The position numbers were made by a program, and so were the translations under genes. This document shows, piece after piece, positions 1 through 64,000 of a stretch of DNA of 64,000 nt. The notes beneath the pieces were generated by a model, which saw only the letters and a list, made by a program, of their open reading frames with translations, was not told the DNA's origin and ran no database searches. This DNA is from Phyllobacterium endophyticum (GTDB taxonomy: Bacteria; Pseudomonadota; Alphaproteobacteria; Rhizobiales; Rhizobiaceae). The DNA is taken from the NCBI RefSeq assembly GCF_003010935.1, contig NZ_PGGN01000001.1:1116001-1180000 (forward strand), read 5' to 3'. The first letter of the stretch is position 1, and every line of letters starts with the position of its first letter.

Positions 1-19
1 TAAAAATTGGGGTAATAAA

Positions 20-811
20 ATGGAGAATACTCATCCATCCCGCTTGGGCAAAAGCGAATTAGAACCAACTGATCGTGAGATCATCGTAAATAACAATCAG
101 CAATCGTCCGATAGGTATAACGACAATCGTCAATTCCAAAAATATAGTCCTGATGACTACTTGGCGATTGTAGACAAGCGCGCTCTCGAACGCGAATGCC
201 TGGCACAGGCCTTGATCAATCATCATATAGGCCTCAAAGTATTTACGTTCGGCAGTTTGGAAGAATGGCAGGCATCTAAAAAAGAAATATCAAATCTGCG
301 CGCGGTGTTGATAAACACGGGCAATCGAACGCTGGATGACGCCAATCTTACTGCCGAGATTAGTGAGCTCGTTGCAACGTTTCAAACTGCGGCCGTTGTC
401 GTCGTCGCCGACAATGATGATCTAACATTCATTTTGAAGGCTCTTGAGCTTGGCGTACGCGGATATATACCGACCACCGTTGGTATCGAGATTTGCATGC
501 AGGCTATTGAGCTCGCGATCGCCGGTGGGAAGTTTGTCCCAGCAAGTAGTGTGTTGAGCCTGCGCAAGCTGCTTGGTGGTCGAAGCGACGAGTTCCGTCA
601 CATCACGACATCCTTTACCGCACGACAGTCCGCAGTTGCTGAAGGTCTTCGGCGCGGCAAGGCAAACAAGATCATCGCCTACGAACTGAACCTTTGCGAA
701 AGCACGGTGAAAGTTCACATCCGCAACATCATGAAAAAGCTGGGTGCCACGAACCGGACCGAGGTTGCATACAAGATCAGCGACATGATTCCGCATGAAT
801 CCAGATTCTGA
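20..811 (+). CDS. LuxR-type regulator with degenerate receiver domain
   Basis: 263 aa. Residues about 47-180 have the alternating beta/alpha pattern of a response-regulator receiver, but the strand that should end in the phosphorylated Asp reads AVLINTGNR, so phosphorylation there is unlikely. Residues about 200-255 are a LuxR/NarL helix-turn-helix (FTARQSAVAEGL, ESTVKVHIRNIMKKL). The start is supported by GGGG at 9-12, 7 nt before the ATG. It lies 48 nt upstream of the Wzz-kinase and export genes, so control of that polysaccharide operon is a reasonable inference. It is a more distant relative of the two LuxR-type genes at 15512 and 23774. Its own promoter lies outside the window. Confidence 0.85.
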   Translation: MENTHPSRLGKSELEPTDREIIVNNNQQSSDRYNDNRQFQKYSPDDYLAIVDKRALERECLAQALINHHIGLKVFTFGSLEEWQASKKEISNLRAVLINTGNRTLDDANLTAEISELVATFQTAAVVVVADNDDLTFILKALELGVRGYIPTTVGIEICMQAIELAIAGGKFVPASSVLSLRKLLGGRSDEFRHITTSFTARQSAVAEGLRRGKANKIIAYELNLCESTVKVHIRNIMKKLGATNRTEVAYKISDMIPHESRF

Positions 812-859
812 CCGGACAAAGGTCGGCCACTCGATATCTGATTTTCAGAGGTACTAATC

Positions 860-3028
860 ATGATCGTTTCTGAAGTTTTGCCTTCCGAGGGCGGGATGCC
901 GCTATCGCGCATCCTTGCGCTTCTGATGAACAGGTGGCCTACAGTTCTGTCGGCCATCGCCCTGTGCATCGGCTTGGCGATATTGGGTTACATGGCAAAG
1001 CCGGCCAAGTACAGTTCTGAAGCGATCCTCGCGCTTGACGTTCGCAAGTTGCAGGCACTTCCCAATGAATCGGTAGTGTCGCCACTCCCGCAGGAAAGCC
1101 CTGTTTTACGAACAGAGCTGGACATCATCAGTTCACGGTCCATGGCCGAGAAGGTGCTGGCGGATCTTGATGGTCAAGGATTTGACCCAAGCGGCAATAT
1201 GATACCCCCCGAACAAAGGGTGGCCGTTGCCAGCGATGCATCGGCCCCGTCGGATCGGATGCGAATCGACCGCCTTCTGTCCAACCTCGACGTTGTCAAC
1301 GACGGCCGGTCCTATACTATTTATATCAGCTACCAGGCCAACAATCCTGAATATTCGGCCGCTGTCGCCAATGCCTTCGGTGAGGCCTATCTCAACTATC
1401 AGATCGACTTGCAGACATCGGCTACACGCCGGGTCAGCGAATGGTTGGGCGGCAAGCTCACCAGTCTTCGCGCTACGCTCGAGCAATCGGAGCGCGCCGC
1501 GGCCGATTTCCGTGAGAAATCCGGACTGGTGAAGGCAAACGGCATGACGCTCCAGTCTCAGCAGATAGCAGCGCTCAATGCTGAACTTGCCACCTTGCGC
1601 GGCAAGCTTGCAGGTGCCGAAGCCCGGCTGTCGACGGCGATCGAGGCGTCCAAGAACAATTCGGGCGTTGCCCTGTCTGAAATCCTGAGTTCACCTGCCA
1701 TCCTGGCGTTGCGGACTGAACAATCCCGTATCGAAAGACAGATACAGCAGATCAGGGAAAGCGGCGCCACCCAGAGCGTGCAGTTGCCGCAACTGACTTC
1801 CCAGCTCGAATCGCTCAAGACCCAGATCGGCGTCGAAGTTCAGCAAATTCTCGATAGCCTCAGGAACGAGATCAATGTCACGCATCTTCAGCAGGCGTCG
1901 GTTGAGGCAAATCTGAAAGAACTGCAGGACAGCATGTCGACGGCCAACAAGGCAAGTGTTCAGGCTGACCAGCTCGATCGTGAAGCCGCGGCGAACCGTG
2001 CGATCTACGAGAGCTATTTGACACGCTACAAGCAGACCATCGAGCAGGATGGCATCGCCACCGCCGAAGCACGGATGATTTCGCAAGCCGTCCCGGCAAT
2101 GTCAAAGGTCAGCCCGCACCTGCCATCATGGCTTGCATTGGGCGGAATTAGTGGCGTTTGCCTCGGCATGGCAGCAGCTTTCTTCAGAGAGATGCGGGAC
2201 AAGTCCATCCGCTCGAGTACTGCTCTGGAAGCAGCAGCACGGTTGCCGATCATCGGGCGCATACCGCAATTGTCGGTCCGCGAGAGAAAAGAAGCAGCAC
2301 GCATGGTTACGGACGGCAATTCAGGCTTTGGCCGCGCAATTGCGGATCTCCAGGCACAATTGTTGCTGTCGGCATCAACCAAGGCCGCACGCGCAATTGC
2401 GATAACATCGGCCGGGGATCAGGAGGGAAAGACCCTGGTCGTCGCTGGACTTGCCAGATCGCTTTCTGCCACAGGGATCAGGACGATCGTGGTTGATGCC
2501 AACTTCAGAAACCCGATGGTCGCGCATGAGTTCGGCGATCAGTTCGGTCCTTATCTCGAAGAGGTAATTCGTGGGCGGCACACGCTCGAAGCAGCCGTCC
2601 AGCACGACCCGGAATCGTCTATCGATTTCGTGGCGACGCAAACCTGCCAGGTGCCGGCGGAATTCCTTCTTGGCCATGAGCAGTTTGGCAAGCTGATCGC
2701 CCAGCTCAAGCGGCAGTACGATATCGTCCTTATCGACACACCGGCTCTCTCAAACAGCGCAGATGCGATACGCGCTGCATCGCTGGCGGACACCACGGTT
2801 CTGGTCGTGCGTCGTGATACCGCCAAGATGGAGGACGTGATCACGGCAATAACCAGATTACGTGCAGACGGGCGAAAGGTCAGTGGCATAGTTCTCAATA
2901 GCGATCATCACAGCCGCCCGGTTTCGTTGAGGGCGCCGCTTGCCTCGACCCATCTTGTCTCGGGGCAGGTCGTCAAGAAAATCGCCGGCTATACGAAAGC
3001 CCGCCCGACTACCACTGCAAAGGTATGA
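860..3028 (+). CDS. Wzz/BY-kinase fusion, exopolysaccharide chain-length and export protein
   Basis: 722 aa inner-membrane co-polymerase of the ExoP/GumC type. A Wzz domain begins near residue 12, a first membrane helix is at about 27-45, a long coiled-coil-rich periplasmic part runs to about 410, and a second helix is at about 424-446. The C-terminal half is a bacterial tyrosine-kinase ATPase with Walker A GDQEGKT (519-525), Walker A' TIVVDANFRNP and Walker B YDIVLIDTP. The C-terminal tail has only one tyrosine instead of the usual Tyr cluster, so regulation by cluster phosphorylation as in Wzc is doubtful. AGAGGT precedes the ATG. The stop overlaps the next start (ATGA), so it is co-translated with the outer-membrane exporter. 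Confidence 0.92.
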   Translation: MIVSEVLPSEGGMPLSRILALLMNRWPTVLSAIALCIGLAILGYMAKPAKYSSEAILALDVRKLQALPNESVVSPLPQESPVLRTELDIISSRSMAEKVLADLDGQGFDPSGNMIPPEQRVAVASDASAPSDRMRIDRLLSNLDVVNDGRSYTIYISYQANNPEYSAAVANAFGEAYLNYQIDLQTSATRRVSEWLGGKLTSLRATLEQSERAAADFREKSGLVKANGMTLQSQQIAALNAELATLRGKLAGAEARLSTAIEASKNNSGVALSEILSSPAILALRTEQSRIERQIQQIRESGATQSVQLPQLTSQLESLKTQIGVEVQQILDSLRNEINVTHLQQASVEANLKELQDSMSTANKASVQADQLDREAAANRAIYESYLTRYKQTIEQDGIATAEARMISQAVPAMSKVSPHLPSWLALGGISGVCLGMAAAFFREMRDKSIRSSTALEAAARLPIIGRIPQLSVRERKEAARMVTDGNSGFGRAIADLQAQLLLSASTKAARAIAITSAGDQEGKTLVVAGLARSLSATGIRTIVVDANFRNPMVAHEFGDQFGPYLEEVIRGRHTLEAAVQHDPESSIDFVATQTCQVPAEFLLGHEQFGKLIAQLKRQYDIVLIDTPALSNSADAIRAASLADTTVLVVRRDTAKMEDVITAITRLRADGRKVSGIVLNSDHHSRPVSLRAPLASTHLVSGQVVKKIAGYTKARPTTTAKV

Positions 3029-4317
3029 GGTTCACAATGTTGAACGAACAAAAGAACAAGCGCCCGCCACTGGTACTCCGCGCCAACAGGCTGCTAACCG
3101 CGTGTGCGCTGTCGTCGTTGATCCTGTTGTCGCCGATGATGTCGTCTGGTTGGGCGGCAGAGGAAGAGCCTTATAAGGTAGTATCCGGCGACGTTCTCCT
3201 GGTTACGGTATATGGCGACGCAGGTCTGTCCGGAACGTTTCCCGTCAGCGTCGAGGGGACGATAGGATATCCCATTTTGGGCAATGTTCCCGTTGCAAAC
3301 CGCACCATGACCGAGATCAGCAATACGATCAGCACAGGGCTGCTCCAGCACATTCCCGGTCTTTCCGTCTCCGTTGCGATGAAGGAATATGCACCGGTTT
3401 TCGTCATCGGAGACGTCCAGAAGCCGGGCAAGTACGAATTCCGCCCGGGCATGATCGCACTCGAGCTGTTTGCGTTGAGCGGTGGTCTGAAAGACGCGGC
3501 AGACAAGATGGATACGGCCGGGACGCAACTGGTAAGTGCGCGTCAGGACTATTCCGATACATCGCTGCAATTGTTCGCCCAGGATGTCAGGCGTGCCCGA
3601 CTGCAGGCGGAACTCGACGAGAAGCCCTTCGAATACGTTCTGGACAAGGACATTGTCACCGACGATCTGCAGGCACGCCAGCACGTCGTGGAATCCGAAC
3701 GCAGGATATACGATCTCAGACTGTCTGCACTGCGCAGCGAAGCCAAGGCGCTTCAGGACCAGAAACAAAACTATCGCGAAGAAATCGATACGCTGGAAAA
3801 GAGCACGAAGCTGCGCAACGAGGAAATTTCGCTCCTGGAGCAGAATGTTGGATCATCGGAGAAACTCGTATCTCAGGGGCTCACAGCTCAATCGACGTTG
3901 CGTGACAGCCAGCGGCAACTCTCTGCGATGCGCCGCGATGCACTCGAGTTCGGTTCATTCCTCGCCCGCGCCCGGCAAAATGAAAACGCCATCGGACAGC
4001 GGCTTCTTGCACTTAATGAGCAGCGGGCAAACGAGGCGGCGAACCAGTTGCGGGATATCGAGATCGACATTATCCGTCTCAAGAAGCGCTTGGCCTTCAT
4101 TGTGCAAACAATGGCGGAGATCGGTGCGACTGCCCAGCGTGCGACAACGCGAGATCAAACGGTGAAACTGACGTTCTCGGTCGCGCGTATTGTCAATGGC
4201 GAGTATCAGGAATCCGAGTTGACAGAACATGATCCGATCAGGGCCGGCGACATTCTGCGTGCACAGCTGACTGTGCCGAAGGACGTGGCAGCAAACAGTA
4301 TCAACGCGCCGGGTTGA
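3025..4317 (+). CDS. Outer-membrane polysaccharide export protein (Wza/ExoF-like)
   Basis: 430 aa. The N-terminus is basic then hydrophobic (LLTACALSSLILL) and ends in a likely signal-peptidase site near AAEEE (about 45). A Poly_export domain (YKVVSGDVLLVTVYGD) is followed by an SLBB-like segment (VFVIGDVQKPGKYEF, about 130-150). Residues about 210-350 are strongly charged and heptad-like, a predicted coiled coil as in ExoF-type proteins rather than short Wza. It is expected to carry polymer through the outer membrane together with the preceding Wzz-kinase, with which it overlaps by 4 nt. It is the last gene of this plus-strand operon and is followed by a strong terminator. Confidence 0.9.
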   Translation: MRFTMLNEQKNKRPPLVLRANRLLTACALSSLILLSPMMSSGWAAEEEPYKVVSGDVLLVTVYGDAGLSGTFPVSVEGTIGYPILGNVPVANRTMTEISNTISTGLLQHIPGLSVSVAMKEYAPVFVIGDVQKPGKYEFRPGMIALELFALSGGLKDAADKMDTAGTQLVSARQDYSDTSLQLFAQDVRRARLQAELDEKPFEYVLDKDIVTDDLQARQHVVESERRIYDLRLSALRSEAKALQDQKQNYREEIDTLEKSTKLRNEEISLLEQNVGSSEKLVSQGLTAQSTLRDSQRQLSAMRRDALEFGSFLARARQNENAIGQRLLALNEQRANEAANQLRDIEIDIIRLKKRLAFIVQTMAEIGATAQRATTRDQTVKLTFSVARIVNGEYQESELTEHDPIRAGDILRAQLTVPKDVAANSINAPG

Positions 4318-4344
4318 TGCACGGGTAGAGAGACTTCGTACAAA

Positions 4345-4376
4345 AGAAAACAGCCAGGTTCGCCTGGCTGTTTTCT
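4345..4376. terminator. Bidirectional intrinsic terminator with UUCG tetraloop
   Basis: A perfect 14-bp stem (AGAAAACAGCCAGG / CCTGGCTGTTTTCT) closes a TTCG loop. T-rich tracts are present on both strands. It sits between the convergent export gene (ends 4317) and fcl (ends 4398) and can terminate both. Confidence 0.9.
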
Positions 4377-4397
4377 TTGTTGGGCTGTGGCTTGAGC

Positions 4398-5399
4398 CTA
4401 TTTGGCTGCCAAGGTGAGCGGAGCCGCGTCATAAGGAGCAAGCATGGATTGCTGCCAGCGCAGGTAAACGTCGGTCAATCCTGCCTCGAGCCCGATGCTT
4501 GGCTGCCAACCCATATTCTGCAGCCGTGTCGGATCCAGCAGCTTTCGTGGCGTTCCGTCAGGTTTGGATGTGTCGAAAACGATCGAGCCTTCGTAACCAA
4601 CGATCCGTGCAATCAGGACTGCCGCATCATGAATGGAGATCTCCTCGCCGGAGCCGATATTGATGAATTCCACGTCGGCGTAGTGTTTCATCACGAAGAC
4701 ACACGCGTCGGCCAGATCGTCGACATGTAGAAATTCCCGTTTTGGCGTCCCCGTACCCCATACAACCACCGTGGGGTTTGCCGACATCTTGGCTTCATGC
4801 ATCTTCCGGATGAGGGCGGGCAGCACGTGAGAGTTCTGCGGGTCGAAATTATCGTTGGGGCCATAAAGACTGGTCGGCATCGCCGTGATGAACTTTCGGC
4901 CGTACTGGCGGGCATAGGCTTCGGCAAGCTTCAAGCCGGCAATCTTCGCAACTGCATAGGCTTCGTTGGTCGGTTCGAGCGCCCCGGTCAGCAGGGACGC
5001 TTCTCGAATCGGCTGCTCTGCAAACTTCGGAAAGATGCAGCTTGATCCAAGCCACAACAGTTTCTGAACGCCAAGCCTGTGCGCCGTTCGCATGATGTTC
5101 ATGGCGATCATGGCATTGTCGTAAAGAAAATCTGCCGGATACGTAGAATTCGCGATGATGCCGCCAACTCTTGCGGCTGCGATGAAGATGGCATCAGGAC
5201 GTGCATCAGCCATCCACTCTTCCGTTTCCGATTGCCGCGTCAGATCGAGGTCATCATGCGAAACCGTCAGAAGTTCGCACCCCTCCGACTGCAGTCGCCG
5301 CGTCAACGCCGATCCCACGAGACCGGAATGCCCTGCTATCCATACGCGCTTGTGCCGGAGGTCAAAGGAGTGATTATCTTGCTCAACCATAGAGATCAT
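4398..5399 (-). CDS. fcl: GDP-L-fucose synthase
   Basis: 333 aa, the usual length. This NADPH-dependent epimerase/reductase of the extended SDR family converts GDP-4-keto-6-deoxy-D-mannose to GDP-L-fucose. Visible motifs are the Rossmann loop [11 protein letters not shown] near the N-terminus, GSSCIFP carrying the catalytic Ser, and YAVAK carrying the Tyr/Lys pair. The start is chosen at 5399 because AAGGG lies just upstream; it overlaps the end of gmd by 17 nt, showing translational coupling. Together with gmd it supplies activated L-fucose for the surrounding polysaccharide genes. Confidence 0.95.
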
Positions 5400-6453
5400 T
5401 TCGCCCTTCTTCGCGCATCATGTTGCGCATGTCGGATTCGACCATTTCGGAGACCAGCTCCTCGAATGAGATCGTGTGTTTCCAGCCGAGCGCCTCGCGG
5501 GCTTTCTCGGGATTCCCAAGCAGCAGCTCCACTTCAGTCGGCCGAAAATAACGGGGATCGATCTCGATCAGCTCTTTGCCGGACTTCCGGTCATAACCGA
5601 TCTCATCGACGCCGGCCCCAGACCATTCGATCTCCTTGCCCACGTTGCCGAAGGCCTTCTCGACGAACTCGCGAACCGTATGCGTTTCGCCGGTCGCAAG
5701 AACAAAATCGTCCGGAGTTTCATGCTGCACGATACGCCACATGCCCTCGACGTAGTCCCTGGCGTGACCCCAGTCGCGCTTTGCGTCGAGATTGCCGAGC
5801 CGCAGCTTGTCCTGGAACCCGAGCTCGATGGCAGCGACCGCGCGGGTGATTTTTCGCGTCACGAAGGTTTCGCCGCGCATTGGGCTTTCATGATTGAAGA
5901 GGATGCCATTCGATGCGTGAAATCCGTAGGCTTCGCGGTAATTGACGGTGATCCAATAGGCGTAAAGCTTCGCGGCAGCGTAGGGACTGCGCGGATAGAA
6001 CGGCGTCTTTTCGCTTTGCGGGGCTTCGACGCTCTTGCCGAATAGCTCTGATGTCGAGGCCTGGTAGAAACGGCAGGTCTTTTCGATTTTCATGATACGC
6101 ATGGCTTCAAGCAGGCGAAGCGTGCCAAGGGCATCGGAATTGGCGGTATATTCCGGCGTTTCGAAACTGACCTGCACGTGGCTCTGTGCGCCGAGATTGT
6201 AAATTTCATCCGGCTGAACTTCCTGCACAACGCGGCAAAGGTTGGTCGCATCGGTCAGGTCTCCGAAATGCAGCCGGAAGCGAACATCGTCGTCGTGCGG
6301 ATCTTGATACAGATGGTCGATGCGAGCCGTATTGAAGGAAGACGATCGTCTTTTGAGACCATGGACGATATAGCCCTTGTTGAGCAGCAGTTCGCTCAGG
6401 TACGCGCCGTCCTGTCCCGTAACGCCAATGATCAATGCGGTTTTCGCGGTCAT
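5383..6453 (-). CDS. gmd: GDP-mannose 4,6-dehydratase
   Basis: 356 aa with the chosen start. It makes GDP-4-keto-6-deoxy-mannose from GDP-D-mannose, the substrate of the following fcl. Motifs: NAD(P)-binding [10 protein letters not shown], the family signature [11 protein letters not shown], and [12 protein letters not shown] with the catalytic Tyr-xxx-Lys. An ATG at 6477 would add eight residues, but the ATG at 6453 has a GGGA at a better distance and gives an N-terminus ([10 protein letters not shown]) that fits the family. No mannose-1-phosphate guanylyltransferase is visible in the window, so GDP-mannose must come from elsewhere. Confidence 0.95.
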
Positions 6454-6813
6454 TCGTCGTTTCCCGATCTCGTTCATTCAGTGCAGGTTTTGGTTCGCGC
6501 TTGTCGGCGTCTCTCCGACGAGACGAACCAGCCCAGCCACTCCCGTTGACTATAAATGCCGCCCATCGGGAAACACTTCGGCAATAGGGATAGGACCGGC
6601 TCCCAACCTGAGGGAATACGAGGCTTATCGGGCAAGCCGGAGCCGCTAAAAGGAGCGAGAATCCGCCCGGACTTCTCCGTAAGGCGTAGGTTGGGCGGGC
6701 TACCGCGCGTAACCGTAGTGCCTTTGTTGAACTTGTTCGTGCCGGTCCGGAACTGCCACACTCAAAAGCAAGAATCTGTGTCTGACAGACGGCCCTGGGT
6801 TGAGGCATCCAAT
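6454..6813. promoter_or_regulatory. Divergent intergenic region between gmd and glycosyltransferase operon
   Basis: About 360 nt separate the divergent gmd-fcl and glycosyltransferase operons, so promoters for both should lie here. An in-frame extension of the glycosyltransferase through this stretch is possible from 6556, but it is Arg/Gly/Pro-rich and unlike the family. I see no convincing promoter hexamers or operator. Confidence 0.4.
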
Positions 6814-8067
6814 ATGAAAATTGTTTTCGCGAACCGGTATTTCTATCCTGATCAATCAGCAACGAGCCGTATGGTCTCGGGACTTGCGATCGCGCTGGCT
6901 CGGCGCGGTTTTGAAGTGACTGCTATCGCCAGCCGAACGCTTCACGATCATTCCAATGTCACACTGCCGGCCGAAGAAATGGTTGCAGGCCTCAAGGTCG
7001 AACGCCTCTGGGCCACCAGATTTGGCCGCAGTAACATCTTTGGCAGGATCATCGACTATATAACGTTCCATATATCCGCATTCGTCTGGTGCCTGCTCAA
7101 CCTCAAGAGCGGCGACGTCTGCGTTGTCTGTACGGATCCTCCTTTGCTTTCTGTGACCACCGCATTGCCAATCCGCTGGCGCCGCGCGCGGATGATCAAC
7201 TGGGTCATGGATCTCTTTCCGGAAGTCGCAATGGAACTCGGTGTTCTCCCGAACAAAAGCGTGTCGGGCAGCATCAGCAGAGCCATGCGCGATTGGTCGA
7301 TGCGCAAATCGGCGATGATCGTCTGTCCCACAGCGGCGATGGCATCCTACCTCAGCGACCGTGGCTTGAGCGACGTGTCGGTCATGCATCATTGGTCTGA
7401 TGGTGAAGAGATTTATCCTGTCGCACCAGCAGCCAATGGTTTGCGAACCCTTTGGGGGCTGCAGGACAAGTTCGTTATCGGCTATTCGGGCAATTTCGGC
7501 CGCGCCCACGACTTTTCGACATTGCTTGAAGCAGCGGTTCTCCTGAAGGATCATGACGAAATCCAGTTCTTGCTGATTGGCGGCGGCCAACGGCGCGATC
7601 ACGTGGAGGAAATCGTTCGCAATCGTGAACTTAAGAATGTCGTTTTCAAACCGCTCCAGCCCGCCGAGAACATTGCCGAGAGCCTGAGCGCCGCCGACGC
7701 ACATATCGTCTCGCTTATTCCCCGACTGGAGCACTGTATTGTGCCAAGCAAGTTCTACGGAGTTCTGGCCGCCGGTCGGCCGACGCTGTTCATTGGGGAT
7801 CGTGACGGCGAGGTGGCGCGCGTCGTCGCCTCGGCAGATTGCGGTGCGGCAGTCGAAATCGGGGAAGGCGGGAAACTCGCGGACCTGATTGTCGATATGA
7901 AAAACGCTCCAGAGCGCCGCATGCAAATGGGGGAAAAAGCAAGACGTGTTCTGGACACGATGTACTCGCGTGAAAATGCCGTCAGCGCCTGGTCGGAGGT
8001 AATGCTCCGTTTCAAGCAGCAAACGGTACTGACGACGGAATCCTCGGCTTACGGGCCTGCAGAATGA
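6814..8067 (+). CDS. Glycosyltransferase, WcaI-like (GT4 family)
   Basis: 417 aa. The start at 6814 gives MKIVFANRYFYPDQSATSRM, the typical N-terminus of WcaI-type enzymes, with GAGG 8 nt upstream. Family features include a Rossmann acceptor domain, KFVIGYSGNFGRAHDF opening the nucleotide-sugar domain at about 225, and a C-terminal VPSKFYGVLAAGRPTLFIG segment holding the donor-binding acidic region. It probably adds a fucose or another sugar to the lipid-linked repeat unit at the cytoplasmic face of the inner membrane; donor and linkage cannot be read from sequence. It is the first of three genes joined by ATGA overlaps. Confidence 0.88.
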   Translation: MKIVFANRYFYPDQSATSRMVSGLAIALARRGFEVTAIASRTLHDHSNVTLPAEEMVAGLKVERLWATRFGRSNIFGRIIDYITFHISAFVWCLLNLKSGDVCVVCTDPPLLSVTTALPIRWRRARMINWVMDLFPEVAMELGVLPNKSVSGSISRAMRDWSMRKSAMIVCPTAAMASYLSDRGLSDVSVMHHWSDGEEIYPVAPAANGLRTLWGLQDKFVIGYSGNFGRAHDFSTLLEAAVLLKDHDEIQFLLIGGGQRRDHVEEIVRNRELKNVVFKPLQPAENIAESLSAADAHIVSLIPRLEHCIVPSKFYGVLAAGRPTLFIGDRDGEVARVVASADCGAAVEIGEGGKLADLIVDMKNAPERRMQMGEKARRVLDTMYSRENAVSAWSEVMLRFKQQTVLTTESSAYGPAE

Positions 8068-9317
8068 CAGGCACCGTCGTAGTCAGTCAGTTGGGCGCGC
8101 GCATGCATTACGCGGTGCCGCGCATCTTCGCGTCCGAAGGGCAGCTTGCTCACTTTTATACGGATATCTGCGCAACGAAAGGCTGGCCGCGTGTTGTGAA
8201 CGGATTGCCGAAGCGCATGCTTCCGTCGTCCGTAAAGCGCCTTGTCGGTCGTGTGCCAAAGGGTGTGGACCCCGAGTTGATTTCAACCTTTCCGGGTTTT
8301 GGTGTTCGCTCCGCCATACTCCGCCTTCGTTTGACGAATGTAATCGACGAGACGAACCACGCCATCTGGGCAGGTTCGGAGTTCTCGCGTCTTGTCGCTG
8401 ATAGCGGCTTTCATGGTGCGGCCGGTCTCTATGCATTTGCCGGAGACGCGTTGGAACAGATGGCCGCCGCGAAACAGCAGGGCATGTGGACTGCAGTCGA
8501 ACAGATGATCGCGCCTCGAGACGTGGTCGAGGAACTGGTCGCCAGAGAACAACAAAGTTTTCCAGATTGGGCCGGCCCTCACATGGTCAATCAGCACGCC
8601 AGTATCTTTGCATCACGCGAAAAAGCAGAGTGGGAACTTGCGGACATCATTGTATGCCCCTCCGAGTTCGTTCTTCGCAACGTCATAGCGCGCGGTGGCA
8701 GGCCAGAACGGTGCGTCCTCGTCCCATATGGCGTCGATCCGCAGTTCCCGGCTCAGGACGTCATTCGGATTGGCGGTCCGTTGCGCGTGCTGACGGTAGG
8801 GCAGGTGGGCTTGCGCAAAGGCTCTCCCTATGTCGCAGAAGCAGCGCGTTTGGTTGGAAAATCCGCAACATTCCGAATGGCGGGCCCTAGCAACCTTCCT
8901 GAAGCCATCACGGCGCAACTCTCCAAGAACGTCGAACTGCGCGGGATCGTACCACGCGGGAACATGGCAGCCGAATATGCATGGGCAGACGTCTTTCTGC
9001 TTCCTTCCATATGCGAAGGATCAGCCACCGCAATTTATGAAGCGCTCGCGGCCGGTCTGCCGGTGATTTGCACTGAAAACGCGGGAAGCATCGTACGGGA
9101 CGGAATTGACGGTTTCATAGTTCCTATTCGTGACAGTGAAGCGATAGCCAAGGCTGTTTCTGTCCTGGCGAACAATGCGGGGATGCGCGCGGCGATGTCC
9201 GCAAGTGCTGTCGAGCGCGCTGCGGATTTCACCGTGAAGCGATACGGTGAACGGTTGCTCGGGGCATTGTCTATCCTTCCGGGGCAGCCACATGCATCCA
9301 CGGGGCGTGTCGCATGA
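8064..9317 (+). CDS. Glycosyltransferase family 4-type
   Basis: 417 aa. The C-terminal half has the group 1 fold: PLRVLTVGQVGLRKGSPYV (about 233-251), then LLPSICEGSATAIYEALAAG with the conserved Glu residues that bind the nucleotide sugar, and PVICTENAGS. The N-terminal half (TVVVSQLGARMHYAVPRIF) is the acceptor domain. The start overlaps the previous stop and the end overlaps the next start, both by 4 nt, so the three enzymes are made together, presumably to assemble one oligosaccharide repeat. Sugar specificity is unknown. Confidence 0.88.
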   Translation: MTGTVVVSQLGARMHYAVPRIFASEGQLAHFYTDICATKGWPRVVNGLPKRMLPSSVKRLVGRVPKGVDPELISTFPGFGVRSAILRLRLTNVIDETNHAIWAGSEFSRLVADSGFHGAAGLYAFAGDALEQMAAAKQQGMWTAVEQMIAPRDVVEELVAREQQSFPDWAGPHMVNQHASIFASREKAEWELADIIVCPSEFVLRNVIARGGRPERCVLVPYGVDPQFPAQDVIRIGGPLRVLTVGQVGLRKGSPYVAEAARLVGKSATFRMAGPSNLPEAITAQLSKNVELRGIVPRGNMAAEYAWADVFLLPSICEGSATAIYEALAAGLPVICTENAGSIVRDGIDGFIVPIRDSEAIAKAVSVLANNAGMRAAMSASAVERAADFTVKRYGERLLGALSILPGQPHASTGRVA

Positions 9318-10528
9318 AGATAGTACACGTTATTTCCTCGATAGACCCATCCCAAGGCGGCCCTCAAAGTAGTTGCGTGCGCTTGGCAGCAGCCCAGTCG
9401 GCCTTTGGCAATGATGTCCACATTGTCAGCTATGGCGGCGCCGACGTTCGACAGCGTGCATTCCAATCTGCTCACGATGTGCCCCTGTTCTCGCATATTC
9501 AGTGGCACCTGCTTGACGATCCAGGCCGGATTGAGCAGTTGCTGTGCGTCGATGGCGCCAAGGCGTTGCGCGAGGTGCTGCAGGGCGCCTCCTTCGTTCA
9601 CATTCATGGTGTGTGGGAGCCCGTCCTCAGGAGCGCCGCACGTATCGCAAGACAAAAGCAGATACCATATTGCATCCAACCGCACGGCATGCTCGACGCA
9701 TGGAGCATGAAGCAAAAGCAGCTGAAGAAGCGCGTTGCCCTGTTTTTGGGGTACCGGAAGATGCTCGATCAGGCAGACTTTCTGGTGACGCTCAATGCCG
9801 ACGAAGCCCGGCTCCTAGAGCCCCTTCATTTGAAAGTGCCCAATCTCACAGTTCCAAACGGCATTTTCCTCGAGGAGTTCACCGATCTCCCGCAGAAGGG
9901 GTATTTTCGCGAGCGGTTATCCCTGCGTGAGGGAACACGTATCATTCTGTTTCTGTCACGGCTGCATACCAAGAAGGGATTGGATATTCTCGGAACGGCT
10001 TTCAGCCTGATCGCCGCGTCGCATCCCGACGCCGATCTCGTGGTTGCAGGACCGGATGGCGGTGCGCGAGAGAGTTTCGTGGCCCAGATCGATCAGTTGA
10101 ACCTTTCGGATCGCGTTCATTTGACAGGGCCCATCTATGGCAGGGACAAATTGCGCGCGCTGGTCGATGCCGGCTGTTTTTGCCTTCCGAGCCGCCAGGA
10201 GGGCTTTAGTATCGCGATCACCGAAGCTCTCGCATGCGGCCTGCCCTCCGTGATCAGCGATGCATGTCACTTTCCTGAGGTCGGAACTGCCAATGCCGGC
10301 ATAGTCGTTCGTCTCGATCCGGTGGATGTTGCGCATGCGCTTGCACAGGTCCTTGATGACCCCACAATGGCATCGACGATGGGAAAGAACGGACAGCGGC
10401 TTGTTCGCGAGAACTACACATGGCCGCGCATCGCTGAAGTGCTTATCCAGGGCTATAATTCAGTTGGAAGAGGCAAGCGCACCATGTTACCGGGGCAGAA
10501 CACGCTCGTAGCCGCGGCGGATCATTGA
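9314..10528 (+). CDS. Glycosyltransferase family 4-type
   Basis: 404 aa. MKIVHVISSIDPSQGGPQSS is a standard GT4 N-terminus with the glycine-rich acceptor loop. The donor domain is clear: IILFLSRLHTKKGLDIL (about 215), ADLVVAGPDGG, and CLPSRQEGFSIAITEALACG with the EGFxxxxxEA acidic motif, then PSVISDACHFPEV. Third and last gene of the overlapping glycosyltransferase operon. Its 3' end overlaps by 7 nt the convergent acetyltransferase gene, with no terminator visible between them. Confidence 0.9.
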   Translation: MKIVHVISSIDPSQGGPQSSCVRLAAAQSAFGNDVHIVSYGGADVRQRAFQSAHDVPLFSHIQWHLLDDPGRIEQLLCVDGAKALREVLQGASFVHIHGVWEPVLRSAARIARQKQIPYCIQPHGMLDAWSMKQKQLKKRVALFLGYRKMLDQADFLVTLNADEARLLEPLHLKVPNLTVPNGIFLEEFTDLPQKGYFRERLSLREGTRIILFLSRLHTKKGLDILGTAFSLIAASHPDADLVVAGPDGGARESFVAQIDQLNLSDRVHLTGPIYGRDKLRALVDAGCFCLPSRQEGFSIAITEALACGLPSVISDACHFPEVGTANAGIVVRLDPVDVAHALAQVLDDPTMASTMGKNGQRLVRENYTWPRIAEVLIQGYNSVGRGKRTMLPGQNTLVAAADH

Positions 10529-11115
10529 ATTGCCGCATCCCGGCTGCGTTCTTTGATTGGCTTGGCCGGATTTCCTGCATAAATGGTCCATGGCTCCAGT
10601 TTGCCGAAGGCCACGCCTCTGGCCCCGAGTACCGCTCCTTCGCCAATGGTTACACCCGGTCCGACAAACGCCTCGGCCGCAACCCAGGCATTGGAGCCGA
10701 TCGAAATTGGCCTGCTCTTCAACGGAAACGCCGGATCATTGACATCGTGCGTGCCGGTACACAGGTGCGAGCGTTGTGACACGATGGCAAAGTCATCGAT
10801 CGTGATTTCGGCGACATTGTAGCAGATGACACCAGGTCCCATGGACGAATGCCGTCCCATTGTCAGGTTTCCCGGCCACCATATCTTGACGCTGCTGCGC
10901 ACGATTGCGGTGGAGTGAATGCGGGCTCCGAAACGCCGGAGCAGCCAACCCCGCCAGGGGCTGAAGAACGAAGGCGTCCACGCTGCGAACAATGTCCAGC
11001 AGGCCGCCCAAAATAACCTCACGAGCCGGAAGCGAAAAGCAAACGTTGCCCCACCCATGCGCGGCAGCGGCTGTGCGGTATTGTCGAATGTCGGATCGCT
11101 ATAGCGTGATCGCAT
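10522..11115 (-). CDS. WcaF-like hexapeptide-repeat O-acetyltransferase
   Basis: 197 aa, the usual size for the putative colanic-acid acetyltransferase group. A hydrophobic N-terminal stretch (about 28-55) is followed by left-handed beta-helix hexapeptide repeats (ITIDDFAIVSQRSHLC, ISIGSNAWVAAEAFVG, VTIGEGAVLGARG). The catalytic His lies in CTGTHDVND. It ends with YAGNPAKPIKER, typical of the family. It likely acetylates a sugar of the fucose-containing exopolysaccharide using acetyl-CoA. It lies 12 nt behind the polymerase-like gene, as the last member of the minus-strand operon that begins at 15135. Confidence 0.88.
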   Translation of the reverse strand: MRSRYSDPTFDNTAQPLPRMGGATFAFRFRLVRLFWAACWTLFAAWTPSFFSPWRGWLLRRFGARIHSTAIVRSSVKIWWPGNLTMGRHSSMGPGVICYNVAEITIDDFAIVSQRSHLCTGTHDVNDPAFPLKSRPISIGSNAWVAAEAFVGPGVTIGEGAVLGARGVAFGKLEPWTIYAGNPAKPIKERSRDAAIQ

Positions 11116-11127
11116 AGTATGACTTTC

Positions 11128-12411
11128 CTACCGGGATGCGCCAAAGGCAAGGGAATGAGCCATTCTAGAATAGTATGGGTGAATATCCGGTGCGCGGTTT
11201 CGGCACCATGCCAATGTTGGAAGCAGGAATATCAGCATGTGCACCCAAACAGTCAAAACCCAGTCCGTCTGGTGTGATATGGCATGAATGGCAGGCACGA
11301 TGGAGAAGATGTAGACGAGTTGCGCCGACATTTCTCCGCTCTTTGCCGAGGCCCACAAGCGGCTCATTACATAGGCCAGAAGAAGAAATTTCAGTGCGCC
11401 CAAATACCAGAACGATTGAAACGCATCCGCCATCCCTGTCTCGGTCGTGCCTGTCAGTGGATCGTAGTCACGCGCCGCGGCGGGCATCTCCATCATGAGC
11501 GATTCTTTGATCTTCGAACCTACAAGCTGCGCTGGTACGTAATTGAAGATGAGCCTGTTCCAATGGAACTTGCCATAGTCGAAGTCGAAGGTTTCTTCCG
11601 TGTGATGGATGCGCCAAATGGCGTTACGCATTTCGGGACCGCCACTCTTCAACAGATCATCGAAGTTTGCGGCAACGTTTATCTGGGCAATGTCCTGCCA
11701 CGCGGGCGACGAGTTCGCTCTCGTTATGGTGCGATAGTCGCTCATGCTGTTCATTAATAACGTACCGGCAAGGACGCCGCCCAACATGATTGTCCGAGGT
11801 ACGACCCAGCCCCTGTAGAACCAGAACGCCAGGGCGAACATCATGACGAGTTCCACGGCTTCGGCCCGCTTGCCCGTCACGACGATACGGTCGAAATAAA
11901 AGATCAGATCGACGCCGATGATGAAAGCGGCAGTCCACGAATAGCGGCGGGCGAAGCAGAGAACGGCAATCGCCATTCCATAGTTCATGAACCTTGCAAA
12001 AAACAGGTATGCAACCGGAGCTCCACTCATCTGTACCCCAACCGTCACGTCTCCCGGTAGCCGGCTGAGCTTGTAGTAAAAAAACGCTCCCGTGACGGAG
12101 AAGAAGAACGAGGCCATCAGAAGGCGCTTTTCCCTGAAATCCCAACGAAAGAAGCTGAAGGGCCTGGCATTGGAGGACCACCCTAACCAGCACATCGCAA
12201 GACAGACGATCGTGAAGGCAATCGTCTTGGCATATCCACCTTCCGGAAGAAACCGATCGTCAGCCAAGCCCGGAATCTGTGGAAGAATGAAGGCAAATGT
12301 GATCACGCCGACCAGAAAAGGAAATTGATAGATCCTTTCGCGCCGTAACATTCCCCATGCGAGGAGCATGAGAACTGTAGCCAGCATCAGCCATGTCACC
12401 AGCCAATTCAT
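11128..12411 (-). CDS. Polytopic membrane protein, probable polysaccharide polymerase (Wzy-like)
   Basis: 427 aa with about ten hydrophobic segments from the first residue (MNWLVTWLMLATVLMLLAWG) to the C-terminus. A large, less hydrophobic loop at about 235-320 contains SMSDYRTITR and TEETFDFDYGKFHWNRLIFN, which suits the periplasmic catalytic loop of O-antigen/exopolysaccharide polymerases. No signature can prove the reaction; assignment rests on topology and position. The start at 12411 overlaps the upstream DUF218 gene (ATGA); an upstream in-frame extension would run inside that gene and is not credible. No flippase is seen in this locus, so a separate Wzx is needed. Confidence 0.72.
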   Translation of the reverse strand: MNWLVTWLMLATVLMLLAWGMLRRERIYQFPFLVGVITFAFILPQIPGLADDRFLPEGGYAKTIAFTIVCLAMCWLGWSSNARPFSFFRWDFREKRLLMASFFFSVTGAFFYYKLSRLPGDVTVGVQMSGAPVAYLFFARFMNYGMAIAVLCFARRYSWTAAFIIGVDLIFYFDRIVVTGKRAEAVELVMMFALAFWFYRGWVVPRTIMLGGVLAGTLLMNSMSDYRTITRANSSPAWQDIAQINVAANFDDLLKSGGPEMRNAIWRIHHTEETFDFDYGKFHWNRLIFNYVPAQLVGSKIKESLMMEMPAAARDYDPLTGTTETGMADAFQSFWYLGALKFLLLAYVMSRLWASAKSGEMSAQLVYIFSIVPAIHAISHQTDWVLTVWVHMLIFLLPTLAWCRNRAPDIHPYYSRMAHSLAFGASR

Positions 12412-13082
12412 GCTCTTGCCTCCCGCGAGGGGAACGGAGCAGGGACGCGGTCTGTCTCCAAGCCAAGTACCCGGCGAATAGAATACCAGACAGTCTTTGG
12501 ATATTCTTTCAGGATCTGAATTCCATCCGGACCAAAGGCGATTTTTCGTAGTGGCTCGCGGGGCTCTACTGGAACAGACATCCAGTGGATATCTTGCGAC
12601 GCCATCTCGAAGCTCGCCATAGCGCGGCGTGAATGATACCAGCTCGTTACCAGAACGGCGGTTCGAGCATGCATCTGCTTGAGAATTGGCGAAGAGAAAA
12701 CCGCATTCTCCCAAGTCGTTCCCGATTGGCATTCGACGGTAATGGATTTTCTGTCGACCCCCCGGTCGATCATCGCTTCCCTTATCCAGTAACAATCGCC
12801 GTCTCCGCTGACGAGTACCTTCGGCGCGACACCCATGAGCCAAAGACCAGCGGCGCGGGCAGCGCGCGAGGGCCCATCGCCGCCAAGAACGACGATCACG
12901 TCAGCCTTGGCAATCGGATCCCGGATCGTCAGCAGCGGGTTGGCAAGAAGGAGAGCCAGCGGAAAGGCCGATCCAAGACATGCTGCCGCAAGGCTCAGAC
13001 CTGCAAACAGCCACATCCGCGACTGCAGGCGCGCTGAGCGTGGCCGGATTGTTGCTGCGGGTTGAGTTTGCGCAGAAGTCAT
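12408..13082 (-). CDS. YdcF/DUF218 family membrane-anchored protein
   Basis: 224 aa. One N-terminal membrane helix (about 25-48) is followed by a DUF218 domain: ADVIVVLGGDGPSRAARA (about 60-77), APKVLVSGDGD, then VLVTSWYHSRRAM. DUF218 proteins (ElyC/SanA/YdcF type) are envelope-associated and linked to cell-envelope polysaccharide metabolism, but the reaction is not established. It overlaps its neighbours by 4 nt on both sides, placing it firmly inside the polysaccharide operon between the family 2 glycosyltransferase and the polymerase-like protein. Confidence 0.85.
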   Translation of the reverse strand: MTSAQTQPAATIRPRSARLQSRMWLFAGLSLAAACLGSAFPLALLLANPLLTIRDPIAKADVIVVLGGDGPSRAARAAGLWLMGVAPKVLVSGDGDCYWIREAMIDRGVDRKSITVECQSGTTWENAVFSSPILKQMHARTAVLVTSWYHSRRAMASFEMASQDIHWMSVPVEPREPLRKIAFGPDGIQILKEYPKTVWYSIRRVLGLETDRVPAPFPSREARA

Positions 13083-13912
13083 ACGGAAAGGCCGAGTTCT
13101 CGCCGCTGCAATTCCCGCATCTTGATGACAATCATATATTCATAGGACGCGATCAGCCGGCAGTAATGATAGCCTTGCCAGCCATCGAGGAAGCCGCCAC
13201 GGAGAAAATACATATAGGCGAACCGCGCCGCCGGGCGGAACGGTACCCGGTAGGACAACTCCTTGAGTGCACGCCGCCGGGCTTCCGGAGTTGCGCTGAA
13301 GAAGGAGGTCCACGGAATTTTCTTGCTGCGCAGGATCTGTAGCGATTCGCGCGCTTCAAATCCCGAATAGCGATTGTGCTTGTCGAACCAGGCGGTCATT
13401 CCCTTGTTGAAACTGTAGTGAACGAAGTGAGACTTCAAACGTCCGGTCGGTCCGTCTCCGACGGGGCGTGAGTGGCACTCACGCTCATACTGAATGCGTT
13501 CCGGGCGGCATAGTCGTGTAATCCACGTCGGATAAAGGCTGCTGTGCTTGATCCAGCGCCCCATGAACATGTTCTTGTAGCGCGCGCTGAACATTGCTTC
13601 AGGCCTATCGGGATCGGCCGCAATAGCCAGCATTTCGTCACGCAGATCATCCGGAGTGATCTCGTCTGCGTCGGGCATGTAAACCCACTTGTGCTTGAAT
13701 TCGATCTCTTTCAGCCCATACATACGCTGTTTCGTTTCGGTCTCGTATTTGTGCTGGAAGATGCGTGCGCCGGCCGCCTTGGCGATTTCCAGGGTGCGGT
13801 CGGTACTGTAGGAGTCGAGGACAACGATATCGTCGCACCAGGTCAACGATGCCAGGCAAGCCGGCAAGCTGTCTTCTTCATTCAGGGTCATGATCAGAAC
13901 GGATATTGACAA
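13079..13912 (-). CDS. Family 2 glycosyltransferase, KdtX/WaaE-like
   Basis: 277 aa from a TTG start at 13912. The GT-A fold begins LSISVLIMTLNEEDSLPA, with DDIVVLDSYSTDRT and the metal-binding region WVYMPDADEI (DAD). This pattern resembles the WaaE/KdtX beta-glycosyltransferases that add glucose to core or exopolysaccharide. The TTG start is preferred because GGAG sits 7 nt upstream and the residues before the family motif are then minimal; a later ATG at 13894 would cut off the first beta-strand. It follows the WecA-like gene by 26 nt and overlaps the DUF218 gene by 4 nt. Confidence 0.87.
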   Translation of the reverse strand: MSISVLIMTLNEEDSLPACLASLTWCDDIVVLDSYSTDRTLEIAKAAGARIFQHKYETETKQRMYGLKEIEFKHKWVYMPDADEITPDDLRDEMLAIAADPDRPEAMFSARYKNMFMGRWIKHSSLYPTWITRLCRPERIQYERECHSRPVGDGPTGRLKSHFVHYSFNKGMTAWFDKHNRYSGFEARESLQILRSKKIPWTSFFSATPEARRRALKELSYRVPFRPAARFAYMYFLRGGFLDGWQGYHYCRLIASYEYMIVIKMRELQRRELGLSV

Positions 13913-13938
13913 GGGATCACTCCACGCTTGTGACTGAC

Positions 13939-15135
13939 TTAAACGGCGTCCGAGAACATGCCGGGGTTGTTGTTGGCGTTCTGCGGCGTTGCCGTGTGGC
14001 TCATGATTTCCGCGCGCATGGGCGCTGGCGGTATTGGTGCCAGCTGTGCAACCGCCACCGAATGGGACTGCTGAACCCATTCCGTACCGGTCTCGCTCGT
14101 CACAAATACAAAGCCGGAATGCACAGCGAGCGGTATCAGCAGGGCGACGGTCATGAGATAATTCGATGCCTCGATCATGATGCCGAAGCAGCCGATAGCA
14201 CCACAGAGCGCCGATGCTGCAAGAATGATATTCGTTGTCGTGCGCGGCGGGATCGATCTGTCGAGCAGGAGGTGGTGCAGGTGGGACCGGTCGGCCGCCA
14301 ACGGACTGCGGCCCGCATAAAGTCGCCGCACGATAAGGCTGAGCGTATCGATGACTGGTACGGCAACGATCCACAGGAGCACCGAGAAAGCGATGTGCGA
14401 GTGCGTGGAAAGGCTGGTCACCAGATAGGCGATTACCGCGCCAAGTGTCGTACTGCCCGCATCTCCGAGAAATATCTTGGCCCGCGAGAGCCAGGGGCTG
14501 CGCATGTTGAACACAAGGAAGCCGCCGACGGCAGCCAAAAGCACGATTGTAGGGAGTACCAGGTCGCCAGCGCCTTTCCAGGCCGCAATCACAGCGAGCC
14601 AGAAGAGCGCAACGGCCGCACTCCCGCCCGCCAGTCCGTCTATGCCATCGATCATGTTCCAGGAGTTGATAAGGCCTACGACGAACAAAATGGCCACGAC
14701 CGTGAGGAGCGGGAAAGAAATGCTCAGAAGGGCAGGCGGAAGTGCGATGCCGGTCACAATGGTCGATCCCGAAAGGGGATTGACCAGAATGACTGCCGCA
14801 ACGAATTGCGCCGCAAGGCGCTTGACCGCCGAGAGTTCATTGCGGTCATCCACAATGCCGACAAACATTGTGATCAGCAGGCCGGCCCAGAAGGTCAAGG
14901 GAAGCAGAGTTGCGTTTCCGAGAACGAGCATGACCATCGCAAATGCCGCGAAAATAGCGATGCCGCCGCACAGGGGCACTACGCCATCGTGCAGCTTTCG
15001 CCTGTCAGGATAGTCCACAAGTGACCATGCGTGCGCGACATTCTTCAGCACGACGATCAGCAAGGCGCTGACTGCCAGGGCCGCTAGACAATTGGTGATC
15101 CAAACAAACAAGACACACCCCCAGTTGATATGCAT
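13939..15135 (-). CDS. Undecaprenyl-phosphate sugar-1-phosphate transferase (WecA/MraY family)
   Basis: 398 aa integral membrane enzyme with about eleven hydrophobic helices. Family motifs are complete: GIVDDRNEL with the acidic pair, NMIDGIDGLAGG, FLGDAGS, and the cytoplasmic His motif SHLHHLLLD. It transfers a sugar-1-phosphate, in WecA itself GlcNAc-1-P, to undecaprenyl phosphate and thereby starts lipid-linked repeat-unit assembly. It is the first gene of the minus-strand operon that continues with the family 2 glycosyltransferase. The C-terminal tail after the last helix is Ala/Pro-rich and unremarkable. The actual sugar is not predictable. Confidence 0.92.
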   Translation of the reverse strand: MHINWGCVLFVWITNCLAALAVSALLIVVLKNVAHAWSLVDYPDRRKLHDGVVPLCGGIAIFAAFAMVMLVLGNATLLPLTFWAGLLITMFVGIVDDRNELSAVKRLAAQFVAAVILVNPLSGSTIVTGIALPPALLSISFPLLTVVAILFVVGLINSWNMIDGIDGLAGGSAAVALFWLAVIAAWKGAGDLVLPTIVLLAAVGGFLVFNMRSPWLSRAKIFLGDAGSTTLGAVIAYLVTSLSTHSHIAFSVLLWIVAVPVIDTLSLIVRRLYAGRSPLAADRSHLHHLLLDRSIPPRTTTNIILAASALCGAIGCFGIMIEASNYLMTVALLIPLAVHSGFVFVTSETGTEWVQQSHSVAVAQLAPIPPAPMRAEIMSHTATPQNANNNPGMFSDAV

Positions 15136-15511
15136 CCCCTGTGCGAGATGTGTTCACCTCGTCACGGCTGTACGGAATGCTTTTCATGGAGATTAGCGCC
15201 CTCCCTGAAGACGCACCATTTAGGAGAAGTGAGAAGCGCTTCCTCCTGATGGATGAGCCTCAGTCTCTTGCCAATGTCCCTTTGGACTAATGGAATCACG
15301 CGTATAAAGGCTTATCCTGATTAAAAATGAGCTCTGGACAGTCCTGTGACCTCTCTGCGTCACGGTCGCGTCACGTTTGGTTAATTAGCTTCGCTGATCC
15401 GCAAGTATTTGCAGCATAGAACAGAATTGAAGTAGGCCTTTCAAAAATCTCTTTCCAATAAGACAAGTACAAGGGGACTACTTCTTTAATCAGGTAGCGT
15501 AGGGTGTGAAC
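15136..15511. promoter_or_regulatory. Divergent promoter region of wecA-like and LuxR-type genes
   Basis: A 376-nt intergenic region between divergent genes. On the plus strand it carries the GTCACG-N6-TCACG element described separately, then an A+T-rich -10-like stretch and a leader of about 115 nt before the LuxR-type gene. A hairpin-prone AGGAGAAG/CTTCCTCCT pair lies near 15223-15247. No additional reading frame is convincing. Confidence 0.55.
15359..15375 (+). promoter_or_regulatory. Direct-repeat operator GTCACG-N6-TCACG, site 1
   Basis: GTCACG at 15359 and TCACG at 15371 repeat with an 11-bp period. Eight nt downstream is ATTAGC (15384-15389), a weak -10-like hexamer. It lies 137 nt before the ATG of the LuxR-type gene at 15512 and in the same orientation. 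Three similar sites occur in the window, which is the main reason to call it an operator. Confidence 0.6.
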
Positions 15512-16300
15512 ATGAGTGTGACAGTTGCGCGTATGGGAACTGACCATATCCAGCAGGGATCCCCGGTTGAGAGCGGGACCAAATTCCGAAGCGGCATTTT
15601 CATTTATGCCGAAGCCGGAGTTGTGTTCCAGGGTTTGATGCAGTCGCTCCAAAGGACATTCCCGGATATCCGGGTCAGCCTGGCCAACAGCATCGGTGAC
15701 CCGGATACTCAAGACGGCGATGTAGGCCTCGTCCTGCTCCACGCCGATTTTGCGGTGGACGTCGTCGATTGCATCGCCCGTTGCAAGATGCGTTTCCCGA
15801 ATGCTTCCGTGACGCTGATGATCGATGAGAACAGCGCATCGATTCAGGAGTTTACCCGACTCTTCGACAGCAAGACGATCCAGGGTCTCTTGCCTTTCAA
15901 CTTGAAACTCGACGTGTGGCTGGCGGTGGTCTGGCTGTTGCTGAATGGCGGCGATTATTATCCCTCCAATGTCATACGCTCGATGGAAAAAACAGCTGGC
16001 GTGCTTCCCGTAAGCGTGCCGCAGCGTCAAAGCCAACCGGACCGTGCAGCAGCTGGCCGCGCCTGGCCCGTCAAGACACTTACATTGCGTGAGCACGAAA
16101 TATTGCAGCTTCTATCCGAAGGCCTGCAGAACAAGATCATTGCTGACCGGCTCACTCTGTCGATTCACACGGTCAAGGTTCACGTGCACAATCTGATCCG
16201 CAAATTGCGCGCCCATAACCGCACCCAGGCAACGGCAATCTACCGTAACAGCATGAATCCTCATGGGATGAAACCGTTCGACACGACAGCGGTGCACTGA
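15512..16300 (+). CDS. LuxR-type regulator, paralog A
   Basis: 262 aa. Residues about 25-150 form a receiver-like alpha/beta domain (SGIFIYAEAGVVFQGLMQSL ... DVGLVLLHADF) without the usual phospho-acceptor Asp; LLPFNLKLDVWLAVVWLLLN is a highly conserved stretch shared with the gene at 23774. The C-terminus is a LuxR HTH (LTLREHEILQLLSEGL, IHTVKVHVHNLIRKL). A GTG at 15506 is also in frame, but AGGG at 15501-15504 is best placed for the ATG at 15512. It is transcribed away from the polysaccharide operon and toward the RiPP block; a direct-repeat operator lies upstream. Target genes are unknown. Confidence 0.85.
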   Translation: MSVTVARMGTDHIQQGSPVESGTKFRSGIFIYAEAGVVFQGLMQSLQRTFPDIRVSLANSIGDPDTQDGDVGLVLLHADFAVDVVDCIARCKMRFPNASVTLMIDENSASIQEFTRLFDSKTIQGLLPFNLKLDVWLAVVWLLLNGGDYYPSNVIRSMEKTAGVLPVSVPQRQSQPDRAAAGRAWPVKTLTLREHEILQLLSEGLQNKIIADRLTLSIHTVKVHVHNLIRKLRAHNRTQATAIYRNSMNPHGMKPFDTTAVH

Positions 16301-16386
16301 CGGCTCGGCGGATTTAAGCCTTTAGAGGTCAATCCTACCTCGAATTGCCTTCTTGTATGGTCCGGTAACGGCTGTAAAATCTTTGC

Positions 16387-16635
16387 ATGACGATAGCACA
16401 GCCACATAGGTTCGACGATCAAGCGAACAGAACGCTCGAATGCAAGGATGCTCTCAGAGCAGCATTCGAGGAGCTGGCAGATGATGCGCTGAACGCCGGT
16501 TGGGACAGGTTTGAGGTCGCTCTCGCTCTGTCAGAGCTTGCGGAGCATCTCGTCAGAACGACAGCCGAAAGCGCGGGCTCGGAAGCCGATATCGCAATCG
16601 CCAAGGCGATATTCGAGATCAGACGCGCGTTCTGA
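16387..16635 (+). CDS. Small helical hypothetical protein
   Basis: 82 aa, acidic and alanine/glutamate-rich, predicted mostly alpha-helical (ALRAAFEELADDALNAGW, EVALALSELAEHLV). No signal peptide, cysteine or membrane segment. The ribosome-binding site before the ATG is weak. Codon use and amino-acid composition look like a real cytoplasmic protein. It lies 86 nt after the LuxR-type gene on the same strand and could be part of its transcript. I do not recognise a family. Confidence 0.6.
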   Translation: MTIAQPHRFDDQANRTLECKDALRAAFEELADDALNAGWDRFEVALALSELAEHLVRTTAESAGSEADIAIAKAIFEIRRAF

Positions 16636-17046
16636 CCTGTGGGGGTGGGCTGCTCCAACAACAAACTTGTAGAGTTAATATTCCCGTCCTCTTTCCCTCC
16701 AGGGGATAACTCCTGTGCACATTTGCGCGAATATTTGGAATTGTAGTATTTGGGTGACTCAATCGGATTAATTATTGATGCGGCCGTCCTGTCGGGGCTG
16801 CCCAAGGCAACGCCAAGGCCTAATCCCGGAATTGGCATAAAATCCCCTTGGAACGGGCCTTCGGCCGGGTAATTGTGCTTGCCTTGGGGAAAGCCTTAAT
16901 TCATAGTTATTAGACTTTGTGCTAATGGCCCCTATAGTGAACTACTTCAAGCTATAGTAGAGTTAGATGGCACAACAAAATCGCATCAAATAAGTTGACA
17001 GGGCTACATACTCAAAAAAACATATAAATCCGGGGTTTAGGTCGGA
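16636..17046. other. Intergenic region before the SARP-type regulator
   Basis: 411 nt without a credible gene. The last 150 nt are A+T-rich and presumably carry the promoter of the regulator at 17047. A short GGCC-TTC-GGCC hairpin lies near 16858-16868. The GTCACG-N6-TCACG element found elsewhere is absent here, so self-regulation through that element is not supported. Confidence 0.4.
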
Positions 17047-19071
17047 ATGAAGCTGACGGTTTTTGGAGAGGCAACTGTTAGTCTGGGTGGGCAACTCGTG
17101 CCCCGCATACCCGCGAACTTTTTGCGTATCGTCGTTTATCTGCTTCTCGAGAACCCCAATCATTCTGTCTCACGGGGCAAGCTTTCCCAGGTATTCTGGT
17201 CCGACACGGATCAGGCTCACGCTTCCATGAATTTGCGCCAGAGTCTGGCGCGCATCCGCAAGTTTCAGGAGCAATACGGCCTCAATCTTATCCAGGGCGA
17301 TGCATCCTATGTCTATCTGAACCTTTCACAGGTGAAGGCCGAGCTGCTCAGCATCGACCTGCTTGATTATCTTGAATATGCGCAGCTCGGCGATATCGAG
17401 TCCGTTCTCAGTCTCGCCAATCTCTATACCGGCGATGTGCTTGCTCAGAATGAGCCACAAAATTCCGATTTCGACGAATGGCTGGATATTCAGCGCGTCA
17501 AACTGCGCGATGATCTGACGGCGACACTGTTGAAAATGGTCAACCAGCCTGTTGGCGTCAGCATTGATGAAAAGCGCCAATGTGCCCGCAAGCTGATCGA
17601 GATCGATCCCTATCAGGAGGTCGGCTATCGCACGTTGATGCAGACCGCATCGCAACTTGGTTTGATCGCGAAGGTCGAGCGTACATTCCGCGAATGCGCA
17701 AAGAAGCTCCGTGACGACCTTGATGTCGATCCGGAAGAAGAGACCATCGAACTTTACCAGAAACTGCTGCCCAAACTTTCACCAGCGACAACGCGAGCCC
17801 TCATCCTGCCGCAGCCGGCTCCTCCGCTCGTTACCAATGGCGTCGAAATCCAGACCCCGCAATCGATCCTGGCGACGACCCAGCTCGAGCAGAACAAAAG
17901 GGCCGGCCTGCCGCGCGTCATGGTCCTTTATATGCCGCACAATGCAGCGGATCCGATGGAGCAACTTGCAGCCTCACTGGTAGACGATATCACCATCGGG
18001 CTTTGCCGACTGCGTACGCTCTCGGTTGTCGCACCCTATACGTCCAGGAGAGTGGTCACCGAATCTCCCATCGACAGTTTCGAAGGGCTGAATGCGCAAT
18101 TCGGCGTCAACTATGCCGTCGACAGCAAGATCGTGCGCCGCGACGGTTTCTGCTTCCTGTCGGTGAAATTGGTCGATGTTGCTACGCAGGAAATCGTCTG
18201 GGCCGAAAAGCAGAAGTTCGATTATGTCCTGCCCGAGCAGCAATACCGCCAGCTGTCGATCCGCATCATCCTCTCCGTCGTATCGGTCATCGAGAAGTCC
18301 GAACTCGACCGCTACAACAAGCTTTACCAGGATCCGAACGCTTACTACTGGTACCTTGTAGGCAAGAGAGAATTTGAAAAACTCGACGTTGCCAAACTCC
18401 GTCAGGCGCGGCAATCGTTCAAGAACGCCTTAACGGCGGCTCCTGACTTTGTGCCTGCACTGAGCGGTATCGCGCGAACAATGCAGCGAGAGTGGTTGGT
18501 ATTGGCGCGGAAGGACAAAGACATCCTGCTTGAGGGCGAACAAATCGCTAGGCATGCTGCACCGGCCGATCCGGATGATGAGCGGCCGTTGCGCGAACTT
18601 GGCACCATCAGTATGTATCTCGGCAAATTCGACGATAGCCTGGAATATTTCGACCAGGGCGAGTCAATTAATCCGCAGCATGCCGATCTCCTTGCAGACT
18701 ACGCGGACGCGCTCAATCATTACGGATACCTTGATCTTTCGCTCGAAAAAATTGAACAGGCGATAGCGCTCAACCCTCTGGCTCCGGACTATTATTACTG
18801 GGTCGGTGCTGGGACGCTTCACGATCTTGATCGTTATGAAGAAGCGATTGCCTTCATCCAGCGTATGCAAAACCCGCGTGCTGCAGCCCGGCCCATGGCC
18901 GCCTGTTGGGCCATGCTCGGTGAGCGGGAAAAGGCGAGTGAATGGAGACAACGATCTTTGGAAGACAATCCAGATTTCCGAGTCGGGGATTGGATCAAAA
19001 ATATGTCTCTCAGAATTCCCGAACAACGTCAAAAATATGAGGCGTCTCTGCGCGAAGCAGGATTCCAATAG
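17047..19071 (+). CDS. SARP/BTAD-domain transcriptional regulator with TPR C-terminus
   Basis: 674 aa. Residues 1-95 form a winged-helix OmpR-like DNA-binding domain (MKLTVFGEATVSLGGQLVPR, SVSRGKLSQVFWSD, SMNLRQSLARIRK). Residues about 100-245 are a bacterial transcriptional activation domain (DEWLDIQRVKLRDDLTATLL ... AKKLRDDLDVDPEEETIELY). Residues about 290-420 resemble the TolB/FlgO-like segment seen in CadC and adenylate-cyclase-linked regulators (MEQLAASLVDDITIGLCRL). From about 430 TPR-like helices follow (FDDSLEYFDQGESINPQHAD). It lies 35 nt before the first precursor gene on the same strand and may be co-transcribed with it. SARP proteins are classic activators of antibiotic clusters in actinomycetes; regulation of this RiPP block is inference. 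Confidence 0.85.
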   Translation: MKLTVFGEATVSLGGQLVPRIPANFLRIVVYLLLENPNHSVSRGKLSQVFWSDTDQAHASMNLRQSLARIRKFQEQYGLNLIQGDASYVYLNLSQVKAELLSIDLLDYLEYAQLGDIESVLSLANLYTGDVLAQNEPQNSDFDEWLDIQRVKLRDDLTATLLKMVNQPVGVSIDEKRQCARKLIEIDPYQEVGYRTLMQTASQLGLIAKVERTFRECAKKLRDDLDVDPEEETIELYQKLLPKLSPATTRALILPQPAPPLVTNGVEIQTPQSILATTQLEQNKRAGLPRVMVLYMPHNAADPMEQLAASLVDDITIGLCRLRTLSVVAPYTSRRVVTESPIDSFEGLNAQFGVNYAVDSKIVRRDGFCFLSVKLVDVATQEIVWAEKQKFDYVLPEQQYRQLSIRIILSVVSVIEKSELDRYNKLYQDPNAYYWYLVGKREFEKLDVAKLRQARQSFKNALTAAPDFVPALSGIARTMQREWLVLARKDKDILLEGEQIARHAAPADPDDERPLRELGTISMYLGKFDDSLEYFDQGESINPQHADLLADYADALNHYGYLDLSLEKIEQAIALNPLAPDYYYWVGAGTLHDLDRYEEAIAFIQRMQNPRAAARPMAACWAMLGEREKASEWRQRSLEDNPDFRVGDWIKNMSLRIPEQRQKYEASLREAGFQ

Positions 19072-19106
19072 TTCTCAGTTCCAATCTCATCAAAGGACCC
19101 ATCTGC

Positions 19107-19349
19107 ATGGCGAAGTATTTCATTGTCGGCGAAGCCGGAAAAGACGAACTGTGGTTGGTTGATGTACAGAGTAAGAGTGTCGAACAACTGACGGATGCCG
19201 ATCTCCAGGGTTCCGATTTTTTTAAGGACGTCAAAGAGGCGCGAAAAAATGGGGTGTCGGTAGTTAAGGGAATAAATATTGCTGTTGCTACGGACAGTCG
19301 GTCGGCGGCTGATACTAAAATGCACTCTAACGGACCTGACAAAAAATAA
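19107..19349 (+). CDS. Putative RiPP precursor A, single core motif
   Basis: 80 aa. The N-terminus (YFIVGEAGKDELWLVD then SKSVEQL) is clearly related to that of the next small protein (YIMNDPETNALWLVD then TQTVEPL), which suggests a shared leader recognised by one enzyme. The C-terminus SRSAADTKMHSNGPDKK aligns with the first repeat of the larger protein, SRSDAADRAHSSG, giving a single degenerate core motif with His at 73. No cysteine, signal peptide or membrane segment. AAAGGA lies upstream of the ATG. Function as a RiPP substrate is inferred from homology to the repeat protein and proximity to YcaO and TfuA genes. Confidence 0.7.
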   Translation: MAKYFIVGEAGKDELWLVDVQSKSVEQLTDADLQGSDFFKDVKEARKNGVSVVKGINIAVATDSRSAADTKMHSNGPDKK

Positions 19350-19461
19350 AAACAAACTAAAATACGAGCGGAAAACAAGATGAGACAATTCTTTTCTTGA
19401 TCTAAAATAGAATCGTCATACGTTCGCCATGTGGGCTCTCCTTCATAGAAAGGTTATTCGC

Positions 19462-20001
19462 ATGGCAACGTTTTACATCATGAATGATCCAGAAACGAAC
19501 GCGCTTTGGCTCGTTGATTCGGAAACTCAAACGGTCGAGCCTCTCGATCGTGATTTAATTGCTTCATCGGGACTGGCTGGCACTGAATTCATTGATTCGA
19601 TTGCCAATCGACCCGGAAATATCTTTGCTGCCGATGCAAGCCGGAGTGACGCTGCTGATCGCGCTCATTCTAGCGGTATGGTGATGACGGCGGGCAGGCG
19701 GAATGATCCGTCGGACCGTGCGCATTTCTTTGGCCCTGCATCGAAAGAAGCAGATATCGTTGTAACAATGAAGGCACGGGATGAAACATCCGATCGTGCA
19801 CACTCCAGCAGCCCGGTTCTGTTCAGTGGCTATCGCAGCAATCCATCGGAGCGTGCACATTCCGCCGGTCCGGTTGTGGACAGCGTGTATCGCAGCAATC
19901 CATCTGAACGGGCGCATTCTGCCGGTCCGGTTGTGGCTAGTGGGTACCGCACCAATCCGTCGGAAAGGGCGCATTCCGCTGGTCCCGCGGCACTAAACTA
20001 A
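19462..20001 (+). CDS. Putative RiPP precursor B with six RAHS-type core repeats
   Basis: 179 aa from the ATG at 19462 (AAGG upstream; an in-frame start at 19429 adds residues not shared with the sister gene). Residues 1-55 are leader-like, with NALWLVDSETQTVEPL shared in pattern with the upstream small protein. From residue 66 six motifs follow: DRAHSSG, DRAHFFG, DRAHSSS and three identical SERAHSAGP, with RAH at 67, 87, 112, 131, 150 and 169; the last three periods are exactly 19 aa, joined by linkers such as VYRSNP. No Cys occurs in the whole protein, so Ser, Thr, His or the backbone would have to be modified. The YcaO gene begins 76 nt downstream. Interpretation as a multi-core RiPP precursor, like thiovarsolin-type repeats, is inference. 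Confidence 0.78.
   Translation: MATFYIMNDPETNALWLVDSETQTVEPLDRDLIASSGLAGTEFIDSIANRPGNIFAADASRSDAADRAHSSGMVMTAGRRNDPSDRAHFFGPASKEADIVVTMKARDETSDRAHSSSPVLFSGYRSNPSERAHSAGPVVDSVYRSNPSERAHSAGPVVASGYRTNPSERAHSAGPAALN
19657..19986 (+). repeat. Tandem coding repeats, consensus (S)(D/E)RAHS(A/S)GP
   Basis: Six in-frame copies encode the core motif. The last three units are 57 nt apart. Amino acids of SERAHSAGP are identical in the last three copies while many codons differ at synonymous positions (for example Arg CGT, CGG, AGG; Glu GAG, GAA, GAA; Pro CCG, CCG, CCC), so the repeats are not a recent duplication and the peptide is under constraint. Confidence 0.9.
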
Positions 20002-20077
20002 ATACTGTTGCAAGCGCGTTATCCAGCATTTGGATAGTTTGCAATAAATGCGTGTTTTACGGCCCGATGGAGTGGCA

Positions 20078-21334
20078 ATGAAACCATTGGCCGAGCTTCC
20101 GGTTCTTGACCGGCTGGCGGCAGACGAAGCGAACCTTCGTTCTGCTTTCCGCCCGGGAGAACCGTCGTCGACAAGACTGATTGATGCGGACGAAACCGTC
20201 AGCCGGTTGCGGCCGCACTTTCCCCGTTTGGGCATCGTCCGGATGGCCGAGGTGACCGGCCTTGACCGGATCGGCATTCCCGTGTGGATGGCCGTGCGTC
20301 CTAACAGTCGCACATTGGCCGTCAGCCAGGGCAAAGGCATCAGCGCCGCCCATGCCCGCGCTTCCGCCGTGATGGAAGCCGCCGAAATCGCCATTGCCGA
20401 AGATATCCCACTCGCTTCCTTTGCCGCCAGCCGCCGCGAGTTACTCGACGCCGGCCACGATGTATTTGACGGGCGTATGCTGTTGATGCGCGGCGCGGAC
20501 GAGGCGGGAGCCGATGAAAACGATTATTGGCTCGAAGGCTTCGACCTTTTGAAACAACAGCCGGTTTTTGTACCGCGTGAACTTGTCTCACTCGATTTCA
20601 CCTCGGCACGGCAATCCTGGCATTATTGCCAGTCGACCGATGGCCTTGCCTCGGGCAATTGCCTGCTGGAAGCAGTCATTCACGGATTGTGCGAGCGTGT
20701 CGAGCGCGATGCGACCGAGTTATGGCGCTTTCAACGCGACGCCGGTGTGCAGGCACATTGCGTCGATCCGGCTGTATTCGGCGATAGCGGCATAGACTGG
20801 CTGGCCGAGCGGATCGCCGCGGCAAATTTCGTTCTGCGGCTGTTCAATGTGACGTCGGATATTGGCCTGCCGGTCTTCATGGCGACGATCAGCCCGGCGA
20901 CACAGCATGGTACTTATCTGCATTTCGATCTTGCCGCTGGCTACGGCTGCCATTTGTCGCCGCGCGTTGCAGCGATGCGAGCCATAACCGAAGCGGCACA
21001 GACACGTATCACCAATATTTCCGGTGCGCGCGATGATTTCGACCCCTCCGAATATGCGCAGCGCCTTGCGCCGGATCTCGGTGTCTATATCCATGCCGAG
21101 CCAAGGGATCACTGGCGGTTCGACGAGCCAGAACCAGAGAATCGCGCCAGCCTTGAAACTTATCTTGAGCCCTTGCGCCGGCGAGGCATCGCAAGCGTCG
21201 TTGTCGTTCCGATGGGCGGTGAGGATTACGGCATGTCGGTCTGCCGTGTTTTGGTCAACGAACTCGAGAGTCCGGCCGGCATTCGCAAGCATCGGTTTGG
21301 CGGGCGTGCGCTCAACGCCATGCTCCGGCAATAG
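20078..21334 (+). CDS. YcaO-domain peptide-modifying enzyme
   Basis: 418 aa. YcaO enzymes use ATP to activate a peptide amide, giving azolines, amidines or, with TfuA, thioamides. Characteristic pieces: QGKGISAAHARASAVMEAAE (84-103) with the ATP/Mg-binding glutamates, and TDGLASGNCLLEAVIHGLCE (187-206) followed by RVERDA. The ATG at 20078 is chosen over 20048 because GGAG lies 5 nt upstream of it. The C-terminus is not Pro-rich, so it is unlike the azoline-forming E. coli-type or LAP enzymes with PxPxP ends. No E1-like or ocin-ThiF partner is seen; TfuA follows 9 nt later, which points to the thioamide-forming subgroup. Confidence 0.93.
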   Translation: MKPLAELPVLDRLAADEANLRSAFRPGEPSSTRLIDADETVSRLRPHFPRLGIVRMAEVTGLDRIGIPVWMAVRPNSRTLAVSQGKGISAAHARASAVMEAAEIAIAEDIPLASFAASRRELLDAGHDVFDGRMLLMRGADEAGADENDYWLEGFDLLKQQPVFVPRELVSLDFTSARQSWHYCQSTDGLASGNCLLEAVIHGLCERVERDATELWRFQRDAGVQAHCVDPAVFGDSGIDWLAERIAAANFVLRLFNVTSDIGLPVFMATISPATQHGTYLHFDLAAGYGCHLSPRVAAMRAITEAAQTRITNISGARDDFDPSEYAQRLAPDLGVYIHAEPRDHWRFDEPEPENRASLETYLEPLRRRGIASVVVVPMGGEDYGMSVCRVLVNELESPAGIRKHRFGGRALNAMLRQ

Positions 21335-21343
21335 GGGCGGGCG

Positions 21344-22084
21344 ATGAAGATCCTGTTTGCGGGCCCAAGTCTTTCTGGAACGGAATTTGTCCCTGTGCGA
21401 GGCGGTGAAGATCGCGTGCTGCCGGAACATGATTTGACCTGCCGCGGCCCCGCCAAATGCGGTGATATCACCCATGCAGTAGATCAGGGCTTCCGCGCCA
21501 TCGGACTGGTCGACGGGCGGTTTGAAGACGTCGCCGCAGTTTGGCACAAGGAGATACTTTACGCCTTGTCACGCGGCGTCGCTGTCTATGGCGCGGCCAG
21601 CATGGGCGCTTTGCGCGCCGCCGAGTGCCATCCATTTGGCATGATCGGTATCGGCGAAGTATTCGAGCGCTATGCCTTCGGAGGGTTGGAGGACGATGCT
21701 GCGGTTGCGCAGGTCCATGCGCCCGCCGAGTTTGGCTATCTTGCTTTTAGCGAGGCGATGGTCACTGTCGATGCGAGCCTCGATGCGGCATTTGCCGCTG
21801 GCTCGATCACCGCCGAGGAACGCCAGCTGATTCGTATTCGCGCTGATCGCGTATTCTTCAAGGAACGTACGTGGCAGCGGGTTTTCGATGCCGTCTCGGT
21901 TGAGGTGGACCAGGCAGCCGAGCGACTGAAACCGTACATCAGGAATATCAAGCGGCAGGATGCCCAGTCGCTGCTCGATGTCTTGCTGAACAACCCGGAC
22001 GCAGTTGCGCTCACAAAGCCGGCCGCTGATTTTGCTGACTGGCAGTTCAATGAAACGTCCCAGTGGGGCAAGCTCCGGCTCTGA
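21344..22084 (+). CDS. TfuA-like protein
   Basis: 246 aa. TfuA-like core: MKILFAGPSLSGTEF at the N-terminus, AVDQGFRAIGLVDGRFEDVA, KEILYALSRGVAVYGAASMG, ALRAAECHPFGMIGIGEVFE and GLEDDAAVAQVHAP. TfuA proteins are the usual partners of YcaO enzymes in trifolitoxin, thioviridamide-type and methanogen McrA thioglycine systems, where they are thought to deliver sulfur or allosterically support thioamidation. The gene lies 9 nt after the YcaO gene, so both are surely one operon. It is the last gene of the block on this strand; no transporter or peptidase follows. Confidence 0.92.
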   Translation: MKILFAGPSLSGTEFVPVRGGEDRVLPEHDLTCRGPAKCGDITHAVDQGFRAIGLVDGRFEDVAAVWHKEILYALSRGVAVYGAASMGALRAAECHPFGMIGIGEVFERYAFGGLEDDAAVAQVHAPAEFGYLAFSEAMVTVDASLDAAFAAGSITAEERQLIRIRADRVFFKERTWQRVFDAVSVEVDQAAERLKPYIRNIKRQDAQSLLDVLLNNPDAVALTKPAADFADWQFNETSQWGKLRL

Positions 22085-22168
22085 ATCGAACGAATTGCTC
22101 GTTCTAATTGCGCCTAGTTCCTTTTAATTACGTGACTCTGTGGAAAAAAGCTCAAAAACCGCCTTTGA

Positions 22169-22185
22169 GTCACGCTTGCGTAACG
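22169..22185 (+). promoter_or_regulatory. Direct-repeat operator GTCACG-N6-TAACG, site 3
   Basis: GTCACG at 22169 and TAACG at 22181 keep the 11-bp period with one mismatch. Exactly 8 nt downstream is CATAAC (22194-22199), a -10-like hexamer, which would start transcription near 22206 and feed the hairpin RNA that follows. Confidence 0.55.
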
Positions 22186-22205
22186 GGTTGAAACATAACC
22201 TCATC

Positions 22206-22437
22206 ATGTGGTCGCAAGTTTAACGCATGAAAACAAAACAAAAAACATTCAAGCGTGTGTGGGAGCAAGCGGGCAGTCAGTGGGGGACCTACGCCGAAGT
22301 TCTGAAAATTCTATTAACAGTAAGTCAGAATTTCGGCGTAGCACTGACCCAAGTAGGGGGTTTAGTTAGTAAACAAAGTTCAGAAAACGACAGGCAAAAG
22401 CCAAAGATTACGCGCCCTCTGGGGCGCGTTTTTTCTT
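22206..22437 (+). ncRNA. Candidate small RNA with long hairpin
   Basis: A promoter-like element and an intrinsic terminator bracket about 230 nt. In it, 22289-22305 pairs with 22325-22341 (17 bp, one mismatch), and the stem is extended by 22276-22282 pairing with 22342-22348 across a 6-nt bulge; the loop is 19 nt. A reading frame from 22227 has no stop before the terminator, so a terminated transcript could not encode a complete protein. This favours a structured RNA. The family is not recognised; the exact 5' end is inferred. Confidence 0.6.
22411..22437 (+). terminator. Intrinsic terminator of the candidate small RNA
   Basis: Perfect 7-bp GC stem CGCGCCC / GGGCGCG with TCTG loop, followed by six T residues on the plus strand. 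No T-run follows it on the minus strand. Confidence 0.9.
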
Positions 22438-22456
22438 GTCGGATGCTTCAGTTTGT

Positions 22457-22714
22457 TCAGCCGGTTTCGCTTGGGCGCTCGCTTCCGTCATCATCTTCAT
22501 CGTCGCCGGCGGCAAGCCATTGGTCCAGAATCGCGACCGACATCGGACCGAGATTGGGTATCAGTGTCAGGTCGAGCTGCCGCGCCCATGCGCGTTCAGG
22601 CTCCCAGTCAGGCGGCATGTTCCATGGTGTCCCGCCAAACTCAATCCACAGTGCATTGACGATCCGCGAATGCACGGTCTTTGAGGGACAGAATGTCTGT
22701 AGGCGATTTCGCAT
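22457..22714 (-). CDS. Small protein with helix-hairpin-helix-like segment
   Basis: 85 aa, acidic tail (GDDEDDDGSE). AAGGG lies 5 nt before the ATG, a good ribosome-binding site. Residues 45-69 (RQLDLTLIPNLGPMSVAILD) resemble a helix-hairpin-helix of the kind found in the C-terminal domain of RNA polymerase alpha or in small DNA-binding proteins; this is a pattern impression, not an established homology. It faces the candidate small RNA convergently, with only the terminator between them. No family name can be given. Confidence 0.55.
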   Translation of the reverse strand: MRNRLQTFCPSKTVHSRIVNALWIEFGGTPWNMPPDWEPERAWARQLDLTLIPNLGPMSVAILDQWLAAGDDEDDDGSERPSETG

Positions 22715-22783
22715 AAATACCCTTGGGCAAATGTTGCATGAGATTGCATTGTTCCTGTTGTCTGGTCTCGGGCAGGACCGGCG

Positions 22784-22999
22784 CTATGGCCGGCAACTGC
22801 TCTCTACCTGGTAACCGGCTATGCAACGGAGAAACTCTTTGCCACGCGTGGCCAGAAGAATTCTGGCCAATGCCGGGAACTGGACCGAGAGCCCGGCAAT
22901 CGCAGGGATAACAGGCATCACCGTCCCGTAGAGAAGGCTGCCTGTTCCCGCTGTGTTTTTTCTCCGCCGTTCGCTCAGCGGTTCTTTTCTGTACGGCAT
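22784..22999 (-). CDS. Doubtful small membrane-type reading frame
   Basis: 71 aa with a basic N-terminus (PYRKEPLSERRRKN) and one hydrophobic stretch (SLLYGTVMPVIPAIAGL). The ribosome-binding site is poor, overlapping frames of similar length exist, and the protein resembles nothing I know. It may be chance or a decayed gene; it is recorded because the 22.7-23.7 kb stretch otherwise has no gene. Confidence 0.22.
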   Translation of the reverse strand: MPYRKEPLSERRRKNTAGTGSLLYGTVMPVIPAIAGLSVQFPALARILLATRGKEFLRCIAGYQVESSCRP

Positions 23000-23702
23000 C
23001 ACTCGGGCCCCCCAATGACCCCATTCACCAACGTCTTGCCTCTGCGATATCAGAAGATGCCTGTGGCCTACTTCCAAGATCGTGGTTATATGCCATATAA
23101 CCTGCGCTCCTCTGATCGCACCGAGACTTGACCATAGCTCAAATACAATACAAACGCTGCCTTGTCTTAAACTACTCGATTTATATTTGCAGTTATTCTT
23201 GGTATTGCATATTTTTTGATTCGATTTTTGCAAATAAGTTATAGTATATTGACTTTTCGTCAATAATTAAAATTGATTAACAGTACTATAGAATCCATAG
23301 TAATTATTGTTGTAGCTCTGGAATCGGAGGTTTCGCCTTATCGGGAGAGTGTCTGCTTCGTGGCGTTCTTTGACTGCACCCTGGGAGGCAAGCGAGCCGG
23401 CGGCTAGTCGAACTATGCCGCACCATAGCCAATTCTCAATATTCTGTAGCAATATGAACGATGAGATCGATCTCGAGCGTCGATGCGAGTATCAAACGAA
23501 AGAAGAAACCGGAGAAGTTCGCGACCATCATCTTTGGCCGTCATATGGATGAACAGCATGCATCAACCAAGTTCATGCGACGCCGCTGCTCCCGAACATT
23601 TTGTAAATACAATGATTATGGGTCAGGGCAGACGTGCGCAGTAAGCAGGAGATGGCTCGACTCGCACTCACGGCAGGTGTTTGCTTGACGGACAAAACGC
23701 TG
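23000..23702. other. Gene-poor, A+T-rich stretch
   Basis: About 700 nt without a credible gene. 23100-23330 is strikingly A+T-rich compared with the rest of the window and contains a TTGAC-TTTTC-GTCAA inverted repeat near 23251. Short frames on both strands lack ribosome-binding sites and family-like composition. This could be a remnant of transferred DNA or a regulatory region. Confidence 0.4.
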
Positions 23703-23727
23703 GACGAGCACCGGTTCGGTGCTCGTC
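23703..23727 (-). terminator. Probable terminator of LuxR-type paralog B
   Basis: Perfect 10-bp stem GACGAGCACC / GGTGCTCGTC with a 5-nt loop, about 47 nt past the stop of the minus-strand LuxR-type gene. On the minus strand it is followed shortly by GTTTTG. Confidence 0.6.
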
Positions 23728-23773
23728 AGTTGTTGATAAAGGCCACTGGCAAACTGTCGTTGCCCACGGTTGA

Positions 23774-24595
23774 TTATACGGCCCGGGCCAAGTCTGGCGA
23801 GCCGTCCATGCGGCTCATCCCGGTACCGTACGCTTTAAAAGGGGGCTGGTACGCCTCCTGGTCCATGCTATTGCGGTACACCGCCGCGGCCTGCGTACGG
23901 TTGTGAACGCGGAGCTTGCGAATAAGGTTGTGCACATGAACCTTGACCGTATGCTCGGAAAGCGACAGGCGGTCTGCAATGATCTTGTTCTGCAAGCCTT
24001 CGGAGAGCAGTTCCAGGATTTGGGTTTCGCGCAGCGTCAACGTCTTTATCTGCTTGCCGACTCCCGAATTGTTCTTTGCCTGATTGCCGAAGCCGTGTCC
24101 TTGAGCACCCTGCATGCCGTTCGAGTTCTTTTCGATCGAGCGCATGATCGCTGATGGATAATATTCGCCGCCATTCAGCAGAAGCCAGATAACGGCAAGC
24201 CAGATATCAAGCTTGAGGCTAAAAGGAAGAAGACCCTGAACCTGGCGACTGTCGAAAAGGCTGTTCAGTTCCTGTACGCCAGCGTTGTTTTCGTCGATCA
24301 TCATTGTGATCGATGCGCCTGGGAAGCGCTTTTTGAAACGTGTGACGCATTCGGCCGGATCGGCAACGAAGCTGCTATGGACGAGGACTAGACCGATATC
24401 ATTGTCAAAGTCGTCTACCTCCACGAACTTGCTGGACAGATGAACGTCAATGTCAGGAAATGTTCGCTCTAGAGACTGAACCAGGCCCTGAAATACTACT
24501 CCTGATTCGGCATAGATGAAGATGCCGCTTTTGAATTTTGATTCTCCGGCTATTTTGGATGCATAATGATTATGGTCAGGTGTTGTTCCACTCAT
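23774..24595 (-). CDS. LuxR-type regulator, paralog B
   Basis: 273 aa. It is collinear with and very similar to the gene at 15512: FKSGIFIYAESGVVFQGLVQ, then MMIDENNAG, QGLLPFSLKLDIWLAVIWLL, and the LuxR HTH LTLRETQILELLSEGLQNKI and EHTVKVHVHNLIRKLR. The receiver-like domain again has no obvious phospho-acceptor Asp (IGLVLVHSSF). GGGA lies upstream of the ATG. The two paralogs point toward each other and enclose the SARP/RiPP block. A direct-repeat operator lies about 155 nt upstream, in the same relative orientation as for paralog A. Confidence 0.85.
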   Translation of the reverse strand: MSGTTPDHNHYASKIAGESKFKSGIFIYAESGVVFQGLVQSLERTFPDIDVHLSSKFVEVDDFDNDIGLVLVHSSFVADPAECVTRFKKRFPGASITMMIDENNAGVQELNSLFDSRQVQGLLPFSLKLDIWLAVIWLLLNGGEYYPSAIMRSIEKNSNGMQGAQGHGFGNQAKNNSGVGKQIKTLTLRETQILELLSEGLQNKIIADRLSLSEHTVKVHVHNLIRKLRVHNRTQAAAVYRNSMDQEAYQPPFKAYGTGMSRMDGSPDLARAV

Positions 24596-24999
24596 AATAG
24601 TTCCCTACGCCCTTTGATGAGAAGAGTATTTCTCTTCAGGATTTATTTGCGTTTGCGATTCCTGTTCCAATAAGTTCTTTTATTCATTTGCTGCAACGCG
24701 GCTGTAAGCCCCCGCTACCCGTGTTGATTAACAGAGGATTAATGAAAGCCGCGTGACGCGGTCGTGACATGAAAAGCGAGGAATTGTCCTGCGATCCGCA
24801 GGCGATCACGCTGATCCAAGGCGCCGGCTGTCTATTTTATCGTGGAATGACAAGCAAATACCGGCGAAATCACGCGTTGCGTCAATGGCTGGCGCGCGCG
24901 AGTGGCCCGGTTAACCAAGATGCTAAAAATTTAATTAAACAGGCAGCGCCGGCAGCTTGGCGGCCGCGGCGCTGTCAACTCGCATATCATGAAAAGTTC
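24596..24999. promoter_or_regulatory. Leader and promoter region of LuxR-type paralog B
   Basis: About 400 nt between the LuxR-type gene and the DUF1127 gene, both on the minus strand. It contains the direct-repeat operator (24752-24768) and then an untranslated leader of about 135 nt. Upstream of that, toward 25000, I see no gene; a plus-strand frame from 24769 is antisense to DUF1127 and not credible. Confidence 0.5.
24752..24768 (-). promoter_or_regulatory. Direct-repeat operator GTCACG-N6-TCACG, site 2
   Basis: Read on the minus strand, GTCACG and TCACG repeat with an 11-bp period, and exactly 8 nt later comes ATTAAT (24743-24738), a -10-like hexamer. It is the best match in the window to site 1 and serves the paralogous gene. 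Confidence 0.62.
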
Positions 25000-25143
25000 T
25001 TAGACGCAGGCCATCCAGGCGATACGTCGAATGTCGGAGCGTGCGATGCCCAGATCGGCCAGATTACGGTCCGTGCAGGAGCGTAACTCGTGAAGATTCT
25101 GCCTGTACTGGCGATATTGGTGGATACGATTGCGAAGGCTCAT
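25000..25143 (-). CDS. DUF1127 (YjiS-like) small protein
   Basis: 47 aa. The sequence runs MSLRNRIHQYRQYRQNLHEL and continues to DRNLADLGIARSDI and an end in RIAWMACV; the LxxLxDRxLxDLGIxRxDI pattern is the DUF1127 signature, common in alphaproteobacteria. AGGGG lies 7 nt before the ATG. Members of this family of tiny basic proteins have been connected with phosphate and carbon metabolism and RNA turnover in other alphaproteobacteria, but the role here is open. It is divergent from the amidase gene. Confidence 0.88.
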   Translation of the reverse strand: MSLRNRIHQYRQYRQNLHELRSCTDRNLADLGIARSDIRRIAWMACV

Positions 25144-25308
25144 GGTCTTACCCCTTTTATTTGCCCTCCCTGAAAGGAACTATGCGGGAGTTTGCATCGA
25201 TTTAAAAATGCAGATGTTGCAGAGCAGCATTGCCAACCGTGCATAGCGCTGCTCGCCACTTGTCAGCTGTCGCAGCAGGGCTTTTCATCGATATGGACTT
25301 ACGGCTAT

Positions 25309-26661
25309 ATGACTGGTCATCGAAGCCTTCGATCTGTCCAGGAATCACCATTGTCACAGCCGATAACGCCCGTCCGAGACAGGCTAGAGGAACAACTGGC
25401 GCGTTTGTCCGCGCGCAATGGTGATGAGCGCGTATTCGTTAAGATCTATAGAGAGAACGCTCGTCTGGAGGCAGATGCGGCCGATCGGCGTCTGCGCGAA
25501 GGTGCATCGCGTGGACCACTCGACGGACGGATTGTGTCCATCAAGGATCTTTTCGACGTTGCCGGCGAACCGACCCTGGCTGGTTCCATCATCCGGCGCT
25601 CGGCCAAGCCCGCAATCTCCGACGCCGTCATTGTAAAAAGATTGCGTGATGCGGGAGCAGTGATCATTGGCAAGACGATCATGACTGAATTCGCCTTCAC
25701 CGCCGTCGGGCTGAATCCCCATTACCCCACAGCCTCGAACGCCGTTGCTCCGGGTCGTGTGGCGGGCGGATCTTCGACCGGCGCTGCAATTGCGGTTGCG
25801 GAGGGCACCAGCGACATATCCATCGGATCTGATACTGGAGGCTCCGTTCGCATACCGGCAGCGCTGAATGGCATAGTCGGGTTTAAACCGACGGCCAAGC
25901 GTGTACCGAAGCAAGGCGCATTCCCGTTGTCGCCAAGCCTCGACTCTATCGGCCCTTTGGCCCGGTCGGTCCATGATTGCGCCATCGCCGATGCCGCGAT
26001 GGCTGGGGAAGCGATCACATACGAAAAACCAGCATCGTTGCATAGCCTTCGCATAGGTGTCCCCCATGGGCACTTGTTGACGCAAATGGAGAAACCGATT
26101 GCCGCCGCCTTCGCTCGCGCGCTGCAGGTGGGCGCGGATGCGGGAGCGGTGATAGTTGACTTTGCTATGGACGATCTCATCGAGGCTTTGGCCGATGCGA
26201 CGGCGATCGGTTCGATCGCCGGTATCGAAGGAAGCCGCGTTCATGCCCAATGGTTGCACGACGAGACACTCGATATCGATCAGCGCGTCCAGCGCCCTCT
26301 TCTGCGCCGGCTCGGAGTATCCGAGTCCGATTACATCGCACTGATGCAAAAACGCCAGACGCTGATGCGGGAAATGGACCGGCGTATCGCCGGAATCGAC
26401 GTCCTTGCCTTGCCGGCAACACCGATTGCGGCGCCGACCCTGGAATCGGTGAGCGGCGACGAAACGGCTTACAAACAGGCGGAAGCGCTGCTTCTGCGCA
26501 ACACGCAGATCGCCAACCAATTCGATCTCCCCGCAATCACGCTGCCTATGCCAGGGCTGGCTTTACCGGGCGGGCTGATGCTCATGGCGCAGCATGGTGC
26601 AGATCGCCGGCTGCTCTCCATGGCGCTTTCCATGGAAGAATTTCTATCGAAAGCCATATAA
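25309..26661 (+). CDS. Amidase (amidase-signature family)
   Basis: 450 aa with the start at 25309. The Ser-cisSer-Lys catalytic triad is visible: Lys in VSIKDLFDV, the cis-Ser in AGGSSTGAAIAV and the nucleophile region GSDTGGSVRIPAALNG, followed by GFKPTAKRVP. It hydrolyses a carboxamide; the substrate is unknown and it could equally be annotated as a GatA-like or hydantoinase-type relative. The start is uncertain: a TTG at 25192 gives a 39-residue extension without family character, and the ATG at 25309 has only a weak GGAC upstream. It lies 63 nt before the Dabb gene. Confidence 0.88.
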   Translation: MTGHRSLRSVQESPLSQPITPVRDRLEEQLARLSARNGDERVFVKIYRENARLEADAADRRLREGASRGPLDGRIVSIKDLFDVAGEPTLAGSIIRRSAKPAISDAVIVKRLRDAGAVIIGKTIMTEFAFTAVGLNPHYPTASNAVAPGRVAGGSSTGAAIAVAEGTSDISIGSDTGGSVRIPAALNGIVGFKPTAKRVPKQGAFPLSPSLDSIGPLARSVHDCAIADAAMAGEAITYEKPASLHSLRIGVPHGHLLTQMEKPIAAAFARALQVGADAGAVIVDFAMDDLIEALADATAIGSIAGIEGSRVHAQWLHDETLDIDQRVQRPLLRRLGVSESDYIALMQKRQTLMREMDRRIAGIDVLALPATPIAAPTLESVSGDETAYKQAEALLLRNTQIANQFDLPAITLPMPGLALPGGLMLMAQHGADRRLLSMALSMEEFLSKAI

Positions 26662-26723
26662 TCGTGGCATATGCGAACTGTTAAATCCTTCAGTATGTGC
26701 ATCTTTGAGAGAAAGTTCGATTC

Positions 26724-27035
26724 ATGATCCGGCACTGCGTGTTTCTCCGATTTCGTGACGAGGTGCCATCGTCGGTGCGCCTCTCCATCTATGGCGATCT
26801 TGAAATCCTGTGCGCAAAGCTGCCGGGGGCGCTGATGATCAAGTGGGGTCCGAATGTCAGCCCCGAAGAAGGCATGGACAAGGGATATTCTGAAGGCTTC
26901 ATTCTGGATTTTGACGATGCCGCGGCGCGGGACGCCTATCTCGTCCATGGCGAACATCAGGCGATTGCAGGACGAATCGTTTCCTCGACTGTAGATGGCA
27001 CCAACGGTGTTTTTGTCTTTGATATGGAAGTTTGA
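26724..27035 (+). CDS. Dabb (stress-responsive A/B barrel) protein
   Basis: 103 aa single-domain protein. IRHCVFLRFRDEVPSSVR with the conserved His, YGDLEILCAKLPGALMIKWG and DKGYSEGFILDFDDAAARD are typical of the dimeric alpha-beta barrel (Dabb) family. Members range from plant stress proteins to polyketide cyclases; in bacteria most are of unknown role. It ends 4 nt before the glycerate kinase start and is probably co-transcribed with it and the amidase. Confidence 0.85.
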   Translation: MIRHCVFLRFRDEVPSSVRLSIYGDLEILCAKLPGALMIKWGPNVSPEEGMDKGYSEGFILDFDDAAARDAYLVHGEHQAIAGRIVSSTVDGTNGVFVFDMEV

Positions 27036-27039
27036 ACAA

Positions 27040-28311
27040 ATGGGAGACAAGGAATTTTTCACAAGGCTTTTCAAAGCTGCCATTCAAGCAGCTGATCCGG
27101 AACGGATTGTTGCGGCGCACCTTCCATCCAAGCCAAAGGGCCGCACAATCGTCATCGGCGCGGGCAAGGGCTCGGCACAGATGGCAAGCGCCTTCGAGAA
27201 AGCCTGGTCTGCCAAATATGGAGAGGCGCCGCTGGAAGGTCTGGTTGTCACACGATACGGGTTCGGAGCACCGTGCGAATACATAGAGATCATCGAAGCA
27301 TCGCATCCGGTTCCCGATGCTGCGGGTCTCGTCGCATCGAAGCGCCTGCTCGAAACAGTGTCTGGGCTGACGCAAGACGACCTTGTGGTTGCCTTGATTT
27401 CAGGCGGCGGTTCTGCGCTGTTGCCATCCCCGCCGCGTGGCATGACACTGGAGGATGAAATCACCGTAAATAAACTGCTCCTCGCGTCAGGCGCGCCAAT
27501 AGCCGCCATGAATGCAGTACGCAAACACCTTTCGACCATAAAGGGCGGGCGGCTAGCGGCTGCAGCCTATCCTGCGCAGGTCTATTCGTTGATCGTCTCC
27601 GATATCCCCGGCGACAATCCGGCCTACGTTGCATCCGGACCCACTGTGGCTGATGAAACGACGCGGGAGGATGCCTTGAAGATAGTCGAGCGCTACGATC
27701 TCGAACTTCCCGCGGCCGCGCTAGCCCATCTGCATTCGGGAAACGCCGACGCGCCAAAACCTTCCGACGCAGTATTTGCCAGCCACGAACATCGCGTGAT
27801 CGCCTCGGCGGGAGTGTCACTAGAAGCTGCCGCCAAGGAAGCCCGCAGCATGGGGGTCGAAGCAGTTATTCTTTCCGATGCGGTCGAGGGGGAGGCGCGT
27901 GAAGTGGCCCACGTCCACGCTGCGTTGGCAAAGCATGTTCTGGCCAGGAATCAGCCGTTCAGGAAACCTGTGGTCATTCTGTCGGGCGGAGAGACGACGG
28001 TGACGGTTCGCGGCAAGGGAAAAGGCGGTCGCAACAGTGAGTTCCTGCTCTCACTTGCTGTCGATATAGACGGGGCAGAAGGCATCGCTGCTTTCGCCGC
28101 CGATACGGATGGTATTGACGGGTCGGAAGACAATGCCGGCGCCTTTGCCGACAGCACGAGCGTCGGGCGCTTGTTCGCCAAAGGACATGATGCCTCGGCC
28201 CACCTCAACCGCAATGATGCCTGGACCGCCTTTGCCGCTATCGATGATTTGTTCGTTCCCGGCCCTACTGGGACCAACGTCAACGATCTGCGCGCCATCC
28301 TCGTTCGCTGA
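27040..28311 (+). CDS. Glycerate 2-kinase (GckA/TtuD-like, DUF4147/MOFRL)
   Basis: 423 aa. N-terminal DUF4147 domain with IVIGAGKGSAQMA (Rossmann-like) and LISGGGSALLPSP; C-terminal MOFRL domain with ILSGGETTVTV, GKGGRNSEFLLSLA and GTNVNDL. The family phosphorylates glycerate to 2-phosphoglycerate in tartrate, glyoxylate or serine-cycle use; older annotations call it hydroxypyruvate reductase. The start at 27040 is chosen because it follows the Dabb stop directly and gives the family N-terminus; an upstream in-frame start would overlap the Dabb gene. Confidence 0.93.
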   Translation: MGDKEFFTRLFKAAIQAADPERIVAAHLPSKPKGRTIVIGAGKGSAQMASAFEKAWSAKYGEAPLEGLVVTRYGFGAPCEYIEIIEASHPVPDAAGLVASKRLLETVSGLTQDDLVVALISGGGSALLPSPPRGMTLEDEITVNKLLLASGAPIAAMNAVRKHLSTIKGGRLAAAAYPAQVYSLIVSDIPGDNPAYVASGPTVADETTREDALKIVERYDLELPAAALAHLHSGNADAPKPSDAVFASHEHRVIASAGVSLEAAAKEARSMGVEAVILSDAVEGEAREVAHVHAALAKHVLARNQPFRKPVVILSGGETTVTVRGKGKGGRNSEFLLSLAVDIDGAEGIAAFAADTDGIDGSEDNAGAFADSTSVGRLFAKGHDASAHLNRNDAWTAFAAIDDLFVPGPTGTNVNDLRAILVR

Positions 28312-28435
28312 ACATGGTTGACGCTTAATCGCCATCTTTGAGTGCTCAACAGGTGCCGATTCTAGCCAGCGTCATCGCTGACTGTCATTTAAAGGCTGCT
28401 CGCGACTGGCGCAGTCTATACAAAAGGAAAGACGT

Positions 28436-28657
28436 ATGCGGTTAGCTCTGTCCATGGTCACCCTGTCGCTGTTGATTATTTCAGGCTGTACTACGGCACC
28501 GAAAGCCACGGCCCCCGCAGGCCCGTCGCCGGCCAAAGACACGCATTTTGTACCGCCGCCCAAGTCCTTGACCCAGCGCGCCACGCCTTCAAAAGAACCA
28601 GCTATGGGAGACACCGCCGCTTCGGCGGCGTCGACCAAACCTGTGGCCGCTCAATGA
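28436..28657 (+). CDS. Small lipoprotein
   Basis: 73 aa. Signal peptide MRLALSMVTLSLLIISGC ends with a lipobox (LIISGC, Cys at 18), so the mature protein of about 56 residues is lipid-anchored. The rest is Pro/Ala/Thr-rich and probably disordered (KATAPAGPSPAK, VPPPKSL). AAAGGA precedes the ATG. No family recognised. Confidence 0.75.
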   Translation: MRLALSMVTLSLLIISGCTTAPKATAPAGPSPAKDTHFVPPPKSLTQRATPSKEPAMGDTAASAASTKPVAAQ

Positions 28658-28979
28658 TCGAATAACCCACATGCCCATTATTGGCTGAGCGCCGCTCGCA
28701 CGTACACCCGCTGGCGGCGTCTCGCGTTCTTGACTCACATCTGAAAGGTTCTGAGGTACCGAAAACAACAAAACCCACCGCGGGAGGAGGTGCGGTGGGT
28801 TTCGTTGGTCTTGGAGGGTCTTCTGGGAGGAGAAGAGACCGTCCGTTTCGACAGGGCCGGGAGGAGGTGGCGCTGTCGAAAATTCCTGATCTCAAGATAA
28901 CTCAACTAGCCTGATTTAATACAGCTAATATTGCATAGCAGCATTGCGTCTTGTGCAATGCAGCATGACGTGAGTGCGC
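28658..28979. other. Intergenic region with terminator
   Basis: No credible gene. It holds the terminator at 28771-28802 and leads into the direct-repeat operator at 28980. The sequence between 28930 and 28965 contains repeated GCA/TGCA units. Confidence 0.45.
28771..28802. terminator. Intrinsic terminator
   Basis: 11-bp perfect stem AAACCCACCGC / GCGGTGGGTTT with a 10-nt loop, T-rich on both sides. It lies about 110 nt past the small lipoprotein gene. Confidence 0.75.
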
Positions 28980-28996
28980 GTCACGCTTCAATCACG
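28980..28996 (+). promoter_or_regulatory. Direct-repeat operator GTCACG-N6-TCACG, site 4
   Basis: GTCACG at 28980 and TCACG at 28992 with an 11-bp period; 8 nt later ACTAAA (29005-29010) is a -10-like hexamer. It lies 105 nt before the ATG of a small secreted protein. Confidence 0.6.
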
Positions 28997-29101
28997 CCTA
29001 CTTGACTAAACCTCAGGAACGGAAGCAGTCCCCATCCGTTAATAATCAATGAACGAGGCGCACTGCGCCAGATTCGGGCATGATTGGGAAGGGGCAGGAG
29101 A

Positions 29102-29461
29102 ATGCGCTTCTATAAATCATCAATATTCGTTTTGGCCGCAGCGATAGCTGCATCAACAACTGGAATCACGACCGCTCAGGCGTTCAGCATCAAAGAACAG
29201 GTGTATGCGCCGGACGAAGTTAATGAAGTCAGCAACAGGAAGTTCGAGCAGGCTGCTTTATTGGAGGCCCGCGCATATATTTGCGGAACTGACGAAGCCA
29301 GTGAAGCGGCGATGAGAGCCGGAATGCAGGAAACCGGAGTGCCTGAGGACACAGCTATAGAAATTGTATCGGACCTTGCTTCTGGCCTCATCGACAAGGC
29401 GGAAGCATCCGGCTCAAAAGAAATATGCGGAAAAGCGCGCGTGCAACTTTCCGGGTATTGA
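29102..29461 (+). CDS. Small secreted protein with two cysteines
   Basis: 119 aa. A Sec signal peptide (MRFYKSSIFVLAAAIAAS then TTAQAF, cleavage near 29) precedes a mature part of about 90 residues, helical and acidic, with two Cys (in YICGTDEA and KEICGKAR) that could form a disulfide. GGGGCAGGAG lies just before the ATG at 29102. It is predicted periplasmic or secreted. No family recognised. A direct-repeat operator like those before the two LuxR-type paralogs lies upstream, so it may belong to the same regulon. Confidence 0.78.
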   Translation: MRFYKSSIFVLAAAIAASTTGITTAQAFSIKEQVYAPDEVNEVSNRKFEQAALLEARAYICGTDEASEAAMRAGMQETGVPEDTAIEIVSDLASGLIDKAEASGSKEICGKARVQLSGY

Positions 29462-29798
29462 GACTATAATTCGATAGTCGCACAAAATATATAGTGTATT
29501 CATCGCTTTGCCAGACAGTAAATAGAATTTTAAGAAAATTCTATGAGTTCAGTGAAGTATTCACGAACAATTGTATGAATTTTGGGGCTTTTCAACGCGA
29601 GTATTTTGAGATTAATGGTTTATGTAGGTCGTGAATCAACCAACAAATGCCGCTTAACCACTGTTGCAAATCTCCCGAAAACCTCGGGGAAGATTGTTGA
29701 CCGGCAGGGTAGTGGCATGGCTTTGGGCATTTCAGCTGAGAATATAACGAGTGGGATTCAACCCACTATTGCGGTTCGCGGGGCATGGAGAGAACAGC
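29462..29798. other. Intergenic A+T-rich region with perfect inverted repeat
   Basis: 337 nt without a credible gene. TAGAATTTT-AAG-AAAATTCTA (29523-29543) is a perfect 9-bp inverted repeat, too A+T-rich for a strong terminator; it may be an operator or a weak terminator of the secreted-protein gene. Confidence 0.4.
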
Positions 29799-30002
29799 AT
29801 GAACAAGAAAGCACGAACACTCGAAATCCTGAAAACTGAACTTTCGAAATTGTGCACGCTTGCCGATGATGAGGGTTTCGAGATGATCGCCTATTTCATC
29901 GAGACCGCGATCCGGGAGTCCGATGAACAATTGTCTCAGGAAACGCGCGCCGTCGTCGGCATGGAACTGCGTCTTGCATCGTCCGGCCCCGGACATCCCT
30001 GA
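29799..30002 (+). CDS. Small hypothetical protein
   Basis: 67 aa, helical and acidic: KARTLEILKTELSKLCTLAD, then EMIAYFIETAIRESDEQL. GGAGAG sits 6 nt before the ATG at 29799, a good ribosome-binding site, and the composition is protein-like. It resembles small rhizobial proteins of unknown function. No membrane segment. It lies 96 nt before the flavin monooxygenase gene on the same strand. Confidence 0.72.
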   Translation: MNKKARTLEILKTELSKLCTLADDEGFEMIAYFIETAIRESDEQLSQETRAVVGMELRLASSGPGHP

Positions 30003-30098
30003 CATCCTGCACCTTCCTTCAACCAAGCTTCAAAATTTGTGAATCACCAAAAGGCGCGCCATCATTGTTCGCACCCGTTGATCACCTATATCTAGCGA

Positions 30099-31118
30099 AT
30101 GACCCCAATATCCGTCCTTGACCTCTCACCGATTGTCGCTGGCAGCGATGCCGCTCAGTCACTTCGCAATTCGCTGGACCTGGCGCAGAATGCCGAGCGC
30201 CTCGGCTATAATCGCCTCTGGCTTGCCGAGCATCACAGCATGCGGGGAATCGCCAGCGCTGCGACCGCTGTTGTGATCGCACATGTTGCGTCCGGTACGT
30301 CTAAAATCCGGCTTGGTGCCGGCGGAATCATGCTGCCGAATCACTCGCCGCTCATGGTCGCGGAAGCCTTTGGCACATTGGCCTCCTTGCACCCGGGGCG
30401 CATTGACCTGGGTGTCGGGCGCGCACCTGGCACAGATCAGATCACGGCACAGGCGCTGCGTCGCAACCTTGATCAGGATATCAATGGCTTCCCGCAGGAT
30501 GTCGTCGAGTTGATGAGCTATTTCCGTGATCCGCAGCCGGGGCAGCGCGTCATTGCAGTCCCCGGTGCCGGAACCAACGTTCCGGTGTGGATACTGGGCT
30601 CCAGTCTCTTTGGAGCGCAGCTTGCCGCCGCTCTCGGCTTGCCCTACGCCTTTGCGTCGCACTTCGCTCCGGCGGAGATGGAGCGGGCAATCGAGCTCTA
30701 TCGCGCCAGGTTTGAACCTTCCGAATATCTTGACAAGCCTTACGTCATGCTCGGCCTCAATGTCTTCGCCGCGGATACCGACGATGAAGCGCGGCTGTTG
30801 CAAACCTCGCAGCAGCAGGCCTTTGTCAATCTGCGCACCGGCAATCCAGGACCATTACCCCCGCCTGTCAGAGGTTATGAAGAGACGCTGGACCTTCACG
30901 CAAAGGCGATTTTGCGCCAGGCACTGTCGTGCTCGGTGGTTGGCTCACCCGAAACGGTGAAAGCCGGGGTCGAGGATTTCATCCTGCGCACGGGAGCAGA
31001 TGAGATCATGGTCACCGGCCAGATCTTCGATCACCCTGCGAGAATTAGATCCTATAAGATTCTTGCCGACGTCTTGATCAGTCAGCCTGAATCGGCGCCG
31101 CTAAGCCGCCTGGCGTAA
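30099..31118 (+). CDS. LLM-class flavin-dependent oxidoreductase (luciferase-like)
   Basis: 339 aa TIM-barrel of the bacterial luciferase family, MsnO8-like subgroup. [17 protein letters not shown] at the N-terminus, [35 protein letters not shown] and [16 protein letters not shown] are diagnostic. It uses reduced flavin and oxygen on an unknown substrate. The ribosome-binding site is weak. Its 3' end overlaps the convergent ureG by 18 nt, with no terminator between. Confidence 0.9.
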
Positions 31119-31724
31119 CCCTCCCGCCGCCTCGATGAAGGAGATTACTTCGTCGAGGCCGTTCCGTCGCAGCATGTCGGTGAATATATAGGGTTTGGGT
31201 CCGCGTTGTACCCTTGTGTCGGCGTCCATCACGTCCAGATCGGCTCCTACATAGGGCGCGAGGTCTTTCTTGTTGATGATCAGCAAGTCGGACCGCGTGA
31301 TCCCCGGGCCACCCTTGCGCGGTATTTTTTCGCCCTGGCATACCGAAATGACATAGATCGTCAAGTCGGCGAGATCAGGCGAAAATGTCGCCGCTAGGTT
31401 GTCGCCGCCCGATTCGATGAACACAATGTCCAGATCCGGGTGACGTTTGTTCATCTCGGAAATGGCTTGCAGGTTGATAGTTGCGTCCTCGCGGATCGCC
31501 GTGTGCGGGCAGCCGCCGGTTTCGACACCCATGATGCGATCTTCGGGCAGCGCCTGGAGCCTGTTGAGGATAAGCGCATCTTCCTTGGTATAGATGTCAT
31601 TGGTCACGACCGCGATGGAATAGCGGTGACGCAGCGCCTTGCACAGCATCTCGGTGACGGTCGTCTTGCCGGAGCCCACCGGTCCGCCAATGCCGATGCG
31701 AAGCGGTCCGTTTTGCGAAATCAT
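31101..31724 (-). CDS. ureG: Urease accessory GTPase UreG
   Basis: 207 aa. SIMIBI-class GTPase that powers nickel delivery to apo-urease. P-loop [11 protein letters not shown] near residue 13, [27 protein letters not shown] with the nickel-binding Cys-Pro-His, [15 protein letters not shown], and the guanine-specificity NKKDLA. Last gene of the urease operon; it overlaps ureF by 4 nt. Confidence 0.97.
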
Positions 31725-32380
31725 GAGCGAAATACCCTCGAATATTGTGTTTCATGTTGCATGGCCATGATGTCGGAGATGATGGCGGCCGAACCGAGAT
31801 CATCCAGGCTTGAGCTCATTGCACGCTCTGCCACGTCAAGAATATCCTTTTCGACAGCCGCCATCAGCGATACGCCATGACTTTGCCCAAGCGGTACCAG
31901 GCGAACGGCACCTTGTATGAGGTTGGACAGCATTGCATGCAGGAAGGCTGACAAAGCGGGCTGACAGGCAATGCCGTTCTGAGCGGCAACCATGGCGACG
32001 GCGACAGGATAGGCCATCTCCTTGATGGATTTGCTATTCGCGTGGCCCCAATGTCCAATAGCTTGCAGGAAAGCACTACCCTGCAGCATTGTCTCCATAT
32101 GCCGCTCTTTCGAACCTGCCATGGCCTGCGCGAGCTCCGACGTGTCGAGGCAGTCGATGCCGTGCGTGGTGTTCCGCCAAGTCTCGGCGAACAAGACCGC
32201 GTCATTCCAGAGGGAGCCGTGGCTGAGCAAATCCTCGAGCCAGAGCTGCAATGACACCTTGTCACCGATCACGCCGTCATGCACCGCGCGTTCTATGCCA
32301 TGGCTATAGGAGAATGCCCCCACGGGAAAAGCCGGAGAAAGCCAGGTCATCAGGCGAAGCAGGGCGGTGTTGTTATCCAT
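31721..32380 (-). CDS. ureF: Urease accessory protein UreF
   Basis: 219 aa with the chosen start. [20 protein letters not shown] at the N-terminus is the UreF signature; the rest is all-helical. UreF bridges UreD and UreG in the nickel-insertion complex. The ATG at 32380 (start [10 protein letters not shown]) is preferred; longer in-frame starts would encode Met/Ile-rich residues antisense to nothing useful and overlap the His-rich end of ureE more deeply. Overlap with ureE is 8 nt, with ureG 4 nt. Confidence 0.94.
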
Positions 32381-32843
32381 GATGATGATCATGGGCATGC
32401 GAGTGCCCATGCCCGCCATGATATGCCCCATGCAGCGGATGGAACGGTGCGTTGATCTCGGTGACTTTTGCTCCGAGACCTTCGAGCATCGCCTTGATTA
32501 CGTGATCGCGCAGGATCAGGATCCGGTTTTCTTCGAGCTGCGCGGGCAGGTGACGGTTCCCGAGATGCCAGGCAAGTTCCGAGAGATGCCGGCCATCCCG
32601 CGGCGTGATCTCATAAAGCGCTTCGGTCGCCGCGATTATCTCGGCCAGCCTTCCATCCTCCAGTACAAGCACGTCGCCATGCTCGAAGGCGATAGCCTCG
32701 GGTAGATCGACAAGGATATGTTCGCCCTCTGACAGGATCAGCACCTTGCGCCGTAGATGCCGCTCGTCATGCGCCAGTACGATATGGTCGAAGGGCGTTC
32801 CCTGATAATGTCCCGCGTGGGCATGGTTCGTGACGCGCCTCAT
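32373..32843 (-). CDS. ureE: Urease accessory metallochaperone UreE
   Basis: 156 aa. N-terminal UreE domain ([40 protein letters not shown]) and a C-terminal peptide-binding/nickel domain with [14 protein letters not shown] carrying the metal-binding His. The tail [15 protein letters not shown] is a typical nickel-storing His-rich end. It donates Ni to the UreG/UreF/UreD complex. Its start overlaps the DinB gene by 4 nt. Confidence 0.96.
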
Positions 32844-33355
32844 TGGTTTTCGCCCTCTGGACTGAAATCATCGTTCATGCACAAAAAGAAATCGATGGGC
32901 GGGGCGTCTCCAGTAAGCTGCGACAACAGGGTGTGGACTTGGCCGCGGTGGTGCGTCTGGTGGTTGAATATCTGCGTAAGGCAGCGATCAAATGTAGACG
33001 TGTAGGGCTGGCCTTCCATCGTCACCCAGCTGAAGATACCCACTATTGTGCTTTCATCCAATGCATCGACCGCTTCGATCAGGTGATCGTCACAGGTGGC
33101 CCGCGCCTTCCGCAGAGCATCCAGATTATCGTGCAGGATGACGTTGGGGGACGGCGGAACGTAAGGCTCTCCTGTCAGGCGCCCTAACCACAATTTGTCG
33201 ATCGCAAGGAGATGGTTGAGCGTGCCATGCACCGACTTGAAGTAAGCACGCCGGTCCGCAAAGTAGTCCTCGGCGTCCAGCGCCGCGGCTGCTTCGTAGA
33301 TCCGCCCGTTGGCCCATTTGTTATAGCGGGCAAGCCGCTTGAAATGATCCTTCAT
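32840..33355 (-). CDS. DinB family protein inside the urease operon
   Basis: 171 aa four-helix-bundle protein. Family features: [19 protein letters not shown] at the N-terminus, [20 protein letters not shown] with the first metal His, and [20 protein letters not shown] with the paired metal His residues. DinB/YfiT proteins are putative metal-dependent hydrolases or thiol transferases; none is known as a urease factor. It lies 10 nt after ureC and overlaps ureE by 4 nt, so it is translated with the operon. Confidence 0.92.
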
Positions 33356-33365
33356 CCCACCGCAC

Positions 33366-35078
33366 TCAAAAGAGGAAATATCGCTGCGCCATCGGCAGCA
33401 CCGTTGCCGGTTCGCAAGTCAGAAGCTCGCCGTCCGCGCGCACCTCGTAGGTTTCCGGATCGACCTCGACATGCGGCGTGGCATCATTGTGGATCATCGA
33501 AGCCTTGGAAATACCGCTGCGCGTGTTTTCCACACCGACAAGTTGTTTGTCGATGCCCAATGACTGGCGCAATCCAGCGTCAATCGATGCATTGCTTGCA
33601 AACACAACGGATGAATTGCTGACATTCTTGCCGTAGCCGCCGAACATATAACGGTAATGTACCGGTTGCGGCGTGGGGATCGAAGCGTTTGGATCGCCCA
33701 TCGGTGCCGCGACAATCGAGCCGCCAAGCAGTACCATGTCCGGCTTCACCCCGAAGAATGCCGGATTCCACAAGACGAGATCGGCGCGTTTGCCCACCTC
33801 GATGGAGCCGATATGCCGCGATACGCCTTGGGCGATGGCGGGATTGATGGTGTATTTCGCAATATAGCGTTTGACGCGGAAATTGTCGTTGTCGCCGGTT
33901 TCCTGAGGCAGGCTGCCGCGCTGGCGTTTCATTTTGTCTGCGGTCTGCCAAGTGCGTATCAGGACTTCGCCAACCCGGCCCATCGCCTGACTGTCCGAAG
34001 AAATGATCGAAAATGCGCCGATATCATGCAGGATATCTTCTGCAGCGATCGTCTCCTTGCGGATACGGCTTTCGGCAAACGCCACGTCTTCCGGTATCGA
34101 TGACGACAGATGGTGGCAAACCATCAGCATGTCCAAATGTTCTGCAATAGTGTTTTTCGTGTAAGGCCGCGTCGGGTTGGTCGAAGACGGAATGACGTTG
34201 GGAAGCCCGCATATCTTGATGATATCAGGCGCATGGCCACCGCCGGCGCCTTCCGTATGAAAAGCGTGAACCGTCCGGCCCTTGAACGCCGCGACTGTGT
34301 CTTCCACGAATCCGCTCTCATTCAGCGTGTCTGTATGTATCATCACCTGAACGTCGTATTGGTCGGCAACCGCAAGGCAATTGTCGATCGCTGCCGGCGT
34401 CGTGCCCCAATCCTCATGGAGTTTCAAAGAGCACGCCCCGCCAAGGATCATCTCCTCCAACGCTTTTGGCAGCGACGCGTTGCCCTTGCCGGAAAGCCCG
34501 AGATTCATGGGGATGGCGTCGAAGGACTGGATCATCCGGCCCAGATGCCACGGTCCGGGCGTACATGTCGTCGCCAGCGTTCCGTGCGCCGGGCCGGTAC
34601 CGCCGCCAAACATCGTCGTTATGCCCGACATCATTGCTTCTTCGATCTGCTGCGGGCAGATGAAGTGAATGTGGGCGTCCATGCCGCCTGCGGTCAAAAT
34701 CTTGCCTTCCCCGGCAATAATCTCCGTGCCAGGGCCAATAATGATCGTCACACCGGGCTGCGTATCGGGATTTCCGGCCTTGCCAATGCCAATGATCAAC
34801 CCATCCTTCAGGCCGACATCCGCTTTGTAGATGCCGCTATGATCGACGACCAGTGCGTTTGTGATCACGGTGTCGACGGCACCATCGGCGCGGGCGGTCT
34901 GGCTCTGGCCCATTCCGTCCCGGATGACCTTGCCCCCGCCGAACTTCACCTCTTCGCCGTAGACTGTAAAGTCCTTCTCGATCTCAATGAAAAGCTCCGT
35001 ATCGGCGAGGCGGACCCTGTCGCCCGTCGTTGGGCCGAACATGCGGGCGTAGGCGGCCCGGGTGATTTTAGCGGGCAT
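33366..35078 (-). CDS. ureC: Urease alpha subunit UreC
   Basis: 570 aa, full length. Catalytic subunit binding two nickel ions. Metal ligands: HIH in [14 protein letters not shown], the carbamylated Lys in [11 protein letters not shown], His in MIHTDTLNE and [15 protein letters not shown], and the Asp in [11 protein letters not shown]. Flap His in MVCHHLSSS with the conserved Cys preceding. All active-site elements are intact, so an active enzyme is expected. Upstream on the same strand is ureB, but a plus-strand gene sits between them. Confidence 0.98.
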
Positions 35079-35253
35079 GAGTATCCCCTCTGGTGTGGAC
35101 TATCGTGAGAAAGGCCCCGGACTTGTGCCACATTTCGACCGTGATATTGCCTTGAAAAAACCCGATCCCCGACCGCTTGAGATCGAATTCCGCATGTGAA
35201 GTGCGCCCGTCATCACTAGATGATCGTTCGCCAATCTCGTGAAAGGAAAAACG

Positions 35254-35637
35254 ATGCGAAAGATGATAGCCCTCGCGATCTGTGCGGCTTTCCCGCTTGC
35301 GACTTCTGTCGCCTATGCTCAGACCGCGACGCCGCAGGCTCCAGCCGCGGAACCAGCGGCTCCGAAGAGCGAAACCCAGGCGAAGCCCGGTGCCACGCCC
35401 ATCACCACGATCAACATCGTTGATATCGATGAACTGCCGGATGCAACAAAGACGCAGGTAAACGATGCCCTCGCCAAGCGTAGCGACGCCGACGTTCAGA
35501 AACTTCGCAGTTCGATCGACAAATCGCCACAAGTTTCCGCCGCCTTGAAAGAAAAAGGGCTCACTTCCGCAGCGGTCGTCATTGCAAGCCTCGATTCCAA
35601 GGGTCTCCTGACGCTGGTGACCAAGAAGCCAAGCTGA
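35254..35637 (+). CDS. Secreted hypothetical protein inserted between ureC and ureB
   Basis: 127 aa from the ATG at 35254 (AAAGGA upstream; GTG at 35239 also possible). Sec signal peptide RKMIALAICAAFPLATSVAYAQ with cleavage near 23; then an Ala/Pro-rich linker (PQAPAAEPAAPKSE) and a folded-looking C-terminal 75 residues (INIVDIDELPDATKTQVNDA). Predicted periplasmic. It is transcribed against the urease genes, so expression of ureC needs either read-through across it or its own promoter. No family recognised. Confidence 0.75.
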   Translation: MRKMIALAICAAFPLATSVAYAQTATPQAPAAEPAAPKSETQAKPGATPITTINIVDIDELPDATKTQVNDALAKRSDADVQKLRSSIDKSPQVSAALKEKGLTSAAVVIASLDSKGLLTLVTKKPS

Positions 35638-35729
35638 CTGGCGAACCTCAACCAACCCATAGCTGCTATGTAGGTCGCGATCGGTTTCCCGGTCGCTTCT
35701 TGTCGATTGTCTGGGTGCAAGCCGACGAG

Positions 35730-36035
35730 TCAAAGCTTTCCCATGACCTTCTGCCGAAATCCATACACGGTCCGGTTCCCTCCGAGGGGCACGAGCGTAA
35801 CGTCGCGCTCCTGTCCCGGCTCGAACCGGACCGCCGTACCGGCTGCAATATCAAGACGCATCCCGCGTGCCTGCTCGCGGTTGAAAACCAGTGCCGCGTT
35901 CGTTTCGAAGAAATGGTAGTGCGACCCCACCTGCACGGGCCGGTCGCCAGTATTCGCCACCTTCAATGTTAGCCCGCTGGCGCCGGCGTTGAGTTCGATT
36001 TCGCCTGCTGCTATGATGATTTCACCCGGGATCAT
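35730..36035 (-). CDS. ureB: Urease beta subunit UreB
   Basis: 101 aa. [18 protein letters not shown] at the N-terminus, [19 protein letters not shown] with the conserved SHYHF and [19 protein letters not shown] are diagnostic. It forms the structural (UreABC)3 complex with UreA and UreC. It is separated from ureA by 9 nt and from ureC by a 650-nt segment carrying an opposite-strand gene. Confidence 0.97.
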
Positions 36036-36044
36036 GCTCGCGCC

Positions 36045-36347
36045 CTAACGTATCGGTTCGTGCACGGTGACAAGCTTCGTGCCGTCGGGAAACGTTGCCT
36101 CGACCTGTATGTCATGGATCATCTCAGGGATACCCTCCATCACCTGTTCACGCGTGATGACATGCGCTCCCGCCTGCATCAGATCGGCGACGGAGCGGCC
36201 ATCACGAGCTCCTTCGACGACGAAGTCGCTAATGAGCGCAATCGCTTCCGGATGGTTGAGCTTTACGCCTCGTTCTAGTCTGCGTCTGGCGACCATAGCC
36301 GCCATCGAAATGAGAAGTTTGTCCTTCTCGCGTGGTGTCAGATTCAT
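36045..36347 (-). CDS. ureA: Urease gamma subunit UreA
   Basis: 100 aa, the family length. [44 protein letters not shown] and [16 protein letters not shown] are typical; the C-terminus ends TVHEPIR as usual. Structural subunit of urease. ureD lies 30 nt upstream. Confidence 0.97.
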
Positions 36348-36377
36348 TCTATTCCCTTGGCCAAATTTGTTTCCTCC

Positions 36378-37211
36378 CTAAATTGACCAGACTTTAGGCA
36401 CGCCTGCCGTTTCGTTGAGCAGTTCGATCAATGGCACCAGCCTTTTTCTCAACGAATAGGCGTCGCCATCGATCAGCCTCGCAAGAAGCTTGCCAGACCA
36501 GAAGGAAACCCCTCCTTTTGTTCCGATTATTTTTCGGCTCGCTTCAAGGTGCCGTTCGGCGCTTGAGTCCACCAGCAGCAATGTGGCCATCGTGCGCATC
36601 CCCCCGAGCAGGGCGGGGCGCTCCAACATCGCCGCACTTTGCGGTCCGATTGCGAAATCCTCCGCGTGGATAAGTTTGCCATCGCGATGAATGCGCCAGC
36701 GATCGCGGAATGAACAGTTTTGTATGTCCTCGCCCATTGCCTTGCGACCGAAGACGATCGGCTCGACGATGAGGGCTCGGCTGGTGGCGGCGAGTTCGAC
36801 AGTCAGGGTCCGCTTCAACGCCGACCCTTCGAACAAAATTGTCTCCTGTGGCAGCCAGGCAAGTGATGATCGTTCGCCAATGCGAATGGTGCTCGCGACA
36901 TCTGCCACACCGCCCGATGATTTATAGATGCGCTCGCAAGCCTGCGTGGTCACCTGTGCCTTGCAATCATCCGCAGTGTCGAATTTCCAGTGCATCTCGT
37001 CGCCGCCGGTCAGCCCTCCGGAGGTGTTGACCATCACCGCTTCGAGAGAATCGTCGTCGGTGATGGGTAAGAGAATCTTGGCGCAGCCTTCTTGATAGAG
37101 CGTTCCGATACGCGTGCGCCCGTCAACAGGCTTTACGGCAAGATGCGCCGCTCCGAAGGCGCGCTGCGGCCTTGCTTCGGTGCCTGGATCAGGCGATGGA
37201 TGCACAATCAT
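36378..37211 (-). CDS. ureD: Urease accessory protein UreD
   Basis: 277 aa. Motifs VNTSGGLTGGDEMHWKFDTA, VTTQACERIYKSSGG, SSLAWLPQETILFEGSALKR and RDRWRIHRDGKLIHAEDF are diagnostic for UreD/UreH, the scaffold bound first to apo-urease during nickel insertion. The ribosome-binding site is weak (GCCGGG directly before the ATG); other starts in frame are few. First gene of the operon, 37 nt behind proC, so partial read-through from proC is possible. Confidence 0.95.
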   Translation of the reverse strand: MIVHPSPDPGTEARPQRAFGAAHLAVKPVDGRTRIGTLYQEGCAKILLPITDDDSLEAVMVNTSGGLTGGDEMHWKFDTADDCKAQVTTQACERIYKSSGGVADVASTIRIGERSSLAWLPQETILFEGSALKRTLTVELAATSRALIVEPIVFGRKAMGEDIQNCSFRDRWRIHRDGKLIHAEDFAIGPQSAAMLERPALLGGMRTMATLLLVDSSAERHLEASRKIIGTKGGVSFWSGKLLARLIDGDAYSLRKRLVPLIELLNETAGVPKVWSI

Positions 37212-37248
37212 CCCGGCACGCTAACGCAATGGCGGAGCTTTCGAAAGC

Positions 37249-38064
37249 TCAATGGGTGCCGAGCTCTATGGCGCGTTGATGCGCTTTGAAGACGGCTCTG
37301 ATCATCAGCCGTTTCAGCTTGTCATGCCCCATCAGCACGTCCAAGGCCGCCGCCGTCGTGCCCTTGGGGCTCGTAACCTGCTCGCGCAGCTTCGTCGGCG
37401 TGTCCTCGCTCGATGCAGCAAGTACGCCGGCACCGTATACTGTCTGCATCGCCAGCATCTCGGCGGTCTTTCGCTCGAGCCCTGCAACGACGGCCGCCTC
37501 GGTCAGGCATTCGATGAAATGGAACACATAGGCGGGGCCGGAGCCCGACACCGCAGTGGCCACGTCAATCAATTTCTCGTCGTCCACCGCCGCGACTTTC
37601 CCGCTTGTCTTCAATAGAACGTCGACAAATTCGGCGTCCTCATCGCCCACATTCATATTACGGAACGTGACGATCATGCCCTTGCCGATTGCAGCAGGCG
37701 TATTGGGAATGGTGCGGATAATCGCGGCTGTCTCGCCAAGAAACTGCTCGAACAAGGCGACCTTCACTCCCGCTACGACGCTCACGAATGTCGCATCGCT
37801 GGCAAAGCGCTCATAGGCGGGCAGCACGTCGCGGATCACCTGCGGCTTGACCGCGATGAGAATGATGCGTGGCGACAGATCGTCTTCTATCCGGCTGGCA
37901 TTCGCGAGACCATTCACACCAAGCGTTGCTGCCCGTTTGCGCAGCGCATCGTTTGGCTCGACCACTGTTACCTGCTCAGGCGTCAATATCCCCGCGTCCA
38001 GCCAGCCCTTGAGCATGGCGAACCCCATGTTGCCGCAGCCGACCAGAACCAGTTTATCGCTCAT
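37249..38064 (-). CDS. proC: Pyrroline-5-carboxylate reductase
   Basis: 271 aa. Last step of proline synthesis, NAD(P)H-dependent. Rossmann start LVLVGCGNMGFAMLKGWL, RTIPNTPAAIGKGM, and the C-terminal signature VSGSGPAYVFHFIECLTEAA. The start at 38064 is chosen for GGGAG upstream and family N-terminus; the longer frame to 38091 adds Arg-rich residues. It is followed closely by ureD. Confidence 0.95.
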   Translation of the reverse strand: MSDKLVLVGCGNMGFAMLKGWLDAGILTPEQVTVVEPNDALRKRAATLGVNGLANASRIEDDLSPRIILIAVKPQVIRDVLPAYERFASDATFVSVVAGVKVALFEQFLGETAAIIRTIPNTPAAIGKGMIVTFRNMNVGDEDAEFVDVLLKTSGKVAAVDDEKLIDVATAVSGSGPAYVFHFIECLTEAAVVAGLERKTAEMLAMQTVYGAGVLAASSEDTPTKLREQVTSPKGTTAAALDVLMGHDKLKRLMIRAVFKAHQRAIELGTH

Positions 38065-38133
38065 TGCATTCTCCCGCAGATGTCGCGGCACTTTGATCTG
38101 TTCGGATATGCCGGGTCAACAGGCGCTGGCAAT

Positions 38134-39441
38134 TTAGGTCCGGGTTGCGATGGGAATACGCGCGGTCATGCGCAGCCCGAAACAAGCCATGACGACCAGC
38201 AGCCACACCGGGTCGGCACGCCGGAAGAAGAAGCTTTCGAGAAACGCATTCATCAGCGCAAAGGTCAGGCACATCATGAAGAAATCTGCCGCGAAAACAT
38301 TCTCCCGCTTTTTCAGGCAGCGCACATAATCGACAAGCGGCAGCACGATGAGGACAATGAGCGCGCAGATCATTGCCGGATACCCCATCGCGATAGCAAT
38401 ATCGAGATAGCCATTATGTGCGTGCACGATGCCGCGCACGTCCCAATCCAGGTAATAACTCGGGTTCTCCGCCTGCCGCACGACCAGTGCCTCCCAGAAG
38501 CTCTCGAAACCATAGCCGCTCCATGGTTTTGCCGACAGCTTCTCCAGAGCGAACTGCCAGATGGACGTACGGCCGGTAAATGTTGTGTCCGCGCCGATCT
38601 GCACCAGGAGGTCGTGTGTGGCCGGGAAAAACAATGTCCCTATGGTGAAGAAGAAAAATCCGGTCAATGCAGCGGCGATCAGCAGCGCGGCGAGCAGACG
38701 AAAGCCAAACATGTTCGGAAACATCACGAGGAAGACCACTATAGGCACCAGTGCCGTTGCAGTCTTCGATCCGGTATGCGCCACAAACCAGAGCGCCAGG
38801 ACGAGCAGGACAATGCCTATGCCGCGCCAGCCGCGACGGATGAGGTAGATACCACCGAATGAAAACGCCGCCATCACCGGCCCCGCGATGTTCTTGTGCG
38901 CAAATATGCCGCGCCAGAGGCCGGCGTGTTGAGCTTCGATCTCATTGGCTGTGTGCTTTGCGAGGTCTGGAACGGCCACAAGCCCGGCGTAGGACAGGAT
39001 CAGCACGGCAAAGGCGGCTATGACAAGTGCCAGCGAAAAGCCGTCGGCGTCCCGTGGCAGCGCCAGCACAGCCACTACGCACAGAACCGCGATCAACGTG
39101 AAAAGCACCGCCCTTTGTGCGGCGGCGGGATCGATGGCCGCAAAGGTCGAGAGAAAAAGAAAGCCGAACATCAATATCCACATCGGACTGATCAGAGCAA
39201 GAAGCGTCCGCGGATTGGCAAGTACCATCATCGCCAGGACGGCTATGCCGCCCAAAGCACCGAAACCGAGCTGGTTGACGAGATCGCCGCCGCTTCCTGC
39301 AATTGCCGTACTCGCCGGCTGGAACGGGCGGAACGAGATCAACAGCACGCAAAGGATCAGCGCCGCCACAAGGCTGGCGACCAGTCGCAACGGGAGCGGG
39401 CGTGCCGCGTCAGTTCTTCTCAGGTTGCCGATACTGCTCAT
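38134..39441 (-). CDS. O-antigen ligase/polymerase-like membrane protein (Wzy/WaaL superfamily)
   Basis: 435 aa with about eleven hydrophobic helices. The large periplasmic loop contains GADTTFTGRTSIWQFALEKL and GYGFESFWEAL, then RGIVHAHNGYLDIAIAMGYP, the Wzy_C/O-antigen-ligase pattern with the functional Arg and His. It either polymerises repeat units or ligates the chain. The start at 39441 overlaps the upstream glycosyltransferase gene by 32 nt; a later start cannot be excluded. It shares the minus strand with that gene. Confidence 0.88.
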   Translation of the reverse strand: MSSIGNLRRTDAARPLPLRLVASLVAALILCVLLISFRPFQPASTAIAGSGGDLVNQLGFGALGGIAVLAMMVLANPRTLLALISPMWILMFGFLFLSTFAAIDPAAAQRAVLFTLIAVLCVVAVLALPRDADGFSLALVIAAFAVLILSYAGLVAVPDLAKHTANEIEAQHAGLWRGIFAHKNIAGPVMAAFSFGGIYLIRRGWRGIGIVLLVLALWFVAHTGSKTATALVPIVVFLVMFPNMFGFRLLAALLIAAALTGFFFFTIGTLFFPATHDLLVQIGADTTFTGRTSIWQFALEKLSAKPWSGYGFESFWEALVVRQAENPSYYLDWDVRGIVHAHNGYLDIAIAMGYPAMICALIVLIVLPLVDYVRCLKKRENVFAADFFMMCLTFALMNAFLESFFFRRADPVWLLVVMACFGLRMTARIPIATRT

Positions 39442-40408
39442 TCGAATATCCGAATTCCGCCAGAACGCGGCCAAGGCCAACGTAAACCTGATAGATGCCG
39501 ATCGACATCGAACCGGTCTGCGCGATCTTCATTGCAGCCCGCAGCGGAGAAACGGCAAGCAAGGCAAGGCTCTTCAGGGCAGTCCTCGTACCGCCGAAAG
39601 GTTCGCCGGCACGTTTGCGCTTTTCGATCAGCGTGGAAATGACACCATTGCGCAGCGCCCGTGCCCTGATCCAGTCGGCTTCGACACGCCGGGCCGGAAT
39701 GGTTTCATAAACCGGGGCTTCCGCGCACCAGGCGATGGTGAAGCCTTTCACGACGCTGCGGCTGATGAAATCGGAATCCCCGCCGCCCATGAAATTGAAA
39801 GCGAGATCGAGGAAGGGGAACGGCATGGCCTCTAGCACATTGCGCCCAACCAGCAGATTGCCGGACGAATAGACGATGGGTACGCGCCCGGTACGGGTAT
39901 GATGGGGGCTGAAAACCGGGTGTGTCGACCATCTGGCATGTTCCGGCCTGGCGAAGACCGGAAGTTGCGGCCCGCCGACGAACTCGACACCATAGGTTTC
40001 GCGCGTCTTGCACATGTTCTCGAGCCAATGCGGATCGGCGATTTCATCATCGTCGATAACCAGCAGCGACGAAAAACCTGGAAATGCCTTCAGCGCCGTC
40101 GCCCAGCCGGCATTATAGGCGTTACAATTGCCACGGTCGTGAGCGACAATCACCAGACCGTGGTACTCGCCCCTCTCGAATAGCGGCTGCACAACCGCAG
40201 CGCCCTCGCGCTTCTCCGCCTCGTTCTCGATGACGACAATTGCGAAACGCCGTTCCGTCACCTGTGCGTTCAGTGATTCGAGGGTCTTCAACAAATGCTC
40301 GGGACGCTTGAACGTCGGCAATGTCACCACGACCTCGATCGCTCCCGGCTCAAGTTCGGGGGATTGCGCCACGATGCTGATATTGCCTTGAAGCTCGAGA
40401 TCCGTCAC
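39410..40408 (-). CDS. Family 2 glycosyltransferase
   Basis: 332 aa from a GTG start. GT-A motif VEVVVTLPTFKRPEHLLKTL-like N-terminus (IEVVVTLPTFKRPEHLLKTL), then SLLVIDDDEIADPHWLENM with the metal-binding DDD, and FMGGGDSDFISR, a pattern seen in rhizobial exopolysaccharide enzymes. A ribosome-binding site before the GTG is not obvious, so the exact start is uncertain, but the coding segment is clear. Divergent from the glycosyltransferase at 40526. Confidence 0.88.
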   Translation of the reverse strand: MTDLELQGNISIVAQSPELEPGAIEVVVTLPTFKRPEHLLKTLESLNAQVTERRFAIVVIENEAEKREGAAVVQPLFERGEYHGLVIVAHDRGNCNAYNAGWATALKAFPGFSSLLVIDDDEIADPHWLENMCKTRETYGVEFVGGPQLPVFARPEHARWSTHPVFSPHHTRTGRVPIVYSSGNLLVGRNVLEAMPFPFLDLAFNFMGGGDSDFISRSVVKGFTIAWCAEAPVYETIPARRVEADWIRARALRNGVISTLIEKRKRAGEPFGGTRTALKSLALLAVSPLRAAMKIAQTGSMSIGIYQVYVGLGRVLAEFGYSNEQYRQPEKN

Positions 40409-40525
40409 CGGAATATGTATCCGTTATCCATGGTTGCAACTTATACGGGTTGCTTGTTCAACATTTCATTACATTCTGCGATCAAATCCAATAGTGAGAG
40501 ATAAAAGTTCGTGGGCGGTCGATAG

Positions 40526-41716
40526 ATGCATTTGCTTTTCGTAACGTCAATTGTTCCAGACGGTAAGCCAACGACAGGCTACGAGATTGCCAACAAGGCG
40601 ATTGTCGACGGCCTGGCGCGTGCCGGTGCTCGCGTCACCGTGCTTGGATTTGTCTGGCCGGGCAGCCAGCCGCTCGATCCCGGCAATACGATCGTTCTCG
40701 GTGAAGTCGATGTGCGCAACGACACCGCGAACCTTTCGCAAAAGTTGCGCTGGCTCGGCAAGGCTGTTCTGTCGGGCCTGACAGTTTCGTCGGTTAAGCT
40801 GCGCGTCATCACGAGGGAAAAGTTTCAGGCTGCCATCGCCGCAGTTGGTCCCTTCGATGCCTACGTCCTGAACGGAGTGCCGCTGGCTGGCGCATTCGAA
40901 GATTGTTTCGCCGACAAGCCACAGATATTCGTGGCGCATAATGTGGAACATCGGTCGGCTCGCGAAAACGCTGATGCGGCAACGGGCGCCGTCCAGAAAT
41001 ATCTGTTCAGCCGGGAGTCGCGGCTCCTGAGCGGCCTTGAACAGCGGTTGTGCCGCGCGGCGTCGTTCGTCTTCACGTTGGCGGACGACGACATCGAAGC
41101 GCTTGGCTTGGCGGGAAGCGGCCGCGCGGCGGCGCTGCCTCTCGTTACGGGCACAGCGCCGGCAAACAAAGAGGGGCGTAAGATAGAACGCGACATCGGG
41201 CTGATCGGTACCTGGACGTGGCAGCCCAACCGCATTGGCCTTGAATGGTTCCTGCGTCATGTCGCACCCAAGCTGGATAAGTCTATTCGTGTCACCGTTG
41301 CCGGAAGCACGCCTGCCGGCCTCAAAGCCGCATGGCCCGGCGTAACCTTCGCGGGACGCGTACCGGACGCCACCGACTTCGTCTGCGGCTGCGCCGTCAT
41401 ACCCCTCATCAGCCGCGCCGGAAGCGGTGTGCAACTCAAGACCATTGAGACATTCGAACTCGGACTGCCGAGCGTCGCAACCGCGTTGTCCGTACGCGGC
41501 ATCGCCGATGTTCCGGATAATTGTGTCGTCGCGGATGATCCGGTGGATTTTGCCAAAGCCGTCAATGCGATGGTGGCACGCGTGCGCGCAGGCGAGGACC
41601 TGACACAGCCAGGAGATGCGTTTCGCACCGCGCAATTGGCGCGCTTCGATGAGCAATTGAGGCTCGGGCTCGAACGGCTCGAAACGCAGCTCTCAAGCGG
41701 GCGTGCGGCCGCGTGA
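40526..41716 (+). CDS. Glycosyltransferase (GT4-like)
   Basis: 396 aa. HLLFVTSIVPDGKPTTGYEI at the N-terminus, IFVAHNVEHRSARENADAA (acceptor-domain His motif), DIGLIGTWTWQPNRIGLEWF opening the donor domain and VIPLISRAGSGVQLKTIETF with the donor-binding Lys-Thr-Ile-Glu region, then GLPSVATALSVRGI. These fit the GT4 sub-group with a Glyco_trans_4_4/1_4 architecture. First gene of a three-gene operon with 4-nt overlaps. Confidence 0.88.
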   Translation: MHLLFVTSIVPDGKPTTGYEIANKAIVDGLARAGARVTVLGFVWPGSQPLDPGNTIVLGEVDVRNDTANLSQKLRWLGKAVLSGLTVSSVKLRVITREKFQAAIAAVGPFDAYVLNGVPLAGAFEDCFADKPQIFVAHNVEHRSARENADAATGAVQKYLFSRESRLLSGLEQRLCRAASFVFTLADDDIEALGLAGSGRAAALPLVTGTAPANKEGRKIERDIGLIGTWTWQPNRIGLEWFLRHVAPKLDKSIRVTVAGSTPAGLKAAWPGVTFAGRVPDATDFVCGCAVIPLISRAGSGVQLKTIETFELGLPSVATALSVRGIADVPDNCVVADDPVDFAKAVNAMVARVRAGEDLTQPGDAFRTAQLARFDEQLRLGLERLETQLSSGRAAA

Positions 41717-42477
41717 GTTTGGCAAGGCTTGATCTCCCGCGCCGCACCATTCTCGGCGTACAGGTCGTGGCACTGCCTTGGGCGGAAGCTATCGAGGCCG
41801 TGAGAGAGCGTATCGTCAATGATCGCTTCGCCCTCGTCACCTGGCTCAACGCACATAATGCCAATCTGGCTCAGGAAAGCGCGGAGTTCAGAGAGGCACT
41901 GAACCGCTTTCTCGTTCTTCCAGATGGCTTCGGAGTGGATATCGCCTCGAAGATGCTGCATGGGGCGCGGTTTCCGGCCAATCTCAATGGCACTGATTTC
42001 ATTCCGGCGTTGTTGAAGGCGGAAATCAGTCCCATGCGGGTTGGACTCATTGGGGCGCGGCCTGGCGTAGTCAAAGAGGCCGCGGCGAGGTTCGGGAGGA
42101 TGGCGCCTCGACACGAGGTCCGTGTCATCAGTGACGGTTTTTTCCGGCCGGAAGACGAGCCTCGTATTCTGCAGGATCTCGAACAGTATCACCCGCACAT
42201 CCTGCTCGTCGCCATGGGCGTCCCGCGCCAGGAGATGTTCATGGGAAGGCGCCTCACGGCGGAGCATTGCACATTGGCCTTCGGCGTTGGCGCGCTGTTT
42301 GACTTCACGGCAGGTGCCGTGCCGAGGGCGCCACTGATCGTCCAAAAGCTTCGTTTCGAATGGCTTTACCGTCTTGCTCAAGAACCCCGCCGTTTGTGGT
42401 ATCGCTACATTGTCGGCAATCCGCTTTTCCTGCTACGCGTCATGCGGGCAAAACTGAAGGGCGGCAAAGGCGAATGA
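41713..42477 (+). CDS. WecG/TagA/CpsF family glycosyltransferase (GT26)
   Basis: 254 aa from a GTG start overlapping the previous stop (GTGA). GT26 motifs: VTWLNAHNANLAQES, FLVLPDGFGVDIASKML, NGTDFIPALL, VGLIGARPGVV, HILLVAMGVPRQEMF and FAVGALFDFTAG-like GVGALFDFTAGAVPRAP. The family adds ManNAcA, ManNAc or glucuronic acid-type sugars to an undecaprenyl-linked sugar, usually right after a WecA-like step. The WecA-like enzyme in this window at 13939 could provide the primer. Confidence 0.93.
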   Translation: MSLARLDLPRRTILGVQVVALPWAEAIEAVRERIVNDRFALVTWLNAHNANLAQESAEFREALNRFLVLPDGFGVDIASKMLHGARFPANLNGTDFIPALLKAEISPMRVGLIGARPGVVKEAAARFGRMAPRHEVRVISDGFFRPEDEPRILQDLEQYHPHILLVAMGVPRQEMFMGRRLTAEHCTLAFGVGALFDFTAGAVPRAPLIVQKLRFEWLYRLAQEPRRLWYRYIVGNPLFLLRVMRAKLKGGKGE

Positions 42478-43334
42478 GAACGGCACTTGTAACCGCAAGT
42501 TATGCGCCTGATTTCGAGCGCTGCAGGCTCTTGTGCGAAACGATCGATCGTTTCGTCACCGGTTATTCCAGGCACTATATCCTGGTCGAGCACCGGGATG
42601 TTCCGCTGTTCAGGCAGCTCGAAGGTCCTCGCCGGGTCGTCGTCGACGAAAATGATCTGCTGCCACGCTGGATCAGGCCGTTCCCCGATCCCAGCAACTT
42701 CGGTCGCCGCCGCGTCTGGCTTTCAGCACGGACAATGCCGTTGCGCGGCTGGCACGTGCAGCAGTTCCGACGCATCGCCATTGCAGCACTTGTTGATGAT
42801 GAAGCCTTCTTCTACATCGATTCGGACGTCGCTTTCCTGAAACCTTTCGATTGCGCCTCGGTCTGGCGTGGCAGCGATTTGCGACTGTTCCGTCGAGACG
42901 GCGACCTGTTGCGTCCAGTACCCGGCGACCAGCGCATCTGGTCCGAACATGCGGGACAAGTGCTTGGTATCGTGCCCGTCAGTCCGGCAGGACACGATTA
43001 TATCGGTACGCTGATCGCCTGGCGGCGCGACGCTTTGCTGACCATGTGCGAGCATATCGAGAAAGTCACCGGCCGCCATTGGGTCGCTGCTATCGGACGT
43101 TCGCGGCGGTTTTCCGAGTGCATGATCTATGGCCGCTACGCCGACGAAGTGCTGATGGCGGCAGGTCATTATCACGACGCAGCCGAATTCTGCCGGGTCT
43201 ACTGGTTCGCGCCCGCGCCGACGGACACGGAGTTCCTGGCCTTCATTGAAGCGATGACGCCTGAACAGGTGGCGATTGGCATGCAATCTTTTATCGGCGA
43301 CGATACGGCGCGCATCCGGAAACTGCTGGCGTAG
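42474..43334 (+). CDS. DUF6492-like glycosyltransferase-fold protein
   Basis: 286 aa from an ATG overlapping the GT26 stop. RTALVTASYAPDFERCRLLC, then YILVEHRDVPLFRQL and EAFFYIDSDVAFLKPFD with a DSD metal motif, indicating a GT-A-like fold. The protein resembles the DUF6492 group found in bacterial polysaccharide loci; catalytic role not established. Its 3' end abuts the convergent flippase gene by 1 nt. Confidence 0.82.
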   Translation: MRTALVTASYAPDFERCRLLCETIDRFVTGYSRHYILVEHRDVPLFRQLEGPRRVVVDENDLLPRWIRPFPDPSNFGRRRVWLSARTMPLRGWHVQQFRRIAIAALVDDEAFFYIDSDVAFLKPFDCASVWRGSDLRLFRRDGDLLRPVPGDQRIWSEHAGQVLGIVPVSPAGHDYIGTLIAWRRDALLTMCEHIEKVTGRHWVAAIGRSRRFSECMIYGRYADEVLMAAGHYHDAAEFCRVYWFAPAPTDTEFLAFIEAMTPEQVAIGMQSFIGDDTARIRKLLA

Positions 43335-43335
43335 C

Positions 43336-44589
43336 TTAAACGCGCCGCGCCGGTTTCCTGATGGCGCGATAGGTCAGAAAGGCCGATAGGAGATAAAGCA
43401 GCGCGAACATGGCGTTGAGCCAGATCATCCAGTCGTGGCTATCAAGAAAGGTAACGAGGATCCATGACAGCAGCGCAGCCTTGGCCCCTCCGAGCAGTGC
43501 AAGATTGAGCGCACGAAGCCCTGATTGCCCTCGGGCATACAGAATTTCGGCCTGATATTCGATCAGGTTGCGCAAGCCCGGCACCAGCAGCACCAAGGGC
43601 AGGAGGGAAACCACGGATGCGACGTTCGCACCAAGTGCCTGCGGAAAAATGGCAAGGAAAATGGCAAGCGCGGCCAATCCGAGCGTCGATACGAGAAACA
43701 CGCCCAGCTCCAGCCCGCCGCGAATTTTCAGTGATTTCAGCATGTCCGGTGTTCGCATCAACTTTTGCACGAGCATCATGTTGAACGAGCGCACGGGCAG
43801 GGCGGTCAAATCGACAAGCCGCATGATGATGGCGTAGACACCGGCGGTCTGGGGGCCGCCAACCGCAAGCACCAGCAGCTTGTCCATTTCCGACTGAACA
43901 TAGAACAATACTTCCGCGCCCGTAACCGCGAAGGAATCGGCAAGCCGGCGCCGGTAGAGCTTGGGGACAAGCCGGAGCCGCACACGCGGATAGAAGAACA
44001 GCACCGCGACGGCAAGCGCAACTCCATTCGCTCCCGCATACCACCAGCTCCATATTGCAAGGTTGGCTATCGTAGAAAACGCAAAAAGCACCGCCGCCAT
44101 CGCGCGCAACGCTGTTCCGACAATCACCAGCAATGCCGCGCGACCGAAGCGATTGAGGCCGTTATTGACGATGACGACAACCTCCAACGAACGCCATAGC
44201 AAGGCTTCGGTCGCGACGATCACAGCGAAGGTCCCAAGGGGAAGATCCGCGCCGAAAAAGAACAAATGCGTCAGGTATGCTGCAAGGATGAAAATGGGCA
44301 ATGACACAACCACCGCCGCCAGGTAGCCGCCCGTGTATGCGCCGATCAGTTGCGGCTTGACGGTAGAAATCCGGTAGAGCGGTGAAACGAAGCCGAACGA
44401 GACGAGACGCGACAGCACGACGCCCGTCGCCGACGCGGTTGCGAACAGGCCGAACTCCGCAATCGATAGGGTATTTGCAAGTGCTACGAAATAGGCAAGT
44501 GAAATGACCAGCCGTCCCGCCGAGCCGCTGATCACCGAGAAATAGTTGCGGACAAGCTCTGCATTGGCTTTGAGATAGCTTGCAACCAA
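43336..44589 (-). CDS. Polysaccharide flippase (Wzx/MATE-like)
   Basis: 417 aa with about twelve hydrophobic helices: VISLAYFVALANTLSIAEFG at the N-terminus, FVSPLYRISTVKPQLIGAYT and LFYVQSEMDKLLVLAVGGPQ typical for the Wzx family. It would flip lipid-linked repeat units to the periplasm. TTG start with AGGGA 6 nt upstream. It is the only flippase recognised in the window and may serve both polysaccharide loci. Confidence 0.88.
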   Translation of the reverse strand: MVASYLKANAELVRNYFSVISGSAGRLVISLAYFVALANTLSIAEFGLFATASATGVVLSRLVSFGFVSPLYRISTVKPQLIGAYTGGYLAAVVVSLPIFILAAYLTHLFFFGADLPLGTFAVIVATEALLWRSLEVVVIVNNGLNRFGRAALLVIVGTALRAMAAVLFAFSTIANLAIWSWWYAGANGVALAVAVLFFYPRVRLRLVPKLYRRRLADSFAVTGAEVLFYVQSEMDKLLVLAVGGPQTAGVYAIIMRLVDLTALPVRSFNMMLVQKLMRTPDMLKSLKIRGGLELGVFLVSTLGLAALAIFLAIFPQALGANVASVVSLLPLVLLVPGLRNLIEYQAEILYARGQSGLRALNLALLGGAKAALLSWILVTFLDSHDWMIWLNAMFALLYLLSAFLTYRAIRKPARRV

Positions 44590-44880
44590 TTCTGTTCCCT
44601 GCCGGATATGCCCTGGACGATCCCTGACGGTCTGGCGCCAGGCGCGAAGTCGCGGCGGATTTTTACATCAAAAGACTTAACGGCTCGTGTTCTTAGATTG
44701 AGACGTGTTATGAAGGCTATGCTGAAGCGACAGGCTTTAATTTGTGGGTCGATATGACACCTCGATGAGACGGGAAACTTCGACAATTAACGTTTTATTT
44801 TCCATAGAACTTTAGGTTGAATTAACTGCGGATCTAGGTCCTCTATTGAATCGCGTCGGCCGGGCGAGCGTGGAGTTGAA

Positions 44881-47133
44881 GTGCGAATGAGTAATCGTGA
44901 AAACGAAACGGCAAAGCGGCCGCGACGCTCGCTACTCTCGTTTGCCAGTCAGCCCGAGCCCGAGCATAAGCTCGAGGCCGAACCCGAACGGGTCACCACG
45001 ACGCTGCGCGATGAAGATAACCTTGATCACTACCACCGCATGCGGGCTTTGCGTCTCGCCGCTGGCAGCGAATTTCCGCAGCCGCCCCTGGACGAAACGC
45101 CCGGCGAGTTGAACCCTGAAGCAGCCGAGCAGAACGCGATAAATCGTATGCGCGCCGATATGGCGGCGATCAAGGCGGAGCTCAACCGCCGCTTCGATGC
45201 CGCCGAGAGGGACAAGGCGTTTGTCGAGGAACCATCGCCTCCGGCCGAAGAGCCTGCGTCAGCTGCGCCGGAGCCATCCCGTGACAGAGTCGGAAATCCG
45301 GCAGCAACGCCACTTTCAGAGCCCGGACCGGAGCCCGTCGCTTCTCCGGCGGAACCGGTCATTGCGCCTGTTCCCGTCAGGCATTCGCCACCGCGCAAGG
45401 TGGAAGCCCGGCCCGCGGGGTATCAGAATGACGAATGGCGGCCACTCGTCGATCCGCGTATCGTCATCAATCGCATCGGCCGTTCCAAGGCGCTGATCCT
45501 TGCGACGACGATCATCGGCACGCTGCTTGGTGTCGGCTACGCGATGACCCTGCCGAAGCTCTATTCATCCACCGTCGAAGTGCTAGTCGATCCGCGGGAC
45601 TTGAAGATCGTCGACAAGGAAATAGCGTCGAGCCAATTGCCGGTGGACGCCTCGCTGGCTATCGCGGAAAGCCAGCTGCGCGTCATCCAGTCAAGCAGCG
45701 TCTTGACCAAGGTGATCGATCGCGCCGGACTTGCGAACGACCCCGAGTTTAACGGCGACCTCAAGGACCGGGGCATCGTCGCGTCGATCCAGGACCTGTT
45801 TTCGACAGACAGCACGCCCGATCCGACGGCGCGCGAAACATTGCTCCTGCGCAACCTCTACGATCATCTTGAGGTTGAGCGCAGCGCCAAGAATTTCATT
45901 TTCAACATCACCGTCAAGTCGCGCGACCCGCAAAAATCAGCGCTGATCGCCAATACCGTATCCGATGTTTTTCGCGAGGAGCAGGGCAACATCCAGTCGG
46001 ATACTGCGCGGCAGGCGACAGAATCGTTGACGGCTCGCCTCACTGATCTTCGCGCTGGCGTGCAGGATGCGGAAAATGCCGTGCAGAGGTTCAAGGCGGA
46101 GAACGATCTTGTCGACGTGCAAGGGCGTTTGATCAGCGATGATGAAATCACGCGCACCAATGATGAGCTCACGCAGGCGCGCAACCAGACGATCCGGCTC
46201 AAGGCGCAGGCAGACTCGATCAGGAATGCCTCCGTGGAGGGCGTCCTCGGAAACACGCTGCCGGAAGAATTCCGCTCCGGCGTTATCGTCGCGCTCCGCT
46301 CGCAATATGGGGCGTTGAAGCAACAGGCGGATGGTCTCGCCACGAAGCTCGGCCCCCGGCATCCCCAGCTTATCCAGGCGCAGTCGCAGGCAAGCGGTGT
46401 CCGCAGCGAGATCCGCAACGAACTCAGCCGCATCGCCTCGTCTGTGCAGGTGGAACTTAGGCGTTCGATGCAGCAGGAACAGGATCTCTCGGCTCGTCTG
46501 GCGCAGTTGAAAGCCCGTACCGCCAGCAACAACGAGGACATGATCAAGCTGCGCGAGCTTGAGCGCGAAGTCACCGCCAAACGCGAGGTGTATGAAGCCT
46601 TTCTTTTGCGTGCGAAGGAAACAGGCGAACTCGAGGGCATGAACACGACCAATATCCGGGTCATATCCCCGGCACGTCCTGCACTTGAAAGCACCGGTGG
46701 TTCGCGCAAGCTCGTTGCCATTGGCGGCTTGGTCGGCGGCTTGCTCGCGGGTCTCGCAATCGCCATCCTGCTCGGCATGATCGAGAGCTTTCGCGCCGGA
46801 AATCGCGCTGTGACCTATGTGGATGACGATGCCCCGGTTGATCCGGTGCCGCCATCCGGCGGCAGGCGTGTCGTTTCGCCGGAAAGCGCCACCCCGTCAT
46901 CAGCAGTTCCATCCGAATCGCGCCTCGGTGCAGCTATCCGCCGCGCCCAGACCCGCGCCATGATGACAGGGCCCTCGCCAGATCCAGCGGTCGAGGAGGC
47001 GGCAATCGCCGAAAGGCCTCACAAACATGCGGACGCTCATCTGGAGCCGCGCCATCATGACAATTCGAATGTCGAGGAAATGCTGGCCGAGATCGCCAAG
47101 CTGCGCGAAGTCCTGAACCGACGTGCCGGCTGA
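44881..47133 (+). CDS. Wzz/GumC-like polysaccharide co-polymerase without kinase domain
   Basis: 750 aa. An unusually long cytoplasmic N-terminus of about 190 residues is Pro/Glu-rich (EEPASAAPEPSRDRVG) and probably disordered. Wzz domain from about 187 (WRPLVDPRIVINRIGRSKAL), membrane helix about 203-222, coiled-coil periplasmic part (QNAENAVQRF-type heptads) and a second helix at about 612-636 (AIGGLVGGLLAGLAIAILLG). No Walker A follows; the C-terminus is about 115 residues of linker with a short coiled coil. GTG at 44881 has GGAG 5 nt upstream; ATG at 44887 is the alternative. Unlike the co-polymerase at 860 it carries no BY-kinase. Confidence 0.9.
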   Translation: MRMSNRENETAKRPRRSLLSFASQPEPEHKLEAEPERVTTTLRDEDNLDHYHRMRALRLAAGSEFPQPPLDETPGELNPEAAEQNAINRMRADMAAIKAELNRRFDAAERDKAFVEEPSPPAEEPASAAPEPSRDRVGNPAATPLSEPGPEPVASPAEPVIAPVPVRHSPPRKVEARPAGYQNDEWRPLVDPRIVINRIGRSKALILATTIIGTLLGVGYAMTLPKLYSSTVEVLVDPRDLKIVDKEIASSQLPVDASLAIAESQLRVIQSSSVLTKVIDRAGLANDPEFNGDLKDRGIVASIQDLFSTDSTPDPTARETLLLRNLYDHLEVERSAKNFIFNITVKSRDPQKSALIANTVSDVFREEQGNIQSDTARQATESLTARLTDLRAGVQDAENAVQRFKAENDLVDVQGRLISDDEITRTNDELTQARNQTIRLKAQADSIRNASVEGVLGNTLPEEFRSGVIVALRSQYGALKQQADGLATKLGPRHPQLIQAQSQASGVRSEIRNELSRIASSVQVELRRSMQQEQDLSARLAQLKARTASNNEDMIKLRELEREVTAKREVYEAFLLRAKETGELEGMNTTNIRVISPARPALESTGGSRKLVAIGGLVGGLLAGLAIAILLGMIESFRAGNRAVTYVDDDAPVDPVPPSGGRRVVSPESATPSSAVPSESRLGAAIRRAQTRAMMTGPSPDPAVEEAAIAERPHKHADAHLEPRHHDNSNVEEMLAEIAKLREVLNRRAG

Positions 47134-47138
47134 CTTGT

Positions 47139-48392
47139 TTAGTGCAACCTTGGTGTAGGGCCTTGCCCTTTGTCGTCAATAACGTAGCCGCGGTAAAACC
47201 GGTCGAGTGTGAACGGCGCCGAGAGCGGGTGCGGCTCGTCCTTGGCGATAGTCCATGCAAAGCATTTTCCTGAAATCGGCGTCGCCTTGAAGCCGCCATA
47301 GCACCAGCCGGTGTTGAGATACATGCCTGGAAGAGGACCGGTCGTTATGATGGGCGATCCATCCATCGTCATGTCCATGATGCCGCCCCATGAGCGCAAC
47401 AGCTTGACCCGCGCCAGCGCCGGAATGAGTGCGACGAACTCGCTCATCACGTCTTCCACCACAGGAAGATTGCCTCGCTGCGCGTACGAGTTGTAGCCGT
47501 CGATATCGCCGCCGAAGACCAGGCCGCCTTTGTCCGACTGGCTGAAATAGAGGTGTCCGCCACCAAATGTTGCCACCGTATCGACAACCGGCTTCAGCGC
47601 TTCGGAGACGAATGCCTGCAGCACATGCGATTCGAGTGGCAGCCTGTCGATACCCGCCCGCCGCATGAGTTCGCTTGTGTGGCCGGCCACGGCACAGCCC
47701 ACCTTCGCCGCGTTGATCGGCCCGCGCGTGGTCATGACGCCGGTAACCTTGTCGCCATCCTTCAGGAAGCTCGTGACTTCGCAATTTTCGATAATGTCCA
47801 CCCCAAGCTGGTCCGCCGCGCGGGCGTAGCCCCAGACCACGGCGTCATGCCTCGCCGTACCCGCGCTGCGTTGCATGAGCCCGCCGAGAATTGGAAAGCG
47901 CGCGTTGCTGCTGATATCGAGGCCGGGAATGAGCTTCTTGATCTGTTGCGGGTTCATCAATTCGGCGTCTATTCCATTCAGGCGCATTTGATTGCCGCGC
48001 CGTGCATAGACATCGAGTTGCGGCAGCGAATGAGCGAGATTGACCACCCCGCGCTGGGAGAACATGACGTTGTAATTCAAGCCGTGAGACAGTGTCTCCC
48101 AGAGCTTCATCGATGCTTCGTAGAAGTGCTGGTTCTCGGACAGGAGATAATTCGAGCGGATCGCGGTCGTATTGCGGCCAATGTTTCCAGAACCAAGCCA
48201 GCCTTTTTCCACAACGGCAATATTTCGTATGCCGTGTTCCTTCGCCAGGTAATAAGCCGTTGCGAGCCCATGGCCGCCGCCGATGATCACCACGTCATAG
48301 GTGGGCTTGGGATCTGGCTTGCGCCAGGCGGGCTTCCAGTCCTTGTTGCCGTTGAGGGCATTTTTGAAAAGACTGAAAGCTGAGTAGCGCAT
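47139..48392 (-). CDS. soxB: Sarcosine oxidase beta subunit (SoxB-like)
   Basis: 417 aa. FAD-binding [20 protein letters not shown] near residue 33, [20 protein letters not shown] with the flavin-attachment region of heterotetrameric sarcosine oxidase and [20 protein letters not shown] near the C-terminus are diagnostic. The enzyme demethylates sarcosine to glycine and forms 5,10-methylene-THF. No soxD, soxA or soxG follows: a convergent gene ends 5 nt away. It is divergent from folD. Confidence 0.93.
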
Positions 48393-48587
48393 AAAGGTTT
48401 CCGGACTCGAGTGGGTTTGCCGATCATGCTTGGATTCATGTCATTCGCCAAGCCCAAGCGTCGTATGATCGCATTGCCCTTCAGATACGCTTTCGCTATT
48501 GCGTCAGTGAACGCCGTTATGGCGGTATTGTTGACGCTCAAAATCAACAGAATGGCGCCAGCCCCCAGCGAATTCCAGGAGCAGCAC

Positions 48588-49487
48588 ATGGCAGTGACGA
48601 TCAATGGCAAGGAAACTGCCGAGGACGTGGTTTCGAAGGTCAAGGCCAGCGCTGCCGATCTGATCGACACGAGCGGAGTAACGCCCGGCATTGCCGTCGT
48701 CATTGTCGGCGAGGATCCTGCCAGTCAAGTCTATGTCGCCTCCAAGGGCCGCAAGGCGCGCGAATGCGGCTTTCATTCCGTACAGCATACTCTGCCGGAG
48801 GACACGTCCGAGTACGATCTGGTCGCGCTGGTCGAAAGCCTCAATGCCGATCCGCTCATCCACGGCATCCTGGTTCAGCTTCCCTTACCGAAGCATATCG
48901 ATTCAGGACTCATCATCCAGACCATATCGCCCGACAAGGATGTCGACGGGTTCCACTTCGTCAATGTCGGCAAGCTCGGCACTGGCGAGATCGAGACGGC
49001 TTTCGTTCCGTGCACGCCGGCGGGATCGATGCTTTTGCTGGAACGTATCCTCGGCCGCGATCTTGCCGGCCTGAACGCAGTGGTCATCGGCCGGTCCAAT
49101 ATCGTCGGCAAGCCGATGTTCAATCTCCTGCTCGCGCATAACGCCACGGTCACGATCGCACACAGCAAGACCCGGGATTTGGCTGCTCTTTGCCGGACCG
49201 CCGATATTCTGGTCGCTGCGGTTGGCCGGCCGCAAATGGTCAAGGCCGATTGGATAAAGCCGGGCGCAACTGTCATAGATGTGGGCATAAACCGCATTCC
49301 GGCGCCGGAAAAAGGCGAAGGGAAGACCCGGCTTGTCGGCGATGTGGACTTCGCCGAAGCGGCGACCGTTGCTGGTGCCGTCACCCCGGTTCCAGGCGGT
49401 GTCGGACCAATGACGATCGCCATGCTGATGGCCAATACGCTCGTTGCCGCCTATCGTTCTGCGGGCAAGGCTCCACCTAGGTTCTAG
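48588..49487 (+). CDS. folD: Bifunctional methylene-THF dehydrogenase/cyclohydrolase
   Basis: 299 aa. Converts 5,10-methylene-THF to 10-formyl-[23 protein letters not shown] with the catalytic Lys-like substrate region, [42 protein letters not shown] and [20 protein letters not shown] are textbook FolD motifs; [19 protein letters not shown] ends the protein. The start at 48588 has GGAG upstream and gives the family N-terminus; the in-frame stretch back to 48411 is not needed. Its neighbour soxB generates its substrate. Confidence 0.97.
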
Positions 49488-49656
49488 AAAGAAACCTGCT
49501 TCAACTTGTTCGAACAGAAAATCCGGTTAGGGTCTCCTGGGATTGAAAGGTCAGGGCAAGCTAAAAGCGGCCTTTGTCCCAAGCCAGGTGGATCGGCCGG
49601 AATGAGCCGGTTGCAGGTGGTCACGGCACGGATACTAACAGAGCCTGGAAGAACAT

Positions 49657-50619
49657 ATGCCAGAAGCACTTAAGATCACCAGAACATTTGCCTTTTTGCT
49701 TGTCGATAGATTTCCGATGTTCAGCCTCGCCGCTGCCATCGATACGATCCGCACCGCCAATCGCATGTCCGAAGAGGCGTTCTATTCGTGGATTACAGTA
49801 TCCGCCAATGGCACAGCGGTCAGGGCTTCGAATGGACTCGAAATCAATGTGCAATACGCGCTCGCCGATCTTCCCCCTGCCGATATCACCTTCATCTGCG
49901 CTGGCCTGACAACGGAATTCGAGGATAAGCCGAAGGTCATTGCAACACTGCGCACCCTCGGGCGTCGCGGCGCTGTTCTTGGCGGGCTGAACGTCGGGAG
50001 TTATATTCTGGCGGAGGCCGGGCAATTGGAGGGACACCGCTGCACCATTCACTGGGAAAATCGTGCTGGATTCCAGGAACGCTTTCCCCAGATCGAGTGC
50101 ACCGGCAATGTCTTCGAAATCGACCGCAAGCGCTATACCTGCGCCGGTGGAACCACATCGATCGATCTCATGCTCGAAATCATCAAGCAGGATTTCAGTC
50201 CCGCTCTTGCCAATGAGGTAGCGAACCAGTTTCATCACGAGCGCATCCGCTCGCAGACCGACCGCCAGCGTGTAGGCCCCGAGCGCGATCTCACCGGCAA
50301 ATCCGAAAAGCTGCGCAAGATCGTCGAACTCATGGCCGATAATCTCGAGCAGCCGAAATCTGCCGTGCGATTGGCGAAGGCAGTCGGCCTATCCGTTCGC
50401 CAGGTGGAGCGCCTGTTCCTGCGTCATCTCAATATGACCCCCGGCCGCTACTACATGAGCCTGCGACTTGAACGGGCCCGCGAACTGTTGCGGCAGACGC
50501 ACTCGCCGATTCTGGATGTGGCGCTGGCGACAGGTTTCACATCGCATTCCTATTTTGCTCAAAGCTACCGGGCGCAGTTCGGTCGCTCACCCTCGGACGA
50601 GCGCCGCACCACTTATTGA
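49657..50619 (+). CDS. GlxA-family AraC-type transcriptional regulator
   Basis: 320 aa. N-terminal DJ-1/PfpI-like domain (FAFLLVDRFPMFSLAAAIDT, RRGAVLGGLNVGSYILAEAG, CTIHWENRAGFQERFP) and a C-terminal AraC pair of helix-turn-helices (AVRLAKAVGLSVRQVERLFL, DVALATGFTSHSYFAQSYRA). The group regulates use of choline derivatives, such as carnitine, glycine betaine or arginine, in pseudomonads and rhizobia. Its targets here are unknown; soxB nearby fits betaine/sarcosine catabolism. Confidence 0.93.
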   Translation: MPEALKITRTFAFLLVDRFPMFSLAAAIDTIRTANRMSEEAFYSWITVSANGTAVRASNGLEINVQYALADLPPADITFICAGLTTEFEDKPKVIATLRTLGRRGAVLGGLNVGSYILAEAGQLEGHRCTIHWENRAGFQERFPQIECTGNVFEIDRKRYTCAGGTTSIDLMLEIIKQDFSPALANEVANQFHHERIRSQTDRQRVGPERDLTGKSEKLRKIVELMADNLEQPKSAVRLAKAVGLSVRQVERLFLRHLNMTPGRYYMSLRLERARELLRQTHSPILDVALATGFTSHSYFAQSYRAQFGRSPSDERRTTY

Positions 50620-50783
50620 TCTTTGTGAGCCCATAGGTTCAAGATCGGTGTTCTATGCAAGATTTTCGGCCTGGCGCCGGCAATCATCTTTCTCCCTGCG
50701 ACGCCCAAGTCCCTGATGGTGAGCTTGTCGAACCACGCACAGCAGCGATGCCATGGTTGAATGCGTTTACCTTGGCAATCCGG

Positions 50784-52610
50784 CTAAAGGCCAAACACCG
50801 ATGCGCCGTGATCCGCCCGGCCAACCACGTTGCGGAAAGCGGTGAACAGTTCGCGGCCCATGCCGTAGCTGTTGTGGCTGATGTCCACGTCAGGCGTCGG
50901 ACGCGCAGCCAGTACTTCCGGATCTTCGAGCACGTCGAGCGTGCCCGTCTCGGCATCGAGGCGTACCATATCGCCATCGCGGATCTTGCCGATGATGCCA
51001 CCGTCGAGCGCTTCCGGTGTGACATGGATAGCTGCCGGAACCTTGCCGGAGGCGCCGGACATGCGCCCGTCTGTGACGAGCGCCACCTTGTGACCGCGGT
51101 CCTGCAGCACGCCGAGAGCAGGGGTCAGCTTGTGCAGTTCGGGCATGCCGTTGGCGCGCGGGCCCTGGAAACGCACGACCGCTACGAAGTCCCGGTCGAG
51201 CTTTCCTGCCTTGAACGCATCCTGGAGTTGCGCCTGGCTATCGAAGACGAGCGCAGGCGCCTCGATAATGTGACGGTCGGCTTTCACTGCGGATGTCTTG
51301 ATCACAGCTGTTCCAAGATTGCCCTTGAGCATCTTCAGGCCGCCCGTCACCTGGAATGGCTGCTTGCAGGTCGACAGCACCTTCTTGTCGGCACTTTCCG
51401 CGGCAACAGGTTCGCGTACCACCGTGCCGTTTTCGCCGAGCTTCGGCTCGATCGTATAGGCGCGCAAACCTTCGGTTCCGCCCCAGACAGTCTTGACGTC
51501 CTCGTGCAGCAGACCGCCATCCAAAAGTTCGCGGATGATGTAGCCCATGCCTCCGGCCGCATGGAAATGGTTCACGTCGGCAAGACCATTGGGGTAGACG
51601 CGTGCAAGCAGCGGAACGATGTCGGATAGGTCGGAAATGTCCTGCCACGTCAGTTTGATGCCGGCGGCGGCGGCCATGGCGACAAGGTGCATCGTATGAT
51701 TGGTCGAGCCCCCCGTGGCATGCAGGCCGACAACGCCGTTGACGATGCTGCGTTCGTCGATCATTTCGCCCACCGGCGTATATTCATTGCCAAGCGCCGT
51801 TATCGCGAGGGCCCGTTTTGCCGCTTCTCGTGTCAGCGCGTCTCGCAGGGGAGTGCCCGGATTGATGAAGGAAGAGCCCGGCATGTGGAGCCCCATGATC
51901 TCCATCAGCATCTGGTTCGAGTTCGCAGTGCCATAGAATGTGCAGGTGCCCGGACCGTGGTATGACTTGGACTCTGATTCCAAAAGCTCGTCGCGCCCCA
52001 CCTTGCCTTCCGCATAGAGCTGGCGCGTCCTGGCTTTCTCGTCGTTCGGCAGGCCGGTGGTCATCGGGCCGGCAGGGATGAACACTGCCGGTAAATGCCC
52101 GAATGTAAGCGCGCCGATGACAAGTCCGGGCACGATCTTGTCGCATACGCCGAGATAAACCGCAGCGTCGAACATATCGTGCGACAGGCCAATGGCCGTC
52201 GCCATGGCGATCACGTCGCGCGAAAACAGGGAAAGCTCCATGCCGGGCTGCCCTTGCGTAACACCATCGCACATGGCGGGCACGCCGCCGGCAACCTGCG
52301 CCACGCCGCCAGCTTCCTTGGCGGCTGCCTTGATGAGCTGCGGATACGTCTCGAACGGCTGATGCGCCGACAGCATGTCGTTGTAGGAAGTGATGATTCC
52401 GAGATTGGCTATGACATCGCCGGCCAGCGCCGCTTTGTCCGATGGGCTGCAGGCGGCAAATCCATGCGCGAGATTGGCACAGGCCAGGGCGCTGCGCTTC
52501 GGCTTACGTGACGCCGCCTCGCGCAAATGATCGAGATAGACATCGCGCGTCGGCCGCGATTGTTCGCAGATGCGTTGGGTAATACTGCTCACCCGCTGAG
52601 AAACGGTCAT
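50784..52610 (-). CDS. edd: Phosphogluconate dehydratase
   Basis: 608 aa. First enzyme of the Entner-Doudoroff branch, 6-phosphogluconate to KDPG, an iron-sulfur IlvD/Edd protein. Cluster Cys residues lie in [16 protein letters not shown] and [26 protein letters not shown] is also diagnostic; the C-terminal part has [20 protein letters not shown]. Follows pgl by 61 nt. No eda is seen in the window. Confidence 0.97.
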
Positions 52611-52671
52611 AATATATCTCCTTATAGCGTCGCCGGAAGTTTGGGAGCCTTACCGGCAATCACTGGGGCTT

Positions 52672-53370
52672 CTACGGTGCCCAGAATATCTCGAGCTTGA
52701 TCGGCTCGTGTCGCAATATCGCGCGTATGGGCATGTCCGCCGTTGCACCGGCTCCCAGCGCCTTCTCAAGTGTCGTGCGCTTGCCTGCGCCCTCGATATG
52801 CAGCGCCGCAAAGCGTGCGTTCACGATCGCCGGAAGCGTCAGCGTCAGCCTTGGCTCGCCCGCTGCTTCCGCGTGTATCGGCAATACGAGTGCCTGCTGT
52901 TCGGTGGAAAGCGCGTCGCTCAACCGATCGCCGCCGGGAAAGAAGGATGCCGTGTGCCCATCGCCGCCCATTCCGAGGATGACGACGTCGAACGGCTGAC
53001 CCAGCTTTGCAATATTTTGCGCCGCTATCCCCGCCCCTGCCTCTGCATCCGGCGCTTCGTTATAAAGGCCGATGAATGGAGCCTCGGCGGCCTTGTTCTG
53101 CAAAAGCGTGCCGGCCACCAGCTTCTGGTTCGAACGATCGCTGGTCGGCGGTACGAAACGCTCGTCCACGAGAGTTACGGTGATCTTTTCCCAAGGCAAG
53201 TCTTTCAGCGAAAGCACTTTGAAAAAGCGGGCAGGGGTCGTTCCGCCCGAAACGGCAAGCACTGCCTTGCCGCGAGCGTCGCAGGCCGCGGCAAGACGTT
53301 CGGCAACAACGGAAGCAAAAGCCTCGGCTAACGCATTGCCATCAGCGAAACTGTGCAGGTTATGTGCCAT
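52672..53370 (-). CDS. pgl: 6-phosphogluconolactonase
   Basis: 232 aa. DevB-type lactonase hydrolysing 6-phosphogluconolactone. AVSGGTTPARFFKVLSLKDL, VTLVDERFVPPTSDRSNQKL and DVVILGMGGDGHTASFFPGG are the family motifs. Lies 12 nt after zwf, before edd, in one operon. Confidence 0.96.
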   Translation of the reverse strand: MAHNLHSFADGNALAEAFASVVAERLAAACDARGKAVLAVSGGTTPARFFKVLSLKDLPWEKITVTLVDERFVPPTSDRSNQKLVAGTLLQNKAAEAPFIGLYNEAPDAEAGAGIAAQNIAKLGQPFDVVILGMGGDGHTASFFPGGDRLSDALSTEQQALVLPIHAEAAGEPRLTLTLPAIVNARFAALHIEGAGKRTTLEKALGAGATADMPIRAILRHEPIKLEIFWAP

Positions 53371-53382
53371 CAGCTTGCCCGA

Positions 53383-54852
53383 TCAGGTTTCATGCCAGGT
53401 GCGGCCGTCGCGCTCGATCAGCGCAATGGCTGCGGACGGGCCCCACGTTCCGGCGGTATAGCCGTAGGGCGGCTGGTCATTCTCGGTCCAGGCCTTCAAG
53501 ATCGGGTCCACCCATTGCCATGCTGCAACCACCTCGTCCCGGCGCATGAACAGCGTCTGGTTGCCCCGCACGACGTCCATGATCAACCTTTCATAGGCAT
53601 CAGGGCTTCTTGCCGTGAAGGATTCGGCAAAGGTCATGTCCAGTGGCACGTGACGCAGGCGCATGCCGCCTGGACCCGGATCCTTGATCATCATCCACTG
53701 CTTCACGCCCTCGTCCGGCTGCAGGCGAATGACCAGCTGGTTGGCCACGACGCGCCCGGCGCCTTCGCCGAATATCGAATGCGGTATGGGTTTGAACGAA
53801 ACGACGATTTCTGAAGCACGCGAGGCAAGCCGCTTGCCCGTGCGAAGATAGAAGGGTACGCCGGCCCAGCGCCAGTTGGCGATTTCGGCCTTGATGGCGA
53901 CAAATGTTTCGGTATTGCTCGGGTGTTCCAGCTCTTCCAGGTAGCCCTTCACCGCACCGCCGGAAGAAGCGCCCGCGCGGTATTGGCCGCGAACCGTCAG
54001 TTCTTCAGCGTTTCTGGAGTTGATCGGGCTCAGCGAGCGCAGAACTTTCAGCTTTTCGTCGCGCACCGCATCTGCATCCATCGATGCCGGCGGCTCCATC
54101 GCGACGAGGCAAAGCAATTGCATGATATGGTTTTGCACCATGTCCCGAAGGGCACCCGCCGTATCGTAATAACCGGCGCGATTTTCCAGCCCGACCGATT
54201 CAGCGACTGTAATCTGCACGTGGTCGATATGAGCCGAATTCCACAGAGGTTCGTAGAGCGCGTTGGCGAAGCGCAGCGCCATCAGGTTCTGGACAGTTTC
54301 CTTGCCGAGATAATGATCGATGCGGAAAATCTGCTGTTCGTGGAAAACGTGGCCGATCGTGTCGTTGAGCGCGATCGCCGATTGAAGGTCACGTCCGATC
54401 GGCTTTTCAACGATGATGCGCGTATGGTCGTGGACCAGCTTGTAGCTCTTGAGCCGGCTCGATATATCGGCAAAGAGCGAAGGACTGACTGCAAGGTAAA
54501 ACGCGCGGATGCGCCTCGTATCATTGCCGATCTCCGCTTTCAGCTCTTCCCAGCCATTGTCGGACGTCGCATCCACCGCAACATAGGATAGCCGCGCCAG
54601 AAACTGATCGACCTGCTTCTGGTCGAATTCGGTCGGCTTGACGAATTCCTTGATCGCGCTCTCGGCGAACTTCCGGTAATCCTCATTCGACATGGGCGAA
54701 CGGGATGCGCCAATGATACGGGTCGGGTCCGAAAGCTGTCCGTCGCGCTGGCGCTGATAAAGTGCCGGGATCAGCTTGCGCTCAGCGAGGTCGCCGGTGC
54801 CGCCGAACACAATGCAATCAAAGGGATCAACCGGGATTATCTGACTTGTCAT
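53383..54852 (-). CDS. zwf: Glucose-6-phosphate 1-dehydrogenase
   Basis: 489 aa. FDCIVFGGTGDLAERKLIPA is the nucleotide-binding start; IVEKPIGRDLQSA and RIDHYLGKETVQNLMALRFA contain the substrate-binding Lys and active-site His. It oxidises glucose-6-phosphate to the lactone. First gene of the zwf-pgl-edd operon feeding the Entner-Doudoroff pathway. An inverted-repeat element lies about 50 nt upstream. Confidence 0.97.
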   Translation of the reverse strand: MTSQIIPVDPFDCIVFGGTGDLAERKLIPALYQRQRDGQLSDPTRIIGASRSPMSNEDYRKFAESAIKEFVKPTEFDQKQVDQFLARLSYVAVDATSDNGWEELKAEIGNDTRRIRAFYLAVSPSLFADISSRLKSYKLVHDHTRIIVEKPIGRDLQSAIALNDTIGHVFHEQQIFRIDHYLGKETVQNLMALRFANALYEPLWNSAHIDHVQITVAESVGLENRAGYYDTAGALRDMVQNHIMQLLCLVAMEPPASMDADAVRDEKLKVLRSLSPINSRNAEELTVRGQYRAGASSGGAVKGYLEELEHPSNTETFVAIKAEIANWRWAGVPFYLRTGKRLASRASEIVVSFKPIPHSIFGEGAGRVVANQLVIRLQPDEGVKQWMMIKDPGPGGMRLRHVPLDMTFAESFTARSPDAYERLIMDVVRGNQTLFMRRDEVVAAWQWVDPILKAWTENDQPPYGYTAGTWGPSAAIALIERDGRTWHET

Positions 54853-55298
54853 TGAAAGAGTCTCGCTATGCCTGAATGCGCCAGAGGGCGCAGGTTTGTA
54901 TAATCTAATCGATTTAGAATGGCCAGTCCTGATGCGTCTGCTGCGTCAAAATGCATTGGTAATTCGCACATTTTCTCATGCGATAGCCGTTTCCACGTGA
55001 TTTCGGCAGCCACCCTGTCGCCGCCCATTCCAGGCAAACTCGCTTGCCGTCCGAACCAGTTGTTCGCCTACGATATTGCATGGACGATGAACTTTTGACA
55101 ACAAAGCAAGCCCGGCTCTCTCGAGAGCGTCGCGATATGCTGCACAGGCTGGAGGCCGGGACTGCCCTGCGTCGTTGATCAGAAAACCAGGGAGAACTTG
55201 AATGCGTCTGGCAAGGGGTCGCAGCGTTTCGCGTCGCAACGCTTTTGCATTCCCAATTCGCACTGTTTTCAATAGGCTCGCAACGAATGGGAGTGATC
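54853..55298. promoter_or_regulatory. Divergent region zwf / aldehyde dehydrogenase
   Basis: 446 nt. Near zwf is the near-palindrome TCTAATCGATTTAGA (54904-54918), about 52 nt upstream of the zwf start, a candidate operator. The remainder has no credible gene; an in-frame extension of the aldehyde dehydrogenase back to 55245 is unlikely. Confidence 0.4.
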
Positions 55299-56774
55299 AT
55301 GGCCGAAAATCTATCCAGAGTTGTCGCGCAGGATAAGGATTTCCTGAACATCGTGAATGGCAGACACGTCGCTGCATCGAGCCATGAAACGATTGCCGTT
55401 GTGTGTCCATCCGATGGGGTGGCCTTCGCGACAATTCCGGCTTGCAATGAACATGATGTCGATCGCGCCGCTCGTGCGGCGCGCGAAGCCTTCGACCACG
55501 GCCCATGGTCGCGGATGCCGGCATTCGAGCGTGGCAGGCTTTTGACCAGGCTCGGACGATTGATCGAGCAGCGCGGCGATGAGCTGGCGGCGCTCGAATC
55601 GCGCGACACCGGCAAACCTGTTCGTCAGGGTCGTGCGGACGTTGCTGCAGCCATTCGCTACTACGAATTCTATGGCGGCGCCGCCGACAAGATCCACGGT
55701 GATACGATCCCGTTTCTCGAAGGCTATACGGCGCTCACCCTGCGCGAGCCACATGGCGTCGTCGCGGGGATCATTCCCTGGAACTACCCGCTGCAGATCA
55801 TGGCGCGTGTGGTTGGCGCCGCGCTTGCCATGGGAAACACGCTGGTCGTCAAACCGGCGGAAGACGCATCGCTGTCGACAATCCGCATCGGCGAACTCGC
55901 CCTTGAGGCGGGTTTTCCGGACGGCGTCCTCAACGTCATCACCGGCTATGGCCGCCAGGCGGGCGCAGCCCTTTCGGCGCATCCTGGCATAGATTACGTG
56001 ACATTCACCGGTTCTCCCGCCACAGGCACGGCCATACAGCAGGCGGCAGCCGGCAATAATCGCGGCGTCACGATGGAGCTTGGCGGCAAGTCACCTCAGA
56101 TCGTCTTCGCTGACGCTGACATCGGGCAGGCGCTCCCGGTACTCGTCAATGCCATCATCCAGAATGGCGGTCAGACCTGTTCGGCAGGCAGCCGTATCCT
56201 CATCGAGCACAGCATCTATGATGACGTCGCCGCCGCGATCAGCGAACGTTTCGACAGGCTCGTTGCGGGACCGCACGATGCCGATCTCGACCTTGGTTCC
56301 ATGATCAATCCGGCGCAAAAGGGCAGGGTCGAAAATTATGTCAGGTCGGCCGAGGCGGCTGGTATCGAGATTATCGCTCGCGGGTCTGTTCATGCCGACG
56401 CGCCGGTGAACGGCTTCTATGTTGCGCCGGTGCTCTTCGGCAGCGTCGACCCCCTCGCTTCCATTGCGCGGGAGGAAATCTTCGGCCCGGTGCTGACGCT
56501 TTTCGCCTTTGGCGACGAGCAGGAGGCCATAAAGCTCGCCAATCAAACGGAATATGGCCTCGTCGCAGGCGTCTGGACCAGGGATGGCGCGCGCCAGCAC
56601 CGTGTCGCCAAGCGCGTGCGTGCGGGGCAGGTATATGTCAACGCCTATGGCGCGGGCGGCGGCGTCGAACTGCCGTTTGGCGGCTTCAAGAAGTCCGGCC
56701 ATGGGCGCGAAAAAGGTTTCGAAGCGCTCTACGACATGTCCGCGACCAAGACGATCGTCTTTCGTCACGATTAA
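55299..56774 (+). CDS. Aldehyde dehydrogenase
   Basis: 491 aa. NAD(P)-dependent aldehyde dehydrogenase superfamily. Catalytic Glu in GVTMELGGKSPQIVFAD, nucleophile Cys in NGGQTCSAGSRILI, binding loop PWNYPLQIMARVVGAALAMG and EIFGPVLTLFAFGDEQEA. GGGAG precedes the ATG at 55299. Substrate unknown; the general type resembles betaine/gamma-aminobutyraldehyde-like enzymes. The SDR gene 38 nt downstream probably forms an operon with it. Confidence 0.93.
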   Translation: MAENLSRVVAQDKDFLNIVNGRHVAASSHETIAVVCPSDGVAFATIPACNEHDVDRAARAAREAFDHGPWSRMPAFERGRLLTRLGRLIEQRGDELAALESRDTGKPVRQGRADVAAAIRYYEFYGGAADKIHGDTIPFLEGYTALTLREPHGVVAGIIPWNYPLQIMARVVGAALAMGNTLVVKPAEDASLSTIRIGELALEAGFPDGVLNVITGYGRQAGAALSAHPGIDYVTFTGSPATGTAIQQAAAGNNRGVTMELGGKSPQIVFADADIGQALPVLVNAIIQNGGQTCSAGSRILIEHSIYDDVAAAISERFDRLVAGPHDADLDLGSMINPAQKGRVENYVRSAEAAGIEIIARGSVHADAPVNGFYVAPVLFGSVDPLASIAREEIFGPVLTLFAFGDEQEAIKLANQTEYGLVAGVWTRDGARQHRVAKRVRAGQVYVNAYGAGGGVELPFGGFKKSGHGREKGFEALYDMSATKTIVFRHD

Positions 56775-56812
56775 CCGCAAAGAATTCAGATCACCACGCA
56801 TGAGGAGACGAC

Positions 56813-57562
56813 ATGAAGCGTTTGGCAGGCAAGACAGCAATCATCACCGGGGGCGCATCGGGTTTCGGCGAGGCGATGGCCAAGCGCTTCGCGGCGGAAG
56901 GCGCAAATGTCGTGGTGGCTGATCTGAACTTGGTGGGAGCGGAGAAGGTCGCAGCAGAGATAGGCAAGAGCGCCATTGCCGCCCATGCCGATGTGACGCG
57001 CAAGGAGGATGTGGAACTGATGGTCAAGTCAGCCATGGACGCATTTGGCCGTATCGATATCATGATCAACAATGCCGGCTTCACCCATCGCAATGGCCCC
57101 ATGCTCGGCGTCGACGAAGCGACGTTCGACCTCATCACCGGCGTCAATATGAAGGCAATCTACTATGCGGCGCTTGCCGTCGTGCCGATCATGGAAAGGC
57201 AGGGCGGCGGCTCGATCATCACGACCGCCTCCACGGCTGGGCTGCGTCCGCGTCCGGGGCTTACCTGGTATAACGCGTCGAAGGGCTGGGCCATCAGCGC
57301 GACGAAATCCATGGCGGTCGAGCTTGCGCCCAAGAACATAAGGGTCAATTGCCTCTGCCCGGTTGCCGGTGAAACACCCATGCTCGGCCTGTTCATGGGT
57401 GAGGATACTCCGGAAAAGCGTGCGCAGTTCAAGGCCACGGTTCCGCTTGGCCGGCTGTCAACGCCGCTCGATGTTGCCAATGCGGCATTGTGGCTTGCCT
57501 CTAGCGAGGCCGAGTTCATCACCGGGATTGCACTCGAAGTTGATGGCGGCCGCTGCATCTGA
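56813..57562 (+). CDS. Short-chain dehydrogenase (SDR)
   Basis: 249 aa classical SDR: cofactor loop ITGGASGFGEAMAKRFAAEG, DIMINNAGFTHRNGP, catalytic Ser in TTASTAGLRPRPG and YNASK. Ending EFITGIALEVDGGRCI is typical of FabG-like enzymes. Probably an alcohol or hydroxy-acid dehydrogenase working with the upstream aldehyde dehydrogenase. GGAG precedes the start. Confidence 0.92.
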   Translation: MKRLAGKTAIITGGASGFGEAMAKRFAAEGANVVVADLNLVGAEKVAAEIGKSAIAAHADVTRKEDVELMVKSAMDAFGRIDIMINNAGFTHRNGPMLGVDEATFDLITGVNMKAIYYAALAVVPIMERQGGGSIITTASTAGLRPRPGLTWYNASKGWAISATKSMAVELAPKNIRVNCLCPVAGETPMLGLFMGEDTPEKRAQFKATVPLGRLSTPLDVANAALWLASSEAEFITGIALEVDGGRCI

Positions 57563-57607
57563 TTGCCCGATAGACCTTGAAACATGTGGGCGGTGGGCTA
57601 CATTGAG

Positions 57608-57699
57608 AGAGCAAGTCCAGGAAAAGTGCGAAGCGGTTTTCCGTCCGGAATTGCGCAAAACGAAGGATCAGAGCAATTCCGTGACAACGGACTTGCTCT
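57608..57699. repeat. Palindromic intergenic repeat element
   Basis: 92 bp with perfect 11-bp terminal inverted repeats AGAGCAAGTCC / GGACTTGCTCT and an inner pair GGAATTGC / GCAATTCC. The inner segment AAGCGGTTTTCCGTCCGG is familiar to me as a dispersed palindromic element of Rhizobiales genomes. It lies between two SDR genes. Confidence 0.8.
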
Positions 57700-57777
57700 A
57701 GCGTAGCCAAATTTCCCCCTGTGCTGCCCTGGCCCACTCGGACCCCCGTGGCGCTCCCATCTTTCAAGGACATCAAC

Positions 57778-58620
57778 ATGACATCGAAACCTGTCTGGTT
57801 CATCACTGGCTGTTCCACCGGCTTTGGCCGCGAACTTGCGCGCCATACGCTCGAGCTTGGATATCCGACCGTTGTCACCGCCCGCAACGTGGCGCAGATC
57901 GAAGACCTTGCCCAAGGCCATGAGGACAACGCGCTATTGCTGAAGCTGGACGTAACCAGTGCCGAAGATATCGAGAACGCCGTCAAGGCCGCGACGGAAC
58001 GCTTCGGGCGCATCGACGTGCTCGTGAACAATGCAGGCATTGGTTATTTCGCCTCCTTCGAGGAGAGCGAGGAAAAAGAAGTGCGGCAGATGTTCGAGAT
58101 CAACGTCTGGGGCCTTGCAAAAATGACGCGCGCCGTGCTGCCGCTCCTGCGCAAGCAGCGCTCGGGCACCGTGGTGAATATCTCCTCCCAGGGCGGTCTC
58201 GTCGCCAACCCGGCCGTAAGCTTCTACACTGCGACCAAGTTCGCTGTCGAAGCGCTCTCGGAGGCCCTGTCAAAGGAAGTCGCGCCGCTCGGAATCAAGG
58301 TCCTGATCGTCGAGCCTGGCCCGTTCCGTACAGATTGGGCCGGCCGTTCGGCAAATGAAGCCAGGCACACGATCGAGGATTATCGCGCAACCTCCGGTCA
58401 GCGCGCCGAGATGATCCGCAACATCAGCGGCAATCAGCCGGGCGATCCGGTCCGTGCGGCCAAGGCTATCGTTGAGGCGGTTGAAGCCAGTGAACCGCCG
58501 CTGCGCCTGCTGCTCGGCAAACAGGCGCTTCAAAACGCCCGCGCCAAGATCGCCGACCTTCAGAAGGACTTCGATGCCTGGGAAAAGGTCACTCTGGGCG
58601 CGGACTTTCCAGACGCCTGA
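57778..58620 (+). CDS. Short-chain dehydrogenase (SDR), retinol-dehydrogenase-like
   Basis: 280 aa. WFITGCSTGFGRELARHTLE cofactor motif, LVNNAGIGYFASFEE, Ser in VVNISSQGGLVANP and YTATK catalytic pair. The longer C-terminus and DxxxxxGFG start are typical for the SDR group often annotated as oxidoreductase with NAD(P) binding. AAGGA lies upstream of the ATG at 57778. Substrate unknown. Confidence 0.9.
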   Translation: MTSKPVWFITGCSTGFGRELARHTLELGYPTVVTARNVAQIEDLAQGHEDNALLLKLDVTSAEDIENAVKAATERFGRIDVLVNNAGIGYFASFEESEEKEVRQMFEINVWGLAKMTRAVLPLLRKQRSGTVVNISSQGGLVANPAVSFYTATKFAVEALSEALSKEVAPLGIKVLIVEPGPFRTDWAGRSANEARHTIEDYRATSGQRAEMIRNISGNQPGDPVRAAKAIVEAVEASEPPLRLLLGKQALQNARAKIADLQKDFDAWEKVTLGADFPDA

Positions 58621-58743
58621 AGCCAGGCACGGCTGCATGGAAAATCCAGGCTACCCGCTTTCGTGCAACTCCGTCATGTCGGCGGCTTGCGCGGAACGCG
58701 GGTATTCTCTATCGCTTTTGATAAAAATAAACCTGGAAACGCC

Positions 58744-59868
58744 ATGCATAAAGTTGTCATCAGCGGTACGGGCGTTTTCACGCCGGAACAATCCATCAGC
58801 AATGCCGAACTGGTGGAGGCATTCAACGCCTATGCCACGCGGCAGAACGAACTTTACGCTGACGAGATCGCCGCAGGCACGCGCGCGCCGATGACGATGT
58901 CCAACGAGGAGTTCATCGTCCGCGCGTCTGGCATCGAAAACCGGCACGTGCTGAACAAGTCAGGCATACTCGATCCGGAAATAATGCACCCGGTTCTGCC
59001 TGAACGCAGCGACGAGGACCTGTCCGTCATGGCGCAGATGGCGGTGCATGCGGCAAGTCTGGCTCTGGCCAAAGCCGGGAAGGACGCCTCCGAGGTGGAT
59101 GCTGTGATCTGCGCGGCTTCCAATCACGAGCGTCCCTATCCCGCCATTGCCATCGAAGTGCAGCAGGCGTTGGGCATCGAAGGCTTCGGCTTCGACATGA
59201 ACGTCGCCTGCTCATCGGCGACCTTTGGCATCCAGGCTGCAGCCGACATGATCCGCTCCGGCTCCGCCCGTGCGATCCTCATGGTCAATCCGGAGATCTG
59301 CTCGGCACATCTCGAATGGCGCGACCGGGATTGCCACTTCATCTTTGGCGATGTCTGCACAGCCGTGCTGCTCGAGCGCGATGATCTCGCGACGGCCAAG
59401 GACCGTTTCGAAATTGTTTCGACCCGCTGCCTCACGCAATTTTCCAACAATATCCGCAACAATAACGGCTTCCTGCGCCGCACGCGCGAAGGCCATATGA
59501 CAGACCGCCGCGACATGCTTTTCAAGCAGGAAGGCCGCAAGGTCTTCAAGCAGGTGGTGCCGATCGTGTCCGACCTCATCCTCACCCACCTTGCCGACGA
59601 GAATATCGCCCCGGCGCACCTCTCGCGCCTGTGGCTGCATCAGGCCAACAAGGGCATGAACGATCTCATCGGCATCAAGGTGCTGGGCCGCGAGCCGGAA
59701 CCCGGCGAACAGCCCAACATCCTGCAGGATTATGCCAATACCTCATCGGCCGGTTCGATCATCGCCTTTTCGAAATATTCCGACGACCTCGCGCCGGGGA
59801 GCCTCGGCGTTATCTGCTCCTTCGGCGCGGGATATTCGGTGGGCAGCGTGATCGTGCGGAAGGTTTGA
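58744..59868 (+). CDS. Beta-ketoacyl-ACP synthase III-like (FabH-like)
   Basis: 374 aa, longer than housekeeping FabH (about 317). Cys-His-Asn triad: Cys in NVACSSATFGIQAA, His in LWLHQANKGMNDL and Asn in YANTSSAGSIIAFS. The insertion at about 30-75 (EIAAGTRAPMTMSNEEFIV) marks the long KAS III subgroup of alphaproteobacteria. It condenses an acyl-CoA with malonyl-ACP; substrate unknown. GGAAA lies upstream of the ATG. Confidence 0.92.
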   Translation: MHKVVISGTGVFTPEQSISNAELVEAFNAYATRQNELYADEIAAGTRAPMTMSNEEFIVRASGIENRHVLNKSGILDPEIMHPVLPERSDEDLSVMAQMAVHAASLALAKAGKDASEVDAVICAASNHERPYPAIAIEVQQALGIEGFGFDMNVACSSATFGIQAAADMIRSGSARAILMVNPEICSAHLEWRDRDCHFIFGDVCTAVLLERDDLATAKDRFEIVSTRCLTQFSNNIRNNNGFLRRTREGHMTDRRDMLFKQEGRKVFKQVVPIVSDLILTHLADENIAPAHLSRLWLHQANKGMNDLIGIKVLGREPEPGEQPNILQDYANTSSAGSIIAFSKYSDDLAPGSLGVICSFGAGYSVGSVIVRKV

Positions 59869-59954
59869 GGAGCTCTGCCTCTTTAGGGAAGGGTCCAAGT
59901 TGTATCCTTCCCTATTGTCGGATCTATCCAATCAGAATGGCTATGCCGGATGGC

Positions 59955-61061
59955 TCATAGGGTGAATACGTCTTCTTCGCGTGGAAAAAGAGACCCTTTT
60001 CCGTCGATAGCAATAGTATATTCTGCAGTATAGTCTGGGCCGACACCTGTTATTTTGTAGTATAAAACACCGCCTATAACCTCATCTACGATGATGTTAA
60101 CAAATTTAACACCTAAGCCGGTAAGGACAACCCTATCCTGTTCATAGCCGTAGGTGAACCCGTTGATTCTATCCCCATCTAGCGCGGCAAGACTAGCGTA
60201 ATGGAACTGGTCATCGCCCGCGCCGCCATCCATCGTATCTCTTCCATCGCCCGCCCAGAAATCGTCGTTTCCGCGACCACCGATGAGCGTATTTGCCTGA
60301 TTGTTACCATAAAGATTATCACCGTAAATGCTGCCGATCACATTTTCGATAGAGGTGTATGTGTCTGTGCCGCCGCTGGTTGCACCCTGACTATTGCCGT
60401 CGAGATGAATCGTTACCTTGCCATATGCAGCGGTATAGTCGACAGTATCGGTCCCGCCGCCTCCATTGACACTGTTCTGTCCAAGATTGAAATAGAACGT
60501 GTCGTTGCCGTCGTCGCCGAAAAGCTGGTCGCTGCCACCGTCGCCATAGATCTGGTCGTTCCCCTGACCGCCGTGAATGATATCGACGCCTTCACCGCCA
60601 TACAGCTTGTCGTCTCCTGCATTGCCGTTGATTTTGTCATCGCCGTCCATGCCGAAGATCATGTTGGCATTCAGGTCGCCATTCAGCGTATCGTTGTAGT
60701 TGGACCCGACAACGTTTTCGAAACCCAGCAACGTGTCCAAGCCGTCCGCTCCCGTAGCAGTTCCGGCCAAGCCAGCGACAAGATTCACTGTTACGGCCCC
60801 GCTTGCATTGAAGTAGCCGACGGTGTCGTTGTCAGCGCCACCATTCAACACCTCGGGAAGGACACCTCCAACTGGTGATGTGCCACCCTCGATGTAATCG
60901 TTTCCGCCGCCGCCGCTCAAGGTGTCAAGCCCGGCATCACCGTAATAATAATCGCTTCCCGCCGTTCCCAGCCGCCCATCGACCCCGCGAGTTCCCATAT
61001 CAAAGACTGTCGCCGTTATTCCAAGAATAGCACGAATATCTGCTGGTAAAACGTTTGCCAT
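59955..61061 (-). CDS. RTX-type calcium-binding repeat protein
   Basis: 368 aa with nonapeptide GGxGxDxux repeats from about 40 to 290 (GGGGNDYIEGG, GNAGDDKLYGGEGVDIIHGG, GDGGSDQLFGDDGNDTF, GGRGNDDFWAGDGRDTMDGG) that would form calcium-binding beta-rolls. The N-terminus has no Sec signal; type I secretion is expected. No ABC exporter or membrane-fusion gene is nearby. GGGAGGG upstream of the ATG. No enzymatic domain visible. Confidence 0.9.
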   Translation of the reverse strand: MANVLPADIRAILGITATVFDMGTRGVDGRLGTAGSDYYYGDAGLDTLSGGGGNDYIEGGTSPVGGVLPEVLNGGADNDTVGYFNASGAVTVNLVAGLAGTATGADGLDTLLGFENVVGSNYNDTLNGDLNANMIFGMDGDDKINGNAGDDKLYGGEGVDIIHGGQGNDQIYGDGGSDQLFGDDGNDTFYFNLGQNSVNGGGGTDTVDYTAAYGKVTIHLDGNSQGATSGGTDTYTSIENVIGSIYGDNLYGNNQANTLIGGRGNDDFWAGDGRDTMDGGAGDDQFHYASLAALDGDRINGFTYGYEQDRVVLTGLGVKFVNIIVDEVIGGVLYYKITGVGPDYTAEYTIAIDGKGSLFPREEDVFTL

Positions 61062-61292
61062 GACTAAAACCCTCCCGTTGGTGAGAAGGCATGCGCTGCC
61101 CTCTCGGGCTGCGGGGCGGTCACCGGAATGGGGCCTTGAAACCCCGACAGTCGCTGTAATAAAGTGTATACACCTAATTATTTATGTCAAAGTATTAATT
61201 ATAATCAAGAACCGACATCGGAAATACGTATTGCAAACAATTACTTGAATGCCAAGCATAATAACCAATTTGCTACTACAAAAATCAGAAGT

Positions 61293-62579
61293 CTATATCC
61301 GGTCCATCAGTGCATACCAGCTCAGAGCCAGAAACAACATGGGCGCGCGGAACTTTCGCCCGCCGGGGAAGGCGGGAATATTCAAGTCCTCAAGCAATTT
61401 CAGCCGGTCGCGATTGCCCGCCACAGTTTCCGCATAGAGTCTGCCGACGAAATTCGACAGCATCACTCCATGGCCGGAATAGCCGCCCGCCGAGATGACA
61501 TTCGGCATGACCTCGCGCACGAAAGGCTGGCGCGGCAGGGTGATGCCCACCGATCCTCCCCAGGCCTGCGTCATTTCCACGTCGGCCAGCGCCGGGTAAA
61601 TCTCGGCAATCTGGCGGCGGATATGCGTACTGATGTCGAGCGGATTGTCCGCCGTATAGGCCTCGCGCCCGCCAAACAGCAGCCGTCCGTCTTGCGAACG
61701 GCGGAAATAGCGCACGACGAAACGGGAATCGTCGACGCTCTCGCCGCCGGGCAGCACCGGACTATCGGGTCCAAGCGGCACGGTCGCGCCGATGAACGAA
61801 CGGATCGGCATCACATGCGCGGCGCTGACCGGTTCCAGATCGCCGCCATGGGCGTTGACGGCGATCAGTGCCTTGGCAGCCGTGACATTGCCGAAAGGCG
61901 TCGTGACCGTCACCCTTCCGTTTTCGGATTTGATCCCGGTCACCCCGGTGTTCTCGTAGAGATGCGCACCTGCCTTGGCAGCAGCGCGCGCGGTGCCGAC
62001 GACGAGCTTCATCGGCTGGATGTGGCCGGTGCCCTTGTCATAGGTGCCGCCGAGATAGCGGGTCGAGCCAAGTCGCTCTGCCGTCTCATTCGCATCCATG
62101 TAGTGGATGTGCGGATAACCGTAACGCGTTGCCATGAGTTCGGCATGTTCGCGATAGAGCTTGAGATAGCGCTTCTTGTGCACCACGGACATCTGCCCCG
62201 GCACATATTCGATATCGATCTTGTGGGTCTCGGCGAATTGCAGGAGATGCGCTTTCGCCTCCTCGGCAAGGTCGAACAGCGCCTTGGCGCGGCTAAAACC
62301 ATATTGCGCCTCGAGTTCTTCAGCCCAGGCGCGTTGGCCGGTGCCGAGTTGGCCGCCATTGCGCCCCGATGCACCGTCGCCAAACCGGAACGCCTCCAGC
62401 AGCACGACGTCGGCGCCGGTCGCAGCAAGATGCACGGCGGCGGAAAGACCTGTGAACCCGCCGCCAATGATAACGACATCGGCGCTTCTCGATCCGTCCA
62501 GCGCCGGATATTCGGTGCGGTCGGAAACCGCGGTTTCATACCAGGAAATGCCGGGGGAAATGGGCGATTGGTAGGGCAT
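61293..62579 (-). CDS. puuB: FAD-dependent oxidoreductase, PuuB-like
   Basis: 428 aa. [20 protein letters not shown] near residue 33 is the FAD-binding start, GASGRNGGQLGTGQRAWAEE and GGREAYTADNPLDISTHIRR are PuuB/DadA-type features, and WGGSVGITLPRQPFV ends the catalytic part. The family includes gamma-glutamylputrescine oxidase. Adjacency to a glutamine-synthetase-type gene supports the putrescine pathway. Start has a weak ribosome-binding site. Confidence 0.88.
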   Translation of the reverse strand: MPYQSPISPGISWYETAVSDRTEYPALDGSRSADVVIIGGGFTGLSAAVHLAATGADVVLLEAFRFGDGASGRNGGQLGTGQRAWAEELEAQYGFSRAKALFDLAEEAKAHLLQFAETHKIDIEYVPGQMSVVHKKRYLKLYREHAELMATRYGYPHIHYMDANETAERLGSTRYLGGTYDKGTGHIQPMKLVVGTARAAAKAGAHLYENTGVTGIKSENGRVTVTTPFGNVTAAKALIAVNAHGGDLEPVSAAHVMPIRSFIGATVPLGPDSPVLPGGESVDDSRFVVRYFRRSQDGRLLFGGREAYTADNPLDISTHIRRQIAEIYPALADVEMTQAWGGSVGITLPRQPFVREVMPNVISAGGYSGHGVMLSNFVGRLYAETVAGNRDRLKLLEDLNIPAFPGGRKFRAPMLFLALSWYALMDRI

Positions 62580-62611
62580 ATTTTGCGATCCGATTAGGAA
62601 ATACTGGCGCT

Positions 62612-62752
62612 GCGTTTATCTCCCGCCTTGCGGGAGAGAAAGGATTTTCCTGGATTTAGCCTGTTTGCTAAATCCTTGGAAAATCCAGTGAGGGGGTAGT
62701 CCGATGATTGCAAATCCCCTCGTTATCTCCTCCGCAAGGGAAGATAAGCGGC
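62612..62752. repeat. Palindromic intergenic repeat with long inner hairpin
   Basis: The ends GTTTATCTCCCGCCTTGCGG and the reverse complement of the right end (GCTTATCTTCCCTTGCGG) are related, making an imperfect terminal inverted repeat. Inside, 62642-62660 pairs with 62667-62686 (GGATTTTCC..GGATTTAGC against its complement, one bulge). The look is that of RIME-like elements of Rhizobiales; family unproven. Confidence 0.65.
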
Positions 62753-62753
62753 A

Positions 62754-64000
62754 TCACACATTCAGCAGCAGGAACTCGCGTTCCCACGGGCTGATGACTT
62801 CCATGAAGGTCTCGAACTCGGCGCGTTTTATTGCGGCGTAGGTGATGGCGAAGGATTCGCCCAGCATGGCCACCAGTTCCTTGTCCTGCTCGAACAGGAT
62901 CGTTGCCTCGATCAACCCGCGCGGCAATTCGATCAGATTGTCGTTGACCGTCGTCGATGCGGGCTCATCCGGCTCAAGCCTGTTGTTCATGCCGATCAGG
63001 CCGCAGGCCAGCGATGCCGCCAGTGCCAGATAGGGGTTGGCATCGGAAGAGGGGATGCGGTTTTCGACACGCCGCGCCGCAGGGTCGGACCTCGGTACGC
63101 GAAATGCTGTCGTCCGGTTGTCGTAGCCCCATTTGACGTTCACCGGCGCGGAGGCGGCAGGTGTGAGGCGCCGGTAGGAATTCACATAAGGCGCGAACAT
63201 CACCAGCGAGGCGGGGACGTGCTTTTGCATGCCACCTATAAAGTGGCGGAATGCCGGACTTTCGGTGCCATCAGGGTTGGAAAAGACATTGCGCCCGGTC
63301 TTCTTGTCGATGATCGACTGATGAATGTGCATCGCCGAGCCGGGCTGGCCCTGGATCGGTTTTGCCATGAAGGTCGCATACATGTCGTGCTTGAGCGCCG
63401 CTTCGCGGATGGTGCGCTTGAACAGGAACACCTGGTCGGCAAGTTCGATCGGATCGCCGTGCCGCAGGTTGATTTCCAGCTGCGCGGCGCCTTCCTCATG
63501 GATCAGCGTGTCGATCTCGAGCCCCTGGCTTTCGGAGAAGTGGTAGATATCGTCTATCAGCTCGTCGAATTCATTGACTCCAGCGATGGAGTAACCCTGG
63601 CCGCCGCCAATGGCTCGCCCCGAGCGCCCGACCGGTGGCGTCAGCGGATAATCCGGATCCGGGTTTTTCCTGACAAGGTAAAACTCGATTTCCGGTGCGA
63701 CCACCGCTTTCAGGCCCTTTTTGGCATAGGCGGCCATGACGCGCTTCAATACGTTGCGCGGCGTAAATTCCACCGCCTCACCGTCCTTGTTGACGAGATC
63801 GCAGATGACCTGCGCCGTCGGGTCGCTTTCCCACGGAACTTCCGAGAGCGTCGAAAGATCGGGCATAAGCTTCAGATCGCCATCATCCTCCGGATAGGAA
63901 AAGCCATGCCCGTCCTCCGGATAGGAGCCGGAGATCGTCGCCATGAACACCGCGGACGGCAGCGCGAGCGACGTATTGGAAGTAAACTTCTTCGATGGCA
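62754..64000 (-). CDS. puuA: Glutamine synthetase family, PuuA-like (partial, cut by window end)
   Basis: The frame runs through position 64000, so the N-terminus is missing; about 415 residues are visible. EIEFYLVRKNPDPD, IHEEGAAQLEINLRHGDPIE, GSAMHIHQSIIDKKTG and PSSDANPYLALAASLACG match the catalytic barrel of glutamine synthetase, type III/PuuA-like. It probably gamma-glutamylates putrescine as the first step before PuuB. Codons 64000-63951 encode KKFTSNTSLALPSAVF in continuity, so 63950 is not the real start. Confidence 0.93.
   Translation of the reverse strand, partial: PSKKFTSNTSLALPSAVFMATISGSYPEDGHGFSYPEDDGDLKLMPDLSTLSEVPWESDPTAQVICDLVNKDGEAVEFTPRNVLKRVMAAYAKKGLKAVVAPEIEFYLVRKNPDPDYPLTPPVGRSGRAIGGGQGYSIAGVNEFDELIDDIYHFSESQGLEIDTLIHEEGAAQLEINLRHGDPIELADQVFLFKRTIREAALKHDMYATFMAKPIQGQPGSAMHIHQSIIDKKTGRNVFSNPDGTESPAFRHFIGGMQKHVPASLVMFAPYVNSYRRLTPAASAPVNVKWGYDNRTTAFRVPRSDPAARRVENRIPSSDANPYLALAASLACGLIGMNNRLEPDEPASTTVNDNLIELPRGLIEATILFEQDKELVAMLGESFAITYAAIKRAEFETFMEVISPWEREFLLLNV

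Follow-up and report, generated by a model that had tools for sequence, protein, structure and literature searches.

What does a YcaO-TfuA enzyme pair act on when the gene ahead of it encodes a protein of six short repeats? The question is raised by a 64,000-nucleotide stretch of the Phyllobacterium endophyticum genome (contig NZ_PGGN01000001.1; hereafter, the window), which an original prediction, made from the sequence alone, took to hold a RiPP cluster of the YcaO-TfuA type whose precursor has multiple cores. We find that proposal well supported. Starting from the gene content, conservation, linkage, predicted leader fold, disordered cores, and recurrent repetition that can be read in the sequence, we consider it probable that this is a YcaO-TfuA RiPP cassette that has a regulator of its own and precursors built from a folded leader and disordered cores, which would work like the thiovarsolin system with a different-looking precursor.

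Results

Organization of the cassette

Positions 17047 to 22084 of the window hold five genes on the same strand, encoding a regulator, two short proteins (P1 and P2), YcaO, and TfuA. The regulator and P1 (19107 to 19349) were missing from the gene list of the original prediction, and 17047 is the start of the regulator, not that of the precursor. The features are as follows.

17047..19071, + strand: transcriptional regulator of 674 aa with BTAD and TPR domains, encoded by the first of the five genes (Pfam BTAD, E = 1e-10; TPR models also match)
19107..19349, + strand: P1, putative 80-aa single-core precursor, leader at about residues 1 to 60 (A2 alignment of 12 sequences)
19299..19337, + strand: putative P1 core RSAADTKMHSNGP, resembling the P2 unit (shuffle comparison)
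19462..20001, + strand: P2, putative 179-aa multi-core precursor; leader residues 1 to 57 folded and the remainder disordered in the model
19642..19680, + strand: P2 core unit 1, RSDAADRAHSSGM
19699..19737, + strand: P2 core unit 2, RNDPSDRAHFFGP
19777..19815, + strand: P2 core unit 3, RDETSDRAHSSSP
19834..19872, + strand: P2 core unit 4, RSNPSERAHSAGP
19891..19929, + strand: P2 core unit 5, RSNPSERAHSAGP
19948..19986, + strand: P2 core unit 6, RTNPSERAHSAGP
20048..21334, + strand: YcaO, 428 aa (418 aa if the start is 20078; Pfam PF02624, E = 5.3e-62)
21344..22084, + strand: TfuA, 246 aa (Pfam PF07812, E = 2.1e-40)
22410..22429, + strand: weak terminator-like stem-loop (8 pairs, 7 of them G-C) with a T run, 3′ of the cassette

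ycaO and tfuA are adjacent on one strand, 10 nt apart, and their Pfam matches bear out the expected order of YcaO and then TfuA. The longest YcaO frame starts at 20048 and leaves 46 nt after the P2 gene; the 76-nt gap given earlier holds only with a second ATG at 20078, a start favored by 418-aa homologues and a GGAG-like site. Neither P1 nor P2 matched a Pfam family, and among the cassette genes we identified no protease, transporter, exporter, or immunity gene. Five terminator-like sites were found in the scan against 7.1 expected from shuffles, which is no excess. The 5.5-Mb genome contains a single YcaO match, and this YcaO is 97 to 98% identical to four Phyllobacterium records, including those of P. 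bourgognense and P. trifolii.

Precursors and their cores

As in YcaO-TfuA RiPP clusters, the short P1 and P2 lie upstream of YcaO and combine a conserved leader with variable cores. P2 contains, as predicted, six (D/E)RAH(S/F) units upstream of YcaO, starting at residues 61, 80, 106, 125, 144, and 163; when the P2 tail was shuffled 100,000 times, no shuffle had six units (maximum, 2). The constant 19-residue period that had been claimed does not hold: the spacing is 19, 26, 19, 19, and 19 residues, and within the genus the period is 13, 19, or 24, with a single 26-residue spacer in the window's clade. Units 4 to 6 differ pairwise at 5 to 6 synonymous and 0 to 1 nonsynonymous codons of 13; units 1 to 3 are more divergent, with 5 to 7 nonsynonymous differences in each pair that includes one of them. 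P1 and P2 have the same kind of N-terminal domain, with a common leader pattern, and the P1 unit RSAADTKMHSNGP resembles the P2 unit RSNPSERAHSAGP; when the last 30 residues of P1 were shuffled 20,000 times, 5 shuffles equaled this similarity.

In the P2 model, the head has strands at residues 4 to 9, 14 to 19, 24 to 28, and 54 to 57 and helices at residues 30 to 34 and 38 to 48, the tail is disordered, and pLDDT is below 50 at 118 of the 179 residues in all. The P1 model (mean pLDDT, 79.7) puts three strands and two helices in roughly the same positions. No solved structure gave a convincing match. Across six Phyllobacterium pairs, dN/dS was 0.04 to 0.07 for YcaO, 0.08 to 0.15 for TfuA, 0.08 to 0.20 for P2 (computable in 5 of 6), and 0.10 to 0.24 for P1 (computable in 4 of 6); in many pairs dS was close to 1, exceeded 1, or could not be computed. 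These ratios indicate that P2 evolves under constraint.

YcaO is present in 18 of the 20 Phyllobacterium genomes, the window's own included; in the other two the full-length regulator is also absent, each having one distant C-terminal match to it. In the window, as in all 19 other Phyllobacterium cassettes read (L016 and L127 probably being one genome), P2 is flanked by P1 and YcaO. Across the genus the unit has the form R-S-x-P-S-(D/E)-R-x-(H/F/S/Y/L)-S, and copy number in 18 P2 proteins runs from 1 to 8. Among 82 units from these proteins, R1 is kept in 81, R7 in 80, and S5 and S10 in 75 each; since the pattern used to collect the units fixes most positions except 8 and 9, this conservation is partly built in. 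At position 9, which the pattern leaves free, the residue is H in 36 units, F in 21, S in 11, Y in 10, L in 3, and I in 1. His-Ser is thus not the conserved center that was first supposed; it is the version of one clade. Likewise, the reported absence of cysteine is correct for the window's P2 and its clade and fails as a general trait, given that the other 13 of the 18 P2 proteins carry 1 to 3 Cys, which usually lie in the leader. Not one core residue is shared by the full set of 82 units, so the sequence does not point to the site of modification.

The modification enzymes

The window's YcaO scores 191.6 bits against the thioamidation model TIGR03266 (cutoff, 365) versus 113.7 against SagD (cutoff, 219), both below cutoff, and TfuA scores 160.1 bits against NF033432 (cutoff, 235.2); neither enzyme therefore reaches the curated cutoffs for McrA thioamidation. 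The nearest solved chain to YcaO is MJ1094 (E = 2.1e-24), followed by cyanobactin YcaOs, with TruD and LynD among the PDB relatives; that to TfuA is PDB 6xp8 (E = 4.9e-24). The YcaO blocks MEAAE, EAVIHGLCERVERD, and EAAQTR, which we take to be the ATP binders, align with MEAIE, EAILHATLEIIERD, and EVAQSR of MJ1094 and are kept. As originally predicted, there is no E1-like partner: none of the five cassette genes matches an E1 or RRE family, and the mark of azol(in)e RiPPs, an E1-like/ocin-ThiF partner or a fused E1 domain, is absent among them.

Occurrence beyond Phyllobacterium

A profile of 12 P1 sequences (A2) was searched in 297 genomes of the host's family, and its genome list was compared by hand with that of YcaO matches at 1e-40. 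The leader was matched in 42 genomes, all of them among the 73 with YcaO (42/73) and none among the 224 without. Ten of the 51 matches came from the genus and 41 from outside it. Homologues found mostly away from YcaO and TfuA would have spoken against a RiPP cluster; instead, 38 of the 41 lie directly upstream of YcaO on the same strand, with gaps of −34 to 382 nt, and the other three (L106, L135, and L142) are orphans whose genomes carry YcaO elsewhere. These matches indicate that the P1 leader is a member of an unnamed family.

At an E threshold of 0.01, a wider profile of 34 sequences (A3) had matches in 35 of the 397 genomes of the order. Eight other families are represented, and one family (f2) enters via a weak match only. 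It also matched 193 database proteins; among the best 120 of these, the named proteins are hypothetical proteins, and the genera are Rhizobium, Pararhizobium, Sinorhizobium, Neorhizobium, Ensifer, and others. A2 left 31 of the 73 YcaO genomes unmatched, which speaks against the cassette reading; at 20 YcaO places, mainly from those genomes, A3 found a peptide in 5 (L186, L191, L202, L203, and L204), two of them in genomes that A2 had already matched.

Stretches of 9 to 18 kb, chosen without use of the BTAD gene, were searched with the window's proteins and A3, and 84 YcaO loci were read. At all 67 loci with both an A3 peptide and YcaO (window counted; L016 and L127 are probably one genome), the YcaO strand also carries a BTAD regulator, 172 to 1086 nt upstream of the YcaO homology. 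TfuA is on the YcaO strand at 65 of the 67 and was not found at L123 and L131. At four orphan loci (L106, L135, L142, and L184), a BTAD regulator again precedes the peptide (4/4), with no YcaO in the stretch. The 2 of 67 loci at which TfuA was not found near YcaO, and the 4 peptide loci lacking a nearby YcaO, count against the cassette reading, as does the lack of an identified protease or transporter among its genes. Also on that side, the remaining 17 of the 84 loci have no A3-type peptide, so this type of YcaO also goes with other peptides; there the regulator is upstream on the same strand at 8, gives a weaker match 4 to 5 kb off on the other strand at 7, and is absent at 2 (L128 and L129). 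When 14 window genes were sought at 56 loci (window included), only the regulator and TfuA recurred outside the genus; a shared exporter may exist among the neighbors of other loci. L114 and L137 gave single matches to an amidase-like gene and to another window gene.

Most precursors read outside Phyllobacterium end in one SGxxD-type core, and repetition appears again in several: SGKL four times (L107), GLHE three times (L118), and GGYMD three times (L113). In other families of the order, we found GGFFE or GGFLE four times (L175 and L182), a 20-residue unit six times (L180), units holding RSDAASHHYF eight times (L181; spacing, 23 to 28), and a unit of about 24 residues four times, counted by eye (L185). 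On a YcaO tree of 69 of the 84 rows, the multi-core label, which was assigned by eye, has to change 8 times, and well-supported branches force at least 6 of these changes, with gains and losses not distinguished. The rows left out were L127 (the likely double of L016), L122 (short), and those with other peptide types (L128, L129, L187, L188, L189, L192, L193, L194, L195, L197, L199, L200, and L205); a long-branch warning applies, and L179 and L185 may join falsely. On this tree, repeated cores occur on several branches.

Discussion

The scheme that we infer covers thioamidation and the bond it would change, what the leader does, the cutting, and any export. The BTAD-TPR regulator would turn on P1 (one core), P2 (six cores), and YcaO-TfuA. 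What the enzymes would hold is the putative leader, the folded N-terminal domain present in each precursor; no separate leader-binding protein was seen in the cassette. YcaO would use ATP, activating a backbone carbonyl in every disordered unit R-S-x-P-S-D/E-R-x-x-S, and TfuA, which brings sulfide from a thiocarboxylated carrier (PMC13063428), would supply it to leave one thioamide per unit. Cell proteases encoded elsewhere might subsequently cleave between the units, so that each precursor would yield one short peptide in several copies. Thioamidation of every core, guided by the folded leader, seems to us the likeliest chemistry because of the analogy with thiovarsolin, which needs a repeat precursor, YcaO, and TfuA alone.

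The constancy of the regulator makes a peptide-sensing circuit a serious possibility, and one that is compatible both with thioamidation and with the cassette reading. TPR regulators of other bacteria sense peptides, and here a BTAD-TPR regulator stands ahead of the peptide at every peptide-YcaO locus and at all four orphan loci, a feature that was not a selection criterion; furthermore, the cassette itself has no identified exporter or immunity gene. The modified peptide might be a signal, not an antibiotic, that the cassette's TPR regulator senses inside the cell or from one cell to another. Put more broadly, a widespread rhizobial signaling module could be envisaged, in which a YcaO-TfuA-modified peptide of 1 to 8 cores is sensed by the always-adjacent regulator, lineages reinvent the cores as the regulator-leader pair stays, and the orphan pairs act as further channels of one YcaO. 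We advance this tentatively, as possible rather than probable, in either form: SARP/BTAD regulators commonly just activate product clusters, many paralogues exist of the C-terminal part of this regulator (13 matches in the genome that holds the window), and exporters near other loci may have been missed.

It is also conceivable, if unlikely, that YcaO is a cyclodehydratase acting on the conserved Ser of each unit and that the products are oxazolines (−18 Da) or carry some other backbone change, not thioamides. Azolines are known YcaO products (PMC13063428), TruD and LynD are among the relatives of this enzyme, and Ser is frequent at positions 5 and 10, both of which the collecting pattern favors. 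Against this stand the near-constant presence of TfuA, the lack of an E1-like partner among the cassette genes, and a SagD score below that of the thioamidation model. We give even less credence to the notion that the enzymes truly act on P1 and that P2 has a different role, for example as a decoy or a structural protein. It is the P1 form that is shared with other genera, and profile A3 gives P2 about 30 bits at most (some P2 proteins are unmatched) versus 69 to 92 bits for P1; however, P2 shares the leader pattern, keeps its place between P1 and YcaO in every Phyllobacterium cassette read, is under constraint, and has a unit resembling the P1 core, and precursors of other genera also repeat their cores. 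YcaO enzymes that act on whole proteins do exist (PMC13063428), and the pair might modify another cell protein, as with McrA or uL16, the repeat protein being unrelated. This we regard as very improbable, given that, among the 297 genomes of the family, peptide matches are confined to those with YcaO and, outside the genus, mostly sit directly upstream of it.

If the thioamidation reading is right, rhizobia and related bacteria harbor a large family of peptides, so far unnamed and probably thioamidated, made by a cassette that is minimal and easily rebuilt in E. coli. The natural series of 1 to 8 differing cores behind one leader domain would be a set for finding the bond that YcaO-TfuA picks, and it bears on how the pair recognizes a leader when no RRE partner is present. 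Because regulator and peptide are constantly paired, a signaling role could also be put to a direct test in plant-associated bacteria.

YcaO-TfuA RiPPs as such are not new. Trifolitoxin (tfx) of Rhizobium comes from a YcaO/TfuA-type cluster with a small precursor, a short single-core one, and extra modifying genes. Cyanobactins have several cores per precursor and YcaO-domain enzymes, together with heterocycles, macrocycles, and proteases of their own, none of which was seen for the Phyllobacterium cassette; their multi-core precursors are named in PMC6511847. The McrA thioglycine system (MJ1094-type YcaO with TfuA; PMC5589413) is akin in that MJ1094 is the nearest solved YcaO chain and the best NCBIfam models are the McrA YcaO and TfuA, but its substrate is a large enzyme, that of the cassette would be small peptides, and the cassette scores fall under the McrA cutoffs. 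More than 500 Rhizobium TfuA clusters have been counted in silico by Malit et al. in 2021 (PMC8120280), so the original label “undescribed” fails in its wide sense. The Phyllobacterium cassette family, itself a case of YcaO-TfuA pairs in the Rhizobiaceae, is probably among those clusters. The precursors given there are CCRG-2, Nif11, albusnodin, or berninamycin-like, and the available text of that paper does not mention a MAKVVVIG-type leader or a BTAD regulator. In a narrower sense the label may hold: in the open-licence literature searched, we found no description of the precursor family, whether of the folded leader, the multi-core forms, or the regulator, and only phazolicin work names both Phyllobacterium and YcaO.

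The closest parallel is thiovarsolin of Streptomyces varsoviensis, for which varA, varY, and varT suffice (PMC6511847). There, too, imperfect core repeats (none to five in its family) are followed by YcaO and TfuA, and the cluster has no protease. The thiovarsolin core is APR, a motif that does not occur in the window's P2. Relative to that system, with VarA compared by its published description, the Phyllobacterium cassette adds a BTAD-TPR regulator, a further precursor with one core, and a leader domain that is predicted to fold.

Identity across the cassette and its flanks

The genes of the cassette differ in their identity to those of close relatives. YcaO is 97-98% identical and P2, the putative six-core precursor, 91-93% identical, whereas TfuA (window 21344-22084) reaches only 80-82%, below both. 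P1, the putative single-core precursor (window 19107-19349), differs by relative: its sequence is the same as that in locus L002, and identity to the P1 of L003 is 46%. Together, these differences give the cassette a mosaic look, and, judging from the sequences, recombination may have been a route by which some parts were exchanged.

The following features lie beside the cassette.

15506-16300: LuxR-type regulator, on one side
22289-22341: inverted repeat 3' of TfuA (17-nt arms, 94% complementary, 19 nt apart)
22457-22714, minus strand: short frame, compared with relatives
23774-24595: LuxR-type regulator, on the other side

The two regulators, both retained in several relatives, look by eye like paralogues. 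The inverted repeat had no match in Rfam. Five relatives (L002-L005 and L126) carry the short frame with 100% identity across 67-69 aa, and it is also present in others, at greater distance; it may be a small gene that has been conserved.

Related YcaO-TfuA loci

Two Phyllobacterium genomes (L128 and L129) carry a distant second YcaO-TfuA pair (31-32% identity); the stretches searched held neither a BTAD regulator nor a peptide matching A3, the wider profile of the P1-type leader. Elsewhere, in L195, L199, L200, and L205, YcaO-TfuA occurs together with a BTAD regulator and a ca. 140-160-aa peptide whose N-terminal start resembles the A3 leader (YVIG..GSGVLFI); profile comparison found no link between this peptide and that leader. 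L190, L196, L198, and L201, a single clade in the YcaO tree, share the regulator-YcaO-TfuA order of the cassette and encode, directly 5' of YcaO, an unrelated peptide of ca. 42-52 aa that ends in NIVHAVRFR or NIVHALKFR.
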